Origin: Gemmatimonadota bacterium
GTDB lineage: Bacteria; Gemmatimonadota; Gemmatimonadetes; Gemmatimonadales; GWC2-71-9
Length of the DNA: 64,000 nucleotides
Assembly (NCBI GenBank): GCA_040388535.1
Contig: JAZKBR010000007.1
Location: forward strand, 68,862-132,861
Reading direction: 5' to 3'
Part shown: positions 1-64,000 of the stretch, one piece after another
Layout: the number at the start of each line of letters is the position of its first letter
Position numbering within the stretch: the first letter of the stretch is position 1
Program-made: the position numbers and the translations under genes
Notes under the pieces: model-generated
What the model saw: only the letters and a program-made list of their open reading frames with translations
Database searches by the model: none
What the model was told of the DNA's origin: nothing

Positions 1-1375
1 CGCCCAGCAGGTCGGGGTAACCGGCGATTCTCGCCGCGATATCAACGTACACCCCAGTGAGCGGGCCTGAGAGGAACGCCGCCAGGATGTCGGCCGCGGC
101 CTGCTGGGTTGCCGCGGGCCCACGTTCGCCGCCCGTCATTTGGGCCAGGAGCCAGCGACCCGGCGGGGCGAAGAAGAACGGCGCATCGGTGAAGGAGAAG
201 TGGTTCGCGTGCACCAGCTCGTAGCGGAAGCCTGGTGCGGTCATGTTCGCGAGCAGCTTGCCGTTCCCGCTGCGGAACAGGTCGCCGTGGGGGGATTCGA
301 TAAGGTCGCTCTGCAGCAGCAGGAAGGGGCGGGTCAACTGGCGGTCCGGCAGATCACCATACGGAGTGCCGTCAATGTTCGCGGCGGCGACGACGCGCGG
401 GTCGTCGCTCAGCACCATCGCCGAGACCGCTCCCCCGAACGAGTGGCCGATCACCGCCACCTTCGAGGTTTCGATTCTGCCGCCCCGCAACGTCGGCGAC
501 AACACGTCCGGACGCGCGATCTGGTCGATGACAAAACGGATATCTGCGGTCCGCACGAGCTGCTGGTCGGCCATGTAGCGGGTGCGGTCCCGCTGGCCCG
601 GCGCGAAGTTCTCCTGAGTTCCCACCACCTTGCCGTTGGGCAGCTGCGTCACCCCCGACTCGAAGGGATGATCGAGCACCAGGACGACGAAGCCGCGGCT
701 CGCGAGTCGGGTCACCAGGCCGGTGTAGACCGCGCGCGGCGCGCCGTATCCCGGCGAAAAGATCACCACCGGCCAGGGCCGAGCGCTCTCTGCCAGCGGC
801 GCCGACGCCTCGGCGTGGGAGTCGATCTGGCCGTAGCGATGCAGCAGGAAGCCGGGGAGGCCGCTGACCTGGCTCGGCATGTTGTCAGTGCCGTCGATGT
901 AGGGGAGCCGCGCACCATGGCCCGATTGCTCGGAGCGCGTCGTGGGATACCAGGCCTGAGCAATCACGCTGCGCCGGTCGCTCGAGTCGGCGGTATGCGG
1001 CTCGCTGCGCGATGTATCGGTCCAGCGGTAGACCTCGGTTCCCACAGCGTAGCGGCCATCTGGCGGCGGCAGTGTCGGGACTGCAGGGAGGATCCAGACG
1101 CCGACGGATGCTGCGGCTATCGCGACGAGACCGATGCGACCTGCCAGTCGGATCAGGGTGCCGGTGTGCAGCGGCGGCAGGGCGCAGAGCGCTAGCAGCA
1201 GACAGGCAGGGAGATCCTGCCAGGTGAAGCCGAGGAGAAACCACTTGGCCGCCACCAGGCAGAAGCCCACGCAGGCGGCGACGATCCGCTCCCTCCCGCG
1301 CCATTCTGGCGCGATCAGCCGCCACGTCGCGAGCGCCAGCACGGCGGCGAGAAGGAGCAGATCGGGAATCAGCAT
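1..1375 (-). CDS. Platelet-activating-factor acetylhydrolase-like alpha/beta hydrolase, truncated by the left edge
   Basis: Reading the minus strand from an ATG at 1375 gives about 458 uninterrupted codons that run off the window start, so the C-terminus is missing. The first ~95 residues are hydrophobic and predict about three membrane helices. A hydrolase domain follows, with an oxyanion-side motif FSPGYG and the nucleophile elbow GHSFGG near residue 310, then IDGTPYG and a histidine-rich stretch (HANHFSF) that probably holds the catalytic His. This arrangement fits the PAF-AH/dienelactone hydrolase superfamily, which cleaves short acyl esters; the substrate is unknown. It lies 25 bp downstream of the DUF1080 gene on the same strand and is probably the last gene of that small operon. 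The domain call is firm, the substrate is not. Confidence 0.85.
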   Translation of the reverse strand, partial: MLIPDLLLLAAVLALATWRLIAPEWRGRERIVAACVGFCLVAAKWFLLGFTWQDLPACLLLALCALPPLHTGTLIRLAGRIGLVAIAAASVGVWILPAVPTLPPPDGRYAVGTEVYRWTDTSRSEPHTADSSDRRSVIAQAWYPTTRSEQSGHGARLPYIDGTDNMPSQVSGLPGFLLHRYGQIDSHAEASAPLAESARPWPVVIFSPGYGAPRAVYTGLVTRLASRGFVVLVLDHPFESGVTQLPNGKVVGTQENFAPGQRDRTRYMADQQLVRTADIRFVIDQIARPDVLSPTLRGGRIETSKVAVIGHSFGGAVSAMVLSDDPRVVAAANIDGTPYGDLPDRQLTRPFLLLQSDLIESPHGDLFRSGNGKLLANMTAPGFRYELVHANHFSFTDAPFFFAPPGRWLLAQMTGGERGPAATQQAAADILAAFLSGPLTGVYVDIAARIAGYPDLLG

Positions 1376-1400
1376 ACGCGAAGCAAGATACGAAGCTCGT

Positions 1401-2408
1401 TCACCGCGGCGAGGTGAGTACCACTTTCCGATACTCGATCGCCGTGTGATCACCCTGCAGCATCAGTGGCCCCGGCCCCCCCTCATCGCTGTCGAGCGCG
1501 CCACCGGTGATGCCAGGAATCTCCTGTTGCACGATGATCGCGACACCGTTGAGGACGACGGTCACGAGTCGCCCGACCAAGGTGATGTCGCACGATTGCC
1601 ATTCGCCAGGTGCGAGCGCCGCGTCGCGGTTGGGCGTCAGGAATCCATACACGCCGCCCAGGTGATGACTGTCGAGTTCCATCCCCTTGCTGTCTTCCAC
1701 CTGCACTTCGTAACGGCCGCGAAGGTAGATGCCACTGTTGCCGCCCTTCGGAACCCTGAACTCAACGTGCAGCTTGAAGTCGGTGAAGCGGGCCTCGCTG
1801 ATCAGATTCGACCCAGGCTTGGCACTCGTGAGAATTCCGTCCTTCACGATCCACTGGTTCAGGCCGGTGGCCTTCCATCCGGTCAGGTCTTTGCCATTGA
1901 ACAACGCGACTGCAGCTCCCCACGCGGGTGCCTCGTGGCGGAGCGCAGGCGCCCGCACGGCCGAGAATGGCGAGCGTGTCCCAGCGGGGTCAGTGAGGAA
2001 GCCAGTGAGGGTGCCGCCGTCCAGCGCTCCTTCGACGACGAGATCACCGGTGCCGCGTTCCCACTGAGGTGGAATCGCGAAGTGCACAGCGCCGTCCTTG
2101 AACTCCACTCGGGATATCGGACGCGCGCTGCCGAACTGACCGACGAATCGGCCGACGAGGGTGCTGTTCCCCGACAACTCGACCTCGAGCCACGACGGAT
2201 AGGAGCCACCGGTAGAACGCACCGTGAGGTCCCAGCGACCGACGATCGCGGGCGGCGCAACCGGTGCCCCTTGCGTGGGCGGGGTGCGCGGCGATGCCAA
2301 CGGGATGAAGAGCGCGAGCCCAAGCCCCATCAGGAGGTGGTGTCTCTTCTGAGGGCGATCGACCGTGTCTTGCTGCTGCATGCGCGGGCTCCGTTGGCGA
2401 CCTGTCAT
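1401..2408 (-). CDS. Secreted DUF1080 (3-keto-disaccharide hydrolase-type) protein
   Basis: A protein of about 335 residues with a hydrophobic N-terminal segment (LLMGLGLALF), likely a signal peptide or anchor. The C-terminal ~190 residues carry the DUF1080 hallmark start LFNGKDLTGWKA, then GNSGIYLRGRYEVQVEDS and a GVYGF segment, a jelly-roll found in carbohydrate-active and 3-ketoglucoside-hydrolysing proteins. The N-terminal half looks like a small beta-rich domain of unknown role. I place the start at 2408 because its ATG overlaps the TGA of the upstream hydrolase gene by four bases, indicating translational coupling; longer starts would intrude into that gene. It is followed 25 bp later by the PAF-AH-like gene. 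Sugar substrate and activity are inferred from the family only. Confidence 0.85.
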   Translation of the reverse strand: MTGRQRSPRMQQQDTVDRPQKRHHLLMGLGLALFIPLASPRTPPTQGAPVAPPAIVGRWDLTVRSTGGSYPSWLEVELSGNSTLVGRFVGQFGSARPISRVEFKDGAVHFAIPPQWERGTGDLVVEGALDGGTLTGFLTDPAGTRSPFSAVRAPALRHEAPAWGAAVALFNGKDLTGWKATGLNQWIVKDGILTSAKPGSNLISEARFTDFKLHVEFRVPKGGNSGIYLRGRYEVQVEDSKGMELDSHHLGGVYGFLTPNRDAALAPGEWQSCDITLVGRLVTVVLNGVAIIVQQEIPGITGGALDSDEGGPGPLMLQGDHTAIEYRKVVLTSPR

Positions 2409-3148
2409 TGCTTGAGATGACGTTTCAGAAAACCGATGGTTCGACGCCAGGAGTCCATCGCGTCCCGCTCCGAGTAACTCGGAGCCCAAGGGGCATTGAA
2501 GACGTGCTGTGCGCCAGGGTAGAGGTGCATCTCGACGTCGCCACCACGGGCGCGCATCCGGTCGAACAGCCGATGCGCGAGCGCGACCGGGACTTCGCTG
2601 TCGGCCTCGCCGTGCAGAATCAGCAGGGGTGGAAACCGTGGTATCTGGTCGTCCGGGGGGTCCGCGTCGCTCCCGGCACCATAGAAATCTACGACGGCCT
2701 TGATGTCCGGTGTCGAGCCAGCAACGGAGATGGCCAGGAACGCCCCGCGGGAATAGCCGACCACTCCGACAGGCATGTCAGCGACGGCTGGTGTGTTCTC
2801 GAGGTAGGCTACGGCATTGCGGACGGTGGCCTGCCACACGGGCCAGTTGCGGCCCTCGGCCGTCGGTGATGCGCCCCGACCACTCTCCGCGTAATAGTCG
2901 ATGGCCAACGCGACGAAACCAGAGTCGGCAAAGCTCCTGGCGAACCGCGCGTAATCCGGGCGCCAGCCATACGATCCTGGCAGCAATAGCACGGCAGGGT
3001 GCGGGCCCGGTGCTGCGGGCACTTCAAGGATGCCCCACACCGCGGGAGAAACGCCGGGACCAGTGAGCCGACGCGGTGCCGGCACTCCGCTGGTGCAAGC
3101 GGCAAAGAGGAGTGGCAGGGGAAGCAAACTCAGCCCTGAAAGCCGCAC
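2405..3148 (-). CDS. Dienelactone hydrolase-family lipoprotein
   Basis: A protein of 247 residues beginning with a lipoprotein signal whose lipobox ends in Cys18 (LLFAAC), so it should be anchored on the envelope. The alpha/beta hydrolase core is clear: LLLPGSYGW near the oxyanion hole, the nucleophile elbow GYSRGA, a VDFYGAG strand, the acid-bearing strand LILHGEADSEVP and the catalytic-histidine region PGAQHVF. This pattern is typical of dienelactone hydrolases that act on small lactones or esters. It is the first gene of a three-gene minus-strand operon with the DUF1080 protein (ATGA overlap) and the PAF-AH-like hydrolase. The divergent neighbour is padR. Substrate unknown. Confidence 0.88.
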   Translation of the reverse strand: MRLSGLSLLPLPLLFAACTSGVPAPRRLTGPGVSPAVWGILEVPAAPGPHPAVLLLPGSYGWRPDYARFARSFADSGFVALAIDYYAESGRGASPTAEGRNWPVWQATVRNAVAYLENTPAVADMPVGVVGYSRGAFLAISVAGSTPDIKAVVDFYGAGSDADPPDDQIPRFPPLLILHGEADSEVPVALAHRLFDRMRARGGDVEMHLYPGAQHVFNAPWAPSYSERDAMDSWRRTIGFLKRHLKQ

Positions 3149-3297
3149 GAGTCCTCGCGACAGAGGTTGGGCACCGCCGTGGTCCGCGAGTGCCGAATGA
3201 ATCTAGCGCGCGCAGGCGCCCCCTCTGCATTGACAGGAAACCTCGGCCCCGGCAGCCCTGGCCCCCTGCAACCCTTTTCGCCCGCCGGTTGTCTTAT

Positions 3298-3314
3298 CTT
3301 CAGATCATCTGAAG
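3298..3314. promoter_or_regulatory. 17-bp perfect palindrome, probable PadR operator
   Basis: The sequence CTTCAGATCATCTGAAG is a perfect 8-bp inverted repeat around one central base. It ends ten bases before the padR ATG at 3324, overlaps the ribosome-binding sequence GAAGGAGG, and sits just after a TATCTT element that could be a -10 box. PadR proteins usually repress their own operons by binding such palindromes, so autoregulation of padR and the permease is the simplest reading. Binding is inferred. Confidence 0.7.
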
Positions 3315-3323
3315 GAGGCACAA

Positions 3324-3674
3324 ATGGCGACCGACAACGGCGAACTGCTCCAGGGCACCCTCGAAATGCTGGTGCTCCGGACCCTGGCCCACGAACCGAT
3401 GCACGGCTGGGGCATTGCCCACCGGATCGAGGAACGTTCGGGCAATGTCTTCCTGGTCACGCAGGGGTCGCTCTACCCCGCCCTCCTGCGGATGAAGCGC
3501 CGAGGCTGGCTGAAGACCGAGTGGCAGATCACCGAGAACAACCGCCGCGCCAGGTACTACGCCCTCACCGCCGCCGGACGGAAACAGCTCTCCGTTGAAC
3601 ACGGCGGCTGGCTCCGCACCGTCGCCGCCATCAACCTCATCATGACCGCAAACTGGGCCGGGGCCGACGCATGA
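3324..3674 (+). CDS. PadR-family transcriptional regulator
   Basis: A protein of 116 residues, the normal size for short PadR regulators. It shows the family signature: LLQGTLEMLVLRTLA at the start, HGWGIAHRIEE in helix 2, QGSLYPALLRMKRRGWL in the recognition helix and wing entry, then ARYYALTAAGRK. A strong GAAGGAGG Shine-Dalgarno precedes the ATG. Its stop overlaps the start of the ADOP permease by four bases (ATGA at 3671). In Acidobacteriota and Gemmatimonadota this pairing is common and the regulator presumably controls the permease. The ligand is unknown. Confidence 0.95.
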   Translation: MATDNGELLQGTLEMLVLRTLAHEPMHGWGIAHRIEERSGNVFLVTQGSLYPALLRMKRRGWLKTEWQITENNRRARYYALTAAGRKQLSVEHGGWLRTVAAINLIMTANWAGADA

Positions 3675-6334
3675 GCATTCTCTCCGACATCGCCGTCCGA
3701 CTTCGCGCCCTCTTCTTCCGTCGTGCAGAGGAAGCCGAACTCGAGGAAGAGCTCCGCTTTCACGTCGAGATGGAAACCGAATTCCGGGAGCACGCCGGCG
3801 TGAGGGACCGCGAGGCCGCTCGCCAGAGTCGCATCGCCCTCGGCGGTGTGGAGCAGGTGAAGGACGCCGTCCGCGACGCACGCGGGACGCAGATGTTCGA
3901 GGAAGCGCTCCGCGACATCAGCTACACCCTGCGCAACCTCGGCCGGAATCGCGGGTTCGCGGCGGTGGTGATCCTCACGCTCGCCGTTGGCATCGGCGGC
4001 ACAACGGCGGTCTTCAGCGCCGTCGACCACGTGCTGCTCAAGCCACTGCCGTATCAGGAGTCGGGTCGGCTGGTGCGGATCTACGGCACCAGTACCCAGG
4101 ACCTCGCCGGGCACAACTTCCTCTCGCCGGTCTACTTCGGTGCCTACCGGAGCCAGCTCACCACCGCTGAAGGCGTTGCGGCGATCTACACCTACAGCAA
4201 TGTCGGCGCCGACATCGGCAGTGGCGATCAGGCCCGCCGCGTTCGCCTGCTCTACACCAGCGCCAACTACTTCGACGTGATCCGGGTACGCCCCTCCCTC
4301 GGCAATTCGTTCGCGCCGGAGGACGAGATCGGCCCAGGAGTTGAGGACAATCTCGACGCAGCCCCGGTGACCGTCATTTCGCATCAGGTCTGGCAGGACA
4401 ATTTCCAGAGCGATCCCGGCGCTGTGGGCAAGTCATTGCTGATGAACGGCAAGTCGTATCGGGTCGTCGGCGTGATGCCCGCAGGATACGAGGATCCGAT
4501 CGCCGGCGCCGTCGACGCCTGGGTGCCGATTGACCTCCGGCTGGCGACGGACCCGACACAGGCGGGCAACCACTACCTGACGGCGATTGCTCGGCTCCGT
4601 GGGGGCGTATCGATCGAGCAAGCGCAGGCTGAGCTTGGTGGTGTCGCGGTCCGGCTGGGAGAGCAGTATTCGGGGCAGAAGCTCGAGCGTGCCCGCCTCG
4701 ATCCCCTCAAGGACGACATCGTCGGTTCCTCGAGCCGTGCGCTGGAGGTGATGCTCGGCGCGGTCGGGCTGGTGCTGATTCTCGTGTGCGTCAACATCGC
4801 CAACCTGATGCTGGTCCGCAGCTCGGAGCGCACCCAGGAGTTCGCGCTGCGATCGGCCCTCGGCGCTGGCGGGACGCGGTTGCTCCGCCAGCTGCTGGTC
4901 GAGTCACTGACGCTGGCGATCGCCGGCGCGCTCGCTGGCTTCCTGGTCGCGCGATTCGCCGTATCGGCAATCGTGGTGCTCGGCACCGGCACGATTCCGC
5001 GACTCAATACCCTGACACTCGACCCGCGACTCCTCGGCTTCTCGCTCGTCCTCGCCGTGGGCTGCGCCGTCCTCTTCGGGCTGACGCCCGCCATTCGCGC
5101 CGCGAGAACCCAGCCAGGCAATGCGCTGCGCGATCAGACCCGCGGCGGCACCAGTGGTGGGCGCGCGCTCCAGTTTCGCGAATGGCTGGTGATCTCGCAG
5201 GTCGCCATGGCGCTGGTGCTGATGGTCGGCGCAGGACTACTGCTCGCCTCCTTCCGCGCGCTCGGCGATCTCGATCTCGGCATCAAACCCGCGAACGTGC
5301 TCACCTTCGAGCTCAACCTCCCCAGCGTGCGATATGACTCCACTGCGCGGGCCGCATTCTTCGAGCGCTTCGCCGGAGAAGTTGCGGCGCTTCCGGGTGT
5401 CAGCGCTGCCGGCGGAATCTCCAGATTGCCCGCGACCGGAGCGTACCATCAGTGGGGAATGGCCGTCACCAGCGGGCCGCTCGTGGGTGACGCTCAGCGG
5501 GGCCGGACCGGCGCCCAGAACCGCGTTGTCTCCGGGGAGTACTTCCGTGCAGTCGGCATCCCGCTCCTCGAAGGTCGGTTCTTCGATGCCCGCGATGACA
5601 ATCGGGCCACACAGCACGTGATCATCAGCAAGACTCTCGCGTCGCGGCTCTTTCCCGGTATCAGTGCAGTGGGCCAGACATTGTCGCTCTCACACGGATC
5701 GGAGATCATCGGTGTCGTGGGCGATGTATCGGTCACGAACGAAGGGCGCGAGGATGGTTACGTCTATCACCCGCATCAGCAATTCGCGGGCGACCGCAAC
5801 TGGCCGTTGCAGCAGGTAATTCTCTTCACCGGGGATCGCACCACGATCGAAGCCGCGGTGCTGCGTCAGCTCGCCACTGATGACCCTCAGCTGGTGATGT
5901 ACCATCCGATGATGCTCGATGCGGCAATCGGCAAGGGTGCGTCGCAGCGGCTCTTCACACTGCGGCTACTGGTGGCCTTCGCCGCCATGGCACTCGCCCT
6001 CTCCGCCCTCGGTCTGTACGGCGTGCTCTCCTATGGCGTGAAGCTGCGCACCCGGGAGTTCGGCATCCGGATGGCGCTCGGCGCGGCGCGAGGAACGATC
6101 AGCGGGATGGTCCTGCGGCAGGGACTCATCGTCGCCGCGATCGGTGTGCTCGTCGGGCTTCTTGGTGCAGTCGCGCTGTCGGGCGTGATGACGGCGATGC
6201 TCTTTCAGGTGAGCCCGCTTGACCTGCGGGTATTGGGGGGTTCGGTGTTGTTCCTCGCGATGATCGCTGGGGCGGCGGCGTGGTTACCGGCCCATCGTGC
6301 GACATCGGTCGATCCGCGGAGCGCGTTGCAGTAG
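3671..6334 (+). CDS. ADOP-type ABC transporter permease (MacB/FtsX family)
   Basis: A protein of 887 residues with the duplicated permease layout of PadR-linked ADOP proteins. There is an N-terminal cytosolic helical region of ~75 residues, a first membrane helix followed by VGIGGTTAVFSAVDHVLL, a large periplasmic MacB-like domain to about residue 350, then FtsX helices (VMLGAVGLVLILVCVNIANLML), a second periplasmic domain and a second FtsX block near residues 770-880. The conserved FALRSALGAGGTRLLRQLL and FGIRMALGAARG loops contact the ATPase in this family. No ATPase gene is adjacent, so a partner must be encoded elsewhere. It is translationally coupled to padR. A role in extrusion or envelope-stress handling is inferred from MacB relatives. 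Confidence 0.93.
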   Translation: MSILSDIAVRLRALFFRRAEEAELEEELRFHVEMETEFREHAGVRDREAARQSRIALGGVEQVKDAVRDARGTQMFEEALRDISYTLRNLGRNRGFAAVVILTLAVGIGGTTAVFSAVDHVLLKPLPYQESGRLVRIYGTSTQDLAGHNFLSPVYFGAYRSQLTTAEGVAAIYTYSNVGADIGSGDQARRVRLLYTSANYFDVIRVRPSLGNSFAPEDEIGPGVEDNLDAAPVTVISHQVWQDNFQSDPGAVGKSLLMNGKSYRVVGVMPAGYEDPIAGAVDAWVPIDLRLATDPTQAGNHYLTAIARLRGGVSIEQAQAELGGVAVRLGEQYSGQKLERARLDPLKDDIVGSSSRALEVMLGAVGLVLILVCVNIANLMLVRSSERTQEFALRSALGAGGTRLLRQLLVESLTLAIAGALAGFLVARFAVSAIVVLGTGTIPRLNTLTLDPRLLGFSLVLAVGCAVLFGLTPAIRAARTQPGNALRDQTRGGTSGGRALQFREWLVISQVAMALVLMVGAGLLLASFRALGDLDLGIKPANVLTFELNLPSVRYDSTARAAFFERFAGEVAALPGVSAAGGISRLPATGAYHQWGMAVTSGPLVGDAQRGRTGAQNRVVSGEYFRAVGIPLLEGRFFDARDDNRATQHVIISKTLASRLFPGISAVGQTLSLSHGSEIIGVVGDVSVTNEGREDGYVYHPHQQFAGDRNWPLQQVILFTGDRTTIEAAVLRQLATDDPQLVMYHPMMLDAAIGKGASQRLFTLRLLVAFAAMALALSALGLYGVLSYGVKLRTREFGIRMALGAARGTISGMVLRQGLIVAAIGVLVGLLGAVALSGVMTAMLFQVSPLDLRVLGGSVLFLAMIAGAAAWLPAHRATSVDPRSALQ

Positions 6335-6394
6335 CGGTATCGGCGTCAAGCGTTACGCCGGCCCGCCTTCTGCGCGTGATCGCCAGCCCAGATG

Positions 6395-6901
6395 TCAGCC
6401 CTCCGACGCGCCGAATTGGCGCAATAGCGCATCCATGGCCGGGTCGCCGCTGGGGTATTCCGCGTCCTCGACACGAGCGCCGGCCCGCAGGAGGTCCTCG
6501 ACAATCTGCGCGTGCGCGGGACGAGGCTCGTGCACCGCCGCCCAGACCGCCGTGCCCAGCACCGTGCCGTCATACATGCTTCGGCTTTCCAGCGGCGCGC
6601 CACGCTGAATAAGCAGCCGTACGATCTCGAGCTGACCGCGATTCGCCGCCCAGTGAAACGCGTTGAGCCCTGTCGCCGCACCCGCCGCAGGGTCAATCCC
6701 CTGCGCCAGGAAATACTCGGCAACGCGGATCTCCCCCAGGAAGCAAGCGCAGGTCAGCGCCTCGGCACGCACGTCGGGGGTGGCCACCAATGCACCGCTC
6801 TCATCCCACTGCTGCGCGAGGGGATGTGCGCCCTCGAACGCAGGCGCCATTCGGGAAAAGTCTCCGGCGCGTATGCCGTCGATGAAGCCCTGAACGGTCA
6901 T
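6395..6901 (-). CDS. Small ankyrin-repeat protein
   Basis: A protein of 168 residues with two to three ankyrin repeats, seen most clearly in the segment TGLNAFHWAANRGQLEIV followed by RLLIQRGAPLESR, and again around LGTAVWAAVHEPRP with VEDLLRAGARVED. No signal peptide or membrane segment is visible, so it is probably a cytosolic protein-protein interaction module. Its ATG at 6901 overlaps the stop of the acetamidase-like gene by four bases, so it is co-translated with it. Ankyrin proteins near secreted enzymes sometimes act as inhibitors or chaperones; here that is conjecture. The gene ends convergently with the ADOP permease gene. Confidence 0.88.
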   Translation of the reverse strand: MTVQGFIDGIRAGDFSRMAPAFEGAHPLAQQWDESGALVATPDVRAEALTCACFLGEIRVAEYFLAQGIDPAAGAATGLNAFHWAANRGQLEIVRLLIQRGAPLESRSMYDGTVLGTAVWAAVHEPRPAHAQIVEDLLRAGARVEDAEYPSGDPAMDALLRQFGASEG

Positions 6902-8241
6902 GGAGTGATCCCTTTCAGCAATTGCTTCGGGAACCGGGCGACTACGTGAAGCACCCCGTCGACGACCTCGGCAATGTCGTATTGCACCCCGGTGCCCATC
7001 AGGAGCGCAACTTCACTGCGCGTCAGCTTGTAATCCTGTTCCAGCCAGGTCGCGAGGCGGGTAGTGGCCGAACGAAACGCCTGGTCGAGTGACCCACCCA
7101 TACCTGACGCCATCAGGAATGCAGCATCCTCGGCGCGAGGCATGCCGATGCGCTTTCGTCGAATCAGCTCAACCGAGAACTCAACGTCCATCGACGTCTC
7201 GAGGGCGTCGCCGGTCAGTTCGCCGTCACCCTGTGCCGCGTGGCCGTCACCCAGATAGAGGTAGGCGCCGGGCTGCGAGATCGGCAGGTAGATCGTCGTC
7301 CCTTCGCCCAGGCGATTGTAATCCATGTTTCCGCCGAACGAGCCTGGCACGCCGGTACTCCGCACCTCGGCGCGTCCGATACTCCCCGGCGCAACGGCGA
7401 TCGATCCGAGAATCGGATGGAGAGGCACTGTGTAGTGGGTGAGCTTTGCGCTCGGCGTCTTCAGGCGGACGATGCCAGCGGCAGCATCGATCGTCCACGT
7501 CGCGGGGCCGTCGCCGCCGCCATTCCCCCCACTCGAGCCGTATCCAGGCTCGAGGGCATCCGGTGCGATTGTCGCGCCGCTCACGGCCCACGACCGATTC
7601 GTGCGGACGCGCAGCAGCCGGATGACGAGCACGTCGCCGGGTAGGGAGTTCTCGATGTAGAACGGGCCGGTCAGAGGATTTCCGCCCTCCGAGCGACGCT
7701 TCCCCGCCGAGTCGATCCCGTCGGCGCCGATGGTCTCGGTCCGCACCGTGTCACCTGACCAGAGGTGGGCCAGCGGACGTGGCGTTGCCGAGACGACGCG
7801 AAAGAACTCCGCGGGGTGCACCGTCTGGCGCGTTGGTGTCGAGGAACGACGCTCGCTGTCGCGCACCATCCAGAGCACGCGGATGGTGTCAGGGCCTTGT
7901 ATGCCGCGTCCGACGAGCGAGTCGCCGGACCAGCTCGCGGAGATCGTCATCGCGTACTCGCCTGTTTGATCGGCCCCCATACCGCTGAGCGTGATACCAG
8001 ACGACGTCGATCGCCCCTGCAGGCGCAGCTGATTGGGTGCGGTCACCGTGAGTGAGTCACCCCGTGTTTGCAGTTCGACCCGGAGCGGCGTGTCGATGCC
8101 GTGCGGTTGCCGTCGCCACAATGTCCAGTTGCCGTCGAGAGTTGGCCGATTGGACTGCTGGGCGGAGAGCGACCCGGAGACGAGCATCGCGACGGCGGGA
8201 AGGAGCAATGCGCGATTAACAATGGCTCGCAGTTCCTTCAT
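6898..8241 (-). CDS. Secreted acetamidase/formamidase-family protein
   Basis: A protein of about 447 residues when started at the ATG at 8241, which has a good Shine-Dalgarno (AAGGGAG) and lies four bases after the preceding stop. The N-terminal signal peptide ends near SGSLSAQQ. A poorly conserved beta-rich region of ~130 residues precedes the FmdA/AmdA fold, recognised by FRVVSATPRPLAHLWSGD, PLTGPFYIENSLPGDVLVI, PHPILGSIAV-like strands, PGSFGGNMD, YLGDGHAAQGDGEL and the C-terminal LMGTGVQYDIAEVVDG. Family members hydrolyse formamide or short amides; export to the periplasm is unusual for the classical enzymes but common in soil bacteria. It is sandwiched between an alpha/beta hydrolase and an overlapping ankyrin gene. 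Confidence 0.9.
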   Translation of the reverse strand: MKELRAIVNRALLLPAVAMLVSGSLSAQQSNRPTLDGNWTLWRRQPHGIDTPLRVELQTRGDSLTVTAPNQLRLQGRSTSSGITLSGMGADQTGEYAMTISASWSGDSLVGRGIQGPDTIRVLWMVRDSERRSSTPTRQTVHPAEFFRVVSATPRPLAHLWSGDTVRTETIGADGIDSAGKRRSEGGNPLTGPFYIENSLPGDVLVIRLLRVRTNRSWAVSGATIAPDALEPGYGSSGGNGGGDGPATWTIDAAAGIVRLKTPSAKLTHYTVPLHPILGSIAVAPGSIGRAEVRSTGVPGSFGGNMDYNRLGEGTTIYLPISQPGAYLYLGDGHAAQGDGELTGDALETSMDVEFSVELIRRKRIGMPRAEDAAFLMASGMGGSLDQAFRSATTRLATWLEQDYKLTRSEVALLMGTGVQYDIAEVVDGVLHVVARFPKQLLKGITP

Positions 8242-8245
8242 GGAC

Positions 8246-9313
8246 TCACTCCCTTGGCTCCGTCGAGGTCGACGAAGCACTGTGCCGAACCGTGGCAACG
8301 GCATCCGTGATGGCCTGGACGACGAGGTCTGGTTGGTCGAACTGTACGTAGTGACTGCTTCGCTCCGCAACGATCAGGTGACCGTTGGAGGATGTCTGCG
8401 CGAGTTCACGGTGCAGTCGGTGCCAGACCGCTCGATTGGAGTCGGCGTCGCTCTGGGTGCTCCCAGGACGAAGGCCTTCGGGCAGGTAGCTGCCGTCAAC
8501 CACGTACAGGGGAATATCGAGCGGACGTCGTGCCGCGCGGACTTCTGCCGGGCTTCGCGTGCGGAATGATTCAAACTCATCGCGCAGCGTCTGGAACCAC
8601 TGGTGCCGGTAGCCGAGGGTAATGGCCAGTGGCCGTTGGCTGGCAGCCGCCGCGTTGGTATCTGCCGCGGAGGTGCGCGTGAGTCGCTGGAGACCAAAGA
8701 CGGCGCGCGTCGCTTGGTGGCGCATCTCACTCAGGTATCCATCGTAGGCGTCGCTTTCCGAGGCTGTCCACTGGGGGAACTGCTCCTCATGCGACGGATC
8801 AACGAGCACGAGCGCCGCGACCTCTGATGGGTACGTGTAGGTGAAGAGCCGCACATTCAGGCCGCCGAATGAATGCCCGACGAGCACATAGGGTGGTGAG
8901 AGCTGTGCCGCCGTGAGCAGTGCGTGCAGCTCGCGTACGATCTGGGCGCTCCCGCGCGGCGTGGGCCCAGCGTCGCTGTACCCTAGCCCGGCCCGGTCGT
9001 AGGAGCAGACCCGGGTGCTGCGCGCGATCACTGGCTGGATCGATCCCCATGCGAGCCAACTGTCGCCGAGCCCGGCATCCATCACGACGGTGGGACTGCC
9101 GGTGCCCTCACAGACGAGGTGGAGGCGGTAGCCACCGACATCGATCATTCGGCCGGGGGGCGGGTATCGCCGGAGATCGCGAGCGGAGCCGACCGACTCG
9201 TAGGTTGCGCCCGAGGCGACCAGGATAAGGGCGAAGGCGCCGATCGCAACGATCCCTTGGATCCCCCGACGTACCCACCTGCTCCGCCGGACCAGTACGG
9301 CCTGCGAGGTCAC
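8246..9313 (-). CDS. Membrane-anchored alpha/beta hydrolase
   Basis: A protein of about 355 residues with one N-terminal membrane helix (GIQGIVAIGAFALILVASGA) and an alpha/beta hydrolase domain: YRLHLVCEGTGSPTVVMDAG, the nucleophile elbow GHSFGG, LVLVDPSHEEQ and a C-terminal catalytic-His region RSSHYVQFDQP. I favour the GTG start at 9313, which overlaps the TGA of the upstream gene as GTGA; an in-frame ATG at 9343 would place ten codons inside that gene. Substrate cannot be read from the sequence. It belongs to a run of four co-directional genes (10251 down to 6395). Confidence 0.88.
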   Translation of the reverse strand: MTSQAVLVRRSRWVRRGIQGIVAIGAFALILVASGATYESVGSARDLRRYPPPGRMIDVGGYRLHLVCEGTGSPTVVMDAGLGDSWLAWGSIQPVIARSTRVCSYDRAGLGYSDAGPTPRGSAQIVRELHALLTAAQLSPPYVLVGHSFGGLNVRLFTYTYPSEVAALVLVDPSHEEQFPQWTASESDAYDGYLSEMRHQATRAVFGLQRLTRTSAADTNAAAASQRPLAITLGYRHQWFQTLRDEFESFRTRSPAEVRAARRPLDIPLYVVDGSYLPEGLRPGSTQSDADSNRAVWHRLHRELAQTSSNGHLIVAERSSHYVQFDQPDLVVQAITDAVATVRHSASSTSTEPRE

Positions 9314-10251
9314 TTCGAGATCATACCAATTGTGCCGAGCCACTTCTCCACCAACGGCGGCCAGTTGGTAATCGGATAGCGCGTGCGCCGCAGTCCGAAC
9401 GCGTGCCCGCCCACCGGATACCAGTGCGTCTCGACCGGAACGCCTCCCTTCTTGAGCGCCGCCGCATAGACGCGCGAGTTCTCGACCGGATCGACGGGGT
9501 CATTCTCCGCCTGGAGCAGGAATGTCGGCGGTGTGTTGCTGGTGACCCGAATGTCGGGGTTCAACACGAACCTTCGTTCGGGTACCGCCAGATGCCCGGG
9601 ATAGAGCGCGATCGCGAAATCGGGGCGGCAGCTCTCCTTGTCGGCCGCATCCACCGCGGGGTACAGACGTTTATCGAAATGCGTGCTCAGCGCCGCGACC
9701 ATATGCCCGCCGGCTGAAAAGCCGATGACGCCGATCTTGTGCGGATCGATATGCCACTGCGCGGCGCGGAAGCGCACCAGCCCGACGGCTCGCTGCGCGT
9801 CTTGCAGCGCCGTCCGGCAATCCCGGTACGGCCCCGTCTTGAGGCACGGCACCCGGTACTTCAGCAAGACACAAGTGATCCCTCTCGGCGTGAGCCAGTC
9901 GCAGACTTCGCTCCCTTCGAGATCGATCGCCAGGCCGCTATAGCCCCCACCGGGGAAGACGACGACCGCCACGCCCGAATTGCTGCCCACCGGCGAATAG
10001 ACGGTGATGGTCGGCTGTGAGACTCTATCGATATAGATCCACGGCTTGCCGCCAACGAGCTTCGGTTTGCCGGCGGCATCCACCACCGTCACGGATACCT
10101 CGGCTCCCTTCATCGGCCGCGCGTCAGGAATCGCCCCGGGCCAGATCGGGATTTGCGTGTGGCCCGGCGATGGCTGCCAGGGGGCCTGCCCTGCTACGCG
10201 CCCGGGCATTCCGGCCGCGAGGGCCAGCATAACAAACAGGCTGCGCGTCAT
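9310..10251 (-). CDS. Secreted BD-FAE-type alpha/beta hydrolase (acetylesterase-like)
   Basis: A protein of 313 residues with a signal peptide ending near VAGQ. The sequence shows the esterase/lipase HGG-like oxyanion motif as VVFPGGGYSGL, the nucleophile elbow GFSAGGH, an acid strand LLQAENDPVDPVENS and the catalytic-His region VGGHAFGL. This matches secreted acetylesterases of the BD-FAE and xylan-acetylesterase type, which remove acetyl or feruloyl groups from plant polysaccharides. It precedes another alpha/beta hydrolase with a GTGA overlap. Plant-polymer trimming is plausible but not proven. Confidence 0.88.
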   Translation of the reverse strand: MTRSLFVMLALAAGMPGRVAGQAPWQPSPGHTQIPIWPGAIPDARPMKGAEVSVTVVDAAGKPKLVGGKPWIYIDRVSQPTITVYSPVGSNSGVAVVVFPGGGYSGLAIDLEGSEVCDWLTPRGITCVLLKYRVPCLKTGPYRDCRTALQDAQRAVGLVRFRAAQWHIDPHKIGVIGFSAGGHMVAALSTHFDKRLYPAVDAADKESCRPDFAIALYPGHLAVPERRFVLNPDIRVTSNTPPTFLLQAENDPVDPVENSRVYAAALKKGGVPVETHWYPVGGHAFGLRRTRYPITNWPPLVEKWLGTIGMISK

Positions 10252-10285
10252 CCGCTTTCTGGTCGTTGCACGAGAAACTCTCTCC

Positions 10286-11344
10286 CTAAGGCTTCCACGA
10301 AGTCTTCACGACCACCTGCGTGGCGGGCTGGGTCAGCAGGTTCAGCGATTTCAGTGCTCCCTCGCGCTGCATCGGGTCGTCGGGTATGATGGCGCACATC
10401 GGGTTCCCGGGGCTGCTGGGATGATACGTCGCCTCGATGTAGTTCTTCCAGCCGTTCTGCACCGGCGATTGGCCCGTGGCCATCGTGAACATCGCGTTCT
10501 GATAGAGCGGATACTTCCCCGACGCATCCTTCGCGAGGCCGAGGTACTGGCAGAAGAATGTCTGCGCGGGAAACGGCCGGCCCATGAAGTCCTTGGTGGG
10601 ATAGGTTCCCGAGGCCGCCGGTGCGGCGGCTGTTGCGGCGGGCGGAGGAAGTGGCGTGGGCGCCTGAGCCGCTGCGCCCGGCGCGAAGTCCCAGTCGAGC
10701 TGGGTCACCTTCGGCTTCAGGTTCGCATACATCTGCGCCTGACCGTCGTAGATCGCCGCGTGGGCAGCGGGGTCCGCCGGGAGGAGGAGACAGCCAGGAC
10801 TCGGGAAAAACCAGCCCGGGTGAAGACTCTTGATCTGGGCGATCCACGCGTTGCTCAACTCGCCGCCATGGTCTCCTGGCTTGAGCCGGAAGACCTTGCT
10901 GCTGAAGAAGTAGCTGCTGTCGGGCATTCCCGGGCGTCGGACGGTCGCGATGGCGAAGCAGCCGTAGGCCAGCGTGATGCCGGGAGCGGCCATCGTGAAG
11001 CCGGTCTCGACAACCTTTCTGCCCTGGGCGCGAAACTGAGCATACTGTCGCTGCATATCGGCCTGCAGCTCGGGGAGCGGTCGTCCGTCGGGACGCGCCA
11101 CCGAGCAACCCACCCTCCCCTTGTATCCGTACTTGGCGAGCAGGTGTTGCTGGAAGGCGTTCTGCGCTTCAGCCGCGAGACCGGTCCAGTCGAAGAACGC
11201 GGTGGCATAGGTCGTCTGCGGGTCGGCCTGGGTGTCGCAGTACCAGTTCCCCCGGACAGGGCGGTCGAACTGGGCCAGCAGGGCCGAGACGCCGAGGGGC
11301 GCGAGGAAGGCGACGAGAAAGAGGGTGCGAGCGGCGCGGGACAT
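10286..11344 (-). CDS. Secreted protein with three tandem Cys-containing modules, function unknown
   Basis: A protein of 352 residues with a signal peptide ending near SALLAQ. I do not recognise the family. The mature part is three repeats of roughly 90 residues. Each begins with a Cys after an aromatic or glycine residue (NWYC, AYGC, TFFC), has a central aromatic/Trp helix, and then a second Cys in the motifs VGCSVARPDG, SPGCLLLPAD and NPMCAIIPDD, followed by a Gln-rich helix and a closing T-G-F, D-W-D-F or T-S-W. A proline/alanine linker separates modules two and three. One disulfide per module is likely. It is 34 bp upstream of the acetylesterase-like gene on the same strand. Confidence 0.8.
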   Translation of the reverse strand: MSRAARTLFLVAFLAPLGVSALLAQFDRPVRGNWYCDTQADPQTTYATAFFDWTGLAAEAQNAFQQHLLAKYGYKGRVGCSVARPDGRPLPELQADMQRQYAQFRAQGRKVVETGFTMAAPGITLAYGCFAIATVRRPGMPDSSYFFSSKVFRLKPGDHGGELSNAWIAQIKSLHPGWFFPSPGCLLLPADPAAHAAIYDGQAQMYANLKPKVTQLDWDFAPGAAAQAPTPLPPPAATAAAPAASGTYPTKDFMGRPFPAQTFFCQYLGLAKDASGKYPLYQNAMFTMATGQSPVQNGWKNYIEATYHPSSPGNPMCAIIPDDPMQREGALKSLNLLTQPATQVVVKTSWKP

Positions 11345-11469
11345 GGGGATTCCTCCGGAGAGCCTCCCGAAAGCTACTGCGATTTCAAGAGGCCGGTTGG
11401 GGGGGCCTTGGCCTCAAACGTCTGCACGCATCGGTACCGTCGGCGAAGCGAACGGGCGGCGACTGTGAA

Positions 11470-12270
11470 TCACTGAGGCAATGGTACCGGCCTGGGGCGA
11501 CGGCCGAGCAGCAGGATGCAAACTGCCAGGACCAGATTGAGCAAGGCGATCGTCGCCAGGATAGTTGGGCCAGACGACGCGGAAGCGGCTGGAAAGTCGG
11601 GGACCCAGAGAGAGGCCGCACTCGCCCGCAGACCGGAAGCGTCCTGCGCAATGTTGGTCGCCGCGTGAAAGCCCAACGCGAGCGGGAGGCTCCGCCAGCG
11701 GGCAAAGATCGCTCCGAACACCAGCCCCGACGTGAACACGCCCGCGATCACGCTCAGCCACGGCAGTCCCGCCTGGAGATGCAACAGCGCGAAGGCGCCG
11801 GAGGTGAGCAACACCGTCACCACGGCGCCACACCGGTCGGCGAGACGCACGAAGGCATAGCCGCGATAGACCAGCTCTTCCCCGACATTATTGAAGAAAT
11901 TGAAGGCGCACGCACCCAGGAGGGCGAGGCTAGCGAATGCCGGGTTTGGGCGCCAGGTCGCGCCGGTCGCGACGGCCACCAGAACGAGCCACACGCCGGT
12001 GAGGGTGCAGCCGGCGACGAACCCGATACCCAGCCGCTGGAGAGGTCGGTCGCGGGCGGTGAGGCCCAGCACCGCAGGCGAGAGTCCATCGAGTCGGAGA
12101 AAGTGAGCCGTGAGCCACCCGGCGCCCAAGGCGAGGACCAGGACCGCGATGACCCCGCCGGTCGGGGAGTTGCGGCCGGTCGGGGGGAAGTTGAGCAGGA
12201 AGAGGTAGACCAGGACGCAGAGGGCAGCGCCGAGGGCGAAGAAGAGGAGGCGTTTCCACAGGTTGCCCAT
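11470..12270 (-). CDS. CPBP-family intramembrane metalloprotease (CAAX protease/Abi)
   Basis: A protein of 266 residues with about seven membrane helices. The three CPBP signatures are present: EELVYRG at residues 131-137, the second motif with His164 in FALLHL, and HAATN with His202 and Asn206. These glutamates, histidines and asparagine form the metal/catalytic site of the Rce1-like family. Bacterial CPBP proteins process prenylated or bacteriocin peptides or give self-immunity; the substrate here is unknown. The small membrane-protein gene at 12304-12510 lies 33 bp upstream on the same strand. Confidence 0.92.
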   Translation of the reverse strand: MGNLWKRLLFFALGAALCVLVYLFLLNFPPTGRNSPTGGVIAVLVLALGAGWLTAHFLRLDGLSPAVLGLTARDRPLQRLGIGFVAGCTLTGVWLVLVAVATGATWRPNPAFASLALLGACAFNFFNNVGEELVYRGYAFVRLADRCGAVVTVLLTSGAFALLHLQAGLPWLSVIAGVFTSGLVFGAIFARWRSLPLALGFHAATNIAQDASGLRASAASLWVPDFPAASASSGPTILATIALLNLVLAVCILLLGRRPRPVPLPQ

Positions 12271-12303
12271 AGCACACCTCCGAGGGAATCACGACGATGC
12301 GGT

Positions 12304-12510
12304 TTACTGCCGCGTCCCTGACGACTCCGCACGTGCCCACACCAGCGCCACGATGGCGGCGCCAAGAAACATCCCGGTGCCGATGAGACGCACGACATCC
12401 ACTGGCCGGATGGTGGCGATGGTCGGGCGAGTGAGCACGTTGGCCAGACCCAGGAGACCAAAGACGACGAGAACAAGGGGGACTCGAAAAGATTCGCGGC
12501 GTGAGCTCAT
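12304..12510 (-). CDS. Small two-helix membrane protein
   Basis: A protein of 68 residues with two predicted membrane helices (VPLVLVVFGLLGLANVL and VRLIGTGMFLGAAIVALVW) joined by a short polar loop. No family recognised. It is placed 33 bp upstream of the CPBP protease gene on the same strand with an ATG and plausible purine-rich ribosome site (AGAGGTGACA), so it may be a partner or regulator of the protease. The low length makes this call moderate. Confidence 0.6.
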   Translation of the reverse strand: MSSRRESFRVPLVLVVFGLLGLANVLTRPTIATIRPVDVVRLIGTGMFLGAAIVALVWARAESSGTRQ

Positions 12511-12597
12511 GGATTGTCACCTCTTAAGCGTGGTAAACGAGGATTCGGCGCGCGAAGTGGCGCCCTACACCACCAACGATTGCTAGAGAGCGACCGG

Positions 12598-13002
12598 TTA
12601 CTTGCGAAGGAAGTCCGCCGGTGTCATTGCGCGCACCGGGAACGCCTTGAGCACCGCTCGGTCCGTCGTGACGAGCGGAACGTCCAGCACATTGGCCAAT
12701 GCGACATATTCGCAGTCATAGGTCGTACAGGTCGAGCGGGACGCAAGCTCCAGGACCTCCTGGGAATCCACCTCGCCCTCCCGCCCGCCGAGGACCTCGT
12801 CCGCCTGCCCAAGCAGGGCAACCGCCCGTGCGACTGTCAGGTCTCCCCGCATGACGTACTTGTGCACGACACTGCGGAGCTCGCTACGCCACAGGGTAGG
12901 TGCCACCCACGTGGGGTCCTTCGCAAGCACCGCCTCTGCCTCCTCGGTGCGCTCACCCGGCATGACCAGGTACGCGATGAGGTTCGCGTCGGCCACAATC
13001 AT
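12598..13002 (-). CDS. vapC: VapC-type PIN-domain toxin
   Basis: A protein of 134 residues with a PIN fold. The acidic catalytic residues expected for a magnesium-dependent ribonuclease are visible: Asp5 in MIVADANLIAYL, Glu41 in SELRSVV, Asp96 in CTTYDCEYVALA and Asp114 in LVTTDRAVL. Its ATG overlaps the antitoxin stop by four bases, the standard antitoxin-first arrangement. VapC toxins cut tRNA or rRNA; the target here is unknown. Confidence 0.93.
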   Translation of the reverse strand: MIVADANLIAYLVMPGERTEEAEAVLAKDPTWVAPTLWRSELRSVVHKYVMRGDLTVARAVALLGQADEVLGGREGEVDSQEVLELASRSTCTTYDCEYVALANVLDVPLVTTDRAVLKAFPVRAMTPADFLRK

Positions 13003-13244
13003 GCGCGACCCGATTCCCGAGCGGCCCGCAGTTCCTTGTCCGTGAGATAAAGGCCCTTGAGTCGGGCGCGACTGCGCCGGAGCGTCGCGAGGAGCCTGGT
13101 TGGATCGCCAGCGCTGGCCTCGGTGAGGGCGCGCTCGACGGCGAGGATGGCCTCACTGTTGATGCTTCGCCTATGCTCTGCTGCTCGTGCCTTCAGCTGG
13201 GCGTAGAGCGAATCTGGCAGGTTCTTGATCGTCAGGGTCGCCAC
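12999..13244 (-). CDS. vapB: VapB/FitA-like ribbon-helix-helix antitoxin
   Basis: A protein of 81 residues when started at the GTG at 13244, which follows a strong Shine-Dalgarno (AAGGAGG). The N-terminus ATLTIKNLPDSLYAQLKARA with HRRSINSEAI is a FitA-type ribbon-helix-helix DNA-binding domain, and the basic C-terminal half would wrap the toxin. A longer ATG reading from 13286 would begin inside the operator palindrome and adds a non-conserved Cys-rich stretch, so I reject it. Overlaps vapC by four bases. Confidence 0.9.
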   Translation of the reverse strand: MATLTIKNLPDSLYAQLKARAAEHRRSINSEAILAVERALTEASAGDPTRLLATLRRSRARLKGLYLTDKELRAARESGRA

Positions 13245-13254
13245 TGGGGCCTCC

Positions 13255-13275
13255 TTGCATCCGTTATGGATGCAA
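13255..13275. promoter_or_regulatory. Palindromic operator of the vapBC pair
   Basis: TTGCATCC and GGATGCAA form a perfect 8-bp inverted repeat separated by GTTAT, immediately upstream of the antitoxin Shine-Dalgarno. Ribbon-helix-helix antitoxins with their toxins bind such repeats for autorepression, so the role is well supported by position and symmetry though not demonstrated. Confidence 0.75.
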
Positions 13276-13325
13276 TATGAAAGCACTACCAGGCCGGGTC
13301 AAGACCACAATTCGCTATCACCACC

Positions 13326-13862
13326 CTATTCCGACGCCTGCGCCGCCTCGAACAGGAACCAGGTCCGCCGCTCGGTCTCGTCGATCCACACCTCGATCAG
13401 CGACGCGCTGGCCACGTCCTGATGGGTATCGCAGACGCCATGCGCCTCCCGCAGCCGACCCGCGAGGTCCTTGTTGTCGCCCCGCAGCTCGGCCAGCATG
13501 TCCATCGGCGTGACATACTCCGCGTCGTTGTCGAGCACCCGCTTGGTCCGCGCAATCTGCCCGATCGATCGGATCGTGAGGCCGCCGATCTTTCGCACCC
13601 GTTCGGCCAGCGGATCGGTCATCGCGAAGAGCTGATCCGCCTGTTCGTCGAGCAGCAGGTGGAAATCGCGGAAGTGGGGTCCGCTCATGTGCCAATGGAA
13701 GTTCTTGGTCTTGAGATAGAGGGCGAAGACGTCGGCCAGAACCCCATTGAGGGCGGCGGAGACGTCCTTGACCGCGCGCGGCGGGAGGTCGGTCGGGGTC
13801 TGCAGCGGGAGGCCGCGACGGCCCGTGAGAACCGCGCGCTTCGAGGGAGAAATCCGTGACAT
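13326..13862 (-). CDS. dps: Dps-family ferritin-like DNA-protection protein
   Basis: A protein of 178 residues, the usual Dps length. It carries the dinuclear ferroxidase-site signature KNFHWHMSGPHFRDFHLLLD, with the histidine and the downstream acidic residues in LLLDEQADQL supplied across the dimer interface. A basic N-terminal tail (MSRISPSKRAV with GRRG) could bind DNA. It should store iron and protect DNA from peroxide as a dodecamer. It is monocistronic, divergent from the lipase gene at 14038. Confidence 0.93.
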   Translation of the reverse strand: MSRISPSKRAVLTGRRGLPLQTPTDLPPRAVKDVSAALNGVLADVFALYLKTKNFHWHMSGPHFRDFHLLLDEQADQLFAMTDPLAERVRKIGGLTIRSIGQIARTKRVLDNDAEYVTPMDMLAELRGDNKDLAGRLREAHGVCDTHQDVASASLIEVWIDETERRTWFLFEAAQASE

Positions 13863-14037
13863 GGTTGGCGCTCCGGTGAATGGTGAACCGGACCATACCA
13901 GCCGGGCCAGTCGCCGACAATAATCCGAATGGGGTATGCGAAGACCTCCCGGTCAGGCGATTCCAACGGGTGCCGTAGCGCGTATCATTTGCTGTTGATC
14001 ACTTCCCGTTCCCTCTCCCCTCTCTTGGAGCATCGCC

Positions 14038-14883
14038 ATGTCAAACAGTCCCGGGAATCAGCCGCGCGAAGAACGGATTCCGACCAGCGACGGACTCGAG
14101 CTCTTTGTCCGCTCCTGGCGGCCAGCCACCGCGCCGAAGGCGGTGGTCGCGATCGTGCCCGGCTTCAAGGCCCACAGCGGCTACTACGGCTGGGTGGCGT
14201 CTCAGCTCGTGGCCGCCGGCCTTGCCGTCTACGCCGTGGATCTTCGCGGGCGCGGCGAATCCGATGGCGAGCGGTTCTTTGTGAGCTCGTTTGACGAGTA
14301 CGCCCATGACGTCGGACAGCTCCTCGCCCTCGCCCGCTCCCGCGAGCCGGGGCGCAAGCTCTTCCTGCTGGGCCACAGCGCGGGAGGCGTGGTCTCGTGC
14401 GGCTATGCGCTTGAGCACCAGCAGGAACTCGCCGGCTTGATCTGCGAGAGCTTCGCCTTCCAGGTGCCGGCGCCCGATTTTGCCCTCGCGGTCCTGAAGG
14501 GGCTGAGTCATCTGGCGCCGCACGCCCACGTGCTGAAGCTCAAGAACGAGGACTTCTCGCGCGACCCCGAGGCGGTTCGGGTCATGAACGAAGATCCGCT
14601 CATCGCAGACGAGACCCAGCCCTCACTCACCGTGGCCGCGATGGCACGCGCCGACGAGCGATTGAAGGAAGCATTCCCGCAGTTCACCCTGCCGCTGCTC
14701 ATCCTGCACGGCACCGCCGACAAGGCCGCCAAGGCGAGTGGCAGCCAGTTCTTCTTCGACACGGCAGGCTCGAACGACAAGACACTCAAGCTCTACGAGG
14801 GGCACTACCACGATCTATTGAACGACCTCGGCCGGGAGAGCGTGATGGCCGACATCGTGACCTGGCTCGACGCGCGGCTGTGA
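14038..14883 (+). CDS. Monoacylglycerol lipase-like serine hydrolase
   Basis: A protein of 281 residues without a signal peptide. It has the lysophospholipase/monoglyceride lipase pattern: FVRSWRPATAPKAVVAIVPG at the first strand, VDLRGRGESDG, the nucleophile elbow GHSAGG, the acid strand LPLLILHGTADKAA and the C-terminal YEGHYHDLLND bearing the catalytic His. It should cleave monoacylglycerols or lysophospholipids in the cytosol. Its last 79 bases are overlapped on the opposite strand by the 2H phosphoesterase gene. Confidence 0.93.
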   Translation: MSNSPGNQPREERIPTSDGLELFVRSWRPATAPKAVVAIVPGFKAHSGYYGWVASQLVAAGLAVYAVDLRGRGESDGERFFVSSFDEYAHDVGQLLALARSREPGRKLFLLGHSAGGVVSCGYALEHQQELAGLICESFAFQVPAPDFALAVLKGLSHLAPHAHVLKLKNEDFSRDPEAVRVMNEDPLIADETQPSLTVAAMARADERLKEAFPQFTLPLLILHGTADKAAKASGSQFFFDTAGSNDKTLKLYEGHYHDLLNDLGRESVMADIVTWLDARL

Positions 14884-15488
14884 TCGCAGCACCGGGGCGA
14901 CCCCGCGGAGGTGGGCGCGAATCGTTTCGAGGAGTCTTTGACTACCTCGGTCTGGAGAGGCGGACCTGCGCCCAGCACGAGGTTGCCCGCATCCAGGATC
15001 TGCCACGGCTCGCCCGCTTCCTGTTCAATGAGGGAGACTTTCGTGAAGGTGATGGAGAGCGGCGCGGCCAGAGCCTCGTACGTCGAAGGGAGATTCCACG
15101 GGGCACGCGGGTTCCGCGGATGGGCGATCGTGATGTGGGCCCGAGAATGCTGGATTCCCTCAGATCGCAGCAACGCGACACGCAGCCGGTGGTACGCCTC
15201 CTGCCCGGCAATGCAGGGCAGGAGCACGCCGTGTTCGTCGAACGACTCACCGGGCCCGAATTGCAGCGTGAGCGGGGGCTGGCCCATTGTTGCCACGCGC
15301 GCGCTGAGCTCCGCAGTGGAGATGCCGGCAAGCTCATCGTCGCGACAGAGAGTGACGTGCGCGGGGATGAGCCGGTGTTGAACGGGGTCCATTCGCTCCC
15401 TGATCGGTTCGAGCACGGCAGCAACACCTTCGGGCACGAAGAGCGTCAGTTGTCGGCGACTGCTTTGGCGCACCCTACTCCACGTCAC
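14805..15488 (-). CDS. 2H phosphoesterase, 2'-5' RNA ligase family (LigT-like)
   Basis: A protein of about 227 residues with two HxT/Sx motifs spaced as in the 2H superfamily: HVTL in PAHVTLCRDDE and HITI in RAHITIAHPRNP. These histidines catalyse hydrolysis or ligation of 2',3'-cyclic or 2'-5' phosphodiester bonds. I choose the GTG at 15488, which overlaps the methyltransferase stop as GTGA. The domain ends near LVLGAG; the last ~50 residues are basic, low complexity and lie antisense to the lipase gene, so they look like read-through extension. RNA or cyclic nucleotide substrate unknown. Confidence 0.85.
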   Translation of the reverse strand: MTWSRVRQSSRRQLTLFVPEGVAAVLEPIRERMDPVQHRLIPAHVTLCRDDELAGISTAELSARVATMGQPPLTLQFGPGESFDEHGVLLPCIAGQEAYHRLRVALLRSEGIQHSRAHITIAHPRNPRAPWNLPSTYEALAAPLSITFTKVSLIEQEAGEPWQILDAGNLVLGAGPPLQTEVVKDSSKRFAPTSAGSPRCCDHSRASSQVTMSAITLSRPRSFNRSW

Positions 15489-16240
15489 GGCTTGCCGCCG
15501 ATTACGTATCCGAACTGCAACTGGCCGAACGTGATCACCGTCAGCAGGTTCGAGACGATTCCCTGGACGCACTGGACATCGAGGCCGGCGTCGCGCAGTG
15601 TGGCGGCGTACTGGCGGGTGTGGCGCACGTCCAGGATCAGCACGCGGCCGCCCGACTTGAGCACCCGCGCGATTTCGCGCACGGCAGTCTGTCGCTCGCC
15701 GGCGTTGTAGATATTGTGCAGCGCCATGCTCGAGAGGACGACATCGAAGCTCGCGTCGTCGAACGGCAACGTTCGGGCATCGCCGGTTTGCACCTCGACC
15801 TTGTCGGCCACCCCTTCGATCATCGCGTTCTCGAGTGCCCCCGCAGCGCTGTTGCCGCTGAGATCCTCGGCCTGCCACTTGTCGATTCCGACCGCGCGGC
15901 CGGTTGAGAGTCGCTTTGCGGCGCCAATCAGGAACAATCCCAGCCCGCACCCCACATCCAGCACCCGCTCATCACCACGCCAGGCAATCTTGTCGAGATA
16001 CTCTTCGCGCTCGCGCACCTTGCCGATCTTGCTGTCGTAAATCATCCACAAGGCCATCGCGCCGCAGCTCAGGCCGGCCCCCATCAGCGGCCTGGTGATC
16101 GAGGCGATCGGGTCTTGCCTCGACCACAAACCCAGCAGCCGGGTGACCAGCGAGATGATTCCCAGCGCCCCGACGATGAGCAGATTCCGCACCACCAGCG
16201 GAGCGTCCAGGCCGTAATTTGGACGGGGATTCTCTTTCAT
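15485..16240 (-). CDS. Membrane-anchored class I SAM-dependent methyltransferase
   Basis: A protein of 251 residues. About 75 N-terminal residues hold two hydrophobic helices (NLLIVGALGIISLVTRLLGL and a second near GAGLSCGAMALWMIY). The rest is a Rossmann methyltransferase with motif I VLDVGCGLGLFLIGAA, an acidic residue in AVGIDKW, TGDARTLPFDDASFDVVLSS as motif II/III and the terminal ILDVRHTRQYAATL. Targets could be quinones, lipids or small molecules; nothing in the context decides. It is coupled by GTGA overlap to the 2H phosphoesterase and lies 33 bp downstream of arr. Confidence 0.9.
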   Translation of the reverse strand: MKENPRPNYGLDAPLVVRNLLIVGALGIISLVTRLLGLWSRQDPIASITRPLMGAGLSCGAMALWMIYDSKIGKVREREEYLDKIAWRGDERVLDVGCGLGLFLIGAAKRLSTGRAVGIDKWQAEDLSGNSAAGALENAMIEGVADKVEVQTGDARTLPFDDASFDVVLSSMALHNIYNAGERQTAVREIARVLKSGGRVLILDVRHTRQYAATLRDAGLDVQCVQGIVSNLLTVITFGQLQFGYVIGGKP

Positions 16241-16273
16241 CCGATCAACTCCTGCGGATTGTGTCGCCGGCTC

Positions 16274-16687
16274 CTAGTCTTCAATTATTGGAGCGCCGTT
16301 CCTCAAGGCCAAGTCGACTTTTTCTCGAGCCACTTTGATCTCATCGGGAGAATGTCCCTGCCAATGCGTGACTTCAGCCACCACCTTGAAGCCATTCTGT
16401 GCCCGAAATGAGTTCGTGGGATTTCCGGGAAACTTCTTGTCGGTGAGATTTGGATCGTTCTCAATGTCACCCACCGGCTCAACGACATAGATCCTGCCGG
16501 GACCGTCGCCAACCGCCAGCTCCGCTCCCCAGATCGCCACATTCAAATTTGACGACGCGTAGACGAATTTCGCCCGCCGCTCCCCGTAATTGGCACGATT
16601 TCCGGGGACGATCAGATCTCCGATGCTCAGATGGGATTTGGTGCCGTGGAAATAGCTTTGAATGAAATTGGGGTGTTGGTCTGTCAT
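16274..16687 (-). CDS. arr: NAD+-rifampin ADP-ribosyltransferase (Arr)
   Basis: A protein of 137 residues, the length of known Arr enzymes. It matches the family closely by eye: SYFHGTKSHLSIGDLIVPG, the Tyr-rich VYASSNLNVAIWGAELA, GRIYVVEPVGDIENDPNLTDK and KFPGNPTNSFRAQNGFKVVAE. Arr transfers ADP-ribose from NAD+ to the C23 hydroxyl of rifampin and inactivates the drug. It sits in a run of small co-directional genes and has no transposase or integrase near it. The name is confident; drug resistance in the host is inferred. Confidence 0.93.
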   Translation of the reverse strand: MTDQHPNFIQSYFHGTKSHLSIGDLIVPGNRANYGERRAKFVYASSNLNVAIWGAELAVGDGPGRIYVVEPVGDIENDPNLTDKKFPGNPTNSFRAQNGFKVVAEVTHWQGHSPDEIKVAREKVDLALRNGAPIIED

Positions 16688-16827
16688 CTCTTCACCACAG
16701 GCACAAGGTGAGTCGGTGTGACCGCCATATCATAGGCCTGCCCATCGGGTCAGCATGGGGCGACCAAGACGGCCATCCACGCCGAATCAGCACCTTCACG
16801 GGTCTACCTCCGTCGGCCTGACCTGAA

Positions 16828-17055
16828 TCAGGCCGGCGTCGCGTAGGACTCGAGGAAGCCGCACCCGGGGCAGCGATAGGTCGTGACAGGCACGCGCTGA
16901 TGTCCCTTGAGCTTGACGCCTGTCCAAAAGCTTGGTTCGGGCGCGCCATCGATCCAACTACTCCGCGTCCCGGTAGCGTGGGCTTGATAATCCAGCACAA
17001 AGCCGGCCTCCATTGCTTTGCCACACTTGGCGCACGTTGGTTCGCGGTCTGTCAT
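16828..17055 (-). CDS. Small zinc-ribbon protein
   Basis: A protein of 75 residues started at the ATG at 17055. Two CxxC knuckles (CAKC at residues 8-11 and CPGC near residue 62) frame a basic, Trp-containing middle (FWTGVKLKGHQ), so a single zinc ribbon is likely. Proteins of this kind with an N-terminal TCPKCG-like knuckle and a closing RCPxCGFLE are common and uncharacterised. The 140 bp between it and arr contain no gene I can support. Confidence 0.75.
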   Translation of the reverse strand: MTDREPTCAKCGKAMEAGFVLDYQAHATGTRSSWIDGAPEPSFWTGVKLKGHQRVPVTTYRCPGCGFLESYATPA

Positions 17056-17119
17056 GGTGTCAGCTCCGAGGATTGATCGTGGTGCGCGGCGATGGACGAT
17101 GTTGGACTCTTCAGATCCG

Positions 17120-17581
17120 CTATGGTTCGTCCGCGCTCGGCCCGTAAATCTGCGGCACCGTGGACCCCATCGGTCGCAGGTACGTGGTGATCTGTCCGCG
17201 ATGATGCACAATGTCGAAGAGGAAGCTCCAGGCCATCGTCGATGCGGGCCGCTGCGTGCCAAAAAACTCAAGCGTTCCGTCCCACCGCGCGTCCGCCAAC
17301 TTCTCCCACCGGCCGGCCATTCCCTCACTCTGCTCCTCGTACGCCTTGAGCACTTCCTGCATTGTTTCCGGCAGCGGCGGCGGCGCCCATTCTGCCTTGC
17401 CCGTCTCGAGCGCTTCGATGATCATCTTCTCCTCGCATACGATCTGCCAAGCGATCTCGTGCGCGGTACGCGACTTCGGATCCGGGCGGTAGTCAGATCC
17501 CTCCGGGATTTTCGCGAGCACCTTGCGGGTTGTCGTTGATTCGTTCATCCAGAATGTCGTGAAGAGCGCTTTCTCGTTCAT
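17120..17581 (-). CDS. DinB/YfiT-family metalloenzyme-like protein
   Basis: A protein of 153 residues forming a four-helix DinB fold. The metal-ligand histidines appear in AHEIAWQIV and in the C-terminal IVHHRGQITTYLRPMG, the most diagnostic DinB segment. The family includes thiol S-transferases and hydrolases using bacillithiol or mycothiol, but most members have no assigned reaction. It is 29 bp downstream of a lipoprotein gene on the same strand. Confidence 0.88.
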   Translation of the reverse strand: MNEKALFTTFWMNESTTTRKVLAKIPEGSDYRPDPKSRTAHEIAWQIVCEEKMIIEALETGKAEWAPPPLPETMQEVLKAYEEQSEGMAGRWEKLADARWDGTLEFFGTQRPASTMAWSFLFDIVHHRGQITTYLRPMGSTVPQIYGPSADEP

Positions 17582-17610
17582 ACTATCTCCTGTGAGTGCC
17601 CTGCCGAGCC

Positions 17611-18171
17611 TCAGCTCATTAATCCTTCCAGTATCCCGTTCGGCGTGACCTTGAGAAGCAGCACCTTGGGCTCCGACGGCGGAGCGCTCATGGGCTCACC
17701 GGGCTTTCGCCCAATGAAATTAACGTGGAGCTCCCGAGCGTCAGCGCGGATCTGCATGGACTCCGGGGCGATTCGGTCGCCAACAAGGAACGCATTGGTC
17801 GTAGTGTATTCCGAGGGCTTCTGCAACGCGACCACCACGTAGTAGAACGTGCCGCTTCCGCCGGCATCCTGCGTAACCCAAAATGCGATGTCCTCCAGTC
17901 CGTCGCCATTCAGATCTCCCACTGCCTCCCGACCCAGGTAGCGGGTCGTGGTCCTGGCGGAGGAGTTCTCTATTGGCGCGCTCGAAACGCCGTTGACGAG
18001 GGTGATCAACGCCCCGTTGATGGTAAAGGAGGCGTTCTGGCCGAACATCGCAGGCGCCACAGGGCGTTGGGCGGAGCTTTCGCTTTCCTTCGGGCTTTGC
18101 CCCGGTGAGCTACAGCCCCCGAACCCCAAAGCCCCGAGAATGACTAGACCAACGGCCGTCGCTCGTGTCAT
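17611..18171 (-). CDS. Lipoprotein with an FG-GAP/VCBS-like calcium motif
   Basis: A protein of 186 residues with a lipoprotein signal and lipobox ending in Cys20 (ALGFGGC). The mature part contains one DLNGDGLEDIAFW motif, an EF-like calcium loop found in FG-GAP repeats, followed by beta-strand-rich sequence. The full domain family is not one I can name. It starts 15 bp after the preceding gene on the same strand. Confidence 0.8.
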   Translation of the reverse strand: MTRATAVGLVILGALGFGGCSSPGQSPKESESSAQRPVAPAMFGQNASFTINGALITLVNGVSSAPIENSSARTTTRYLGREAVGDLNGDGLEDIAFWVTQDAGGSGTFYYVVVALQKPSEYTTTNAFLVGDRIAPESMQIRADARELHVNFIGRKPGEPMSAPPSEPKVLLLKVTPNGILEGLMS

Positions 18172-18186
18172 GACAGCAAACCCTTG

Positions 18187-18696
18187 CTAGGCTGCCGCTT
18201 TCGACGGACGCGGCATGTGTATCAAATGCTTTCGGAAATTGAGGACCGTTCCCGCGAACACGTTCGACACGACGAACGCAATGGGCAGTCCCGGCTCCAC
18301 GTCGAGCACGACTTCAGCGCTGAATCCGCGGGCCGTGAGGAAGGCGGCAGCGGCGTGCGCCGCCGCGGCGGGGTCGTCCGCGACCAGCCCGATGCTCGCG
18401 GAGGCCGAGCCGAGTCGCTGTACGACAGCGGGGTCCGGGTAATTGATAATTGTCCCGTCCCACATGATGGAGCGCAGTACACCGCCCGAATCGGCCTGGA
18501 ACCGCTCACGCACGCCATGCTGTGCGAGCAGTTCGATGATTGTGGCCTTGGCCGCCGGAGACGCCGCGGAGAAAATGCGAGAACCGACGTCCGGAAACGG
18601 TAGTGGATTGCGGCCCGCCAGGATCAGCGCGCACCACGCGACCAGGAGGAGCACAAGGACAAGTGCGGGAACACCGAGCCAAAGCGGAACGAACAT
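18187..18696 (-). CDS. Single-pass membrane protein of unknown function
   Basis: A protein of 169 residues. One N-terminal membrane helix (LWLGVPALVLVLLLVAWCALI) is followed by an alpha/beta soluble domain with ALA-rich helices (DDPAAAAHAAAAFLTARGF). Not recognised. A clear Shine-Dalgarno (GGAGGAG) precedes the ATG, which lies 17 bases after the conserved end (GTTAGGC) of a large attC-like palindrome. That spacing is what a cassette gene would show. Confidence 0.75.
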   Translation of the reverse strand: MFVPLWLGVPALVLVLLLVAWCALILAGRNPLPFPDVGSRIFSAASPAAKATIIELLAQHGVRERFQADSGGVLRSIMWDGTIINYPDPAVVQRLGSASASIGLVADDPAAAAHAAAAFLTARGFSAEVVLDVEPGLPIAFVVSNVFAGTVLNFRKHLIHMPRPSKAAA

Positions 18697-18713
18697 CTAC
18701 TCCTCCGGGGTCG

Positions 18714-18830
18714 GCCTAACGACTCTGCGCTTCTGCGGCGAGGCCAGCCGAGGCCGCCGCCCTCCCCAAACCTATCTAACGCGGCGGCCTCGGGGCTTCT
18801 GGCCTCGCCCGCAGCAAGCGCGGGTCAGGT
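18714..18830 (-). repeat. Large bulged palindrome resembling an integron attC site
   Basis: The left arm 18727-18760 and right arm 18781-18821 pair over 34 bp without mismatch except for three bulges (1, 1 and 5 bases), all on the right arm, around a 20-base loop. Outside the stem lie GCCTAAC at 18714-18720 and GTCAGGT at 18824-18830, which read on the minus strand as an attC R' core GTTAGGC and an R'' core ACCTGAC with one departure from RYYYAAC. Length (117 bp), one-sided bulges and core boxes fit attC. No integrase gene is present, so a structured terminator or REP element remains possible. Confidence 0.55.
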
Positions 18831-18841
18831 AGCGCAGTCAT

Positions 18842-19276
18842 CTATCGCACTGTGATGACTCGGATCATGCCAAGTTCACTATGTAACCGCGAAGTGTCTG
18901 ACTGTGCGAACCCACACACCAGGAGGTAGGTACGACCCTTATGAAAGTCGACCAAGAGGCGTCCCGGTGTCTGCATTCCCGGTCGGGCGGTGAGAATGCC
19001 ACTCGTTGGTTCGCGATACTCGTCCCATGCCGAGTCCGCCATTGCCAAAGGCAGTACGCGAGATAAGTCGACTCCGGCTCGCAGCTCGATAACCTTCACT
19101 TCGTGCAGGACGGTACCACTATTCTGGAAGGAAACCGCGGTCTCACCGAAAGGCACGGTGTCAGGGGCTGCAAAGGCGTAGTCAGTAGCTCCCACGTCAA
19201 GCTCAGCGTATTTCGGAGCCTGCTGGCAACTGACGAGGAAGCAGCACGCGAATAGTGCTCGCACCGGAAAACACAT
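18842..19276 (-). CDS. Cupredoxin-like lipoprotein
   Basis: A protein of about 144 residues with an N-terminal lipoprotein-type signal (ALFACCFLVSC). The mature part resembles a cupredoxin: an early FQNSGTVLHEVKVIEL strand with a His ligand and the closing loop YLLVCGFAQSDTSRLHSELGM, giving Cys, His and Met in the order of a type-1 copper site. I prefer the ATG at 19276 (TGGAG upstream) over 19300. Copper binding and electron transfer are inferred; the Cys-to-His spacing is longer than in plastocyanin. Confidence 0.75.
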   Translation of the reverse strand: MCFPVRALFACCFLVSCQQAPKYAELDVGATDYAFAAPDTVPFGETAVSFQNSGTVLHEVKVIELRAGVDLSRVLPLAMADSAWDEYREPTSGILTARPGMQTPGRLLVDFHKGRTYLLVCGFAQSDTSRLHSELGMIRVITVR

Positions 19277-19406
19277 CAGCGCTCCATTGATGGGGTACAT
19301 GGCGCTACCTAAGCCGTATTGGGCCGCCTCCCTCCACAGCCCAAATCACACTCAGGGTACCGCCTCGCCGTCCGATCTGCCAATCCTGCACGATCCAGCC
19401 ACGCCC

Positions 19407-20648
19407 CTACGGCTTCCCCTGCCCCGCATCATTCCGCACCACCACCCCATTCTTCATCACGAACGACACCGCCTTCAGCGTCTTGATATCCTCGAGCGGA
19501 TTGGCCGGCGTCGCGATCAGGTCGGCGGCCATTCCGACTTTGAGGAAGCCGCGTTGGCCGTCGAGGCCGAGGAGACGGTGGGCCTCGGTGGTAATCGCCT
19601 TGAGGATCGCCTTCGCAGGGAGCCCAGCCTCGACCCACATATCGACCCCCGAGATCGCGTCCTGGCCGCGGGTGACGCCCTGCTTGCGGGTCGTGGCATC
19701 GGTGCCGTAGACCAGGGTCACGCCGATCTTGTAGGCGCGTGCGAGCTTGTCGACCCACTGCTTGTGCTCGGCGTCGGAGGTGCCGATCGCGAGATACTCG
19801 GTGCCAACGAGAACGACATTGTTCTTCTTGGCGAGCTCGAGGTCGGCATCGCTGATGGCGTAGCCGTGTTCGATCGAGTTCACCCCCGCCTCGGCCGCGT
19901 TATGCGCCCCGGGGCCGGTCCAGGCGTGGGCCGCGAGCTTGAGCCCCGCGCGCGCCGCCTCGTCCTTGATGAAGCGGATATCGTCGGCGCTATAGATGTA
20001 GCGCTGGTCGTCGACGACGATCTTGATCACGGTGGCGCCGAAGTGGATGTTCTGACGGACGGCCTTGACCATCTCGTCGCGGGTGTCGGCGAAGAAGTAT
20101 TCCGGTTCTGCAAGGCCCTGCTTGTCAGGCTGCAGATGGAATTGCCCGCCATACGGCGCGATGATCCGCCCGGCGGTGAGCAGCGTGGGGCCGGGGATCA
20201 TCCCCTGCAGGATCGCGCGGCGCACCTGCACGCAATCGAAGTTCCCCTCGTTGCCGATGTCACGCACCGAGGTGAAGCCGGCCTCGAGCATCGTGCGGGC
20301 GTTAACGACCCCTTCAATGGCGCGGAAGGCCTCCGGGTCCTGCAGGGTGGTGAGGTAGTAGTTGTCGGCATCGCGCCGCGGCTGCACCTCCATACAGAGG
20401 TGGGCGTGGGCATCGACCAGCCCGGGAGAGATCGTCGAGGTCGAGAGGTCGATGACCTTGGCGCCCGCCGGGATGGTGACGTTGCTGCCGATCGCCGTGA
20501 TGCGGCCCCGGTCGACCAGGATCACCTGGTTACGGGCAGTGCTGCCGGCATCGGGATCGACGATGGCGCCGGCGCGGATGGCGGTGATTTGTGCGCTAGC
20601 GAGGGCAGGCACGAACGCGGCGAAGATGACCGTGAGGAGCAGGCGCAT
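19407..20648 (-). CDS. Secreted imidazolonepropionase-like amidohydrolase
   Basis: A protein of 413 residues with a signal peptide ending at ALASAQ. It shows the amidohydrolase TIM-barrel set: VDAHAHL with metal-binding His81 and His83, ATVIKIVVDD with the bridging Lys, KLAAHAW, the conserved IEHGYAIS, GTDAT near the catalytic Asp and a C-terminal ADLIATPANPLEDI beta-sandwich. Secreted members of this group often hydrolyse dipeptides (Xaa-Pro type) or cyclic amides. It is monocistronic in appearance. A frameshifted relative of its C-terminus lies 3 kb away at 22595-22840. Confidence 0.93.
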   Translation of the reverse strand: MRLLLTVIFAAFVPALASAQITAIRAGAIVDPDAGSTARNQVILVDRGRITAIGSNVTIPAGAKVIDLSTSTISPGLVDAHAHLCMEVQPRRDADNYYLTTLQDPEAFRAIEGVVNARTMLEAGFTSVRDIGNEGNFDCVQVRRAILQGMIPGPTLLTAGRIIAPYGGQFHLQPDKQGLAEPEYFFADTRDEMVKAVRQNIHFGATVIKIVVDDQRYIYSADDIRFIKDEAARAGLKLAAHAWTGPGAHNAAEAGVNSIEHGYAISDADLELAKKNNVVLVGTEYLAIGTSDAEHKQWVDKLARAYKIGVTLVYGTDATTRKQGVTRGQDAISGVDMWVEAGLPAKAILKAITTEAHRLLGLDGQRGFLKVGMAADLIATPANPLEDIKTLKAVSFVMKNGVVVRNDAGQGKP

Positions 20649-20719
20649 CGGCAGATTCCACTCGTTGCGGTGGGATGGCGGGTTTTGAATCCAAATGTAC
20701 GTACTGCGATTTCTGGCGA

Positions 20720-21205
20720 CTACTGGAGGCCTGGGGTGAAGCGCAGGACCTTGGTCACGCGCACCGTATCCCCCAGGAACCTCTGCACGAGGACGAGGTC
20801 TGCCCCCCGGAGTACCGCCGTGTCTGCCACGAGCGAAGAATCGGGGGAATCCATCGTGGTCCAGGAATAGTAGGAGAGGACCACTTGATTGCCGACGCGC
20901 CGGACGTTGAGGGTGTCCACGCCAACGCCGAGGGTGTCCGGCCTCTGCCCTGGTCGGACCATTCGGTATTGCCAGCGGAAGATCGCTCGCGTCGAATCTC
21001 GGAAATCGAGAGTCCCCCAGATGATCTGGCTGCCCGAGGTGCTATCGGTCCCCAACATCATGGCGGGCACGGCGACGCCGTCGACGCTCACCAGCCGGTA
21101 GGATGGACCAAGTCGCGGCGCGGGCGTGCAGCCTGTGAACGCGCCCGCCACTGCGACGGCTAGCCACAACGCACTCCGCTCGGTCAACTTAGCGCCCTGC
21201 AACAA
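20720..21205 (-). CDS. Lipoprotein of unknown function
   Basis: A protein of up to 161 residues with a lipobox ending in Cys (AVAGAFTGC) and a beta-rich mature domain that I do not recognise (YRLVSVDGVAVPAMML; GTLDFRDSTRAIFRWQYR). No ATG is available near the signal; candidate starts are TTG at 21205 or a second TTG at 21190. The gene begins immediately after the stop of the 106-residue membrane protein gene, so coupling is likely. Confidence 0.72.
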   Translation of the reverse strand: MLQGAKLTERSALWLAVAVAGAFTGCTPAPRLGPSYRLVSVDGVAVPAMMLGTDSTSGSQIIWGTLDFRDSTRAIFRWQYRMVRPGQRPDTLGVGVDTLNVRRVGNQVVLSYYSWTTMDSPDSSLVADTAVLRGADLVLVQRFLGDTVRVTKVLRFTPGLQ

Positions 21206-21526
21206 TCAGTTCTCCGTCCCAGATTCACGGGGTCTCTTCACGCGTTCACAATCGAAGGCGCCCGCAGCAAGTACGCCAATGACACCCGCAACGACCGAGC
21301 CCCCGATCCACCCCATGATTTCAGCCTTTGGCTCGGGGCCGTAGTCGTAGCTCCGCGGGAGGGACATGTTGTAGACGAATCGGATGGTCCAGCCGGCAAC
21401 GGGAATGAGTGCGCCAACGAGCTTCCCGCGCCGTCCGCCGACTCGCTTGCCGGAGAGCCAGCCGATGGCGAGAGGGAGGCCGACGACCAGTCCGAGAAAT
21501 GCCAAGAGTTCGAGCGAGTCGGTCAC
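21206..21526 (-). CDS. Small three-helix membrane protein
   Basis: A protein of 106 residues starting with GTG. Hydrophobic segments near residues 5-22, 38-52 and 70-88 (WIGGSVVAGVIGVLAAGA) predict three membrane helices, with a basic GKRVGGRRGK loop. No family recognised. It directly precedes the lipoprotein gene on the minus strand without a gap. Confidence 0.65.
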   Translation of the reverse strand: MTDSLELLAFLGLVVGLPLAIGWLSGKRVGGRRGKLVGALIPVAGWTIRFVYNMSLPRSYDYGPEPKAEIMGWIGGSVVAGVIGVLAAGAFDCERVKRPRESGTEN

Positions 21527-21658
21527 AGGTACATCCTTTGGCCGCCAATGCGCCAGATAGGAGCAGCGGGCGGCGCCGTCCGCTCAAGTCGCTGGCACTC
21601 CCAGCTCACCGTGTCCCAGGCGATCACGTAGTGCGCCGTAGTCAACAGCCGGCGCATG

Positions 21659-22435
21659 TTAGACCGCGGTCAAGTTCAGACCATAAGAATTCTCGCGGAT
21701 GCAGGCATTGAGAATTTGTACATGCGGGTAGTGCTTCTCCGTCAGGCGAATGACCTTCGTAGCCACCTCAGGAGCTATCCTCGCACCCAGGATGACCTGA
21801 CGAAGAAAGCGGGGTTCGAATCTCTTGGTGCAAGCGCCATCTCGAAAATTGATCAAGCGCCATTCTTCTTCGTACGCCCATGCGTCGGCCTTCGTAAACA
21901 TTGCCTTCTCTTCGACCACGTTGCGATCCTCAGCAAAGACTCGACAGACTGGCAAGTCTCGGCTGTATCTCACAGGCCTGGCGTTCCGGAATGGGGAATC
22001 GCATTCCTCGGTGCTGAAGCCCATGCAAATGCCGGCATGCGCGTCGGCATAGTGCGACCACATCAGAATATCGTCGCCCTTGGCGGTGAGGCAAAAAAGC
22101 CCAACTTGCCGATCCATCGCCTCATTCAGTTGCTTAACGGCGCGCGCAAAGTCCTGGGGCCACTGGTCTTTGTGTCCCCGCGCGATCTCGCGAACGCGGG
22201 CGCGTCGTTGTTGTCCGTTTAGCGGAGTTTTTTTCAAAATGCGATCTGCGGCGGCTCTGAGCTCCTCTTTGGTACATTCGTGCGAGAAGACTGGCCGGCA
22301 CTCGAACGGGTCGTTGAACATTGCCCTGGTCGCCATGAACAGCTCCTGCTTTTCTAGTGCAGCTTCGGTGTACAACCAACTCGCAGGCGCCACGCTCCGA
22401 TACTTGTAAAGGATGGCTGGCATTTGTGGACTCAT
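21659..22435 (-). CDS. DUF2971 domain protein
   Basis: A protein of 258 residues with the DUF2971 pattern: LYKYRSV at the start, the FNDPFECRPVF motif, a central VGLFCLTAKGDDILMWSHYADAHAGICMGF block and the C-terminal LRQVILGARI. The function of the family is unknown; members occur often in accessory islands and near phage-defence genes. The stop codon TAA lies in a GTCTAAC. Base composition here is lower in GC than in flanking housekeeping genes. Starts at 22435 or 22423 are both possible. Confidence 0.85.
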   Translation of the reverse strand: MSPQMPAILYKYRSVAPASWLYTEAALEKQELFMATRAMFNDPFECRPVFSHECTKEELRAAADRILKKTPLNGQQRRARVREIARGHKDQWPQDFARAVKQLNEAMDRQVGLFCLTAKGDDILMWSHYADAHAGICMGFSTEECDSPFRNARPVRYSRDLPVCRVFAEDRNVVEEKAMFTKADAWAYEEEWRLINFRDGACTKRFEPRFLRQVILGARIAPEVATKVIRLTEKHYPHVQILNACIRENSYGLNLTAV

Positions 22436-22594
22436 CGCTTGCCCGGGGAGAAAGTTTGGAGGCCGCCCGACGTGCGTTGGACCTCCTCGGCGCGCAACGT
22501 AACTCAGACTCGTGGCGGGGCCCGACCGCCAATTCAGCCAACCCTAGGCCATCCTGTTCTGTTCCTACCGCTTCCACCGCCCAGTAACGTTCCG

Positions 22595-22840
22595 AACCAT
22601 CATTCCATTCTTCAATTCCGAATGACCCTGCCTTCGGCGCCTTGACGTCGTGGGGCGGATTTGCCGATTTTCCGATTAGGTAGTCGGCCATCCCCACATT
22701 TCCAGCTTGGTCGATGAGCCCCATAAAGCGGCGTGGGCGGTCGTCGCCGCCTTGAGGACCGGCCCCGCGTCGACCCACGGGTCGACCCCGAAAGCTGCCC
22801 TGAAGCAGCCGTTCGTCAACGGCATCAACGTGAATGTCAC
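22595..22840 (-). pseudogene. Frameshifted remnant of an amidohydrolase C-terminus
   Basis: Translated in two frames, the stretch gives VTFTLMPLTNGCF then FGVDPWVDAGPVLKAATTA, and after a frame change RFMGLIDQAGNVGMADYLIG with SANPPHDVKAPKAGSFGI. These align in order with GVDMWVEAGLPAKAILKAIT, RLLGLDGQRGFLKVGMAADL and ANPLEDIKTLKAVSFVM of the intact amidohydrolase at 19407-20648. There is no start, no catalytic region and at least one frameshift, so this is a decayed fragment. The remainder of the 22436-23039 gap holds nothing I can support. Confidence 0.75.
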
Positions 22841-23039
22841 GAGCCCTTCATCGGGCTCTTGGTCCACTGAATTCCCCAACGCGAGACGGAGGGCACAACT
22901 GGGGGGAGTGTGTCGAATGGAGGGTTCAATAGTACGTCGAGAGGAAGGCAGTTCAGGCTGGCCGTCAAATGGCCGTGTGCAACGCCGTTAGGAAAGGGTA
23001 CCGCAGATCTACCTCGCTGCCTTGTGGTGGTTCGTCAAC

Positions 23040-23789
23040 CTAGCTCTGAAGACTTGCCACCAGAGCTTCCGCCTCCGATTGGCCCCTCGGAGTTATCTGA
23101 CACAAGCCATCATTGGAACACTCAACCAGGCGCGAGGCATGAAGTCTGCCGAGGATTTTGCGAAAATTTGTTTGGTTCCGGTATTCGATCTTTCCCTGCA
23201 GTGCGTCCCGATGCTGCGGACTGTCATCAAGCAAGTGGACCAAAATTTGCTCGCGGGCAGGGAGCGTTGCGCTCAAAACGCGCACGACATCGCCTGACTT
23301 CCAAAGCACTCCGATCCGTCGCTCAACGATTCGCGCGATCTCCGCCTGGACAACTTCTGGCGAAGCCGAAGATGAGAGGCGGAGGAACTCAGCTATGACC
23401 CACTTTGCTGAGTAGAGGATGTATGTGGCATCCATTTCATTTGGTGAGACGAGACCCAAGTGGCCGACCCCGCGCTTGTTCCGAATGTTATATATCGACT
23501 TGAGTGCCCTTGGGACTAACAGACGCAACGATTCGTCCCCGGGCAACTGTTCGAGCCGCTTTAGATCCACATCGGTGAAATTAGCAAGTGGTCGCCCAAT
23601 CGGAATGTACACACCGGCGAGCGAATGATCGATCATTCGCCGTGCAGCTTCGACGAAGTGACCAGCGTCGAGCTCGCTAGCCTTCCATTTCCGTAACGCA
23701 AAATTTCCCTCTATTTCCTTGAATGCCGCCAGCAAGGCATCCACTAGTTCGGCGGGAAACATCCGCTCGAGTTCCGACTTGATGTCCAT
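23040..23789 (-). CDS. Unrecognised protein with a HEPN-like RN-x5-H motif and C-terminal winged helix
   Basis: A protein of 249 residues. The central, helix-rich part ends in IYNIRNKRGVGHLGLVS, giving Arg103-Asn104 and His110, the R-x6-H spacing with the following Asn that marks HEPN ribonucleases and the Abi_C family; YSAKWVIAEFLRL forms the next helix. The last ~75 residues (PAREQILVHLLDD to ITPRGQSEAEALV) look like a winged helix. Its ATG immediately follows the TAG of the 175-residue partner. Codon use and GC are lower than in the neighbours, suggesting transfer. A toxin or abortive-infection role is inference from the motif. Confidence 0.7.
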   Translation of the reverse strand: MDIKSELERMFPAELVDALLAAFKEIEGNFALRKWKASELDAGHFVEAARRMIDHSLAGVYIPIGRPLANFTDVDLKRLEQLPGDESLRLLVPRALKSIYNIRNKRGVGHLGLVSPNEMDATYILYSAKWVIAEFLRLSSSASPEVVQAEIARIVERRIGVLWKSGDVVRVLSATLPAREQILVHLLDDSPQHRDALQGKIEYRNQTNFRKILGRLHASRLVECSNDGLCQITPRGQSEAEALVASLQS

Positions 23790-24317
23790 CTAGACGTTCA
23801 GTTGCTGGGCTATTTCGCGGGCCCGCTTCTCTCCCGGAACCGTAAGCTTCACACTCTTGTTTGCACCTGAACCGCTTATTAATAGATGTTCCTTCGCTCC
23901 CTTCAAGGCGCTTGAAAAGTTGCTAGAGTCCAGGCACGCATGCGCACTGCAGACTTCCCTAATCTCACCCCACTGGGTCGTGGGGCGTCCAGACAAGTTG
24001 TTGGCGAAGCAGAGTAGCAGAGCCGCACTCACCGTCTTTCCGGCCTTATTCCCTCCAGGGAGATCCTTGAGAATCTGGACCTTGTTGTCCGCCTCGGCGA
24101 AGACTGCCGAGAAGGCACTTAAATCACTTCCGCCACTTGGGGACGCTTCGCCAACACTGTCCTCTTTCGTACGAGGCTTAGCGCGTGGGGCCACGAAGGC
24201 ATCTCGGATGACGGACTGAAGCGACGCGACTTGCGAGGCAACAAAGTCTTCGCCGCCTTCGACCTCAAGAACCCCCTCGCTTAGCGATATCCGGATCTTT
24301 GCAAGTCTGTCGCTCAT
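23790..24317 (-). CDS. Unrecognised small protein, partner of the HEPN-like gene
   Basis: A protein of 175 residues when started at the ATG at 24317 (GAGAGGTA upstream); longer readings add a low-quality leader. The N-terminus KIRISLSEGVLEVEGGEDFV followed by an amphipathic helix is a compact beta-hairpin/helix unit, then a charged Ser/Pro linker of ~25 residues. The C-terminal ~80 residues (KTVSAALLLCFANNL, SSNFSSALKGAKEHLLI, SVKLTVPGEKRAREI) resemble a winged-helix fold. No family named. The stop TAG abuts the next ATG at 23789, so the two proteins are made together; it may be an antitoxin or sensor. Confidence 0.68.
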   Translation of the reverse strand: MSDRLAKIRISLSEGVLEVEGGEDFVASQVASLQSVIRDAFVAPRAKPRTKEDSVGEASPSGGSDLSAFSAVFAEADNKVQILKDLPGGNKAGKTVSAALLLCFANNLSGRPTTQWGEIREVCSAHACLDSSNFSSALKGAKEHLLISGSGANKSVKLTVPGEKRAREIAQQLNV

Positions 24318-24588
24318 TACCTCTCCAACTGGTGTGTGGTGTGGCGCCCATGGACTTCGCAGAATTGTTCCCGGTCCGACAATTCGCATTAGCCTCGCCG
24401 AGCCGTGGATTGAGGAAACGCCCCCGAGAATCACCACGAGTCGAATTCTGACACGGCAGGGCCAACCTTCTGCAAGGCTGCTCAGCCCGCTGCCGTCTTG
24501 TCAATGCAATAGTCCTTTTCCAAGGGTAAACCCTTAAAAAACACCCCCACGAACGCCAATTCCCCCCTTCCCTAGTACTTTTTCCGGG

Positions 24589-25281
24589 ATGCACTCCGGA
24601 TCCCCCAAGGCCGTCGTCCTCCTCTCCGGGGGAATGGACTCCGCCACCTGCCTCGCCATCGCCCGGGCGCAGGGCTTCGCCTGCTATGCCCTCTCCTTCC
24701 GCTATGGCCAGCGGCACGCCATCGAGCTCGAAGCGGCAACCCGCGTGGCCCAGGCCCAGGGCGTCACCGAGCACAAGATTGTCGATATCGACCTCCGCGC
24801 CTTCGGCGGCTCGGCCCTCACCGCCGACATCTCCGTCCCGAAGGACCGCCCCGAGCAGACCATGGGCGACGATATCCCGGTGACCTACGTCCCGGCCCGG
24901 AATACCATCTTCCTCTCGTATGCGCTCGCCTGGGCCGAAGTCCTCGACGCCCACGACATCTTCATCGGCGTCAATGCCCTCGACTACTCTGGCTACCCCG
25001 ACTGCCGACCCGAGTTCATCGCCGCCTACCAGGCCACCGCCCGACTGGGCACCCGGCTGACCGACCTGACAGTACGCGCCCCGCTGGTCCGCTACTCCAA
25101 GAGTGAGATCATCGCCAAGGGCAACACGCTCGGCGTGGATTACTCGATCACCCGGACCTGCTACGACCCGCTCGCCGATGGCACCTCCTGCGGCCACTGC
25201 GACGCCTGCCTCCTCCGCCTCCGCGGCTTCGCCCAGCTCGGCCTCGCCGACCCGGCCCCATACGTCGCAGGCGTCCAGTGA
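24589..25281 (+). CDS. queC: 7-cyano-7-deazaguanine synthase QueC
   Basis: A protein of 230 residues with the PP-loop motif SGGMDS at residues 13-18 and the usual QueC blocks [43 protein letters not shown] and a C-terminal zinc site ([17 protein letters not shown]). It converts 7-carboxy-7-deazaguanine to preQ0 using ATP and ammonia in queuosine synthesis. It starts a coupled queC-queE-HD gene unit; queE overlaps by four bases (GTGA). queD and queF are not in the window. Size and motifs are those of the housekeeping enzyme rather than the shortened QueC-like proteins of defence systems. Confidence 0.96.
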
Positions 25282-25919
25282 GCTACGCCGTCAAGGAGAT
25301 CTTCTTCACCCTCCAGGGCGAAGGGCGCCAGGCCGGCCGACCAGCAGTCTTCTGCCGCTTCGCCGGCTGTAACCTCTGGACCGGCCGAGAAGAAGACCGC
25401 GCGACGGCAGTCTGCACCTTCTGCGATACGGATTTTGTCGGCACCGACGGCCCCGATGGCGGCAAGTTCGCCACGGCCGAAGAACTCGCCGACAAGATCT
25501 TCGAGGCGTGGCCCGACGACCACGAATCCGACGGCCACTATTACGTAGTGTGCACCGGCGGCGAACCGACCTTGCAGATGGATGAAGAACTCATCGACGC
25601 GCTGCACGAGCGCGGCTTCGAGATCGCCATCGAGACCAACGGTACCCGACCCGTGCCAGATGGTATTGACTGGATTTGCGTGAGCCCGAAAGCCAACGCC
25701 CCGCTGGTGCAGCTCTCCGGCGACGAACTCAAGCTCGTCTACCCGCAGGCGACCGCGATGCCCGAACGCTTCGCAGATCTCGACTTCGAATACAAGCTCC
25801 TGCAGCCGATGGATGGCCCTGACCAGGCCGCCAATACCGCCGCCGCCGTGGCGTACTGCCTGGAGCATCCGCGCTGGGGCCTCTCGCTCCAGACCCACAA
25901 GTTCCTCGGACTGCGGTGA
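25278..25919 (+). CDS. queE: 7-carboxy-7-deazaguanine synthase QueE (radical SAM)
   Basis: A protein of 213 residues that rearranges 6-carboxy-tetrahydropterin to 7-carboxy-7-deazaguanine. The iron-sulfur cluster motif is the variant Cys31-x14-Cys46-x2-Cys49 rather than the classical radical SAM Cx3Cx2C; this variant is known in QueE enzymes. [10 protein letters not shown]-like sequence ([16 protein letters not shown]) near the start and CTGGEPTLQ as the SAM-binding GGE motif support it. Starts at GTG 25278 overlapping the queC stop, and its own stop overlaps the next GTG. Confidence 0.95.
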
Positions 25920-26536
25920 GCGGCGCTATGCACGGCTATTCCGACCGGATCAATCACGCCTTCGCCTTCACCGCGAAATACTACGCCCCGCGCGCGCCGC
26001 TCGAGGGAGCGATGTCGTTCCTGGCGCACCCCGCCAACGTGGCCGTGGTGCTCGCGCGGCACGGCGCTGATGAACTGACCATCGTGGCCGGCATTCTCCA
26101 TCACGTGATCGAGGCCACGCCCGGCCCCGACCTCGCGGCGATGGGCGCCAAGATCCAGGAGAACTTCGGCTCCGTGGCACTCGCCATCGCGACCGACGCG
26201 GCAGACCATCACATCGACGACAAGGGCGACCCGATTCCGTGGGTCCACCGCAAGCGGGTGCTGCTGAATCATCTACTGATCATGGAGCCGCGCGCGCTCG
26301 ATATCTGCTGCGCCGACGAGATCCACGATTGCGGCACCGCCATCGCCCTCGTCGAACGACTCGGCGGCGAATACCTCGCCACTCACGGCCTGCCACCCGC
26401 CCCGCAAGCCCTCGGCTGGTATGGCGACCTGCTCGACGCACTCGACCGCCGCACCGACTGGCCCGCACGCGCGATGCGTCACGAACTCGCGACGTTGCGG
26501 GCACGATTGATGGCATCGCTGCGAGAAGATTCCTGA
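25916..26536 (+). CDS. Degenerate SpoT/MESH1-like HD-domain protein
   Basis: A protein of 206 residues resembling the hydrolase half of RelA/SpoT: SDRINHAFAFTAKYYAPRAP, FLAHPANVAVVLARHGAD with a first metal-type His38, and a domain core at ADELTIVAGILHH. In ppGpp hydrolases the next motif is HD followed by ED; here it reads His62-His63 and Glu66-Ala67, so two acidic residues are missing. It could be inactive, use other metals or bind nucleotides without cleavage. Start is GTG at 25916 overlapping the queE stop, or ATG at 25928. Co-transcription with queC-queE is likely. Confidence 0.78.
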   Translation: MSGAMHGYSDRINHAFAFTAKYYAPRAPLEGAMSFLAHPANVAVVLARHGADELTIVAGILHHVIEATPGPDLAAMGAKIQENFGSVALAIATDAADHHIDDKGDPIPWVHRKRVLLNHLLIMEPRALDICCADEIHDCGTAIALVERLGGEYLATHGLPPAPQALGWYGDLLDALDRRTDWPARAMRHELATLRARLMASLREDS

Positions 26537-26561
26537 CCCCCACACCCAAGTATCTTTACGT

Positions 26562-28307
26562 ATGAGCGCCATCGTCCCCGAACGGGTACTCGAACGCATT
26601 GATCAGGCACTCGGCGCTCGCTATCGGCTCGACCAGCCGGTGGCGGTGAGCCCCGAACGCCTGCTCTTTCGTGCCTGGGACAAGCTGCTCAAGCGCGCGG
26701 TATCGCTCCGTGTGAATGTCGACACCTCCGATGCACTGCGGCGGTGGTTCCTGAAAGAGGCCGAGGCGCTGGGACGGCTCGATCACCCGGCGATCAGGCA
26801 CGTGTATGAGGCGGGAGTGTCGGGCGAGATCGCGTATCGGGTCGGCAACTGGATCGAAGGCGAATCGCTCGCCGACGCTATTCAACGAGGGCCGCGGCCG
26901 GTGCCCACGGTGCACGGCCTCGCGCGCGACCTGCTCGGTGCGCTCGAACACGCGCACGCGTACGGCATCATTGTTCGGCGCATCGTGCCGCCGTCACTGC
27001 TGCTCACCAACACCCAGCGCGGCACGGTCACCGACCTGCGCTACTGCTCGCTCACGCTGCCAGAAATTCCGGCGGCGGAGCAGCCGACGGGGATGCCGTT
27101 CCTGGCGCCTGAAGTGCGCGATGGCCGCGTGGGCGACCCGACAAGCGATGTGTACACGGCGGGTGCCATTCTCTACTACGCCATCACCGCGACGACGCCG
27201 CCGCTCGACCCGACGCAGCTCACGCCGCCGCGCGACATTCGCGCGGTGATCCCGGGCGCCCTCGAACGGGTGATCTTGCGCGCGCTCGACCCCGACCCCG
27301 ATGAGCGTTATCTCACCGCGGCCGAGATGCTGGAAGACTTCGCGAGCGACGCGGGCGCGTATGGCGAGAGCACGGTGTCTCTGCCGACGATTCCGACGGA
27401 CCTGCAGGACGGGCCGCACTGGGAGGCGCGCCTGCGCCGGGCGCTGGGTGACGACTACGAACTGCTCGCGCCGCTGGGTCAGGGTGGTTTCGGACGAGTC
27501 TATCGCGTGCGCGACCTGCACCTCGAACGCGAAGTCGCGCTCAAGATCCTCCATCCGCATCTCACGCAGGATGCCGCGACCGTGGAGCGCTTCCGTCGCG
27601 AGGCGCAGCTGGCCGCGCGACTCAACCACACCAACATCGTCAACATCTACGACATCGCCGGCCGCAGTGGCCTGCTCTGGTACACGATGGAGATGGTCGA
27701 GGGGCCGAACCTCGCGCAGCTCGTCCACGCCGATGGACCAATGTCGCTGGAGCAGGTGCTCCGCCTGCTGCGCGAGGCTCTCAGCGCGCTGGGCCACGCG
27801 CACGCGCTCGGCCTGGTGCACCGGGACATCAAGCCCGAGAACATTCTCATCGAGCAGCGCGGGAGTATTCGCATCACCGACTTCGGCCTCGCGCTCGCGC
27901 TCCGCGGCCAGGGGCGCTTCGGCGGTGCTACCTCGCAGAGCGGCACACCGCAGTTCGCCTCTCCCGAGCAGCTGCTCGGTGAGCGAGTCGATCAGCGCAC
28001 CGACTTGTACTCATTGGCCGCGGTCGCGATCTACGCCCTGATGGGCCGCGCGCCCTTCCCTGGCGGCTCGGTCGAGCAGGTGCTCGCGAAGCAGACCATC
28101 GATGCGGTGCCCGACCTCACCACCGCGCGCCCCGATGTGAGTGATGCGCTCAGTGCTGTGCTCGGCCGCGCCCTGCGCAACGACGTGGAGGCGCGGTATG
28201 CGAGCGCCGGTGAGTTCCGCAGCGCGATCGAGGAGGCGGTGCAGAAGGGAGTGCGGCGGAAGGGGAGCGAGTTGGCGCGGCTGGCGGCGAGGATACTGGG
28301 GAACTAG
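26562..28307 (+). CDS. Tandem pseudokinase-serine/threonine protein kinase
   Basis: A protein of 581 residues made of two kinase domains. The C-terminal one (about 298-565) is intact: glycine loop GQGGFGRV 306-313, Lys328 in VALKIL, HRDIKPEN 420-427, DFG 440-442 and SPEQ. The N-terminal one (about 20-260) keeps the fold (LDHPAIRHVYEAG, LAPEV, SDVYTAGAILYYAI) but has VRRIVPPS in place of HRDIKPEN and DLR in place of DFG, so it is a pseudokinase. No membrane helix or sensor domain is visible. The pseudokinase may gate the active domain. It starts 25 bp after the HD gene. Confidence 0.93.
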   Translation: MSAIVPERVLERIDQALGARYRLDQPVAVSPERLLFRAWDKLLKRAVSLRVNVDTSDALRRWFLKEAEALGRLDHPAIRHVYEAGVSGEIAYRVGNWIEGESLADAIQRGPRPVPTVHGLARDLLGALEHAHAYGIIVRRIVPPSLLLTNTQRGTVTDLRYCSLTLPEIPAAEQPTGMPFLAPEVRDGRVGDPTSDVYTAGAILYYAITATTPPLDPTQLTPPRDIRAVIPGALERVILRALDPDPDERYLTAAEMLEDFASDAGAYGESTVSLPTIPTDLQDGPHWEARLRRALGDDYELLAPLGQGGFGRVYRVRDLHLEREVALKILHPHLTQDAATVERFRREAQLAARLNHTNIVNIYDIAGRSGLLWYTMEMVEGPNLAQLVHADGPMSLEQVLRLLREALSALGHAHALGLVHRDIKPENILIEQRGSIRITDFGLALALRGQGRFGGATSQSGTPQFASPEQLLGERVDQRTDLYSLAAVAIYALMGRAPFPGGSVEQVLAKQTIDAVPDLTTARPDVSDALSAVLGRALRNDVEARYASAGEFRSAIEEAVQKGVRRKGSELARLAARILGN

Positions 28308-28347
28308 ATCGTCGATCGATGGTCGATGATCGTCGGTCGATGGCGCT

Positions 28348-28423
28348 GTCACCCTGAACGAAGTGAGGGGGCGGAGCATCGTCACGAGACGGCGCTTCGC
28401 CCCCTCGCTGCGCTCAGGGCGAC
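28348..28423. repeat. Imperfect inverted repeat of the GTCAYCCTGARCGAAG type
   Basis: The arms 28348-28377 and 28393-28423 pair over about 30 bp (GTCACCCTGAACGAAG and its counterpart CTCAGGGCGAC) around a 15-base loop. A related palindrome occurs at 36301-36419, so this looks like a dispersed intergenic repeat. Short degenerate TCGATGG repeats precede it (28306-28343). Confidence 0.75.
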
Positions 28424-28430
28424 AAGTCGA

Positions 28431-28462
28431 AAGGCCGGCTTCCCAATTCGGAGGCCGGCCTT
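28431..28462. terminator. Hairpin between convergent kinase and infA genes
   Basis: AAGGCCGGC and GCCGGCCTT form a perfect 9-bp stem with a 14-base loop containing a further short pairing. On the minus strand it is followed by TTTCGACTT, so it may end infA transcription; it could also serve the kinase gene. The rest of 28463-28506 is a degenerate TCATC-type simple repeat. Confidence 0.5.
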
Positions 28463-28506
28463 CGTCAGTTATCTGTCATCGGTCATCTGTCATCCATCAT
28501 CCCGCA

Positions 28507-28725
28507 CTACTTGTGACGGTACACAACTCTTCCACGGGTCAGATCGTACGGCGACAGCACGACGGAGACCCTGTCTCCCTCGAGCACGCGGATCTTGAAC
28601 TTGGACATCTTCCCGGCCGCGTAAGCAAGGATGGTATGTCCGTTCTCCAGGAGGACGCGATAGTTGCGGTCCGGGAGGACTTCCTGGACCATTCCCTCCA
28701 TTTCGATCCCTTCTTCCTTCGCCAT
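28507..28725 (-). CDS. infA: Translation initiation factor IF-1
   Basis: A protein of 72 residues, the normal IF-1 size, with the single S1/OB fold recognised from [20 protein letters not shown], the [20 protein letters not shown] core and [18 protein letters not shown]. It binds the ribosomal A site of the 30S subunit during initiation. The ATG at 28725 gives the canonical MAKEEGIE start; a longer reading to 28773 is not needed. It is monocistronic, flanked by repeats on both sides instead of ribosomal protein genes. Confidence 0.95.
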
Positions 28726-28777
28726 CCAGACTCCGCGCTTTGGTGGGTCCTGCAGGGCCCAAGTATCGGCCAAGTGT

Positions 28778-28808
28778 TAAATCTGAGGGGGGAGGGGGGC
28801 TAAGACAA
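28778..28808 (-). promoter_or_regulatory. Possible infA promoter with a G-rich spacer
   Basis: On the minus strand TTGTCT (28808-28803) could be a -35 box and GATTTA (28783-28778) a -10 box. The 19-base spacer contains the runs CCCCCC and CCCCCC, that is G6-A-G6 on the plus strand. The match is modest and the spacing slightly long. Confidence 0.3.
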
Positions 28809-28848
28809 CAGGAGGAGGGCCCAAAGAGGAGGGAGGGGACCCTCCAAG

Positions 28849-29010
28849 TAGGCTTTTGCCCTTATGTGGGTGCCGCGCTCGCGCGGCACCATTCTCGAGG
28901 GTTTCTGATGTCATTGGGTGGCATAGGGGACATCTCAGCGCTGAGCCATCATCGCTCTACCCAGCAATGGTGCCGCGCTCGCGCGGCACCCACATAGGAG
29001 CAAGAGCCTA
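28849..29010. repeat. MITE-like element with 42-bp terminal inverted repeats
   Basis: Arms 28849-28890 and 28969-29010 are imperfect inverted repeats (GTGGGTGCCGCGC and its complement are identical in both), each beginning or ending with the TAGGC/GCCTA tip and holding its own GC-rich palindrome GTGCCGCGCTCGCGCGGCAC. The 78-base interior has no ORF. A single arm of the same element recurs at 36531-36571. No clear target-site duplication is visible. Confidence 0.75.
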
Positions 29011-29055
29011 CCCTTCTCCCTTCCCCCTTCCCCCTTCTCCCTTCTCCCTTCCCCC
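29011..29055. repeat. Polypyrimidine tandem tract (CCCTTCT-type heptamers)
   Basis: About 45 bases of variants of CCCTTCT and CCCTTCC directly follow the MITE-like element and end one base before the histidine kinase stop codon. The same pairing of element arm and tract recurs at 36572-36607 beside the M3 peptidase stop. Confidence 0.7.
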
Positions 29056-30408
29056 TCACCTCGCGATGGGCAGATCGATCTCCACCGCCGTCCCTTCCCC
29101 CGCCGTGCTCCGGATCCGGATATGCCCCCCGTGGGCCGAGACGATTTGCCGGGCGACCGAGAGGCCGAGGCCGGTACCGTCGGACTTGGTGGTGTAGAAG
29201 GGGTCGAACACCGATTCGAGCTGCTCGGCCGGGATGCCGACACCGGTATCACGCACCGTCACCCGAACTCCGCTGGTCACCCCCTCGACCGTCACGGTCG
29301 CCTCGCCGCTCTCCGCGAGGGCGTGGGCGGCATTGAGGAGGATGTTGAGGAAGGTCTGCTCGAGGGCGGCCTCGTCGCCGCGAATCGGCACCGGGGCATC
29401 GCCAAGGGCGGGCTCGTGCAACCGGGCGCGTCGCTGATCGAACGAGACGCGGGCCACCTCGATGGCCCGCTGCAGCGGCACCCGGAGGTCGACCAGATCC
29501 GAGCCGATGTGACCACTCCGGGCAATGCGCAGGGCACCGCTCACCGTCTGATCAAGGCGATCGACCTCGCGCAGCGCTCGCTCGAGCGGAGTACGCAGCG
29601 TGGAGTCGGCAGGAAGTTTTTCCTGGACGCGCTGCAGGTCGATGCGAATCGAGGTGAGTGGATTGCGGATCTCGTGCGAGAGCGCCGCCGCAAATTCTCC
29701 CACGGCCGCGAGCGACTGACGCTGCGAGAGTTCCTGCAGCGTGCCTCGTAGCGACTCGGTCATCGCGTTGAAGGCGCGGCCCACTCGCCCCACCTCATCG
29801 GTGGTGTCCTCGCGCACACGGCGATCGAGGTCGCCTGAGGCGACGGCCTGGGTGGCGGCGGCGAGGGATTCCATCGAGTTGGTCATCCGCCGCGTCAGCA
29901 CCGTCGCGACCGTGAGCCCCCCAAGTGCAACAATAAGAATCGCGAGCGCACCCTTCCGAGCTGCCCGCTCGAACGGCACCGTGTAGGTGCTCAGCGGCGC
30001 CGCGGCGATCAGCGTGATCGCTGGCTCCTGCACTTCGCGCCGACGCACAAGCCAGCGTTCGCCGCCCGACTCGAAGTGATCTCCGTCGAGCAGTGAGCGA
30101 TCGAGGGGCCACTCGCCAAGCACGGCTCCGGTGCGACGGTCAACCGCCACCAGCAGTGCTCCGAGCAGGTCGGCGCCTACGGTTCCCGACGGCACGATGC
30201 TCTCGGCCGTGAGCCGGGCCTTGGTAACACCGAGTGCGGCCTTTGTCAGTGCGCTGTCGAGCCGATCGCGCAACAACCCCTCACCGGAGCGGCCCGCAGT
30301 GCCAGTGAGCCAGAAGCCGACCAGCAGAAAGGGCAGCACCAGGCCACCGAGCACCACACGAAAGAACTTGCCCCGGAGTGATCGACGGGTGAAGAGCCGA
30401 AAGGGCAT
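29056..30408 (-). CDS. Membrane sensor histidine kinase
   Basis: A protein of 450 residues: a first membrane helix near 15-37, a periplasmic sensor of ~115 residues, a second helix near 153-172, then a HAMP linker, a HisKA domain with the phospho-acceptor His245 in LSHEIRNPLTS, and an ATPase domain with the N box (NILLNAAHAL), DTGVGIP and GTGLGLSVARQIV. It is the partner of the NtrC-type regulator upstream; the ATG shares one base with the regulator's stop (TGATG). The signal sensed is not readable. Confidence 0.95.
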   Translation of the reverse strand: MPFRLFTRRSLRGKFFRVVLGGLVLPFLLVGFWLTGTAGRSGEGLLRDRLDSALTKAALGVTKARLTAESIVPSGTVGADLLGALLVAVDRRTGAVLGEWPLDRSLLDGDHFESGGERWLVRRREVQEPAITLIAAAPLSTYTVPFERAARKGALAILIVALGGLTVATVLTRRMTNSMESLAAATQAVASGDLDRRVREDTTDEVGRVGRAFNAMTESLRGTLQELSQRQSLAAVGEFAAALSHEIRNPLTSIRIDLQRVQEKLPADSTLRTPLERALREVDRLDQTVSGALRIARSGHIGSDLVDLRVPLQRAIEVARVSFDQRRARLHEPALGDAPVPIRGDEAALEQTFLNILLNAAHALAESGEATVTVEGVTSGVRVTVRDTGVGIPAEQLESVFDPFYTTKSDGTGLGLSVARQIVSAHGGHIRIRSTAGEGTAVEIDLPIAR

Positions 30409-31745
30409 CAGTCGAGGCCGTGCTTCTTGAGCAATCGGTCGAGGCGAGGACGAGAGACGCCGAGGGCGCGCGCGGTGCGGCTCTTGTGACCGTGGAACAC
30501 GGCGAGGACGCGCTCCACGTGCTCGCGTTCAAGCGCGTCGAGGGTGGCGAGCACCACCGGGTTGTCCTGCGTAGTGGCCGCGAGCTGGATATGCTCGGGC
30601 CGGATCACATCGCCGCTCGCCTGCACCAGGGCGCGCATCAGGCAGTTCTCCAATTCGCGCACATTGCCGGGCCAGTCGTATGCCGCGAGCAGGTCGATCG
30701 CCCCCTGCGACAGTACCGGCACCTGGCGACCGAGCGCTTCGCTGGCCTTGAGCATCAGGTGCTGCGCCAGCAACGGTACATCGGCAGCACGCTCACGCAG
30801 CGCCGGGACCTCGATGTCGACAACGCGCAGGCGATAATAGAGGTCGGCGCGGAAGGCGCCGCTGGCAACTAGCCCTTCGAGGTTGCGATGCGTGGCGGCC
30901 AGCACGCGGGCCTCGGTGCGCTCGGGTCGCTCGCCACCCACCGGGTAGTACTCGCGCTCCTGCAAAACGCGGAGCAGCTTGGCCTGCAGGTCGACCGTGG
31001 TATCGCCGATTTCGTCGAGGAAGATCGTCCCGCGTCCCGCGAGTGCGAAACGACCTCGACGGTCGCCCGTCGCGCCAGTGAAGGCGCCGCGCACGTGACC
31101 GAAGAGTTCCGACTCCAGCAGGTTCGCCGGCAGCGCGGCGCAGTTGACCGCCACGAAGGGCGTACCCGATTCGGGCGAGCTCGCGTGAATTGCGCGCGCG
31201 ATCAGTTCCTTTCCGGTGCCGGTCTCGCCGCGGATCAACACCGTGGCGCGACTCCCCGCTGCCTGTCCGATCCGCTTGAAGACGGCCACCATCCGGGGGT
31301 CGTGCCCCACCAGCGCCCCGGGGAAATGTTCGGCGATGGCACCGCTCTCCTCATCGTGCCGCCGCGCCCCGACCCGCAGGCGTCGGTCTTCGAATACCTG
31401 CGCCAGCACCCGTCGCAACGCGTGCAGGTCCAGCGGCTTGACCAGGAACTCGACCGCCCCCTCTCGCATTCCGGCCACCACCGTCGGCATATCATCGAAT
31501 GCCGTCATCAGGATGACATCGATGCTCGCCTGCCGCTCCTTCAGCAACCGCAGCAGGGCGATGCCATCGAGACCTGGCATCCGGATGTCGCTGAGGACCA
31601 CATCGACGCCACCAGCGCCGATGATGCTCAAGGCGCTCTCGGCGCTATCGGCCGTGCGCACCGCCATGCCGTCATCCGCGAGCGCCTCGGCGAGGGCGTC
31701 ACGGATGGTGGCATCATCATCGACGATCAGGAGGGAGCGGGTCAT
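30408..31745 (-). CDS. Sigma-54-dependent NtrC-family response regulator
   Basis: A protein of 445 residues. Receiver domain 1-120 with phospho-acceptor Asp53 (LSDIRMPGLDG), AAA+ domain from about 143 with Walker A GETGTGKE 173-180 and the sigma-54-contacting loop GAFTGA 220-225, and a C-terminal Fis-type helix-turn-helix (GHKSRTARALGVSRPRLDRL). It should activate sigma-54 promoters after phosphorylation by the coupled kinase. A strong -24/-12 promoter candidate occurs at 58235-58248, but no sequence evidence links the two. Confidence 0.96.
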   Translation of the reverse strand: MTRSLLIVDDDATIRDALAEALADDGMAVRTADSAESALSIIGAGGVDVVLSDIRMPGLDGIALLRLLKERQASIDVILMTAFDDMPTVVAGMREGAVEFLVKPLDLHALRRVLAQVFEDRRLRVGARRHDEESGAIAEHFPGALVGHDPRMVAVFKRIGQAAGSRATVLIRGETGTGKELIARAIHASSPESGTPFVAVNCAALPANLLESELFGHVRGAFTGATGDRRGRFALAGRGTIFLDEIGDTTVDLQAKLLRVLQEREYYPVGGERPERTEARVLAATHRNLEGLVASGAFRADLYYRLRVVDIEVPALRERAADVPLLAQHLMLKASEALGRQVPVLSQGAIDLLAAYDWPGNVRELENCLMRALVQASGDVIRPEHIQLAATTQDNPVVLATLDALEREHVERVLAVFHGHKSRTARALGVSRPRLDRLLKKHGLD

Positions 31746-31803
31746 GGCATCAGGATCCCGGTTGCGGGAGTACGCCGTTCACTGCCAATCTAACTTCCAC
31801 CGC

Positions 31804-32703
31804 TCACGGCCTCGCTGCGGCGACCACATCCACCACACGCGCCCCACCCGTCACCATCCGGCTGATCACCGCAAAGACCGCATCGGGCCGTTCCTCCTGC
31901 AGGTACGAGCCCGCGCCCGGCACCAGCTGCAACTCGAATCGCCTGACCCCTGATCGCAGCAGCTCGACCTCGCCGTCGGCCGTGCGCCCCTCGTGCGGGG
32001 CCGCGCCCAACAGGAGAATCACCGGGCAGCGAATCTCTCCCAGCCGTGGCAGCAGTTGCACCGCCTCAGTCGATTGCACCATCCCCCGGAACGCCGCGAG
32101 CGTGGCACCGAGGTCGGCGGTTGCAGGCCCGGTGTAATGCGCGATCACCGAGTCCGTGACCCAGCTGGTGTCGCCGGATGAATGCACCAGTGATCCGTGC
32201 ACTCGTTTCCGCAGCGATCCGGCGCCGAGGATACGAAGGAGTGGCGCCCACGAGACGGCCCGCCGGAGCCCGGCAGTCGCCGCCGATTCGGGAATTCCTC
32301 CGCCGAGCGAAATGACCGAGCGCACCATCAGCGGCCGTGCGAGTGCGAGCCGCAACGCGATGCCGGTCCCGACCGCGTGCGATACCACCACCGCACTGTC
32401 GACGCCGAGGCTATCGAGGACAGCAGCGATACGAGCGGCCTGGGCGGTGAGCGAATAGTCGGCACCGCGCGGGCGTGAGGAGTTCCCCAACCCGAGCGGC
32501 TCGATCACGATGGTTCGCCTTCCCGCGGCGACCAGGTGCTCGACCACGGCACGATAGCCATAGGCCGAGCCGAAGAGCCCAGGAATCAGGACCACATCGG
32601 GGCCGGAGCCGCGCACCTCGACGTGCAGCGATTCGCCCGGAGCCACAACCACCTCTCGTGCGCAGGGGATGCAAGTCGCGACCAGCAGGAGCAGAGGCAG
32701 CAT
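31804..32703 (-). CDS. Alpha/beta-hydrolase-fold protein with a replaced nucleophile
   Basis: A protein of 299 residues with a hydrophobic signal-like N-terminus (LPLLLLVATCIPC). The fold is clear: LHVEVRGSGPDVVLIPGLFG, IEPLGLGNSSRPRG and a C-terminal LQLVPGAGSYLQEERPD. Where active members have G-H-S-x-G, this protein reads S-H-A-V-G in VVVSHAVGTGIALRLALARP, so the catalytic serine appears to be alanine and the usual C-terminal His is also not obvious. It is probably non-catalytic or uses another residue. Last gene of the GMC operon, one base after the VTT stop. I use the ATG at 32703, not 32751. Confidence 0.78.
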   Translation of the reverse strand: MLPLLLLVATCIPCAREVVVAPGESLHVEVRGSGPDVVLIPGLFGSAYGYRAVVEHLVAAGRRTIVIEPLGLGNSSRPRGADYSLTAQAARIAAVLDSLGVDSAVVVSHAVGTGIALRLALARPLMVRSVISLGGGIPESAATAGLRRAVSWAPLLRILGAGSLRKRVHGSLVHSSGDTSWVTDSVIAHYTGPATADLGATLAAFRGMVQSTEAVQLLPRLGEIRCPVILLLGAAPHEGRTADGEVELLRSGVRRFELQLVPGAGSYLQEERPDAVFAVISRMVTGGARVVDVVAAARP

Positions 32704-32704
32704 C

Positions 32705-33385
32705 TCACCCTCCCTGATGTGGCGCGCGCCACGCCCAGCGCGCGAGCGCAATACTTCCGGCCACTGCGCTCGACGCGCCGACGATCATCAGCAACAGCGC
32801 CGGCGACGGATGCAGCGTGGTGGCGAGCGCCGCGGGCAGAAAGAGTTTCGGGAAGCGGCCGATGGTGTCGGCGAGGACATAGCGACCCACCGGATAGCGC
32901 GCTGCCGCGGCCAGCACGCGCGTGAGTGTGTCGGGAACGGGTGAGAGCGCAGTGATTCCGATGGCGAGCGCGGGGCGCCGATGGAAGAGCCGCATCATTC
33001 GGCTGGTGGAGAGGCGCTGCCGCGCTCGACCGAGCACCGACAGGTCGAGCATTCCCCGCACCAGGTGCTGCGACACCACTTCGGCGTAGGCACTCGCCGC
33101 AGCGGCGACTCCTGCAACCAGCCACGGTGAGTAATGCTGGCCATAGATCATCAGCACCGGCTCCACGCCGATCGGCACCAGACCGGAGATGGGCCCCCTG
33201 AAGAGCAATGTCGTGAGTATCAGAGGGAGAAACGCCGCCGAGCCTGGCACCAGCAGCAGGATCGCGATAAGTAGTAGCCCTGCGGCGCCGGTGGCCCGCA
33301 GCATCGCATCCGCGCCGATACCGCCACGCGACCGCAACCAGGCCGAGCGCACCTCACCCGGGAGCGGAATCGCGACGGCGCTCAC
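32705..33385 (-). CDS. VTT-domain (DedA/YqaA-like) membrane protein
   Basis: A protein of about 226 residues with around five hydrophobic helices. The VTT/SNARE-associated pattern is visible in VEPVLMIYGQHYSPWLVAGV, FHRRPALAIGITALSPVPDT and GRYVLADTIGRFPKLFLPAA. Relatives flip or move lipids such as undecaprenyl phosphate. It begins with GTG at 33385, overlapping the stop of the Gfo/Idh/MocA gene as GTGA. Confidence 0.8.
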   Translation of the reverse strand: MSAVAIPLPGEVRSAWLRSRGGIGADAMLRATGAAGLLLIAILLLVPGSAAFLPLILTTLLFRGPISGLVPIGVEPVLMIYGQHYSPWLVAGVAAAASAYAEVVSQHLVRGMLDLSVLGRARQRLSTSRMMRLFHRRPALAIGITALSPVPDTLTRVLAAAARYPVGRYVLADTIGRFPKLFLPAALATTLHPSPALLLMIVGASSAVAGSIALARWAWRAPHQGG

Positions 33386-34395
33386 GGCATGACCTCGAGA
33401 TCGAAGGGCTGAGCGCGATCGTGACGCTGGCTGGAGGTATCCAGTGCCTCTTCGACCAACTCGAGATCGCGCCGCGCGCGCGCCAGCGTCATCCCGCCGT
33501 CGCGACCCCGATCGATGGCCCCGAGGAAGTCGGCGAACATCGCGTGATACCCGGAGATGTCGGCGAAACCGGGGAAGATCCAGCGCGTCCGCTTGGGAGT
33601 GTGCACCTGGATGAAGAGGCCGTTGGATTCGAAGGTGGCCGACCCGCGCGTGCCCGCGATGCGCGAGAGCTGCAGACCACGCAGCCGGCCGGGCGTCTCC
33701 CACGAATGGTGCAGTGTGCCGATCGCGCCCTCGAGATAGCGGAGCACCACCACGATCGAGCGCTCGATCCCGTCCCCGCCGCCAGGGCGGAATCCCTCCA
33801 CCGACTGCACGGTCAATCCGAGGTGCGCCACCAGGTCGATCCAGTGGATGCCGCCCTCGAAGAGAGCGCCGCCTCCGGCTGTCGAGAGATCGTTCCGCCA
33901 GCCACCGGGCTCCTGCCGGGTGAGCGCGTTAACGGACACAAATCGGATCTCGCCCAGCTCACCCGACTCGACCAGCTGTCGCAGCGCCCCGGCCAGTGGC
34001 TTGTAGCAGTAGTTCTCGGCCACGAAGACACAGCGACCAACCGTGGCGGCGGCCCATTCCACTGTGGTGACATCTTCCGAGCGGAGAAAGGCGGGCTTCT
34101 CGACGATGACATCCTTGCCAGCTTCGAGCGCGGCGAGCGCGAGTTCGAGATGGCTCGACGTCGGCGTGGTGATCATCACGAGGTCGACCGAGGGGTCCTC
34201 GATCGCCGCGGCGTACGAACCCCAGCTGGTGCTGCCGGCATAGCGTCGCTGGTACTCGCTCGCGCGCGATGCATCGCGACTCGCGAAGGAGCAGCGCACG
34301 AGCGGCGACACCGCGGCGAGGGTGCGCCGATGCTTCGCTGCGATCCGGCCGCAACCGAGGAACGCGAGATGGAGGGGGCGGTCAGGCGCGCGCAT
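33382..34395 (-). CDS. Gfo/Idh/MocA-family oxidoreductase
   Basis: A protein of 337 residues with an N-terminal Rossmann fold (LHLAFLGCGRIAAKHRRTL), the conserved EKP motif (DVIVEKPAF) and a C-terminal alpha/beta dehydrogenase domain containing GGGALFEGGIHWIDLVAHL, which provides the catalytic histidine/lysine pair region. Such enzymes oxidise or epimerise sugars or inositols with NAD(P). The ATG at 34395 overlaps the GMC oxidoreductase by 14 bases. Pairing of a GMC and a Gfo/Idh/MocA dehydrogenase points to stepwise oxidation of a sugar-like compound. Confidence 0.92.
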   Translation of the reverse strand: MRAPDRPLHLAFLGCGRIAAKHRRTLAAVSPLVRCSFASRDASRASEYQRRYAGSTSWGSYAAAIEDPSVDLVMITTPTSSHLELALAALEAGKDVIVEKPAFLRSEDVTTVEWAAATVGRCVFVAENYCYKPLAGALRQLVESGELGEIRFVSVNALTRQEPGGWRNDLSTAGGGALFEGGIHWIDLVAHLGLTVQSVEGFRPGGGDGIERSIVVVLRYLEGAIGTLHHSWETPGRLRGLQLSRIAGTRGSATFESNGLFIQVHTPKRTRWIFPGFADISGYHAMFADFLGAIDRGRDGGMTLARARRDLELVEEALDTSSQRHDRAQPFDLEVMP

Positions 34396-35959
34396 GGAAG
34401 GCGACCCTCCGCTCAAGGACAACATCACGATGTCCCGTCGTGCCACTCATCCCGATGCCATCGGCCACGCGCAGCCCATTGGCGGCGATGGTCAGGCTCG
34501 GATTGACGGCGGCCGAGGTGGGCAAGGCACTGCCATCGACAACGTAGAGATTGTGAAAGCCGCGAAACCGCCCGGCTCCGTCGAGCGCGCTCGTCAGCGG
34601 ATCGAGCCCCATCCGGACGGTGCCGAGCGCGTGAGAGAAGGTGTCGATCGCCCGCGCGACCGAGGCGGCGGCGCCGGCGGCGGCGAGAATTTTCTTCGCC
34701 TCGGTGATGAGTACTCGGCGCCGCGCAAGGTCGCGGGGCGCATAGCGATGGTGCACCCGCAACCCAGGCAGGCCGAGTACGCTCACGTTGCGCCGGTCGA
34801 GGGCAACCCGATTGGTCCAGCGCGGCTCGTCCTCCGTCATCACGATGAGCCCGGCCAGATGTGACAGCATCGCCCGACCGAAGGGGCGCAGTGGGCGCGG
34901 GAGTTCCCGCTCGACCATCGCCGCTGGCAGCGCTTCCTGTTGGATGGAGCCGATGCCACCCAATTCGGGATACGCAGGATGCCCGAAGTAGAAGTCCTGC
35001 ACCGCAAACTCCTTGTACGACAATCGCGCGAAGGGAGGGCGCTTCGCGAAGTAGCCGCAAATCACCGCGTTGCAGTGGCGGGTGAGGTAGCGACCAATCA
35101 CCGCGCCGCCAGGGTTCTGGAACTGCAGCCCCGAGCCAAGGATGAGGTGAGGCGTCGCGAGTGCACCCGCGGCGAGCACGATGCTGTCGCCAAAGACGCG
35201 ATGCAGCTCGCCCGTGGCGACATCCTGATATTGCACCCCGGTGACGCGCGAACCTTCGGAAAGGATCCGCACTACCGCAGCGCCGGTCCGCAGTTCGAGC
35301 CCTCGACCGAGCAGCGCGTTGACGACCACCGAGGCATCCCCTTTGGCTCCGACCGCGCAGGCGAAGCCGTTGCAGGCACCGCAGCCGACGCAGGCTGGGC
35401 GCGTGCTGCCGGCGCGTGCGATCGCAAGCGGTGGGCGGAAGGGACGCAGCCCACGCCGACGTGCCGCGGCGTGAAGCGCACTGCCGCCATCGGAGAGCGG
35501 CGGCGACGCTTGGCTGTAGCGCCCCGAGCGGAAGGGTTCGGTCGGGTCGGCTCCGGTATCCCCCGAGACGTGCAGCAAACGCTCTGCGCGCGTGTAGCAC
35601 GGTTCGAACTCGCGGTAACCCACCGGCCACTCGGCGCCGGATGGGTCGCGCGGATCGGAGAGGAAATCGCGCTCGCGATAACGGAGGGCCACGGCTCCGT
35701 AGAACACCGATTGGCCACCGACGCAGTGGAAGGCGCCGTTCTGGCGCACGCCAGTATCGGTATCGGCGGCGTAGGGGGTCAGCGCGGAGTAGTGCTCCGA
35801 GAGCATTGCGACCGATTCCGGGGCGTGGCTGGTCGGATCACGACGCACCCAGCCACCACGCTCAAGCATCAGCACTTTCCCACCGCGGCGGACCAGGGCG
35901 TCTGCGGCCATCGCACCACCGGGTCCACTGCCAACGATGATCGCATCGTAGTGACTCAT
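34382..35959 (-). CDS. GMC-family flavin oxidoreductase
   Basis: A protein of 525 residues beginning MSHYDAIIVGSGPGGAMAAD, the FAD-binding GxGxxG at 10-15, followed by the GMC pattern HCVGGQSVFYGAVALRYRERDF, a cysteine cluster CVGCGACNGFAC (Cx2Cx2Cx3C), VLAAGALATPHLILGSG and the C-terminal catalytic segment SHALGTVRMG with YVVDGSALPTSAAVNPSLTI. It oxidises alcohols of sugars, sterols or similar compounds. It heads a tightly coupled four-gene operon. The start at 35959 is preceded by GGAG at a good distance. Confidence 0.93.
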   Translation of the reverse strand: MSHYDAIIVGSGPGGAMAADALVRRGGKVLMLERGGWVRRDPTSHAPESVAMLSEHYSALTPYAADTDTGVRQNGAFHCVGGQSVFYGAVALRYRERDFLSDPRDPSGAEWPVGYREFEPCYTRAERLLHVSGDTGADPTEPFRSGRYSQASPPLSDGGSALHAAARRRGLRPFRPPLAIARAGSTRPACVGCGACNGFACAVGAKGDASVVVNALLGRGLELRTGAAVVRILSEGSRVTGVQYQDVATGELHRVFGDSIVLAAGALATPHLILGSGLQFQNPGGAVIGRYLTRHCNAVICGYFAKRPPFARLSYKEFAVQDFYFGHPAYPELGGIGSIQQEALPAAMVERELPRPLRPFGRAMLSHLAGLIVMTEDEPRWTNRVALDRRNVSVLGLPGLRVHHRYAPRDLARRRVLITEAKKILAAAGAAASVARAIDTFSHALGTVRMGLDPLTSALDGAGRFRGFHNLYVVDGSALPTSAAVNPSLTIAANGLRVADGIGMSGTTGHRDVVLERRVAFHARA

Positions 35960-36186
35960 CGACGCTCCACTCGGGTTCGAGACGTTGCCAGGCACTGCCC
36001 GACACCGCCACGACTATCGCAAGCGAACCGCCAGCCACCCGTCCTCCACTAAGTGATGTAGTGGCAACGCAGTAGCAATCCGGGAGAGGAATGTCCGATG
36101 CGCGCCGATGTAACGAGGCGATACGCACTCGCATCAGGTCAATACATCGTGGCTGGCCTTCGATTGCACGACGTGGCTGGACGCGA

Positions 36187-36220
36187 CGAGCGCCGCCGCA
36201 CAACAGTGCGACGGCGCTCG
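36187..36220. terminator. Strong 15-bp hairpin upstream of the GMC operon
   Basis: CGAGCGCCGCCGCAC and GTGCGACGGCGCTCG pair with one mismatch around the loop AACA. No T-run follows on either strand, so it may be a structural element rather than a classical terminator. The flanking stretch 35960-36186 holds no gene I can support. Confidence 0.4.
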
Positions 36221-36300
36221 AGGCACCGCGAGGCGGCACTGGCCGCTCGTCAGTAACGAATGCTTCCGGCCGTGGGGGCAGAGTGATGCGTCATCGGAGG

Positions 36301-36419
36301 TTGTCATCCTGAGCGAAGCCCGCACAGCGGGCGCAGTCGAAGGAGCCGAAGCTCAGCGGGCGAGCGGGTCTTCCTTCGACTTCGCTCGCCAGCGGCTCGC
36401 TCAGCTCAGGATGACAGCC
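36301..36419. repeat. Large imperfect palindrome of the GTCATCCTGAGCGAAG family
   Basis: TTGTCATCCTGAGCGAAGCC at the left end pairs with the right end GGCTCGCTCAGCTCAGGATG ACAG (4-base bulge); the inside holds further nested pairings (CCCGCACAGCGGG, CGAAGGA/TCCTTCG). It is related to 28348-28423. Two short hairpins follow: GCCGCTTTAGCGGC and CGTGGCTTCAGCCACG (36451-36492). Confidence 0.75.
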
Positions 36420-36530
36420 TCCCAGAACGCCCGGGGAGAGATCAGCGCCGAGCCGCTTTAGCGGCGGTAGCCGAGCCGTGGCTTCAGCCACGAGCTCGGG
36501 ACAGGGGAGCTTCCGTCGGAGGTGAGATCT

Positions 36531-36571
36531 GTGCCGCGCGAGCGCGGCACCCACATAGGAGAAGGAGCCTA
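36531..36571. repeat. Solo arm of the MITE-like element
   Basis: GTGCCGCGCGAGCGCGGCAC followed by CCACATAGGAGAAGGAGCCTA repeats the right arm of the element at 28969-29010 with few changes and stands alone here. It again lies directly before a polypyrimidine tract. Confidence 0.75.
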
Positions 36572-36607
36572 CCCTTCTCCCTTCTCCCTTCTCCCTTCTC
36601 CCTTCCC
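36572..36607. repeat. Polypyrimidine heptamer tract (CCCTTCT)n
   Basis: Four to five near-perfect CCCTTCT units end two bases before the stop codon of the M3 peptidase. The matching tract at 29011-29055 occupies the same position relative to the histidine kinase gene. Confidence 0.75.
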
Positions 36608-36609
36608 CT

Positions 36610-38316
36610 CTAAACCAGCCTGGCCCTCAAAACCCCCATCTCCCTCTCCACCAACGCCACCAGCTCACCGATCAGCTGGGGGCTGAAGCTCAACTCGACC
36701 CCCGCCGCCTCATAAAGCTCCGGCAACGGCCGGGTCGCCCCAAGCGCCATGAAGCGCCGGTAGGCCGCGACCGCCTCGACCGGATCGGCGAGCGCGTTGC
36801 GCCAGACCTGCAATGCCCCGATCTGCGCGATGGCGTATTCGATGTAGTAGAACGGGTAGAGGAAGATGTGGAGCTGACGATACCAGCGCGCGACCCGCTC
36901 GGCGCTGAGCCCGCTCCAGTCGACGCCCGCCTCGAATCTCTCGCGGATCTCCAGCCACGCCGCATCGCGCGCCGCAGCGTCGGCACCCTCAGCGTGCGTG
37001 TAGATCCAGGTCTGGAAGGCATCGACCGACGCGATGTGCGCCAGCGAAATGAGAATGTCCTCGAGATGCTCGAGCCGGGCCGAGATCGCATCGGGTTCGC
37101 TGTAGAAACCAGTCGGCTGCGTGAAATGCGGCGCCGCCAGCAACTCCATCGACATTGACGCGAGTTCCGCGCTCTCCGCGCCCGGATGGCGTTGCCAGAT
37201 GAACGGCCGCTCGTGCGATGCGAAGGCGTGGAAGCAATGCCCCGCCTCGTGCATCAGCGTGTTGACATCCTCGGGCACGCCGGCCGCATTCATGAAGACG
37301 AATGGCCGACCACGCGCGTGCAGCGTGTCGCAATAGCCACCCGGCGCCTTCCCCGGCCGTGAATCGAGATCGAGCAGCCGCTCGGCCATCATCGTCCGGA
37401 ACTGACCGCCCAGCACCGGATCGACACTGTCAAAGATCCGGGCCGAGACCTCCTGCAGCTCCTCGGCATCCTTGAACGGCACCGATGGCGCGTCACGCCA
37501 CGGATCGACCGCCATGTCCCACGGCCGCACGACATCGAGCTTGAGCCGCTCACGCCGCGACGCCAATGCGCGGCCGATCGCCGGGCCGACCGCTGCCGCG
37601 ATGCTCTGCTGCAGTGTCACCACCTCTTCGCGTGTGTAATCGAAGCGGCACTTCGCGGCCCAGATGTAATCGACGTAATCCTTGAAGCCGGCGTTGTGCG
37701 CAATGGTGTTGCGGATCTCGAACATCCGGTCGAAGATCGCGGCCATTTCGTCGCGCTTCGCCACATACGGCGCCGTCGCCGCGCGCCACGCCGCCTCGCG
37801 CACCGCCCGGTCGGCACTCTTGAGGAAGGGCGAGAGCCGCGGCAACGGCACCTCTTCCCCGCCCCACGGCGCCGTCATCGTCCCCGTGACCTGCTGATAC
37901 TTCGCGGCCAGCCCCTCGGCCTCGGCCACCAGCGGGACGTTTTCCTCGCGGAAGATCTCGATCGCGGTGCGGAAGCGCTTGAGCGTCGTGACCATATCAG
38001 GCCGATCGGAACCGACCTCCACGAATCGCTTTGCGAGCGCGACTTCCGATTCCTCGAGCTGCGGCAGGATCTCGGTCGAGAAGCGGAGATGCGCTTCCTC
38101 AAGACTCTTGTTTGTCGTGTCGCAGGTGTAGGCGATCATCGCGAGCGACGCCGCCTCGGTCACCAGCTCATCGAGTCGCGACCAGCGCGCGAGCCACGCC
38201 TCACGGCTGTGGGCATCGAGCGGCATCTCGGCCAGCTCGCGATAGAACGGCGCGATGGTGTCCCAGGTGGCGGCGGCAAAGCCGGCGCTGGTCTGGGGCA
38301 ATTGGAGCATCGTCAT
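36610..38316 (-). CDS. M3-family oligoendopeptidase (PepF-like)
   Basis: A protein of 568 residues with the zinc motif HEAGH at 356-360 in NTLMHEAGHCFHAF and the third ligand region ESAELASMSMELL about 25 residues later. The N-terminal helical part and the DTLHARGRPFVFMN strand fit M3 oligopeptidases, which cut short peptides in the cytosol. The ATG at 38316 (MTMLQLP) is chosen; the upstream MPRECSI reading comes close to the MFS stop. It lies 27 bp after the MFS gene and may be the last gene of the ABC/LmbE operon. Confidence 0.94.
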   Translation of the reverse strand: MTMLQLPQTSAGFAAATWDTIAPFYRELAEMPLDAHSREAWLARWSRLDELVTEAASLAMIAYTCDTTNKSLEEAHLRFSTEILPQLEESEVALAKRFVEVGSDRPDMVTTLKRFRTAIEIFREENVPLVAEAEGLAAKYQQVTGTMTAPWGGEEVPLPRLSPFLKSADRAVREAAWRAATAPYVAKRDEMAAIFDRMFEIRNTIAHNAGFKDYVDYIWAAKCRFDYTREEVVTLQQSIAAAVGPAIGRALASRRERLKLDVVRPWDMAVDPWRDAPSVPFKDAEELQEVSARIFDSVDPVLGGQFRTMMAERLLDLDSRPGKAPGGYCDTLHARGRPFVFMNAAGVPEDVNTLMHEAGHCFHAFASHERPFIWQRHPGAESAELASMSMELLAAPHFTQPTGFYSEPDAISARLEHLEDILISLAHIASVDAFQTWIYTHAEGADAAARDAAWLEIRERFEAGVDWSGLSAERVARWYRQLHIFLYPFYYIEYAIAQIGALQVWRNALADPVEAVAAYRRFMALGATRPLPELYEAAGVELSFSPQLIGELVALVEREMGVLRARLV

Positions 38317-38343
38317 GATCGAGCACTCACGGGGCAAATAGAC

Positions 38344-39564
38344 TCAGGTCGCGGGCGCCGGAACGGCCCGTGCCGCCGGTTGGACGAATCGGAAGGTGAC
38401 TCCCGCCACACAGAGCATCGTGAAGCCACCAAGCCAGAAGGGCCAGTTCGTGCCGAGGCGCTGGAAGGCGATGGTGCCGAAGATCGGCGCGATGACGCGG
38501 GCGATCCCTGCGAAGGTCTGTGCGACGCCCATCGTGGTGCCGAGTTCGTTGGGGTCCGCCACGTGCGAGATGAGCGACGTCGAGGCCGGGAAGAGGAGCG
38601 CGGTACCGATCGGCACGAAGGGAATGATGAAGACCAGCGACCACACCGTGGGAGCCGTAGTGTAGAGCAGCAGCCCGAACCCAAGTGTGATGGCGCCGGC
38701 GCGCATCGCCCAGACTTCGCCGATCTTGTCGACCACGGGGCCGAGGAGCAGCGAGCGGAGCACCAGCGCGAGCAGGCCGTTGTACACGAAGAAGTAGCCG
38801 ATGGTCTTCTCGTTGACGCCGAAGCGCGAACCGAGCCAGAGTGCCAGAATCGAGGTGAGCAGCGAGAAGGCGAGCATTCCCATCCCGTAGACCCAGATCA
38901 GCCGTTCGACCTTGCCACCAGGATTGCGAAGCACTTCCCAGGCGCCGTGCCAGACAGGCTTCCGCTGGGTGACCTGCCCGAGCTTTTCCGCCGGACGCGA
39001 CTCGGGCAGCCACTTCCACGCCGCGAGCACGTTGAGGAAGCAGAGCGCAGCCGCGAAGTAGCCCGGCGCCTCGCGTCCCATATGCGCCGCGAGCGAACCA
39101 ATGGCGGGACCGACCATCACACCGGCCGATGTCGCGGCCGAGAGCCAGCCGAGGGCACGCGCGCGATCGCTCGGCGCCACCGTGTCGGATACGTACGCCT
39201 GCGCGACGCCGGTGGTCCCGCCGCCGGCGCCCTGCACGATGCGCGAGAGGAAGAGGAGCCAGAGTGCGTTGGCGAGGCCGAAGACCAGGAAGGCGCAGGC
39301 CGAAGCGAGCAGGCCGATCATCAGGGCGGGGCGACGACCATACTTGTCGGAGACCCGCCCCCAGATGGGCGAAGCAATCAGCTGGGTGATCGAGAACGAC
39401 GCGATCATCCAGCCGATGATCTCTGGCGTGGCCTGCAGCTTGAGCGCATAGAACGGCAGCAATGGCAGCACCATCGCGAAGCCGAGCATGTCGACGAAGT
39501 TCACGGCGATCAGCACCGAGAGCTGACGGAACTGATCGCGTTTGAGCTGGGGAGTCGCGGTCAC
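38344..39564 (-). CDS. MFS transporter, TetA/multidrug type
   Basis: A protein of 406 residues with twelve predicted helices and the MFS loop signature GRVSDKYGRRPALMIG between helices 2 and 3. The helix 4-5 segment RIVQGAGGGTTGVAQAYVSD with DRARALGWLSAATSAGVMVGP is typical of drug:H+ antiporters of the DHA1 family. Start is GTG at 39564 overlapping the ABC permease stop as GTGA, so it is co-translated with the import system, an odd pairing of uptake and efflux. Confidence 0.92.
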   Translation of the reverse strand: MTATPQLKRDQFRQLSVLIAVNFVDMLGFAMVLPLLPFYALKLQATPEIIGWMIASFSITQLIASPIWGRVSDKYGRRPALMIGLLASACAFLVFGLANALWLLFLSRIVQGAGGGTTGVAQAYVSDTVAPSDRARALGWLSAATSAGVMVGPAIGSLAAHMGREAPGYFAAALCFLNVLAAWKWLPESRPAEKLGQVTQRKPVWHGAWEVLRNPGGKVERLIWVYGMGMLAFSLLTSILALWLGSRFGVNEKTIGYFFVYNGLLALVLRSLLLGPVVDKIGEVWAMRAGAITLGFGLLLYTTAPTVWSLVFIIPFVPIGTALLFPASTSLISHVADPNELGTTMGVAQTFAGIARVIAPIFGTIAFQRLGTNWPFWLGGFTMLCVAGVTFRFVQPAARAVPAPAT

Positions 39565-41201
39565 GTGGTGGCCCGGCCTCGTTCGGCAAAGTAGAAGGCC
39601 ATCGTGGAGATGGCGGTGAGCACGACACCGTATGCGGCGGCAACGCCGATCTCGCCCTGACGGATCGCGCCGAGAATCTCGAGCGAGACCGGGCGCGTGT
39701 CGTAGGTATACAGGATCACCGAAGTCATGAAATCCCCGAGACCGGTCACGAATGCGAGGGCCGTGGCGCCAGCAAGCGCGGGCCCTAGCAGCGGCAAGGT
39801 AATGGTGCGGAATGATCGCCATCCGCCGGCGCCGAGCGATGTTGCGGCCTCATCGAGCGCGGGGTCGAGCCCGCGAATCGCTCCGACCAGCGCCCGCCCT
39901 ACAATCGGCAGTGCCCGCACCAGATACGCCAGCGGCAGCAGCCAGAGCGTGCCGATCAGTACGAAGCGTCCGGCACCGGGTTGCAGCCGCGAGAACATCG
40001 TCGCAAGGGCAATCGCGTAGACGGTGCCCGGCACGGCCCACGGCAGCGCCAGCGCTGCCTCGAGGGTGCGCGACAGCCGCCGCTTCGGGTCGCGCGCGGC
40101 CACGGCCACGCCAAGGGCGAGGATCGCGGCCGCCGCGGCAGCGAGCGTCGCCATCCAGAGTGAGGTCCCGAACGGCCGCCAGCGCGCCGGTTCCGCCACC
40201 AGCGCCACGTAGTTCCCCACGGTATATGCGCTCGGCAGGGCGGTGTTGTTCCACGCGCCGATCGGCACGAAGCTCACGACGACCAGTGCCAGGTGCGGCA
40301 GCAGCAGCCACGCCGTGGCAGCCCACGCAATGATTCCGACCACTTTGCGGGTGCGCGGGCTCGATGCCCGCGGCGCCGGAGCGAGCCCCTTCCCTGCGCC
40401 GCGTGTGCCGGGGCCGCCGAGTCGCGAGGCAAGCAGCAAGGCAATCAGGGCGAGCGCCACCAGCGCGAGGGTCTCGACCATGGCGACCGAGATGTCACCA
40501 TTGAGTCGCGTGGTGACCACCTGTGTCGGCAGCACCCGGAAGCCGCCGCCGAAAACATAGGGGGCCGAGTAGGAGGCGAGCGATGAGAGCGCGGTAAGAA
40601 GAGCGCCATTGCCGATCGCCGGGCGGAGCAGCGGCAGCACGATGGTACGGATCGCGCGCCAGCGGCCGGCACCGAGCGCAGTCGCGGCCTCGAGCAAGGC
40701 CGGGTCGAAGGTCGCGAGGGCAGCGCGCACCAGCAGATAGGTGTAGACGTACATCGTGGTCGCGTGGATCAGCACGACGGCGAAGGCACCCTCGAAGCGC
40801 CACGGCGCCTTCTCCGCGCCGGTGACGGCCATCACCGCCCGCGCAATGACACCACTCTCGCCATAGAGGAAGAGAAAGGCGACCACGCCGACGAGCGGCG
40901 GCAGTACTGCGGGAAGGGTGAGCAGCGCCGAGACAACGCGCCGGCCGGGGAAATCCACCAGCCGGGTCGCGAGTGCGAGCGGCACACCGATGAGGGCGCC
41001 GAGCACCACGCTGACCACGGCGAGCCAGAGCGAGTTCCAGGCGGCGCGCCATTCGTTCTTCTCGACGAAGAAGGCGCGCACCGATTGAAAAGTCCATGCG
41101 CCATCGACGCGGACGGCATCGATCGCGACCAGCGCGAGCGGTTCGACCACCAGCCAGGCCAGCAGGAGGAGGAGTGCCCAGCCGGCCAGCTTGCGGTTCA
41201 C
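39561..41201 (-). CDS. Fused ABC permease, iron(III)/thiamine-type importer
   Basis: A protein of 546 residues with two consecutive binding-protein-dependent permease domains, about twelve helices in all. Each half carries an EAA loop: EAATALGAGRWRAIRTIVLP near residue 200 and DEAATSLGAGGWRSFRTITL near 460, which dock to the ATPase. This fused layout is typical of FbpB/SfuB/ThiP. GTG start at 41201 overlaps the ATPase stop. Substrate inferred only at class level. Confidence 0.93.
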   Translation of the reverse strand: MNRKLAGWALLLLLAWLVVEPLALVAIDAVRVDGAWTFQSVRAFFVEKNEWRAAWNSLWLAVVSVVLGALIGVPLALATRLVDFPGRRVVSALLTLPAVLPPLVGVVAFLFLYGESGVIARAVMAVTGAEKAPWRFEGAFAVVLIHATTMYVYTYLLVRAALATFDPALLEAATALGAGRWRAIRTIVLPLLRPAIGNGALLTALSSLASYSAPYVFGGGFRVLPTQVVTTRLNGDISVAMVETLALVALALIALLLASRLGGPGTRGAGKGLAPAPRASSPRTRKVVGIIAWAATAWLLLPHLALVVVSFVPIGAWNNTALPSAYTVGNYVALVAEPARWRPFGTSLWMATLAAAAAAILALGVAVAARDPKRRLSRTLEAALALPWAVPGTVYAIALATMFSRLQPGAGRFVLIGTLWLLPLAYLVRALPIVGRALVGAIRGLDPALDEAATSLGAGGWRSFRTITLPLLGPALAGATALAFVTGLGDFMTSVILYTYDTRPVSLEILGAIRQGEIGVAAAYGVVLTAISTMAFYFAERGRATT

Positions 41202-42244
41202 GCGCCGCGATCCGGGTAGGCGTGCGCGCCGATACCGTTGGGGCGCACTCGCAGCTCGGCCCCGATCTGCACGTCGCTCGCCTCAACCATCACCTCGAGT
41301 TCTTCGCCGCTCGCGAGCAGCAGGGTGATCACCGTGCTTGCGCCGGCGAAGCGGCGAGCACGCACGACGCCAGAGAGCGGGCCGGCGGGGTCAACGGTGG
41401 TGGCCTCGGGACGCACCAGCAGGAGCACCTGCCCCAGCATCTGCAACGGACCGTTCGCGAGCCAGCGCACCCCGGCCGCCTCAACATCGAGATGACCATC
41501 GTGCATTCCCATTACCCGACCGTGCAGCGTGGCGGTGCGACCGACGAAGCCCGCCACGAACGGCGTATCGGGATGGCGGTAGAGATCTTCTGGCGTACCG
41601 ACCTGCTCGAGCTTGCCGAGGTGGAGCACGGCGATCCGATCGGCGAGATCGAACGCCTCTTCCTGTTCGTGGGTCACCAGGATGGTGGTGATCCCGATGC
41701 GACGCACCAGCTCGCGGAGTTCGCGGCGAGTCCGCTCGCGGAGTGATGGGTCGAGGTTCGAGAGCGGTTCATCGAGCAGGAGCACGCGCGGCCGCGGCGC
41801 GAGCGCACGAGCGAGTGCGACACGCTGCTGCTGGCCGCCGGAGAGCGCGGTCACTGCGCGATCGGCATAGCCGCCGAGATCGACGAGTGCGAGCACTTCG
41901 TTCACGCGCGCAGTGCGATCAGTGGCGGAGAGCTTCTCGCGCTCGAGGCCATAGGCGACGTTCTCGCCAACTGTGAGATGCGGAAAGAGGGCGTAGTGCT
42001 GGAAGACCATGCCGCAGCGGCGATCGAGCGCCGATTTTGCCGTGACATCTTCGCCATCAAACTTGATGCTTCCCGCATCGGCCTGCTCGAATCCCGCAAT
42101 GAGCCGCAGCAGCGTGGTCTTGCCGCTGCCACTCGGCCCCAGCAGGGCAACGAGCTCTCCCTCGCCCACGGCAAGCGAGACGTCGGCGACAACCGGCGTC
42201 TCGCCGAACTTCTTTGCCACGCCGGTGAGTGTCACCGTGCTCAT
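41198..42244 (-). CDS. ABC transporter ATPase, iron(III)/spermidine type
   Basis: A protein of 348 residues with Walker A GPSGSGKTT 36-44, Q loop in GMVFQHYALFPHLTV, signature LSGGQQQR, Walker B VLLLDEPLSNLD and switch His in LVTHEQEEA. The C-terminal ~100 residues form a TOBE/OB regulatory domain (LLLVRPEATTV). It belongs with the fused permease and binding protein (FbpC/PotA-like). The ATG at 42244 shares a base with the binding-protein stop (TAATG). Confidence 0.95.
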   Translation of the reverse strand: MSTVTLTGVAKKFGETPVVADVSLAVGEGELVALLGPSGSGKTTLLRLIAGFEQADAGSIKFDGEDVTAKSALDRRCGMVFQHYALFPHLTVGENVAYGLEREKLSATDRTARVNEVLALVDLGGYADRAVTALSGGQQQRVALARALAPRPRVLLLDEPLSNLDPSLRERTRRELRELVRRIGITTILVTHEQEEAFDLADRIAVLHLGKLEQVGTPEDLYRHPDTPFVAGFVGRTATLHGRVMGMHDGHLDVEAAGVRWLANGPLQMLGQVLLLVRPEATTVDPAGPLSGVVRARRFAGASTVITLLLASGEELEVMVEASDVQIGAELRVRPNGIGAHAYPDRGA

Positions 42245-43269
42245 TATTGCTGCTTCCCGGTGCCACGCACCCGTTGATCCCAGTAGCGCATCCACCCCGC
42301 TCCTTCCTTCGCGAGCAGCGGCCAATCCATTGGCGCCGTCACCATCTTCTTCTCGACCTCGGCGACCCAGGCCGGCACCCTGTTTAGCGGCAGGTCGCGA
42401 CGCGCCGGGAGCCGCCAGACCTTCTCGGCCGTGAGCACCTGCGCATCGATCCCGCCAACATATTCGATGAATCGCTGAGCCGCGAGGCGATGCTTGCTGC
42501 CCCGCACAACGCCGATCGCGTCATCGATCACCACCGTGCCGCTGGTGGGAAAAGTGTAGCCGTAAGGGAGCCCCTTGGACTTCGAGATCAGGACGTCGGG
42601 GAGGTCCCACAAGGTGATGAGCCCTTCCCCCCGCGCCAGCATCTGATCGAGGATCGCCGGGTTCAGCGCGTAGGTGCGCGTCTGGCCATCGAGCAACCGG
42701 AGCCACGCCATCCCGGCCGCCGTGTCGCCATTGCTCCGGAGCCCGCGCTGGATCATCAACCCCCAGATCGCGCGCATCGTGCCGCTCGCCACTGGATCGC
42801 GGATGATGACCTTCTCGCGCCAGTGCGGCGAGAGGACGTCATCCCAGTCCTTCGGCGCCTCGGCCTCGGTGACCAGGGTCGAGTTGTAGGCGATGACAGC
42901 CGGCGTGCGGTAGACCGGATAGTAGAGATCGTTGGGGCCGATGCCGGTGGTGTCAACCGATTTCCACCACGACGGCCGATACGGCTCGAGCACGCCTTCC
43001 TTGATGCCGCGATCGAAGATCGTGGTCGGACCACCAAACCAGAGATCGGCCACCGGGTTGGGGTTCTCGAAGCGGAGCCGATCGAGAATCTCCTGGCTCC
43101 CCATATCGAGCCAGCGGACATCAATATCGGGATTCTTCTTCTCGAAATCGCGCTCGAGCAGTTCGAGCTGCTCGCGCACGTGTGGCGAATAGAGCGTCAG
43201 CGGCTCGCGACCATCGCCGCACCCCGGGAGGAGCAGCGCGAGAAGGAGAGCCGCCCGCTCAATGCGCAA
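42244..43269 (-). CDS. Extracellular solute-binding lipoprotein of the ABC importer
   Basis: A protein of about 341 residues with a lipoprotein signal (ALLLALLLPGC). The type-II periplasmic binding fold starts LTLYSPHVREQLELLERDFEK and includes DLWFGGPTTIF, YYPVYRTPAVIAYNS, VIIRDPVASGTMRAIWGLM and IDDAIGVVRGSKHRLAAQRFIEYV, as in FbpA/ferric and 2-aminoethylphosphonate binders. No ATG exists before the signal; the best start is TTG at 43269, 11 bases inside the preceding gene. Iron is the likely class of ligand, not proven. Confidence 0.87.
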   Translation of the reverse strand: MRIERAALLLALLLPGCGDGREPLTLYSPHVREQLELLERDFEKKNPDIDVRWLDMGSQEILDRLRFENPNPVADLWFGGPTTIFDRGIKEGVLEPYRPSWWKSVDTTGIGPNDLYYPVYRTPAVIAYNSTLVTEAEAPKDWDDVLSPHWREKVIIRDPVASGTMRAIWGLMIQRGLRSNGDTAAGMAWLRLLDGQTRTYALNPAILDQMLARGEGLITLWDLPDVLISKSKGLPYGYTFPTSGTVVIDDAIGVVRGSKHRLAAQRFIEYVGGIDAQVLTAEKVWRLPARRDLPLNRVPAWVAEVEKKMVTAPMDWPLLAKEGAGWMRYWDQRVRGTGKQQ

Positions 43270-45664
43270 CGCGGGGCTGGCCGAGGGCAAGGAGATTGGC
43301 GAAGAGGCGCCACGCGCCCGGGATCGCCGCCGGGAGCTGTCGATTGAAGGAGAGCCCGGTGTAGATCGCGGTCCCCTTCCCGACGCGCGCCACCAGCAAG
43401 CCACCCTCGCGCGCCACGTCGTCGGCGTCGTGGGTCTCAAGAATCGGCGTCCACGCGGGATCCCAGCTGCGCGCGAAGTCGAGGCCGCGCTCCTGGATCC
43501 AGTCGTCGAAATCGAAGTCCGTAATCTTGTTCGGACTCAGCAACGCAGGGTGAGTCTTCGCGAGGAAGGTCACCTTGGCCTTCTCGTCGGTGACGCGATC
43601 CATCGGGTTGTTGATGAGGAACGGCTTCGGCGCAAAGTTGCCGCGCATGTACGGCTGCTGCTCGTACTGAATGAGCAGGGTGCCGCCGTTCTGCAGCCAG
43701 CGCATCAGCCGCGGGTGGGCGCGTCGCAGCGATTCATCCGCCTCGTAAGCGCGCGCGCCGAGCACGATCACCTTGAAGCCGTCGAGCGACCCGCGCTCGA
43801 GCGCCTCGCCGGTGAGCAGCTTCACCGGAAGCCCACTGTTGAGCAGCGCCTCGGGAACCAGGTCGCCACCGCCGCGCACATAACCAATGGCTGCCAGCAC
43901 CGGGAACTTCACATCGGCCACTACCACCGTGGCCTTGGCCGTGGTGAGAATGTTCCGCGGCCCGACGTGCGGATAGCGAATCCGGTAGAGGCCCTTGTTG
44001 AGCGTGTCGGCGCCTTGCAGCACGAGGGCCGAGAGTTCGTATTCACCCGGTGGCTGATTGAGCGGACCCGTCACCACAAAATCCACCGTCGCGCGTTCGC
44101 CCTCGCGAGTGAACTTCACCCTCTGCGGCGCCGCGGCCTTCCAGGTCGGCGGCAGCACCAGCGACACCAGCACTTCGCTGCTGTCCTTCGCCAGATTCTC
44201 GAGCGAGACCCGGAACGGATGCTTCGTGGTGTTGCGAGGCCAGAGCAGCCTGTCAGGCGACAACTCGACCGCCACGCGCGGCACCACGGCCACACCGCGC
44301 CGCACCTCTCCGAGCACCGGATCGAGGAAGCGCGCCTGCACTTCCTTGCGAGTGCGGATCTCGTTGCCGTTCCGCGGCTGCACGATGAACTCGGCCTGCA
44401 GCGCCGGCGCCTCGAACGGTTCGCCCCACGCGAGGCGGGAACCAGTCCAGCGATACATCGCGCCAGCACGAGGTGCATTGAGGAAGTAGGGTGCGGTGTA
44501 GACACCCGGCTTCCACGCGGTTGCAGTGTACTTGCAGGTGTAGAGTGCGCCCGGTGCGAGCGGGGAGAGTTTGCCCAGGCACTGGTCACCGCGCTGTGCG
44601 AAGCCACTCCCCGTGGAGGGGCGCGAACCGACGTTCACGGTATCCTTGCCGCCATTCCAGATCGACAACGTCACGGTGAGTTCCTGCTCGGGCACGACCT
44701 CGTCGTCGTCGGTCGTGGCATCGAGCACGATCCCCGATTCGATCAGCTGCACGTTGTCGCGATGCCGATCGTTCACGGGCGCCGGTTCATTCGGCACGCC
44801 GGCGAAGACGGCAGTATCCGGCCCGGTGACGCCCGGCGCCTTTTCGATGAGGCCGAGACGCGGCGACGAGGGTCCGAGATTTTCGAGATTCCCCTGATTC
44901 TGCGATCGGTGCTGATCGCGACTGCGCACCGCGAGCTGGCGGTATGAGAAGCCGGTCACCGGATCGGTCGCGCCACCATCGAGGGTGATGAGCGGCCCCG
45001 GCGGTGCGGCGCCGTAGTAGGAGCGGTAGAACTTCGCGACGGTGTACGGCTCGAGCCCTTCCTCGCGCTTGAGTTCCGGGAAGCGGGTGCTGTCACCGGC
45101 CGCGTGGAATGCGTCGAGCGCGACGATGCCGCTCGCCTGATGATGGCCGTGGCCGTCGGCCGGGGTTCCCGACCAGACCGAGATGATCACCTGTGGCCGG
45201 AAGCGGCGGATGATCCGCACGGCATCCTTCAGCACCGAGTCACGCGGCCAGAACTCGAAGGCCTCGGCAGCGTGCTTCGAGAAACCGAAGTCGAAGGCCC
45301 GGGTGAAGAACTGGTGGCCGCCATCGACCCGCCGCGCCGCGAGCAATTCCTCGGTACGGAGCACGCCGAGTGCGACGCCGAGTTCGTTGCCGATCAGATT
45401 CTGGCCACCGTCGCCGCGCGTGAGCGAGAGATAGGCAGTCTCGACTCCCTGCCCCTTGGCGAGAATCGTCAGGATCTCGGTGTTTTCATCGTCGGGGTGG
45501 GCGCCGATCATCAGGGCGCGGCGCCAGTTGCCGACCAGCCGGCGTTCCTCGGCGAGGCGCGCGACACCACCGGTCCCCGCGCCACCCGTCTGCGCGACGA
45601 GGGGGAGTGCGGGCAGAGCCGCGATGAGGACCGCGGCAGCGAGATGACGAAGTGGCAAGTTCAT
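43259..45664 (-). CDS. Secreted PIG-L/LmbE-family deacetylase
   Basis: A protein of 801 residues with a signal peptide ending at LPLVAQ. The PIG-L zinc motif AHPDDE lies at 55-60, with a later GHGHHQASG supplying the other histidine ligand. About 500 further residues hold beta-sandwich domains (FRVSLENLAKDSSEVLVSLV; ATVDFVVTGPLNQPPGEYEL) and a class I glutamine amidotransferase-like region near the end. Cytosolic relatives deacetylate GlcNAc conjugates in thiol synthesis; the secreted long form is uncharacterised. Coupled at both ends: ATGA to the small membrane gene and overlap with the ABC binding protein. Confidence 0.93.
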   Translation of the reverse strand: MNLPLRHLAAAVLIAALPALPLVAQTGGAGTGGVARLAEERRLVGNWRRALMIGAHPDDENTEILTILAKGQGVETAYLSLTRGDGGQNLIGNELGVALGVLRTEELLAARRVDGGHQFFTRAFDFGFSKHAAEAFEFWPRDSVLKDAVRIIRRFRPQVIISVWSGTPADGHGHHQASGIVALDAFHAAGDSTRFPELKREEGLEPYTVAKFYRSYYGAAPPGPLITLDGGATDPVTGFSYRQLAVRSRDQHRSQNQGNLENLGPSSPRLGLIEKAPGVTGPDTAVFAGVPNEPAPVNDRHRDNVQLIESGIVLDATTDDDEVVPEQELTVTLSIWNGGKDTVNVGSRPSTGSGFAQRGDQCLGKLSPLAPGALYTCKYTATAWKPGVYTAPYFLNAPRAGAMYRWTGSRLAWGEPFEAPALQAEFIVQPRNGNEIRTRKEVQARFLDPVLGEVRRGVAVVPRVAVELSPDRLLWPRNTTKHPFRVSLENLAKDSSEVLVSLVLPPTWKAAAPQRVKFTREGERATVDFVVTGPLNQPPGEYELSALVLQGADTLNKGLYRIRYPHVGPRNILTTAKATVVVADVKFPVLAAIGYVRGGGDLVPEALLNSGLPVKLLTGEALERGSLDGFKVIVLGARAYEADESLRRAHPRLMRWLQNGGTLLIQYEQQPYMRGNFAPKPFLINNPMDRVTDEKAKVTFLAKTHPALLSPNKITDFDFDDWIQERGLDFARSWDPAWTPILETHDADDVAREGGLLVARVGKGTAIYTGLSFNRQLPAAIPGAWRLFANLLALGQPRVAH

Positions 45665-45960
45665 TCCGGAGTGTCTGGGGAACGCGGCTTGGCGGGGGGA
45701 GGTTCCCTGCCGATGGCAAAGGCCAGGATGAAGGCGATCAGGGCAGCGAGCAGGAGGGTCTGTCCGGCACCGCCGCCGCCTGCACCAGAGAGGAGCAGGA
45801 GCATCCCCACCGATACGCAGATGGTGCCGACGCCGCGGAGCACCTCATCGAGGTTGCGCCACGCCGTCTGGCGACCCCAATGGATGGCACCGGCGAGACC
45901 GATCACGCCGAGAACCAGGATGCCGTACCAGACCCAGATCCAGTAGCGCCTGCCGATCAT
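45661..45960 (-). CDS. Small three-helix membrane protein preceding the deacetylase
   Basis: A protein of 99 residues with three hydrophobic segments (WVWYGILVLGVIGLAGAIHW; TICVSVGMLLLLSG; TLLLAALIAFILAFAIG) and a proline-rich tail. Not recognised. Its stop overlaps the deacetylase ATG by four bases, so it is the first gene of the coupled chain that runs to the MFS transporter. Confidence 0.72.
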   Translation of the reverse strand: MIGRRYWIWVWYGILVLGVIGLAGAIHWGRQTAWRNLDEVLRGVGTICVSVGMLLLLSGAGGGGAGQTLLLAALIAFILAFAIGREPPPAKPRSPDTPE

Positions 45961-46044
45961 CGGCCACTCGAGTGCAGGGGGTGTCGCGGAGTTGCGCAGA
46001 TTGCCGGAGAAACGGTAGCGGTCGATGGCACCCGGGCCAAGGGG

Positions 46045-46371
46045 TCACCCCACCTCAGGGCGACAGACCGGGCAGGGGCAGGCCTCGAGCAACCCCCGGA
46101 AGGTGTAGATCCCGGTGCTGTGGCCGTCGTTCCAGCGGATTCGGATGCCGTAGGCCCCCACCAGTTCCAGCCCGTCGGCGTGGACATCGAAGGGGACGGA
46201 ATCGGGGTCGAGAATCGGCCGTCCGGTCATCTCCTCGACACAGGCGGCGCAGGGGCAGGCGAGGCGGAGCGCCCGCATCCCGAAGCTCCCCACGTGCCCC
46301 ACCCCATCCCAGTCGAACTCGATCCGGTCGCCGCGCCGACGAATCGCCTTCGGGACCACATCTCCAGCCAT
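46045..46371 (-). CDS. DUF971 (GBBH-like N-terminal) domain protein
   Basis: A protein of 108 residues, the usual size for stand-alone DUF971 proteins. It shows IEFDWDGVGHVGSFGMRALR, then CPCAACVEEMTGRP and a C-terminal CPCPVCRPEVG. The cysteine knuckles probably bind a metal; in eukaryotes the fold is the N-terminal part of gamma-butyrobetaine hydroxylase, and in bacteria it is linked to iron-sulfur assembly. Divergent from acnA, an iron-sulfur enzyme, which fits. Start at 46371. Confidence 0.87.
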   Translation of the reverse strand: MAGDVVPKAIRRRGDRIEFDWDGVGHVGSFGMRALRLACPCAACVEEMTGRPILDPDSVPFDVHADGLELVGAYGIRIRWNDGHSTGIYTFRGLLEACPCPVCRPEVG

Positions 46372-46397
46372 CAGCAACGCTCCCGACGCGGTTAGTT

Positions 46398-46427
46398 TAT
46401 GGGCTCGCTTTGGAATCTTAGCCCATA
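46398..46427 (+). promoter_or_regulatory. Inverted repeat at the aconitase translation start
   Basis: TATGGGCT and AGCCCATA are perfect 8-bp inverted repeats with a 14-base spacer, ending at the first possible acnA start base. In RNA this would be a hairpin; in DNA it could be an operator. Nothing else in the 55-bp divergent gap stands out. Confidence 0.45.
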
Positions 46428-46438
46428 TGGGGCCTGCC

Positions 46439-49210
<2,772 letters not shown>

Positions 49211-49230
49211 TTCGCGGCGCTCCGAAACGA

Positions 49231-49260
49231 GAAAGCCCCCGCCGATTGGCGGGGGCTTTC
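49231..49260. terminator. Bidirectional terminator between acnA and the sigma-factor gene
   Basis: GAAAGCCCCCGCC and GGCGGGGGCTTTC form a perfect 13-bp stem with loop GATT. T-rich sequence follows on the plus strand (TGTTTGT) and the A-rich arm supplies T residues on the minus strand, so it can stop both convergent genes. Confidence 0.9.
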
Positions 49261-49282
49261 TGTTTGTGAGGCAGCGCCGGAG

Positions 49283-50176
49283 TTACGCGACGAGATCCTT
49301 GAGCTTTTCGCCGGTCTCGCCTTCACGCAGGCGGACGAGGGCGCGGTCGCGGAGCTGACGGATCCGCTCGCGGGTGACGCCCATCATCCGGCCGATCTCC
49401 TCGAGGGTGCGCGGCTGGCCATCGTCGAGGCCGAAGTAGAGCCGGAGCACCTTGGCGTCACGCGGCGGGAGCGAGTCGAGCGCGGTCTCGATGTCGGCGC
49501 TCTGCGAGCTCGCCATCGTGTGGGCGTCGGTCCCTTCCTGCTCGGCCAGCGCGAACCGCTCCATCCGCTCGTTACCATCGCCCTCACGGGTCGGATGGTC
49601 GAGGCGCACGGCCTCGGTGTTGAGCGACGAGAGCGAGCGCACCGCTTCTTCGGTGAGGCCGGTGGCGCGGGCGAGCTCTTCGGTGGTCGGCATCCGACCC
49701 AGCTTCTCCTTGAGAAGCGTGGTGGTCTTGCCGAGGCGCGAGAGGTCGGCAGTACGGTTGAGCGGTACCCGGACCGGGCGGCCGTGACGCGCGATTGCTG
49801 CCTGCACCGCCTGACGGATCCACCAGACGGCGTAGGAAATGAACTTCACGCCGCGATCCGGATCGAACTTGCGGGCAGCCGTCATCAGGCCGAGGTTGCC
49901 CTCGCCGATGAGATCGACCAGCGGAACACCACGATTCTGGAACTTCTTGGCGACTGAAACGACGAAGCGAACATTGTGACGCGCCAGCCGCTCCTGGGCC
50001 AGCACATCGCCATTGAACGCCTTTCGCGCCAGGTCCATCTCTTCTTCACGGTTCAGCAGGGGGACCCGCGAGATCTCGTCGAGGTACAGATCGAGACTCT
50101 CACGTCCCTCGTCCACCGCCCGGGCAATCTGCGCCGGACGGAGGGACCGCCGCTTCCCGCGGGCACGAATGGTCAC
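49283..50176 (-). CDS. Sigma-70 family RNA polymerase factor, RpoD/group 2 type
   Basis: A protein of 297 residues with regions 1.2 to 4 but no region 1.1. Region 1.2 is SLDLYLDEISRVPLLNREEE, region 2 is VDLIGEGNLGLMTAARKFDP with KFISYAVWWIRQAV, region 3 follows, and region 4 has LEEIGRMMGVTRERIRQLRD. These are the sequences of vegetative sigma factors that read TTGACA/TATAAT promoters; the short N-terminus suggests a group 2 factor or a compact primary factor. A promoter candidate lies ~85 bp upstream. Confidence 0.93.
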   Translation of the reverse strand: MTIRARGKRRSLRPAQIARAVDEGRESLDLYLDEISRVPLLNREEEMDLARKAFNGDVLAQERLARHNVRFVVSVAKKFQNRGVPLVDLIGEGNLGLMTAARKFDPDRGVKFISYAVWWIRQAVQAAIARHGRPVRVPLNRTADLSRLGKTTTLLKEKLGRMPTTEELARATGLTEEAVRSLSSLNTEAVRLDHPTREGDGNERMERFALAEQEGTDAHTMASSQSADIETALDSLPPRDAKVLRLYFGLDDGQPRTLEEIGRMMGVTRERIRQLRDRALVRLREGETGEKLKDLVA

Positions 50177-50268
50177 TGCGTACTCCTATTCCTTCAGACC
50201 CGCCCTGGCGAGTTCGGCGCCCCAAGCACCGACCCCCCGTCGCGGGATTATGTCAACAAAATCGAGCT

Positions 50269-50297
50269 AAAATAACAAAAATCGACGCGTTGCGCAA
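50269..50297 (-). promoter_or_regulatory. Sigma-70-type promoter of the sigma-factor gene
   Basis: On the minus strand TTGCGC (50297-50292) and TATTTT (50274-50269) are separated by exactly 17 bases in an AT-rich island unusual for this window. Transcription would start near 50261. A TTGACA closer to the gene (minus strand, about 50254) lacks a matching -10. Confidence 0.45.
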
Positions 50298-50443
50298 CTA
50301 CAATTGCAAGATGTTGTGAAACATACGGTTAGGCAGTGCTCTCATCCGTGAAACACCGGACCCTGCCTGCTAACAGTACGCCTTCACTGCCCCGCTGGTT
50401 CCTCAACGTCGCCGGGCACTCATCCCTTTCATGCGTAAAAGGG

Positions 50444-50480
50444 TGCGCCCCGCCGTCAGAAGTATGACGCGCGGGGCGCA
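50444..50480 (-). terminator. Terminator of the pnt operon
   Basis: TGCGCCCCGC-CGTC pairs with GACG-C-GCGGGGCGCA (14 bp, one bulge, 8-base loop). On the minus strand it is followed by CCCTTTTA and lies 44 bp past the pntB stop. A second, smaller hairpin ACCCCACCACGGGGT lies between them. Confidence 0.65.
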
Positions 50481-50523
50481 GATTAAGTCACACCCCACCA
50501 CGGGGTTGGCCGTCAGCGGCGGG

Positions 50524-51906
50524 TCAGAGCGCCTTGATTTCGGCCACCAGCTTGGTGAGCGAAGCCTTGGCGTCTCCGAAGAGCATCGCGGTCTTGGGAT
50601 CGTAGAAGAGCTCGTTCTCGATCCCGGCGAAACCCGCACTCATCCCCCGCTTGAGGACCAGGATACTGCGTGCCCGGTCTGCATTAAGGATCGGCATCCC
50701 GTAGATCGGTGAGGAGGGGTCGGTCCGGGCGGCCGGGTTCACCACGTCATTGGCCCCGACCACCAGTGCCACGTCGCACTGGTCGAACTGGTCGTTGATC
50801 TCATCCATGTCGTACAGCCGATCATACGGCACATTCGCCTCGGCCAGGATCACGTTCATGTGGCCGGGCATTCGTCCGGCGACCGGGTGGATCGCGTACT
50901 TCACTTCTCCACCATGCTTCTCGATCAGCTCGGCCAGCTCGCGCACCACGTGCTGCGCCTGGGCCACCGCGAGTCCATATCCCGGAATCACGATCACGCT
51001 GCGGGCATAGGCGAGCTGGACCGCGACATCTTCAGCAGTCGTCGCGCGGACGGAGAGCCCCTCGGTGCCGGCGCCGACAGCCGCCGGGGCACCACCGAAT
51101 GCTCCGAACAGCACATTGGTGAGCGAACGGTTCATCGCCTTCGACATCAGCATCGAGAGCAGGAAGCCGCTCGCACCGTTGAGGGCACCGGTGATGATCA
51201 GCACGTTGTTGCCGATCGCGAAGCCGGTGGCCGCCGCCGCGAGGCCCGCGTAGGAGTTGAGCAGCGAGACCACCACCGGCATATCGGCGCCGCCGATCGG
51301 CAGCACCATGAGGATGCCGATGCAGAACGAGAGCCCGAGCATCAACCAGAAGGCCAGCGGGTTCGCCGGATTCCAGACCAGCCAGCCGAAGAGACCAACC
51401 GTGCCGGCCAGCAGGCTCAGGTTCATCACATTCTGGCCCGGCCAGGTGATCGGCTTGCCGGGCAGGACTTCCTGCAGCTTGCCCCACGCCATCACCGAGC
51501 CGGTAACGGTGAGCGCGCCGAAGAGAGTCTCGAAGCCGAGGGCGGCCATGGTGCCCGAGGAGATCTGCGCGCCGAAGTCGTGGATGATCCATTCATTGAC
51601 GCCGACGAGCGTCGCGGCGAGTGCCCCGAATGCGTGGGAGATCGCGACCACCTGCGGCATGCCGGTCATCTTGACGCGGGTGCCGAGCGGGATGCCGATG
51701 ACGGTGCCGATGATGACGCCGGCCACAATCCACTGGTAGGTGACGATCTCCTGCACGAAGAGAGTGCCGATGACGGCGAGCAGCATGCCGATGGCGGCCT
51801 GGTTCATTCCCGACCGGGCACGATCCGGATGGGCCAGCGACCGGAGACCGAGGATGAAGAAGATCGAGGCGGCGAAGTAGGTGCCTTGCGTAAACAGGTC
51901 GCGCAT
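50524..51906 (-). CDS. pntB: NAD(P) transhydrogenase subunit beta
   Basis: A protein of 460 residues. About nine membrane helices come first (VVAISHAFGALAATLVGVNE, LPIGGADMPVVVSLLNSYAG are family hallmarks), then the cytosolic NADP-binding domain III with VIVIPGYGLAVAQAQHVV, IHPVAGRMPGHMNVILAEA and VGANDVVNPAA. It exchanges hydride from NADH to NADP+ driven by proton flow. The ATG at 51906 shares a base with the stop of the second alpha part (TAATG). Confidence 0.96.
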   Translation of the reverse strand: MRDLFTQGTYFAASIFFILGLRSLAHPDRARSGMNQAAIGMLLAVIGTLFVQEIVTYQWIVAGVIIGTVIGIPLGTRVKMTGMPQVVAISHAFGALAATLVGVNEWIIHDFGAQISSGTMAALGFETLFGALTVTGSVMAWGKLQEVLPGKPITWPGQNVMNLSLLAGTVGLFGWLVWNPANPLAFWLMLGLSFCIGILMVLPIGGADMPVVVSLLNSYAGLAAAATGFAIGNNVLIITGALNGASGFLLSMLMSKAMNRSLTNVLFGAFGGAPAAVGAGTEGLSVRATTAEDVAVQLAYARSVIVIPGYGLAVAQAQHVVRELAELIEKHGGEVKYAIHPVAGRMPGHMNVILAEANVPYDRLYDMDEINDQFDQCDVALVVGANDVVNPAARTDPSSPIYGMPILNADRARSILVLKRGMSAGFAGIENELFYDPKTAMLFGDAKASLTKLVAEIKAL

Positions 51907-52208
51907 TACTTCGCCTCCGCCGACTTGTCTGCTCGCTTGAAGAGCTTGAGCATCCGGTCCGTGATGATGAAGCCGCCCACCACGTTGATCATCGCGCAGG
52001 CCACGGCGAGGCAACCCAGGATGTTGCTGATGCGGTGGTCACCAGAGCCGGCCGCCACCAGTGAGCCAACGAGCGAAATGCCGGAGATGGCGTTGGTGGC
52101 AGACATCAGTGGCGTGTGCAGCAGCGGCGGCACGCGCGAGATCACCATATATCCCACGAAGCCGGCGAGCACGAACACGTAGAGCTGAATCACGACTGTC
52201 GCATTCAT
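51906..52208 (-). CDS. pntAB: NAD(P) transhydrogenase alpha subunit, membrane part
   Basis: A protein of 100 residues with three to four helices and the conserved MVISRVPPLLHTPLMSATNA segment. It corresponds to the membrane part of E. coli PntA, separate here as in Rhodospirillum and Gemmatimonadota-type three-subunit enzymes. Lies between the soluble alpha part (14 bp gap) and pntB (1-base overlap). Confidence 0.94.
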   Translation of the reverse strand: MNATVVIQLYVFVLAGFVGYMVISRVPPLLHTPLMSATNAISGISLVGSLVAAGSGDHRISNILGCLAVACAMINVVGGFIITDRMLKLFKRADKSAEAK

Positions 52209-52222
52209 TTCGAGCCTCGGGA

Positions 52223-53308
52223 TCAGCGGGTGGCGCCGGCGTGCGCGATGCACATCGCGCCGGTGATTTCGTCGGAGAGATCGACCTGCAGCTTGCCATC
52301 CTTGCGAAGGTGCTCGATCAGGGTCTGCACGTTCCGCGCAAACATCTGCGAGGCGTGCTGCGGCATCGCACTCGGCAGATTGAGAGTACCGATGATCGTC
52401 ACACCATGGTGAACCACCGTTTCGCCCGGCACGGTGAGTTCGCAGTTGCCGCCGGTCTCGGCCGCGACATCCACGATCACCGAGCCCGGCTTCATCTTCT
52501 CGACCGTGGCGCGGAGGATGAGGCGTGGCGCGGCGCGGCCGGGGATCGCGGCCGTCGAGATCACCAGGTCGGACTGGGCAGCCGCACCGTCGACCGCTTC
52601 GATCACCTTCTTCTGCTGCTCTTCGGCCAGTTCCTTGGCATAGCCGCCGGCCGTTTCGGCATCGCCGGCGATCGCCTCGGGGGCGAGGAACTTCGCGCCA
52701 AGGGAGAGCACCTGTTCGGCCGCCGCTGCGCGGACGTCGAAACCGGTGACCACAGCACCGAGCCGGCGGGCGGTCGCAATCGCCTGCAGCCCGGCGACAC
52801 CGGCGCCGAGTACCAGCGCCTTGGCGGGTGTCAGCGATCCGGCGGCGGTGGTGAGCATCGGGAGGAATCGCGGCAGCGCCGCAGCGCCGATGAGGGCGGC
52901 ACGATAGCCCGCGACCGTGGCCTGCGACGAGAGGACGTCCATCGATTGTGCGCGGGTGATCCGCGGCACCTTCTCGAGAGCCAGAATGGTGACCTGCCGG
53001 GCGTTGAGCGCCGCCACGGCCGCCGCACTGTCGCCCGTCGTGAGGGCGAGCACCACCGCTCCGTCGCGAATTACGGAGCCGACCGGGCACTGCACCGCGC
53101 AGATCAATTCGCTCTGCCCCACCGTGGCTGCATCGGCGAGTTCGGCACCGGCGGCCGTGTAGGCCTCATCGGGAAAGAAGGCGCCGGCACCGGCACCTCG
53201 CTCGACGACGACACTGTCTCCGGCCTTGATGAGACGGGCGACGGCATCCGGGACAAGGGCCACGCGACTCTCGCGGGCGGCGGTCTCCTTCAGCACTCCA
53301 ATACGCAT
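52223..53308 (-). CDS. pntAA: NAD(P) transhydrogenase alpha subunit, NAD-binding part
   Basis: A protein of 361 residues homologous to alanine dehydrogenase. It begins RIGVLKETAARESRVALVPD and has the Rossmann segment ALVLGAGVAGLQAIATARRL, GFDVRAAAAEQVLSLGA and the late VIVDVAAETGGNCELTVPGE. It binds NAD(H) as domain I. First gene of the pnt operon and divergent from thrA, 61 bp apart. Confidence 0.96.
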   Translation of the reverse strand: MRIGVLKETAARESRVALVPDAVARLIKAGDSVVVERGAGAGAFFPDEAYTAAGAELADAATVGQSELICAVQCPVGSVIRDGAVVLALTTGDSAAAVAALNARQVTILALEKVPRITRAQSMDVLSSQATVAGYRAALIGAAALPRFLPMLTTAAGSLTPAKALVLGAGVAGLQAIATARRLGAVVTGFDVRAAAAEQVLSLGAKFLAPEAIAGDAETAGGYAKELAEEQQKKVIEAVDGAAAQSDLVISTAAIPGRAAPRLILRATVEKMKPGSVIVDVAAETGGNCELTVPGETVVHHGVTIIGTLNLPSAMPQHASQMFARNVQTLIEHLRKDGKLQVDLSDEITGAMCIAHAGATR

Positions 53309-53369
53309 CGGCTGGCGGCTCCATTGGTGGTCCGTGGACTTTCACCACGGGTAATGGTACCGTGCCCGC

Positions 53370-55877
53370 ATGCCTCCCGCACCTCGACGTCCCGGTATCC
53401 ACAAATTTGGCGGCGCCTCACTTGCCGATGCCGCTGCCATTCGTGGCGCCGTGGAGATCATCCGCTCCCGCTCTTCCCCGCGCGTCATCGTCCTCTCCGC
53501 CCTCGCGGGAGTGACCGAGCAACTCCTCGACGTGCTGAGCCAGGCCACCGCAGGCAATGAGAGTGGCGCACTCGCCGCGGTCGCCGCATTTCGCGCCAAT
53601 CACCGCGCGGTGGTGTCGGGATTGCTGCCCACCGCCGACCGGCGTGCCCTGCGTGATGTCATCGATGCCACCAGCGATGAACTCGAAGCGCTGGCCCGTT
53701 CGCTCGCGGTGTTGCGTGAAGCGTCGCCACGGGTCCGCGATCACGTCGTCGCCCGCGGTGAGCGACTCTCGGCGCGGCTCGTCGCTGCGGCGCTGGAGGC
53801 AAAGGGAGAGAAGGTTGCCTTGGTCGAACCGTCGGATGTGATCATCACCGATGGTCCCTACGGCGGCGGCACGCCCAATCTCGTCGCCACGCGTGCCGCC
53901 GCTCGCACGGTGCTGCTGCCGCTGCTCAAGCGCGGCGCGACAGTAGTCGTGCCCGGTTTTCTTGGCCGCGCTCCCGATGGTGGCACCACGACGCTCGGCC
54001 GCGGTGGTTCCGATCTGACGGCGACGATGCTCGGCCGCGCGCTCGATGCCGAGAGCGTCACTCTCTGGAAGGATGTGCCCGGCCTGCTTACGGCCGACCC
54101 GCGCGTGGTGCCCGATGCGCGCCTCCTACCGCACGTTCACGTGCGCGAAGCGGCCGAGCTGGCGTACTACGGCGCCAAGGTGCTGCATCCGCGGGCGTTG
54201 CTGCCGCTGGCCGACACCAACATCCCGCTCTTCCTGCGCCCCTTCGGAGATCCGACTGCGGCGGGAACCGAGATCTCGACGCGCCGCGACAGCCATCGCT
54301 CCCCGGTGCGCTCGCTGTCGGCCGTACGGGAACAGGCGCTGGTCACGGTGAGCGGCACCGGTATTCTCGGCGTGCCCGGCATGGCGGCGCGGACCTTCGG
54401 CGCCCTCCAGGCGGCCGGGATCTCCGTGTCGCTGATCGCGCAGGCGTCGTCGGAATACACCATCGACTTCACCGTGCCGGCCGATGCCGCGAAGCAGGCG
54501 GTGTCGGTGCTGCGTCACGCCTTCCGCGCCGAGATTGCGCAGGGTGAACTCGACGGGGTCGAATTGCGGGCCCGCATCGCGATCATCGCGGTGGTCGGAC
54601 TCGGCATGGCCGGACATCCCGGGATTGCGGCGCGAGTGTTCGATGCGCTCGCCGATGGCGGCGTCAACGTGGTGGCGATCGCGCAGGGCTCGGGCGAGCA
54701 GAACATCTCCGTGGTGGTCGACGAGGCGCAGGTCTCGGAGGGGTTGCGCCGGATTCACGCGGCGTTCCAGCTGGGCAAGCTTGGCGGCGGACAGTCGCAT
54801 CGGCGCACCGGCTGTGATGTGATCCTGCTCGGCGCCGGGACCGTGGGACGTGCCGTGCTGCGACTGCTGACCCGGACCCCGGAGAAGTTCACCACGGTGC
54901 GGATCGTCGCGGTGGTGGACCGGAGTGGTGCCCTCATCGATGGCGCGGGGATGAGCACGCGCACGCTCAAGCAGATCGAGGCCGCCAAGGGAGAGCACAA
55001 ACAGCTCGCCTCGATGGAAGGCGCCACCAGGGGAACGCCGCACGAGATCATCGCTCAGCTCACGCAGCGCGCGCTGGTGCGGCCGATCGTGATCGACTGC
55101 ACCGCCGACGACACTGCCGCGCTGCTCACGACGGCCGCCGAAGCAGGCTGGGACATCGTCCTCGCGAACAAGAAGCCGATTGCGGGGCCGTGGGCGAAAA
55201 CAGCCCGGCTCCGTGAGGCGCTGGCCCGTGGCGGTGGTCGACTCCGCCACGAAGCGACTGTTGGTGCGGGAACGCCGATCATTCTTGCCGTCGAGCAACT
55301 GATCGCGACCGGCGACAGGATTCGCTCGCTCGAGGGTTCGCTCTCGGGCACACTCGGCGTCGTACTCAGCGGCCTCGATGCTGGCGAGCCCTTCTCGGAA
55401 GTGGTCTATCGCGCACTGCGCGAGGGATATACCGAGCCCGATCCGCGCGACGATCTCGGCGGCATCGATGTGGGGCGCAAGGCGATCATCCTCGCACGGA
55501 TGCTCGGGCAAACACTTGATGTGGGCGATATCGCGATCGATTCACTCGTGCGCGGTGGCGCGCGACTCTCCCGCGAGGCGTGGCTCGCCGCACTCCCCAA
55601 GGATGACCCGTGGTGGCGCGCGAGGGCGGAGGCGGCGCGGGCGAAGGACCGCTCGCTCCGCTTTGTCGCACGGGTGACGCCGCGAGCGGTGAGTGTACAA
55701 TTGCGGGAAATGCCGCGGAGCCATCCGCTCGCGCAGCTCGTTGGTTCGGCGAATCAGCTGGTGATCTCGTCCGATCGTTATCACGAATCACCGTTGGTGA
55801 TCACCGGGCACGGCGCAGGTCCCGAGGGGACTGCTACCGGCGTGCTGGCCGACCTCCTCACGCTGGCGTCGATCTGA
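53370..55877 (+). CDS. thrA: Bifunctional aspartokinase / homoserine dehydrogenase
   Basis: A protein of 835 residues. The aspartokinase starts IHKFGGASLADAAAI, contains GRGGSDLTATMLGRAL and ends near residue 290. Two ACT domains follow (VSGTGILGVPGMAARTFGAL; VVGLGMAGHPGIAARVFDAL) that usually bind threonine for feedback control. The homoserine dehydrogenase begins about residue 483 with ILLGAGTVGRAVLRLL and includes LANKKPIAGPW, EATVGAGTPII and GTLGVVLSGL. It commits aspartate to threonine and methionine. The stop overlaps thrB (TGATG). No leader-peptide attenuator is visible in the 61-bp upstream gap. Confidence 0.97.
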   Translation: MPPAPRRPGIHKFGGASLADAAAIRGAVEIIRSRSSPRVIVLSALAGVTEQLLDVLSQATAGNESGALAAVAAFRANHRAVVSGLLPTADRRALRDVIDATSDELEALARSLAVLREASPRVRDHVVARGERLSARLVAAALEAKGEKVALVEPSDVIITDGPYGGGTPNLVATRAAARTVLLPLLKRGATVVVPGFLGRAPDGGTTTLGRGGSDLTATMLGRALDAESVTLWKDVPGLLTADPRVVPDARLLPHVHVREAAELAYYGAKVLHPRALLPLADTNIPLFLRPFGDPTAAGTEISTRRDSHRSPVRSLSAVREQALVTVSGTGILGVPGMAARTFGALQAAGISVSLIAQASSEYTIDFTVPADAAKQAVSVLRHAFRAEIAQGELDGVELRARIAIIAVVGLGMAGHPGIAARVFDALADGGVNVVAIAQGSGEQNISVVVDEAQVSEGLRRIHAAFQLGKLGGGQSHRRTGCDVILLGAGTVGRAVLRLLTRTPEKFTTVRIVAVVDRSGALIDGAGMSTRTLKQIEAAKGEHKQLASMEGATRGTPHEIIAQLTQRALVRPIVIDCTADDTAALLTTAAEAGWDIVLANKKPIAGPWAKTARLREALARGGGRLRHEATVGAGTPIILAVEQLIATGDRIRSLEGSLSGTLGVVLSGLDAGEPFSEVVYRALREGYTEPDPRDDLGGIDVGRKAIILARMLGQTLDVGDIAIDSLVRGGARLSREAWLAALPKDDPWWRARAEAARAKDRSLRFVARVTPRAVSVQLREMPRSHPLAQLVGSANQLVISSDRYHESPLVITGHGAGPEGTATGVLADLLTLASI

Positions 55878-56797
55878 TGCGCACGAGTGCGACAGCGTAC
55901 GCACCGGGTTCGGTGGGCAATGTCGGACCCGGACTCGACATCCTCGGCCTCGCGGTGGCCGGTGCTGGCGATGAAGTGACGCTCACCTGGAGTGACGCAA
56001 CCGGTATCACGGTGCTCGATGCCGGTCATCCTGATTTGCCTTCGGCCGCCGCGAAGAACACCGCCGCGATTGCGGCACAGGCGGTCTTCACACGTGCCGG
56101 GATCACGCGCGGCGTGGAGCTGCGAGTGCACAAGGGGTTGCCGCTCTCAGGGGGCCAGGGTGGCAGTGCCGCATCGGCCGTGGCCGGCGCGGTGGCCGCG
56201 AACTTCCTTGCCGACGCCGGTCTCGACAGCGCGGCGCTGCTGGAGTGTGCCCTCGTTGCGGAGAGCACCGTGGCGGGTCGCCATGCCGACAACCTCGCGC
56301 CGAGCCTGCTGGGTGGGCTCGTGCTGGTGCGCAGCCTCGAGCCGATGGATTTCATTCGAGTACCGCTCCCTTCGCAATTGCGAGTAGTGCTCGCGCATCC
56401 CGATCAACGGTTGCGCACACGCGATGCGCGCGCGGTGTTGCCGGCGGACGTCTCGCGGGCCACCGCGCTGCAGCAGGCCGCCAACATCGCTGCGATGGTG
56501 ATGGGCGCAGCATTGGGTGATCTCGCCATGCTCGGGCGCGCGCTCGACGACAAAATCGCCGAGCCGGCACGCGCGCCACTGCTGCCGGGATTTCTCGCCG
56601 CGAAGGCCGCCGCACTCGCGGCCGGTGCACTCGGCTGCTCGATCAGTGGTGCCGGGCCAACCGCCTTCGCGCTCGTCGATGGTGAGAGGATCGGCGCCGC
56701 CGTCGCGAGCGCGATGAGGGCCGCATATGCCGCCGCGGGAGTCACTGCAACGGTACGCGTGACGACAGTGGACAACGATGGAGCACGGGTCTGGTGA
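55877..56797 (+). CDS. thrB: Homoserine kinase
   Basis: A protein of 306 residues of the GHMP kinase family. The ATP-binding motif LPLSGGQGGSAASAVAGAVA (PxGxGLGSSAA-like) lies near residue 90, the N-terminus AYAPGSVGNVGPGLDILGLA is typical, and the C-terminal GCSISGAGPTAFAL is the third GHMP motif. It phosphorylates homoserine. The start ATG at 55877 shares a base with the thrA stop, and its stop overlaps thrC as GTGA. Confidence 0.96.
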   Translation: MRTSATAYAPGSVGNVGPGLDILGLAVAGAGDEVTLTWSDATGITVLDAGHPDLPSAAAKNTAAIAAQAVFTRAGITRGVELRVHKGLPLSGGQGGSAASAVAGAVAANFLADAGLDSAALLECALVAESTVAGRHADNLAPSLLGGLVLVRSLEPMDFIRVPLPSQLRVVLAHPDQRLRTRDARAVLPADVSRATALQQAANIAAMVMGAALGDLAMLGRALDDKIAEPARAPLLPGFLAAKAAALAAGALGCSISGAGPTAFALVDGERIGAAVASAMRAAYAAAGVTATVRVTTVDNDGARVW

Positions 56798-58080
56798 CTG
56801 AACGACTGAGCTGGCAGCGTTGCGACGACTGCGCGCACGAACTCGACGAACTCGATGCGGCACCTCGCTGTCCGGCGTGCGGCGGGCTGCTGGCAATTGT
56901 GCATCGGACGCCGCTACTGCAGGGAGAGGCCCTGCGGACGTCGTTTGCCGATGCCTGCTGTGCCCGCCCTTCGCGGAGTGCCTCCGGAGTCTGGCGCTTC
57001 GGCGAGGTGGTCCTGCCCACGGCAGTGGATGTGGCGGTGTCGCATCCCGAGGGGAATACCCCGCTGCTGCAGCGGAAGAGCCTGAGTGCATTCGCCGGCG
57101 TCGAGGCGCTGCACTTCAAGCACGAAGGGCATAATCCGACCGGCTCGTTCAAGGATCGCGGGATGACTGTGGGGGTCACTCAGGCGAAGCGAATCGGCGC
57201 GACCGCCGTCGCCTGTGCGAGCACCGGCAACACCTCCGCTGCACTGGCATCATATGCGGCGCACGCCGGGATTCCGGGGCTGGTCTTCATTCCCGATGGT
57301 CAGGTCGCACTGGGCAAGCTCACTCAGACGCTGGCTTACGGCGCGCGCACGCTGCTGGTCGATGGCGACTTCGATGCCTGCCTGCGCCTGGTGCAGGCCG
57401 CGGCCGATGAGCTGGGCGTCTACCTGCTCAACTCGATCAACCCGTTCCGGCTCGAGGGACAGAAGACCATCGTCCTCGAATTGCTGCAGCAATACGACTG
57501 GGAGCCACCCGACTGGATCGTGTTGCCGGCCGGGAACCTCGGCAACACGGCGGCATTCGGAAAGGCGCTCGACGAAGCGATGGCGTGGGGGCTGATCACC
57601 CGACGTCCGCGCCTCGCCTCGGTGCAGGCCGCGGGTGCGGCGCCGTTCGCGGCGGCGTTCGATCGCGGCTTCGATCGACTCGAGTCGGTCGAGGCGCACA
57701 CGATTGCCACCGCGATCAAGATTGGTGCGCCGGCATCATACGGCCGTGGCGTGCGAGCGATCCAGAACTCCAATGGCTGCGTGTTGAGTGTGAGTGACGA
57801 GGAGATTCTCGAGGCGAAGGCGGCCATTGATCGGGCCGGGGTCGGCTGCGAACCTGCGAGCGCAGCGTCGCTCGCCGGGGTCCGCAGCCTGCGCCGCCGA
57901 GGCGTGATTGGCGCCGGCGAGCGGGTCGCGGCGGTGCTCACCGGGCACATTCTCAAGGACCCGGGGATCCTCCAGCGGATGCACCAGGAGGAGTCGCCAC
58001 CACCGGTCTGGGCCAACGCTCCGATTCGCATCTCGGCCACGACTGAAGCGGTCCGCCGTGTCCTCGAGGCCTCACCCTGA
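56794..58080 (+). CDS. thrC: Threonine synthase
   Basis: A protein of 428 residues, fold-type II PLP enzyme. A short N-terminal zinc knuckle (Cys10/Cys13, Cys26/Cys29) precedes the catalytic domain; the PLP lysine is Lys120 in HNPTGSFKDRGM and ASTGNTSAALASYAAHAGIP binds the phosphate. VLPAGNLGN and a late GVGCEPASAASLAG complete the pattern. It converts phosphohomoserine to threonine and ends the coupled thr operon. Confidence 0.96.
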   Translation: MTERLSWQRCDDCAHELDELDAAPRCPACGGLLAIVHRTPLLQGEALRTSFADACCARPSRSASGVWRFGEVVLPTAVDVAVSHPEGNTPLLQRKSLSAFAGVEALHFKHEGHNPTGSFKDRGMTVGVTQAKRIGATAVACASTGNTSAALASYAAHAGIPGLVFIPDGQVALGKLTQTLAYGARTLLVDGDFDACLRLVQAAADELGVYLLNSINPFRLEGQKTIVLELLQQYDWEPPDWIVLPAGNLGNTAAFGKALDEAMAWGLITRRPRLASVQAAGAAPFAAAFDRGFDRLESVEAHTIATAIKIGAPASYGRGVRAIQNSNGCVLSVSDEEILEAKAAIDRAGVGCEPASAASLAGVRSLRRRGVIGAGERVAAVLTGHILKDPGILQRMHQEESPPPVWANAPIRISATTEAVRRVLEASP

Positions 58081-58234
58081 GGAAATACACGACGAAATCG
58101 TTGCCTCACCACCACAGGTGGACTTGATTCCGGCGTGGCGACGCGACACTCCGCCACGGTAGATGGTGGCTTGAAAGCAACACCTTTGCCCCAAAGCAAG
58201 TCAGGGCAACAACTTACGTTTTCCTGGGGTGGTG

Positions 58235-58248
58235 GGCACCGGCTTTGC
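58235..58248 (+). promoter_or_regulatory. Sigma-54 (-24/-12) promoter of the PEP-CTERM gene
   Basis: GGCACCGGCTTTGC has GG at 58235-58236 and GC at 58247-58248 with the required 10 bases between them, and matches GGCAC and TTGCT of the RpoN consensus. Transcription would begin near 58259, about 40 bases before the ATG at 58301. A small palindrome CTTTGCCCCAAAG lies ~40 bp upstream (58184-58196) with a repeated AAAGCAA, possible activator-binding sequence. Confidence 0.7.
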
Positions 58249-58300
58249 TATTATTAGCGAGCAATCGGTGACCTCTTCCGGCGCCGAACCCGAGGGAAGT

Positions 58301-59050
58301 ATGCGAAATCCGTTGCGCTCAATCGCTCTGCTGGCACTTCTTGGCTCGCTCGCTGCGGCTCCGCTGCGCGCCGATGACCCACCCAAGGCATTCTCGAGCA
58401 ACTTCGGCCTCTCCGGCGGCATCATCGCCACAGGCGACCAGATCACGGCGACGTATTACGGATGGGAAGGGACCACGGTCTTCGGTCACACCATCTGGGC
58501 GATGACGACCGCGCAGTATGCGCAGAACCTCACCAACAACTGTTTCTGGTGGGTGGCGTGCGGCAGCCTCACCGGCACGTCGCTCTTCACCAAGCCGTAC
58601 GGCGTCAGCAACAACGACAACCTGAATAATCCGGCTGTCAGCCAGTTTGCCTGGACCATCGGCACCGAGATCATCTTCGCGCTGCAGGTCGATCAGGGAG
58701 ACGGCTTCAACTGGTTCTTCTCCGGTGATCCGGCGCGTAACAGCGACGGGCTCGCGCATCTCGCCTATTTCTCGCCGCAGGCTTTCCCCGACGGCGTGCC
58801 GGGGAATGGTGGCCAGGGCTTCGTGCCGAACACCGCCGGCAAGAGCCTCTTCGGCTTCGAAGACGTGACCTATCAGCACAGCGACTGGGACTTTGACAAC
58901 TCGATCTTCGCGCTCGATAACGAGACCGTCGGCGTGCCGACCGACGTCGTGCCCGAGCCGGCCACGCTGACACTGCTTGGCAGCGGGCTCGCCGGCCTCG
59001 CCGGGGCACTGCGCCGACGTCGCCGCCGTGAGGCAACGTCTCCAGAGTGA
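58301..59050 (+). CDS. PEP-CTERM sorting-signal secreted protein
   Basis: A protein of 249 residues with a signal peptide ending near LRADDPP and a C-terminal VPEPATLTLLGSGLAGLAGA followed by RRRRRR, the PEP-CTERM signal removed by exosortase. The region between is Gly/Asn/aromatic-rich beta sequence of unknown fold (TTVFGHTIWAMTTAQYAQNL). It should be exported and anchored or released at the surface with exopolysaccharide. ATG at 58301 has GAGGGAAG upstream. No exosortase gene is in the window. Overlaps the next gene by four bases. Confidence 0.92.
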   Translation: MRNPLRSIALLALLGSLAAAPLRADDPPKAFSSNFGLSGGIIATGDQITATYYGWEGTTVFGHTIWAMTTAQYAQNLTNNCFWWVACGSLTGTSLFTKPYGVSNNDNLNNPAVSQFAWTIGTEIIFALQVDQGDGFNWFFSGDPARNSDGLAHLAYFSPQAFPDGVPGNGGQGFVPNTAGKSLFGFEDVTYQHSDWDFDNSIFALDNETVGVPTDVVPEPATLTLLGSGLAGLAGALRRRRRREATSPE

Positions 59051-60591
59051 CCGCGTCGCCATCGGCCGGTAGCCACCGGATCACCACGAGGCCGGCCTTT
59101 CAGGCCGGCCTCGTCGCGTTCGTGGTCGGGTTGCTGGCGCAGTGGTGGTCACATGAATACCATCTCGTCTTCGCCTTCTGGGACTCGCAGGCGCATCTCG
59201 ATATCGCACGGCGCATCGTCGATTCCACCACGCCGGGAATCCAGATGCTGGGCACCGTCTGGCTGCCGATTCCGCATCTGCTACTGTTGCCGTTCACGCT
59301 CATCGACAGCTGGTGGCAGAGTGGCATGGCCGGTGGCGTCGTGGGCTTGCTCGCATATGTCGCGATCGTCGCGAGCGTGCACGACCTCCTCGTGCGGCGC
59401 ACCGGCTCGCTCCCACTCGCCTGGATCAGCACCGCGCTGGTGTTGCTGAATCCTTCCCTGCTCTACCTCCAGACCACCGCGATGACGGAACCGGTGCTCC
59501 TGGCTTTCATCACCACCGCCGTCGTGGCTATCGATCGCTGGAACGACAGCGGCAAACCGCAGACATTGCTGACCGCCGGCCTGCTCGCAGCGCTCGCCGT
59601 CGGGAGCCGCTACGACGGCTGGTTCTTCGTCGCGATGGCGGTGCCGGTCGTGACCTGGCTTTCATGGCGCAGCCAGCGTCGCTGGTTCGCTGACACGCTG
59701 CGCTTCGCGTTGCCGAGTGCGTTGATGGCGGCGCTCTGGTTCGGATACAACTACGCCTTCTTCGGCGACCCGCTCGAGTTCCAGCGCGGCATCTGGTCGG
59801 CACAGGCGCAGCAGGCCGCTCTCGCGGCCCGCGGACTGCTACCGACCAAGGGTGCCCCGCTCCTCGCCATCGGCTACTACCTCGGCGCGACCGCGCTCGT
59901 GTCGGGCCTGATCGTGACCACCCTCGGGCTGCTCGCGACGCCGTTCCAGTTCCGGCGCATCGGGCGCAACGCTCCGGCGCTGCTGCTGATGACGGCGCTC
60001 CCGTTCAACATCCTCGCCCTCTGGGGCGGCCAGAGCGTCATCGCGCTGCCGTGGACGACTCCGGCCGGAATTCTCAATGTCCGCTACGGGGTGATGCTCC
60101 TGCCGGGACTCGCCGCGATGCTCGCGATGGGCCTCGCCATGGCGGCTGATTGGCGTCCAGAGTGGGCCCGGGGCACACTCCTCGCTGGTATGTTGGTCGT
60201 GCTGGCGCAGGGATCGCTCTTTTCGCGGGATTGGCCGGCGAACGCTGGCGCCCTGCGGGAGGGCCTCGCGATCCGCGACGGCGACCAGCGGCAGCAACGG
60301 GCCTCTGACTGGCTGGCCGAGCACTACGATGGCGGCCGGGTACTGGTGGATGGGGCAGTGAATCTCTCGCCCCGTACCAGGATTCCGCTCCGCGACCGGA
60401 TCTACGACTGGACCTGGCAACTCGGGCAGGCCGCCCTGGCCGCCCCCGACCGCGAGGTCGACTGGGTGATCGTCGATGGGCAGGACAGTACTGATGCGGT
60501 GTCCCGCGCCATCGCCCGGCGCGCCGGTTTCGCCGACAAATTCGACCGTGCGTTTGCCGACGGTGGCCTGGAGATCTGGCGACGCCGTTGA
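59047..60591 (+). CDS. GT39/ArnT-like membrane glycosyltransferase
   Basis: A protein of 514 residues with about ten to twelve membrane helices. The first loop has FWDSQAHLDIARRIVDS with the catalytic-type Asp of GT-C enzymes, followed by GTVWLPIPHLLLLPF, and TAMTEPVLLAFITTAVVAID further on. Members transfer sugars from polyprenyl phosphates in the periplasm. A soluble C-terminal region of ~130 residues follows. GTG start overlaps the PEP-CTERM gene stop (GTGA), linking the glycosylation step to that protein. Confidence 0.87.
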   Translation: MTASPSAGSHRITTRPAFQAGLVAFVVGLLAQWWSHEYHLVFAFWDSQAHLDIARRIVDSTTPGIQMLGTVWLPIPHLLLLPFTLIDSWWQSGMAGGVVGLLAYVAIVASVHDLLVRRTGSLPLAWISTALVLLNPSLLYLQTTAMTEPVLLAFITTAVVAIDRWNDSGKPQTLLTAGLLAALAVGSRYDGWFFVAMAVPVVTWLSWRSQRRWFADTLRFALPSALMAALWFGYNYAFFGDPLEFQRGIWSAQAQQAALAARGLLPTKGAPLLAIGYYLGATALVSGLIVTTLGLLATPFQFRRIGRNAPALLLMTALPFNILALWGGQSVIALPWTTPAGILNVRYGVMLLPGLAAMLAMGLAMAADWRPEWARGTLLAGMLVVLAQGSLFSRDWPANAGALREGLAIRDGDQRQQRASDWLAEHYDGGRVLVDGAVNLSPRTRIPLRDRIYDWTWQLGQAALAAPDREVDWVIVDGQDSTDAVSRAIARRAGFADKFDRAFADGGLEIWRRR

Positions 60592-60616
60592 TGGTCCGGC
60601 AGCAAGGAGGAGTATC

Positions 60617-62674
60617 GTGACGACCTGGATGGCACCACGCGGGCGCATTGTCGCGCCGATTGCGCTCGGACTCCTGATCGCCCTCGGCGGCTGCAAGGGG
60701 AAGGAGAGCCCACTCGCACCGGCAGCCCGGGCGCCGCTTCCGGCCGCGGTCGATTCGGCGGCGGGCCGCGCTGGCGCCGCAGGTGCCGCTGGTGGCGCCG
60801 CCGACAGTCACGAAGTGCTCCCGACCATCCTGACCTCGGCGGTCGACTCCACCTCATCACCAACGCTCACGTTCGCCGACATCGGCTACAAGAGTGGCGT
60901 GACGCTCATCGGCGCCAACGACGAAGCGACAATCGCGGTGCCGGTCAACGATGGCCTGCACGCGACCGAATTGCGGCTGCAGGTGATGCCGACGCCCAAC
61001 ATGCCGGCGGCGTCGCTGGTGCTCCGTCAGCGAGACCGCGTGCTCGCGGTGCGGCCCCTCTCCGACAGCACCACGGTGCTCACGCTGCCGCTGGTCGACG
61101 CAATCGTGGTGGACGGCAAGGCAACGCTCTCGATTTCACTCAGTGTGCCGAGCCGCGATGCCTGCCAGGCGCAGCTCTACTATCGCACCGTGCTCGCGCC
61201 CGAGAGTCAGGTGCATTACAGCGGCTTGCCGGCCGCCGTCGCCGGCATCAACTCGTTCTTCCAGCCGTGGGTCCGCAAGGTCACGTTTTATGTGGCCGAG
61301 AAGCCGTCGCTCGACGCCGCGCAGGCGGCCCTCGATGCGGCCGCGTTCGTGGCCCGACGCTATCGCGGGATGTCGACCACCTTCGAGATCAAACCGTTGC
61401 CCGCGACCGATTCGATGCCGGAGCCCGGTCCGTACGATCGCGCGCTGGTGTGGAGCCCCACGGGCGGGACGATGATCGCGCGCGCCGAGGGAGGTCGCGG
61501 CACCGTGCTCGCGATCGCCGGCCGCCGTGATGCGCGTCAGCTCTTCACGGTGGCCGACGGCGCCGACCTGGTGACCGCTCCCGGCTTCAAGACGACCACG
61601 GTCGACCTCAGCCACAACACGCCCGACAACAGCGACGGCGTACGGACGCTCGGCGACCTCGGCTTCACCAACCGCACGCTCGAGGGAAGTTCGCTGCTGG
61701 TTGCCGCGTATCCCTTCTCGCTGGCGGATTTCGGCAACAGCACGGTGCCGACGGCGTTTCGCCTCGTTGCCGAACATTCGGTGCTGCCGCCCAACGGCAA
61801 TGGCTCGCTCCGGGTGCATCTCAACGGATCGCTCATCTACTCGCGTGCCATCGATCACACCTCGCTCGACGTCGTGGTCCCGCTGCCGTCGCACCTGGTT
61901 GGTCGTGACAATGTCATCGAGGTGCGCTTCCAGGTCGTGCTGGGTGAGGGAGGCTGCCTGTTGGGTGGGCCTGTCTTCACCGCGACGATCGACAACGGCT
62001 CGTCATTTGTTATCAACGGTCGCAGCAACATCGCGCCCGGCTTCGGTCGCTTCCCGGCCTCGTTCGTTCCCGCCTTCTCGGTGCTGCTTGAGCCGCGAGA
62101 TCGCTTCCGGGTAGAACTTGCGAGCCAGATCATCGGGGCGATGCAGCAGACGACCCACACGCCGCTCGCGCCGGGGCTCGCGCGTGACTTTGCTGCTGCC
62201 AGCGGACCGCTGCTTGCCGTCGGCACCACCGGGCTCGCGAATGCGCTCGACGCGCCGGTGCACACCGATGGCTTCCGTCTCCGCGACCGCGCGGGCAAGG
62301 TGTGGGACGAGTTCACACCGACCGCGCCATACGCGGCGATGCAGGGGTTCGAGCGTAACGGACAGGACGTCCTGCTGCTGCATCACACGCAGGCGAATGG
62401 GCAGCCGCTGGCGGACCTCGTGCGCGAGGCGCTCGGCCCCTACGGCTGGTTCGGTGTGCGCGGCGATCTGGCCGTGCGGGGCGAGCAAGGGCCGATGCGT
62501 CAGCTGACCGTGGCGAACGCGGGCTGGCGGGTTGACCTCACGGGCGAGGGTGCCACCTCGAGGCTGGCGCGCTACCGCAGCGCGATATTCCTGGTGGCCG
62601 CGATCCTGATCATGGGCCTGCTGCTCTGGCTCTACCCTCGCGTCGTCCGTCGTGAGCTCGATTCGCCTCGGTGA
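60617..62674 (+). CDS. BcsB-like cellulose synthase regulatory lipoprotein
   Basis: A protein of 685 residues. It starts at GTG 60617, six bases after a perfect AAGGAGG, and has a lipoprotein signal (LLIALGGC). The Ala/Gly-rich linker is followed by two BcsB-type carbohydrate-binding/flavodoxin-like repeats (LQVMPTPNMPAASLVLRQRD; VPSRDACQAQLYYRTVLAPE; FRLVAEHSVLPPNGNGSLRV) and a C-terminal tail helix AIFLVAAILIMGLLLWLYP, as in BcsB, which guides the glucan through the periplasm. Overlaps the synthase gene by 23 bases. Confidence 0.87.
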   Translation: MTTWMAPRGRIVAPIALGLLIALGGCKGKESPLAPAARAPLPAAVDSAAGRAGAAGAAGGAADSHEVLPTILTSAVDSTSSPTLTFADIGYKSGVTLIGANDEATIAVPVNDGLHATELRLQVMPTPNMPAASLVLRQRDRVLAVRPLSDSTTVLTLPLVDAIVVDGKATLSISLSVPSRDACQAQLYYRTVLAPESQVHYSGLPAAVAGINSFFQPWVRKVTFYVAEKPSLDAAQAALDAAAFVARRYRGMSTTFEIKPLPATDSMPEPGPYDRALVWSPTGGTMIARAEGGRGTVLAIAGRRDARQLFTVADGADLVTAPGFKTTTVDLSHNTPDNSDGVRTLGDLGFTNRTLEGSSLLVAAYPFSLADFGNSTVPTAFRLVAEHSVLPPNGNGSLRVHLNGSLIYSRAIDHTSLDVVVPLPSHLVGRDNVIEVRFQVVLGEGGCLLGGPVFTATIDNGSSFVINGRSNIAPGFGRFPASFVPAFSVLLEPRDRFRVELASQIIGAMQQTTHTPLAPGLARDFAAASGPLLAVGTTGLANALDAPVHTDGFRLRDRAGKVWDEFTPTAPYAAMQGFERNGQDVLLLHHTQANGQPLADLVREALGPYGWFGVRGDLAVRGEQGPMRQLTVANAGWRVDLTGEGATSRLARYRSAIFLVAAILIMGLLLWLYPRVVRRELDSPR

Positions 62675-64000
62675 TTACCTCGTTGAACGAGGACTGATCT
62701 CGTCCCAGCAACTCACCACCGCGCTGCAGCAGCAGCAGCGGACGGGCGAGCGGCTGGGGCGCCTGCTGTTGATCTTCGGATTCGTCCGCCGGCTTGACCT
62801 GGCCCGCGCCCTGGCCGCGCTCTGGGGCTATCCGTTCGCGACCGTCGAGGAAAAGACGGTCGATGCCGCCGTAGCCCAGCGTTTCCCACTCGATGCCACC
62901 CTGCAGTATCGCGCCGTGCCGGTGCGCGACGACGGCGCCATGGTGACCGTCGTGGTCGCCGACTCGCCACCGGACGCCCTGTCGCAGACCCTCAACGTGG
63001 TTTATCCGGGCCGCGCGATCGACTATCGCGTTACCACGGAGTGGGACCTCGACCGTGCCATCGCCCTCGCACACCGGCGCAAGGTGGTCGACACCTCGAT
63101 CTACGGCCTCTACTTCCGCGATCAGGCCGAGAGCGCGTTTACGGTATTCACGCTGCCGCAGTACCTCACTTTCGCTGTGGCGTGCTTTGCCCTGCTGGCA
63201 GGCTTCTATTCGGCACCGCTCGAGACGCTGCTGGTGATCAACGTGCCGATCACGGCGTTCTTCCTGCTGGTGGTGGCGTTCCGCACCTGGGTCGGAGTCA
63301 GTGGCGCATCGGCAGAGACCGCGATCTCGCTCACGCCGGAAGATCTCGCGGCCATTGATGAACGCGCACTGCCGGTCTACAGCATCCTGGTGCCGATCTA
63401 TCGCGAAGCCGCCGTCATCAAGACGCTGCTCAAGTCACTTGCCGAACTCGATTACCCGGCCGACAAGCTCGACATCCTGTTGCTCTTCGAGGAGGACGAC
63501 CCGGAGACGCTTGCCGCTGCGAAGGCTGCGGCCCCTGGGGCAAACGTTCGCTTCTTCGTGGTGCCGACGGGCGACCCGCAGACGAAGCCGAAGGCATGCA
63601 ATGTCGGCCTGCTCTTCGCGCGCGGCGAGTACCTCGTGATCTACGACGCCGAGGACCAGCCCGAACCGGACCAGCTCAAGAAGGCCTACCTCGCCTTCCA
63701 GCGCGGACCCGAAGCGCTTGTCTGCGTGCAGGCCGCCCTCAACTACTACAACTGGAACGAGAACTTCCTGACCCGGATGTTCACGCTCGAGTATTCGTTC
63801 TGGTTCGACTATCTCCTGCCGGGCCTCGACATGCTGCGTCTGCCGATCCCGCTCGGCGGCACCAGCAATCATTTCAAGTCGCAGATCCTGCGCGACCTCG
63901 GCGGCTGGGATCCCTTCAACGTGACCGAGGACGCCGACCTCGGCATCCGCGCCGCGATGCATGGCTACCGCGTCGGGATCATCAACTCGACGACCTACGA
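62652..64000 (+). CDS. MshEN-GT2 polysaccharide synthase, truncated by the right edge
   Basis: About 450 codons are visible; the C-terminus is cut. It begins GTG with IRLGDYLVERGLISSQQL, a T2SSE-N (MshEN) domain that in other proteins binds c-di-GMP, through residue ~140. Two membrane helices follow near residues 170-220, then a GT2 catalytic domain with YSILVPIYREAAVIKTLL, the DxD-type IYDAEDQPEPDQL, and TEDADLGIRAAMHGY. The QxxRW motif would lie outside the window. With the BcsB-like partner it should make a beta-glycan under c-di-GMP control. Confidence 0.9.
   Translation, partial: MSSIRLGDYLVERGLISSQQLTTALQQQQRTGERLGRLLLIFGFVRRLDLARALAALWGYPFATVEEKTVDAAVAQRFPLDATLQYRAVPVRDDGAMVTVVVADSPPDALSQTLNVVYPGRAIDYRVTTEWDLDRAIALAHRRKVVDTSIYGLYFRDQAESAFTVFTLPQYLTFAVACFALLAGFYSAPLETLLVINVPITAFFLLVVAFRTWVGVSGASAETAISLTPEDLAAIDERALPVYSILVPIYREAAVIKTLLKSLAELDYPADKLDILLLFEEDDPETLAAAKAAAPGANVRFFVVPTGDPQTKPKACNVGLLFARGEYLVIYDAEDQPEPDQLKKAYLAFQRGPEALVCVQAALNYYNWNENFLTRMFTLEYSFWFDYLLPGLDMLRLPIPLGGTSNHFKSQILRDLGGWDPFNVTEDADLGIRAAMHGYRVGIINSTTY

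Follow-up and report, generated by a model that had tools for sequence, protein, structure and literature searches.

An attC site without an integron integrase in a Gemmatimonadota bacterium, probably left from a decayed cassette array

The analysis of a 64,000-nucleotide stretch of a Gemmatimonadota contig (the window, to whose numbering all positions refer unless another locus is named) revealed at 18714-18830 a 117-nt imperfect palindrome, read on the minus strand, which we consider, with little room for doubt, to be a genuine attC. It would close a cassette of about 593 bp (19312-18720), belong to the attC family of its genus and represent an integrase-less relic, that is, a SALIN or a decayed CALIN. 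The former term denotes a single attC without an integron integrase (PMC12690207) and the latter a cluster of attCs in the same condition (PMC9024848, PMC8618304). The sequence, the structure, the family relationship and the cassette ends were all seen in this analysis, as was the fact that no integrase was found. As a relic, the attC is an ordinary one; the gene-capture system from which it derives is well known, and integrons are common in the clade to which it belongs.

On the minus strand, the site runs from the R'' box ACCTGAC (18824-18830) through two bases to L'' (GCGCTTGCTGCGG, 18809-18821), a long inner stem and its loop, L' (CCGCAGAAGCGC, 18727-18738), six bases and the R' box GTTAGGC (18714-18720). 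The original prediction had named both flanking boxes, and both are indeed read at the minus-strand ends: GTTAGGC fits the R' consensus GTTRRRY perfectly, and ACCTGAC differs at one position from RYYYAAC, the consensus of R'' boxes, with similar deviations (e.g., GCCTGAC and GTCTAGC) occurring in array attCs of the genus. The crossover (G^TT) would fall within R' at 18720/18719, a position that we presume from established integron biology. The L'' stretch carries one extra G (18815) in respect to L', and this base is also present in the attCs of the genus. Folded as single-stranded DNA, the sequence reaches -47.9 kcal/mol on the plus strand (z -7.55) and -46.7 kcal/mol on the minus strand (z -6.53), and none of 200 shuffles folded as well on either strand. 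The predicted palindrome of 117 bp is therefore borne out by the folds and their z-scores, but the 34 paired bases then attributed to it are 42 in the plus-strand structure. The three bulges proposed for a single arm were recovered too, since the fold has bulges of 5, 1, and 1 nt within the stem, all of them on the L'' arm, the other arm showing a few unpaired bases near its base. With a hairpin loop of about 20 nt, the fold has both the unpaired centre and the extra L''-arm base(s) expected of an attC, and the bottom (recombining) strand would be the plus strand of the window.

The covariance-model search of the contig and of the whole genome that had been suggested as a check was performed with a model of our own, comprising the R and L stems and built on 20 attCs from related genomes of the phylum, the window site being left out. 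The training attCs were picked by hand, from the output of a pattern finder, in regions no longer than 20 kb surrounding intI genes and then aligned; four plasmid attC candidates were left out. In the resulting alignment, 12 of the 14 stem pairs proposed by RNAalifold exhibit compensatory changes. The model matched 18714-18830 with 56.5 bits (E 4e-12 in 224 kb and 6.6e-11 genome-wide), and a single further match was obtained elsewhere in the genome (C2:485946-486064, 51.6 bits), 150 of 4439 first-look candidates having been scored, so that weak sites could be missed. In an unfiltered search of 13 kb of the window, the runner-up scored 10 bits, and the attC itself, read on its opposite strand, 7.1 bits; compared with 56.5 bits, the latter value fixes the orientation of the attC. 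In a control, the model recognised two attCs carried by resistance plasmids, scoring 24 and 34 bits, and missed other cassettes there, which indicates that it is lineage-biased. The search of the window against Rfam gave no match; Rfam is not known to have an attC family.

The comparison with the integrons of the genus and of the phylum points in the same direction. Matches to the attC model at E <=0.01 were found in eight of the ten genomes of the genus, including that of the window, and an intI above the cut-off in 138 of the 395 genomes of the phylum, two of which are among these ten. In one of these two congeners (G163), two attCs (L055 12772-12873 and 13682-13795) share with the window attC the same boxes and the same extra G, and the second of them is identical to it at 21 of the first 22 bases; unlike the window attC, however, they come directly after an intact intI. 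The attC of a second congener (G012), which is 87% identical to that of the window over 119 bp, lies about 0.5 kb after a broken intI, split into two pieces in different frames (L130 10939-12146, on G012:C8), the second of which continues into an NTF2-like (SgcJ/EcaC) domain. The genes flanking the G012 attC showed no similarity at the protein level to those flanking the window attC. In a third congener (G030), 16 model matches fall within about 16 kb after an intI fragment that covers model positions 221-313 only; this stretch (L134 3554-19364, corresponding to about 144.5-160.4 kb of G030:C7) represents a larger integrase-less array in the genus. The window locus shows no synteny with the intI loci of its congeners, and in the three closest amidohydrolase orthologues (G408, G284, and G369), where an empty site was sought, the flanks are unrelated.

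The lack of an integrase, claimed at the outset, was also found at the scale of the genome (98% complete, 11 contigs), where no integron integrase exceeded the TIGR02249 cut-off of 265. Indeed, the best of the five TIGR02249 matches, an XerC/D-like ORF, reached 89.3 bits, and the matches fall in XerC/D-like and phage-type recombinases. According to this search, there is no intI beside the cassettes, as there would be in a complete integron, and neither an integron integrase, whose lack defines both SALINs and CALINs, nor a remnant of intI was found in the genome searched.

The ends of the cassettes represent a further and distinct line of evidence. The first bases of an inserted cassette (TTRRRY) derive from its own attC and should therefore pair with its own R''. 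In 26 consecutive pairs of array sites of the genus lying less than 2.5 kb apart (badly framed pairs, including two at 0/4, were kept), a mean of 3.08 of the four variable positions matched, vs. 2.43 after shuffling, and none of 20000 shuffles reached 3.08; in many of these 26 cassettes the pairing extends 2-6 bases further out. Both cassettes of the window satisfy this rule. The R'' ACCTGAC predicts the start TTAGGT, which is present on the minus strand at 19312-19307, where the presumed start of cassette 1 fits at all four variable positions, shows five further paired bases and is separated by six bases (AGCGCC) from the ATG of ORF 18842-19300; the preceding base is a C where a G is expected. 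The attC thus follows a cassette gene of the same orientation whose start matches its R'', the stop of the ORF lying 11 nt before this box. In the second cassette, the start TTAGGC predicts the R'' GCCTAAC, and GCCTAGC is found at 18192-18186. The R' box had also been reported to lie 17 bases ahead of an ORF start, and this is exactly the distance (18713-18697) that separates it from the ATG of ORF 18187-18696. Taken together, the model score, the similarity to intI-linked attCs of the genus and the end-matching rule uphold the interpretation of the palindrome as an attC.

The two genes that this attC separates had been described as small orphan genes, a definition that suits only one of them. 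The cassette 2 ORF (18187-18696, minus strand, 169 aa) could not be assigned to a family by our search and, apart from itself, gave just two weak partial matches in 102 genomes of the taxonomic family. The cassette 1 ORF (18842-19300, minus strand, 152 aa), a probable lipoprotein without any Pfam family at E <=1, has instead matches in 48 of these 102 genomes, its own counted.

The traces left at neighbouring gene ends concern the question of whether the attC stands alone. A left-arm matrix was derived from the 29 attCs of the genus scoring at least 43 bits, leaving out the window site and a badly aligned divergent one (L139), and both strands of 160 kb of the contig were scanned with it; an earlier matrix derived from sites of the phylum separated signal from noise poorly, ranking the intact window site eighth, and the genus matrix was used in its place. 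The window attC ranked first (26.8), followed by 18192-18171 (18.0) and 21664-21643 (17.1), the fourth score being 11.2, and the random expectation at or above 18.0 in the 160 kb is 0.08. The former of the two (18171-18192, minus strand) is a presumed truncated attC made up of the R'' GCCTAGC, which fits the start TTAGGC at all four variable positions, and an L''-like stretch, with no L'-R' half; the stop codon that ends ORF 18187-18696 falls within its R'' (18192-18186), and the ORF that follows begins at 18171. The latter (21643-21664, minus strand), with the R'' GTCTAAC, contains the stop codon of the DUF2971 gene at 21659-22435. Neither half site has a hairpin, a covariance-model match or a right-arm match, and for this reason both are best read as presumed attCs devoid of the L'-R' half, an assignment less certain than that of the intact site. 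Since these R''-L'' halves contain the stop codons of the neighbouring genes, we are probably dealing with a decayed cassette array rather than with a lone site. Therefore, of the lone, CALIN-like attC initially put forward, the absence of an integrase is retained, whereas its solitude probably is not, in view of the two truncated halves at adjacent gene ends.

The second model match of the genome belongs to another attC locus (G000:C2; L110 1501-1619, about 925-967, and L111 9393-10064), in which the intact attC of 51.6 bits is followed by a gene and then by a truncated attC consisting of the left arm only. Two genes seem to be present in the cassette ahead of the intact attC, one of them coding for a RiboL-PSP-HEPN domain; at about L111 11847-11876, there may also be a right-half site, with GTTAGGT.

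This distribution of sites may be compared with the categories described in the literature. The window resembles a SALIN in having one intact attC and a cassette gene with no integrase found in the genome, and differs from it in the two presumed half attCs nearby and in the second attC locus on another contig. Similarly, it shares with CALINs several codirectional cassettes and the absence of the integrase; however, with one intact attC (detected by the model) and two presumed halves (detected by the left-arm matrix), the window alone falls short of the two-attC rule. In this respect, IntegronFinder 2 is described as reporting clusters of at least two attCs and as omitting single ones by default to reduce false positives, even though single attCs can be real (PMC9024848). 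The arrangement at 18192-18171, where a cassette gene and part of an attC are directly followed by the next gene, recalls the fused cassettes that result when an attC is lost in part or in whole, as described in PMC4670013 for a class 1 integron array of Pseudomonas aeruginosa, a setting unlike that of the window. Loss of the integrase with retention of the cassettes is also described in Xanthomonas (PMC12444791).

Different explanations might account for a palindrome of this kind. The one to which we assign a real, if less than even, chance accepts the attC as genuine and supposes that it never belonged to a resident integron, an integrase acting in trans having placed either one cassette or two at a secondary site of the chromosome (attG-type). 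This idea would agree with the finding of no intI at the locus, with the lack of synteny with the intI loci of the congeners, with the location of the second attC locus far off on C2 and with the base ahead of the cassette start not being a G; moreover, off-target insertion figures, together with loss of intI and rearrangement, among the three routes proposed for integrase-less clusters (PMC8618304). Nevertheless, no fewer than two and perhaps three cassette ends share an orientation within 3.5 kb, and the congeners have broken intI genes beside their attCs; an array deprived of its integrase would account for both equally well or better, and it is on these grounds that the decayed array is favoured over an off-target insertion.

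The other two explanations would deny that the palindrome is an attC at all, and each of them appears highly improbable. A strong GC-rich hairpin in an intergenic region is what one would also expect of a look-alike palindrome or of a member of a REP-like repeat family, and the original prediction was to be abandoned if no attC match was obtained and the same hairpin recurred as such a family at unrelated intergenic sites; no recurrence of this type was observed in the genome, where no other full-length copy of 18714-18830 was found. Indeed, the genome has three mismatch-free copies of the left-arm pattern YYTRACNCGCGCTTGCNGC, in the window attC, in the intact C2 attC and in the truncated attC adjacent to the latter, and the confinement of this pattern to these attC traces speaks against a repeat family, which was therefore rejected; the score of 56.5 bits and the agreement of boxes, extra base and cassette ends with those of intI-linked arrays also argue against a look-alike. 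An intrinsic transcription terminator, or another hairpin acting only at the RNA level, might be invoked for a stable hairpin lying between two codirectional genes, and attC hairpins can affect expression. However, the scan of 18000-19500 revealed no terminator, and this reading was discarded on that account; in addition, no T run follows the hairpin, the loop is about 20 nt long, and the boxes and the intI-linked relatives would be left unexplained.

If the decayed array is the correct explanation, its history might be outlined as follows. Recombination by IntI is known to involve the folded bottom strand of the attC (PMC11023631). In the window, the integron integrase would have folded this strand (the plus one) into the hairpin, joining it at G^TT to an attI or to another attC; the cassette so inserted would be that carrying ORF 18842-19300 and closed by the attC. 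Once the integrase was lost, the cassettes would have been frozen in place, and one or two neighbouring attCs might have lost their L'-R' half by deletion, leaving one intact attC (a SALIN) or, if the broken halves are included, a decayed CALIN. On a more speculative level, we tentatively suggest, while considering it rather unlikely, that the genus loses the integron platform repeatedly, the cassette genes being kept and fixed by deletion of L'-R' and the stop codons embedded in R'' outliving the site. If so, a series would be visible from intact intI (G163 and G273) through broken intI with attCs (G012 and G030) to the frozen, half-erased attCs described here. The genus offers a natural series of integron decay, even though nothing changes in what is known of integrons. 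The locus is a clear further case of an attC without integrase, from a lineage that has been little studied, and shows that single attCs can be validated by combining lineage-specific models, matched cassette ends and a search for half sites.

Some observations on single genes complete this scenario. The cassette 1 protein resembles a small lipoprotein and has an H followed by C-H-M near the end, a pattern that may be of the blue-copper type; the search of solved structures returned a designed protein as the sole match (E 0.0045 over 30 residues), which was regarded as due to chance. Among 11 loci of cassette 1 homologues searched with the attC model, one gave a weak match (L076, 17.1 bits). 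This locus is from another genus; at L076 103-127 (G120:C77) it has the left half of an attC whose outer bases (GCGCTACCTAACCCGC) are the same, upstream of a homologue 46% identical to the cassette 1 protein.

The ORF at 16274-16687 codes for a rifampin ADP-ribosyltransferase (arr; NCBIfam NF033144, 175.7 bits vs. a cut-off of 130), whose presence had been adduced in favour of an integron cassette. Neither the left-arm matrix nor the covariance model detected an attC or a half site beside it; hence, arr lends no support to the attC reading and was dismissed as a cassette gene. Lastly, the best matches of the QueC-like gene at 24589-25281 (60-65% identity) are scattered over many phyla, which suggests horizontal transfer of this gene.

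Follow-up and report, generated by a model that had tools for sequence, protein, structure and literature searches.

At PEP-CTERM genes, and in Proteobacteria only, Haft 2006 described a 17-nt enhancer with TTTACA at its end alongside a sigma-54 site, and with them the PrsR/PrsK pair (PMC1569441). Later work showed binding of such PEP-CTERM targets by the DVUA0057 protein of Desulfovibrio (PMC3333781), and pepA of Aquincola needs RpoN1 (PMC9850573). Sigma-54 control of the bacterial exterior, with EPS and envelope genes under sigma-54, was treated by Francke 2011, in a text that makes no mention of PEP-CTERM or exosortase (PMC3162934). In the literature found, the link between PEP-CTERM sorting and sigma-54 is confined to Proteobacteria, Desulfovibrio included; for Gemmatimonadota no paper connecting the two was found, most subscription journals being outside the searched literature.

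The locus described here lies in a Gemmatimonadota genome, within a window of 64 kb (the whole stretch of DNA that was analysed). It has in common with the PrsK/PrsR regulon a -24/-12 site some 70 nt ahead of PEP-CTERM starts with an enhancer element upstream, EPS genes accompanied by those for an NtrC-family response regulator and a kinase, and exosortase-dependent targets scattered over the genome. It differs in belonging to another phylum, in having an 18-bp TGTnGC-N6-GCnACA dyad and not the 17-nt motif ending in TTTACA, and in that the EPS operon and the regulator gene bear the same element. EPS and envelope genes under sigma-54 are also what it shares with the control of the bacterial exterior, and a -24/-12 element, upstream dyads and phased tandem copies are shared with general sigma-54/bEBP promoters of the NtrC and NifA type. 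Soil bacteria of the Gemmatimonadales appear to turn on sorted surface proteins and polysaccharide genes together, via sigma-54 and their own activator, distinct from the proteobacterial one. Judged from sequence, this is the same logic as that of PrsK/PrsR, with different parts. A PrsK/PrsR-like logic had been suggested in the preliminary description of this DNA, and it is partly supported: the sigma-54-type promoter, rpoN and the enriched motif agree with it, but the genome has no PrsR equivalog, and TTTACA, the core of the proteobacterial enhancer, was present in 0 of 143 upstream regions (4 expected).

The probable PEP-CTERM operon and its predicted promoter

The features of the locus are collected in Table 1. 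The start codon, ribosome site and PEP-CTERM assignment given in the preliminary description were right, the PF07589 score being over its cut-off, and the protein also exceeds the cut-off of TIGR02595 (22.2 against 16). One exosortase is encoded in the genome, which, with the tail over the cut-off, points to a PEP-CTERM/exosortase system. The presence of rpoN had been set beforehand as a test, and the gene occurs in a single copy (PF04552, 210 bits) with the RpoN box ARRTVAKYR.

Table 1. Positions of the promoter, enhancer-like and coding features within the window
Feature	Position	Strand	Basis
Enhancer-like dyad copy 1 (CGTTGCCTCACCACCACA), best of three	58099..58116	.	13.8 bits, symmetrised dyad matrix
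Enhancer-like dyad copy 2 (CGGCGTGGCGACGCGACA), weaker	58131..58148	.	9.1 bits; 32 bp from copy 1
Enhancer-like dyad copy 3 (GGTGGCTTGAAAGCAACA), weaker	58165..58182	.	10.0 bits; 34 bp from copy 2
Predicted -24/-12 sigma-54 promoter element GGGCAC-CGGC-TTTGCT (GGGCACCGGCTTTGCT)	58234..58249	+	Sequence, matrix score, orthologs
Predicted transcription start	58259..58260	+	Inferred, 11-12 nt past the -12 GC, general sigma-54 geometry
Ribosome-binding site GAGGG	58292..58296	+	Sequence
PEP-CTERM protein, 249 aa, signal peptide, VPEPATLTLLGSGLAGLAGALRRRRRR sorting tail	58301..59050	+	PF07589, 26.2 bits, cut-off 20.7
Membrane glycosyltransferase (PMT/GT39 type)	59047..60591	+	PF02366; overlaps PEP-CTERM stop
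BcsB-like protein	60476..62674	+	PF03170 weak, 22.6 bits, cut-off 21; synteny
MshEN-GT2 polysaccharide synthase-like protein	62652..64000	+	PF00535/PF13641 and PF05157

On the forward strand, GGCACCGGCTTTGC occupies 58235-58248, with GG at 58235-58236 and GC at 58247-58248, 10 nt apart, and the element accordingly carries the GG and GC of the sigma-54 consensus TGGCACG-N4-TTGCW. Its start lies 67 nt upstream of the PEP-CTERM ATG, and it is very probably a real promoter. The PEP-CTERM gene is the probable first gene of an operon, the four genes from 58301 on being tightly packed on the same strand. The true start of the BcsB-like gene is probably further downstream, and the MshEN-GT2 frame leaves the window (613 aa in all, full frame in locus L353). 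Four further genomes of the genus have the same gene order, again with threonine synthase upstream, and this conservation makes it most likely that the promoter serves a polysaccharide operon whose first gene encodes the sorted PEP-CTERM protein.

In the proposed mechanism, the element would be the -24/-12 promoter of this operon, whose genes, that of the PEP-CTERM surface protein first and then those for polysaccharide synthesis, would be co-transcribed by RNA polymerase carrying sigma-54 (RpoN). Transcription would be switched on, presumably upon a signal, by an NtrC-family response regulator encoded elsewhere in the genome (C1:563425-564927), which in its active state would bind the TGTnGC-N6-GCnACA dyads, here at 58099-58182, loop over and open the promoter. 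The same activator would control its own gene, the divergent EPS operon and most other PEP-CTERM genes, and through this shared control sorted proteins and polysaccharide would be made together. This explanation, taken as a whole, is considered highly likely.

The upstream dyad

The dyad, which had been missed in the first reading of the sequence, was the strongest motif from discovery over a longer upstream region, and it lies on average 124 nt upstream of the sigma-54 promoter. TGT-N12-ACA occurs in 55 of the 143 upstream regions against 4.8 expected; the other half-site spacings gave 6 (N11), 9 (N13) and 17 (N10) in the same regions, with an expectation of about 5. NifA sites have the form TGT-N10-ACA, from which the dyad described here differs both in sequence and in spacing. 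Tandem copies are often about 21 or 32 bp apart, that is, two or three helical turns, and such a tandem, helically phased arrangement is typical of an enhancer site.

Within the window, copy 1 is the only dyad match above 13 bits and is recovered by matrices trained without the window's genome, although it is imperfect (CGT..ACCACA). Copies 1 and 2 are separated by one of the two distances that are common at other promoters. The strict dyad alone shows no enrichment genome-wide (10 places versus 12 for the reversed control): specificity lies solely in the pair of dyad and sigma-54 site, position and pairing being informative and exact-pattern counts uninformative.

A candidate activator in the EPS/exosortase locus

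The genome encodes nine sigma-54 activators. The best candidate regulator of the dyad-bearing promoters is the NtrC-family response regulator on the minus strand of contig C1 (563425-564927), in the EPS/exosortase locus, together with the histidine kinase whose gene follows directly on the same strand. The activator has the GAFTGA loop of a bEBP, the kind of protein that goes with upstream activator sites such as these dyads. Its gene is divergent from the EPS operon, and the sequence between them holds one dyad between two outward sigma-54 sites, one per gene. Of 72 orthologous loci across Gemmatimonadota, 42 have a dyad above 13 bits in front of the activator gene, against 0.5 in shuffled sequence and 1 of 72 inside the activator coding region. 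The kinase gene follows the activator in 71 of 80 loci, and a Wzc-like gene is divergent in 49, many loci ending at contig edges. All 22 exosortase-positive relatives have the activator, usually near the exosortase, and so do 19 of 39 exosortase-negative genomes, a distribution suggesting that polysaccharide is probably its primary target, with PEP-CTERM proteins added in genomes that have them.

The same promoter could instead be served by another sigma-54 activator, either the NtrC-type regulator of the window (30408-31745) or the NtrX-like one beside the PEP-CTERM gene at C1:602486. Having nine activators in the genome, one of them in the window and one adjoining a PEP-CTERM gene, gives this idea some footing, and profiling across genomes covered the C1:563425 activator alone, so a second activator could act at these promoters. 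The window's regulator, 27 kb away, had been put forward as a link to the promoter, a suggestion that did not hold: upstream of it no dyad and no sigma-54 site exceeds 7 bits, and it scores best as NtrC/AtoC. The PEP-CTERM gene adjoining the NtrX-like activator lacks the element, and the dyad is found at the C1:563425 gene itself in most orthologs, which leaves control by a different activator improbable. As an observation on the window itself, a membrane kinase and the NtrC/AtoC-type regulator form a pair at 29056-31745, probably an operon.

The C1:563425 activator, which we prefer, may be either a diverged PrsR or an independent recruit. Against TIGR02915 (PrsR), the best of the nine activators reaches 393.1 bits and the candidate 370.6, under the cut-off of 502.6; among the eight of the nine activators that were scored against the NCBIfam models, the candidate alone has TIGR02915 as its best-scoring model. 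Unlike PrsK, which is a transmembrane kinase, the adjoining kinase (351 aa) has no obvious transmembrane segment, and TIGR02916 is not among the matches listed for that kinase. That PEP-CTERM and EPS genes form one Gemmatimonadales sigma-54 regulon, with an activator and kinase recruited independently of PrsR/PrsK and an enhancer code of its own, is a reading to which we give about even chances. If independent recruitment is true, sigma-54 control of sorted surface proteins arose more than once, and the activator predates the exosortase that it serves and occurs more widely. A PrsK/PrsR-like logic would now extend to a soil phylum that is common and hard to grow, and its enhancer sequence is defined; with a candidate activator, a kinase and a list of targets named, cultured Gemmatimonas can serve for direct tests of how matrix formation is controlled in Gemmatimonadota. 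In Gemmatimonas phototrophica shifted to low light, one PEP-CTERM gene is up more than fourfold at 8 h, and this transcriptome offers existing data in which the proposed regulon could be checked (PMC11406998).

Shortly after the activator-kinase pair, on the same strand, lies a gene for an AMP-dependent acyl ligase (C1:560727-562289; L042:8728-10290), which scores 249 bits with TIGR03098, the exosortase-associated ligase family, under the cut-off of 592.

Conservation and recurrence of the promoter element

The exact GG-N10-GC spacing noted in the preliminary description is conserved, with TTGC, in 6 of 6 same-genus orthologs (7 of 7 counting the window's gene), and the rest of the promoter has diverged; majority identity is 0.86 in the site core and 0.47-0.49 in the flanks. 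This comparison also bears on whether a housekeeping sigma-70 (RpoD) promoter is at work, with TATTAT (58249-58254) as its -10 and a coincidental GG..GC match. A good -10-like hexamer is indeed present within TTTGCTATTATTAG, but no convincing -35 lies at 16-18 bp, and TATTAT is kept in none of the six orthologs, versus GG and TTGC in all of them; a sigma-70 promoter is therefore very unlikely.

The sigma-54 element recurs well beyond the orthologs. Among 82 PEP-CTERM upstream regions from the window's genome and its relatives, 41 have a consensus score of at least 9, where dinucleotide shuffles give 2.3 and the reverse strand 4; this is the motif enrichment that the preliminary description had called for. 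For the PEP-CTERM genes of the window's own genome against its intergenic controls, P = 2.5e-4. Prior-free motif discovery in the 82 regions yielded nGGCACgnnnnTTGCnnt, the sigma-54 consensus, with a log-likelihood of 241 versus 55-70 in shuffled sequence. In a second set of 64 PEP-CTERM genes, nearly all of the family that includes Gemmatimonas, 25 upstream regions score, against 1.3 in shuffles, and both motifs, sigma-54 site and dyad, were recovered again when this set was pooled with the earlier genes of that family. Start codons for the upstream sets were picked by a simple rule, and the orthologs and genomes, being related, are non-independent samples. With a matrix derived from PEP-CTERM promoters, in which the window's gene is 1 of 82 in the training set, the element is the sole sigma-54 match above 12 bits on either strand of the window, and the hold-out scan agrees. 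A sigma-54 site lies upstream of most PEP-CTERM genes; a strong one is missing from about a quarter to half of them, including one in the window's genome (C1:602486-603331). This element-free gene, in the region C1:602486-606186 (locus L044 of genome G000), is divergent from a kinase and the NtrX-like activator and may have regulation of its own.

Scored alone against shuffled window sequence, the site does not separate from chance: TGGCAC-N5-TTGC with one mismatch allowed has 3 matches in the window (4.35 expected), and the genome has 15 copies of GGCAC-N5-TTGC, without enrichment (39 for the reversed pattern), two of the 15 directly upstream of PEP-CTERM genes. A chance match in a GC-rich genome, which such unremarkable single-site statistics would allow, is refuted as far as sequence can do so and left with a negligible probability by the context: conservation in the orthologs, motif discovery de novo in both sets, a bias in strand and position, and the hold-out scan. 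The words ACTTAC/GTAAGT, recurrent by eye upstream of several genes of the same genome, were dropped, being absent from the motif discovery output.

The own-genome scan for pairs of dyad and sigma-54 site covered 464 kb of 3.7 Mb, or 12 percent of the genome. With matrices from other genomes of the genus, the top seven pairs are six PEP-CTERM promoters, the window's included, and the exopolysaccharide operon; with matrices that left out both the own genome and the orthologs, the activator's own promoter and a Wza-like gene come up too. Reversed sequence gave no pairs, with matrices that included the genes of the window's genome. Matrices trained solely outside the genus find the sigma-54 site well and the dyad less cleanly. 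In the window's genome, 7 of 8 PEP-CTERM transcription units carry the element, by a matrix that included those genes and with two tandem genes counted as second genes of operons, and the hold-out scan recovers six of these seven. Loci L012-L016 from the PEP-CTERM search are not PEP-CTERM proteins, and an apparent sigma-54 site before L016 was left uncounted. At C2:688537-688578 of G000 (loci L016 and L024) there is an exact sigma-54 site, TGGCACTAGGCTTGCT, which is not before a PEP-CTERM gene; a strict dyad begins about 10 bp downstream of its -12, where an activator site would be unusual.
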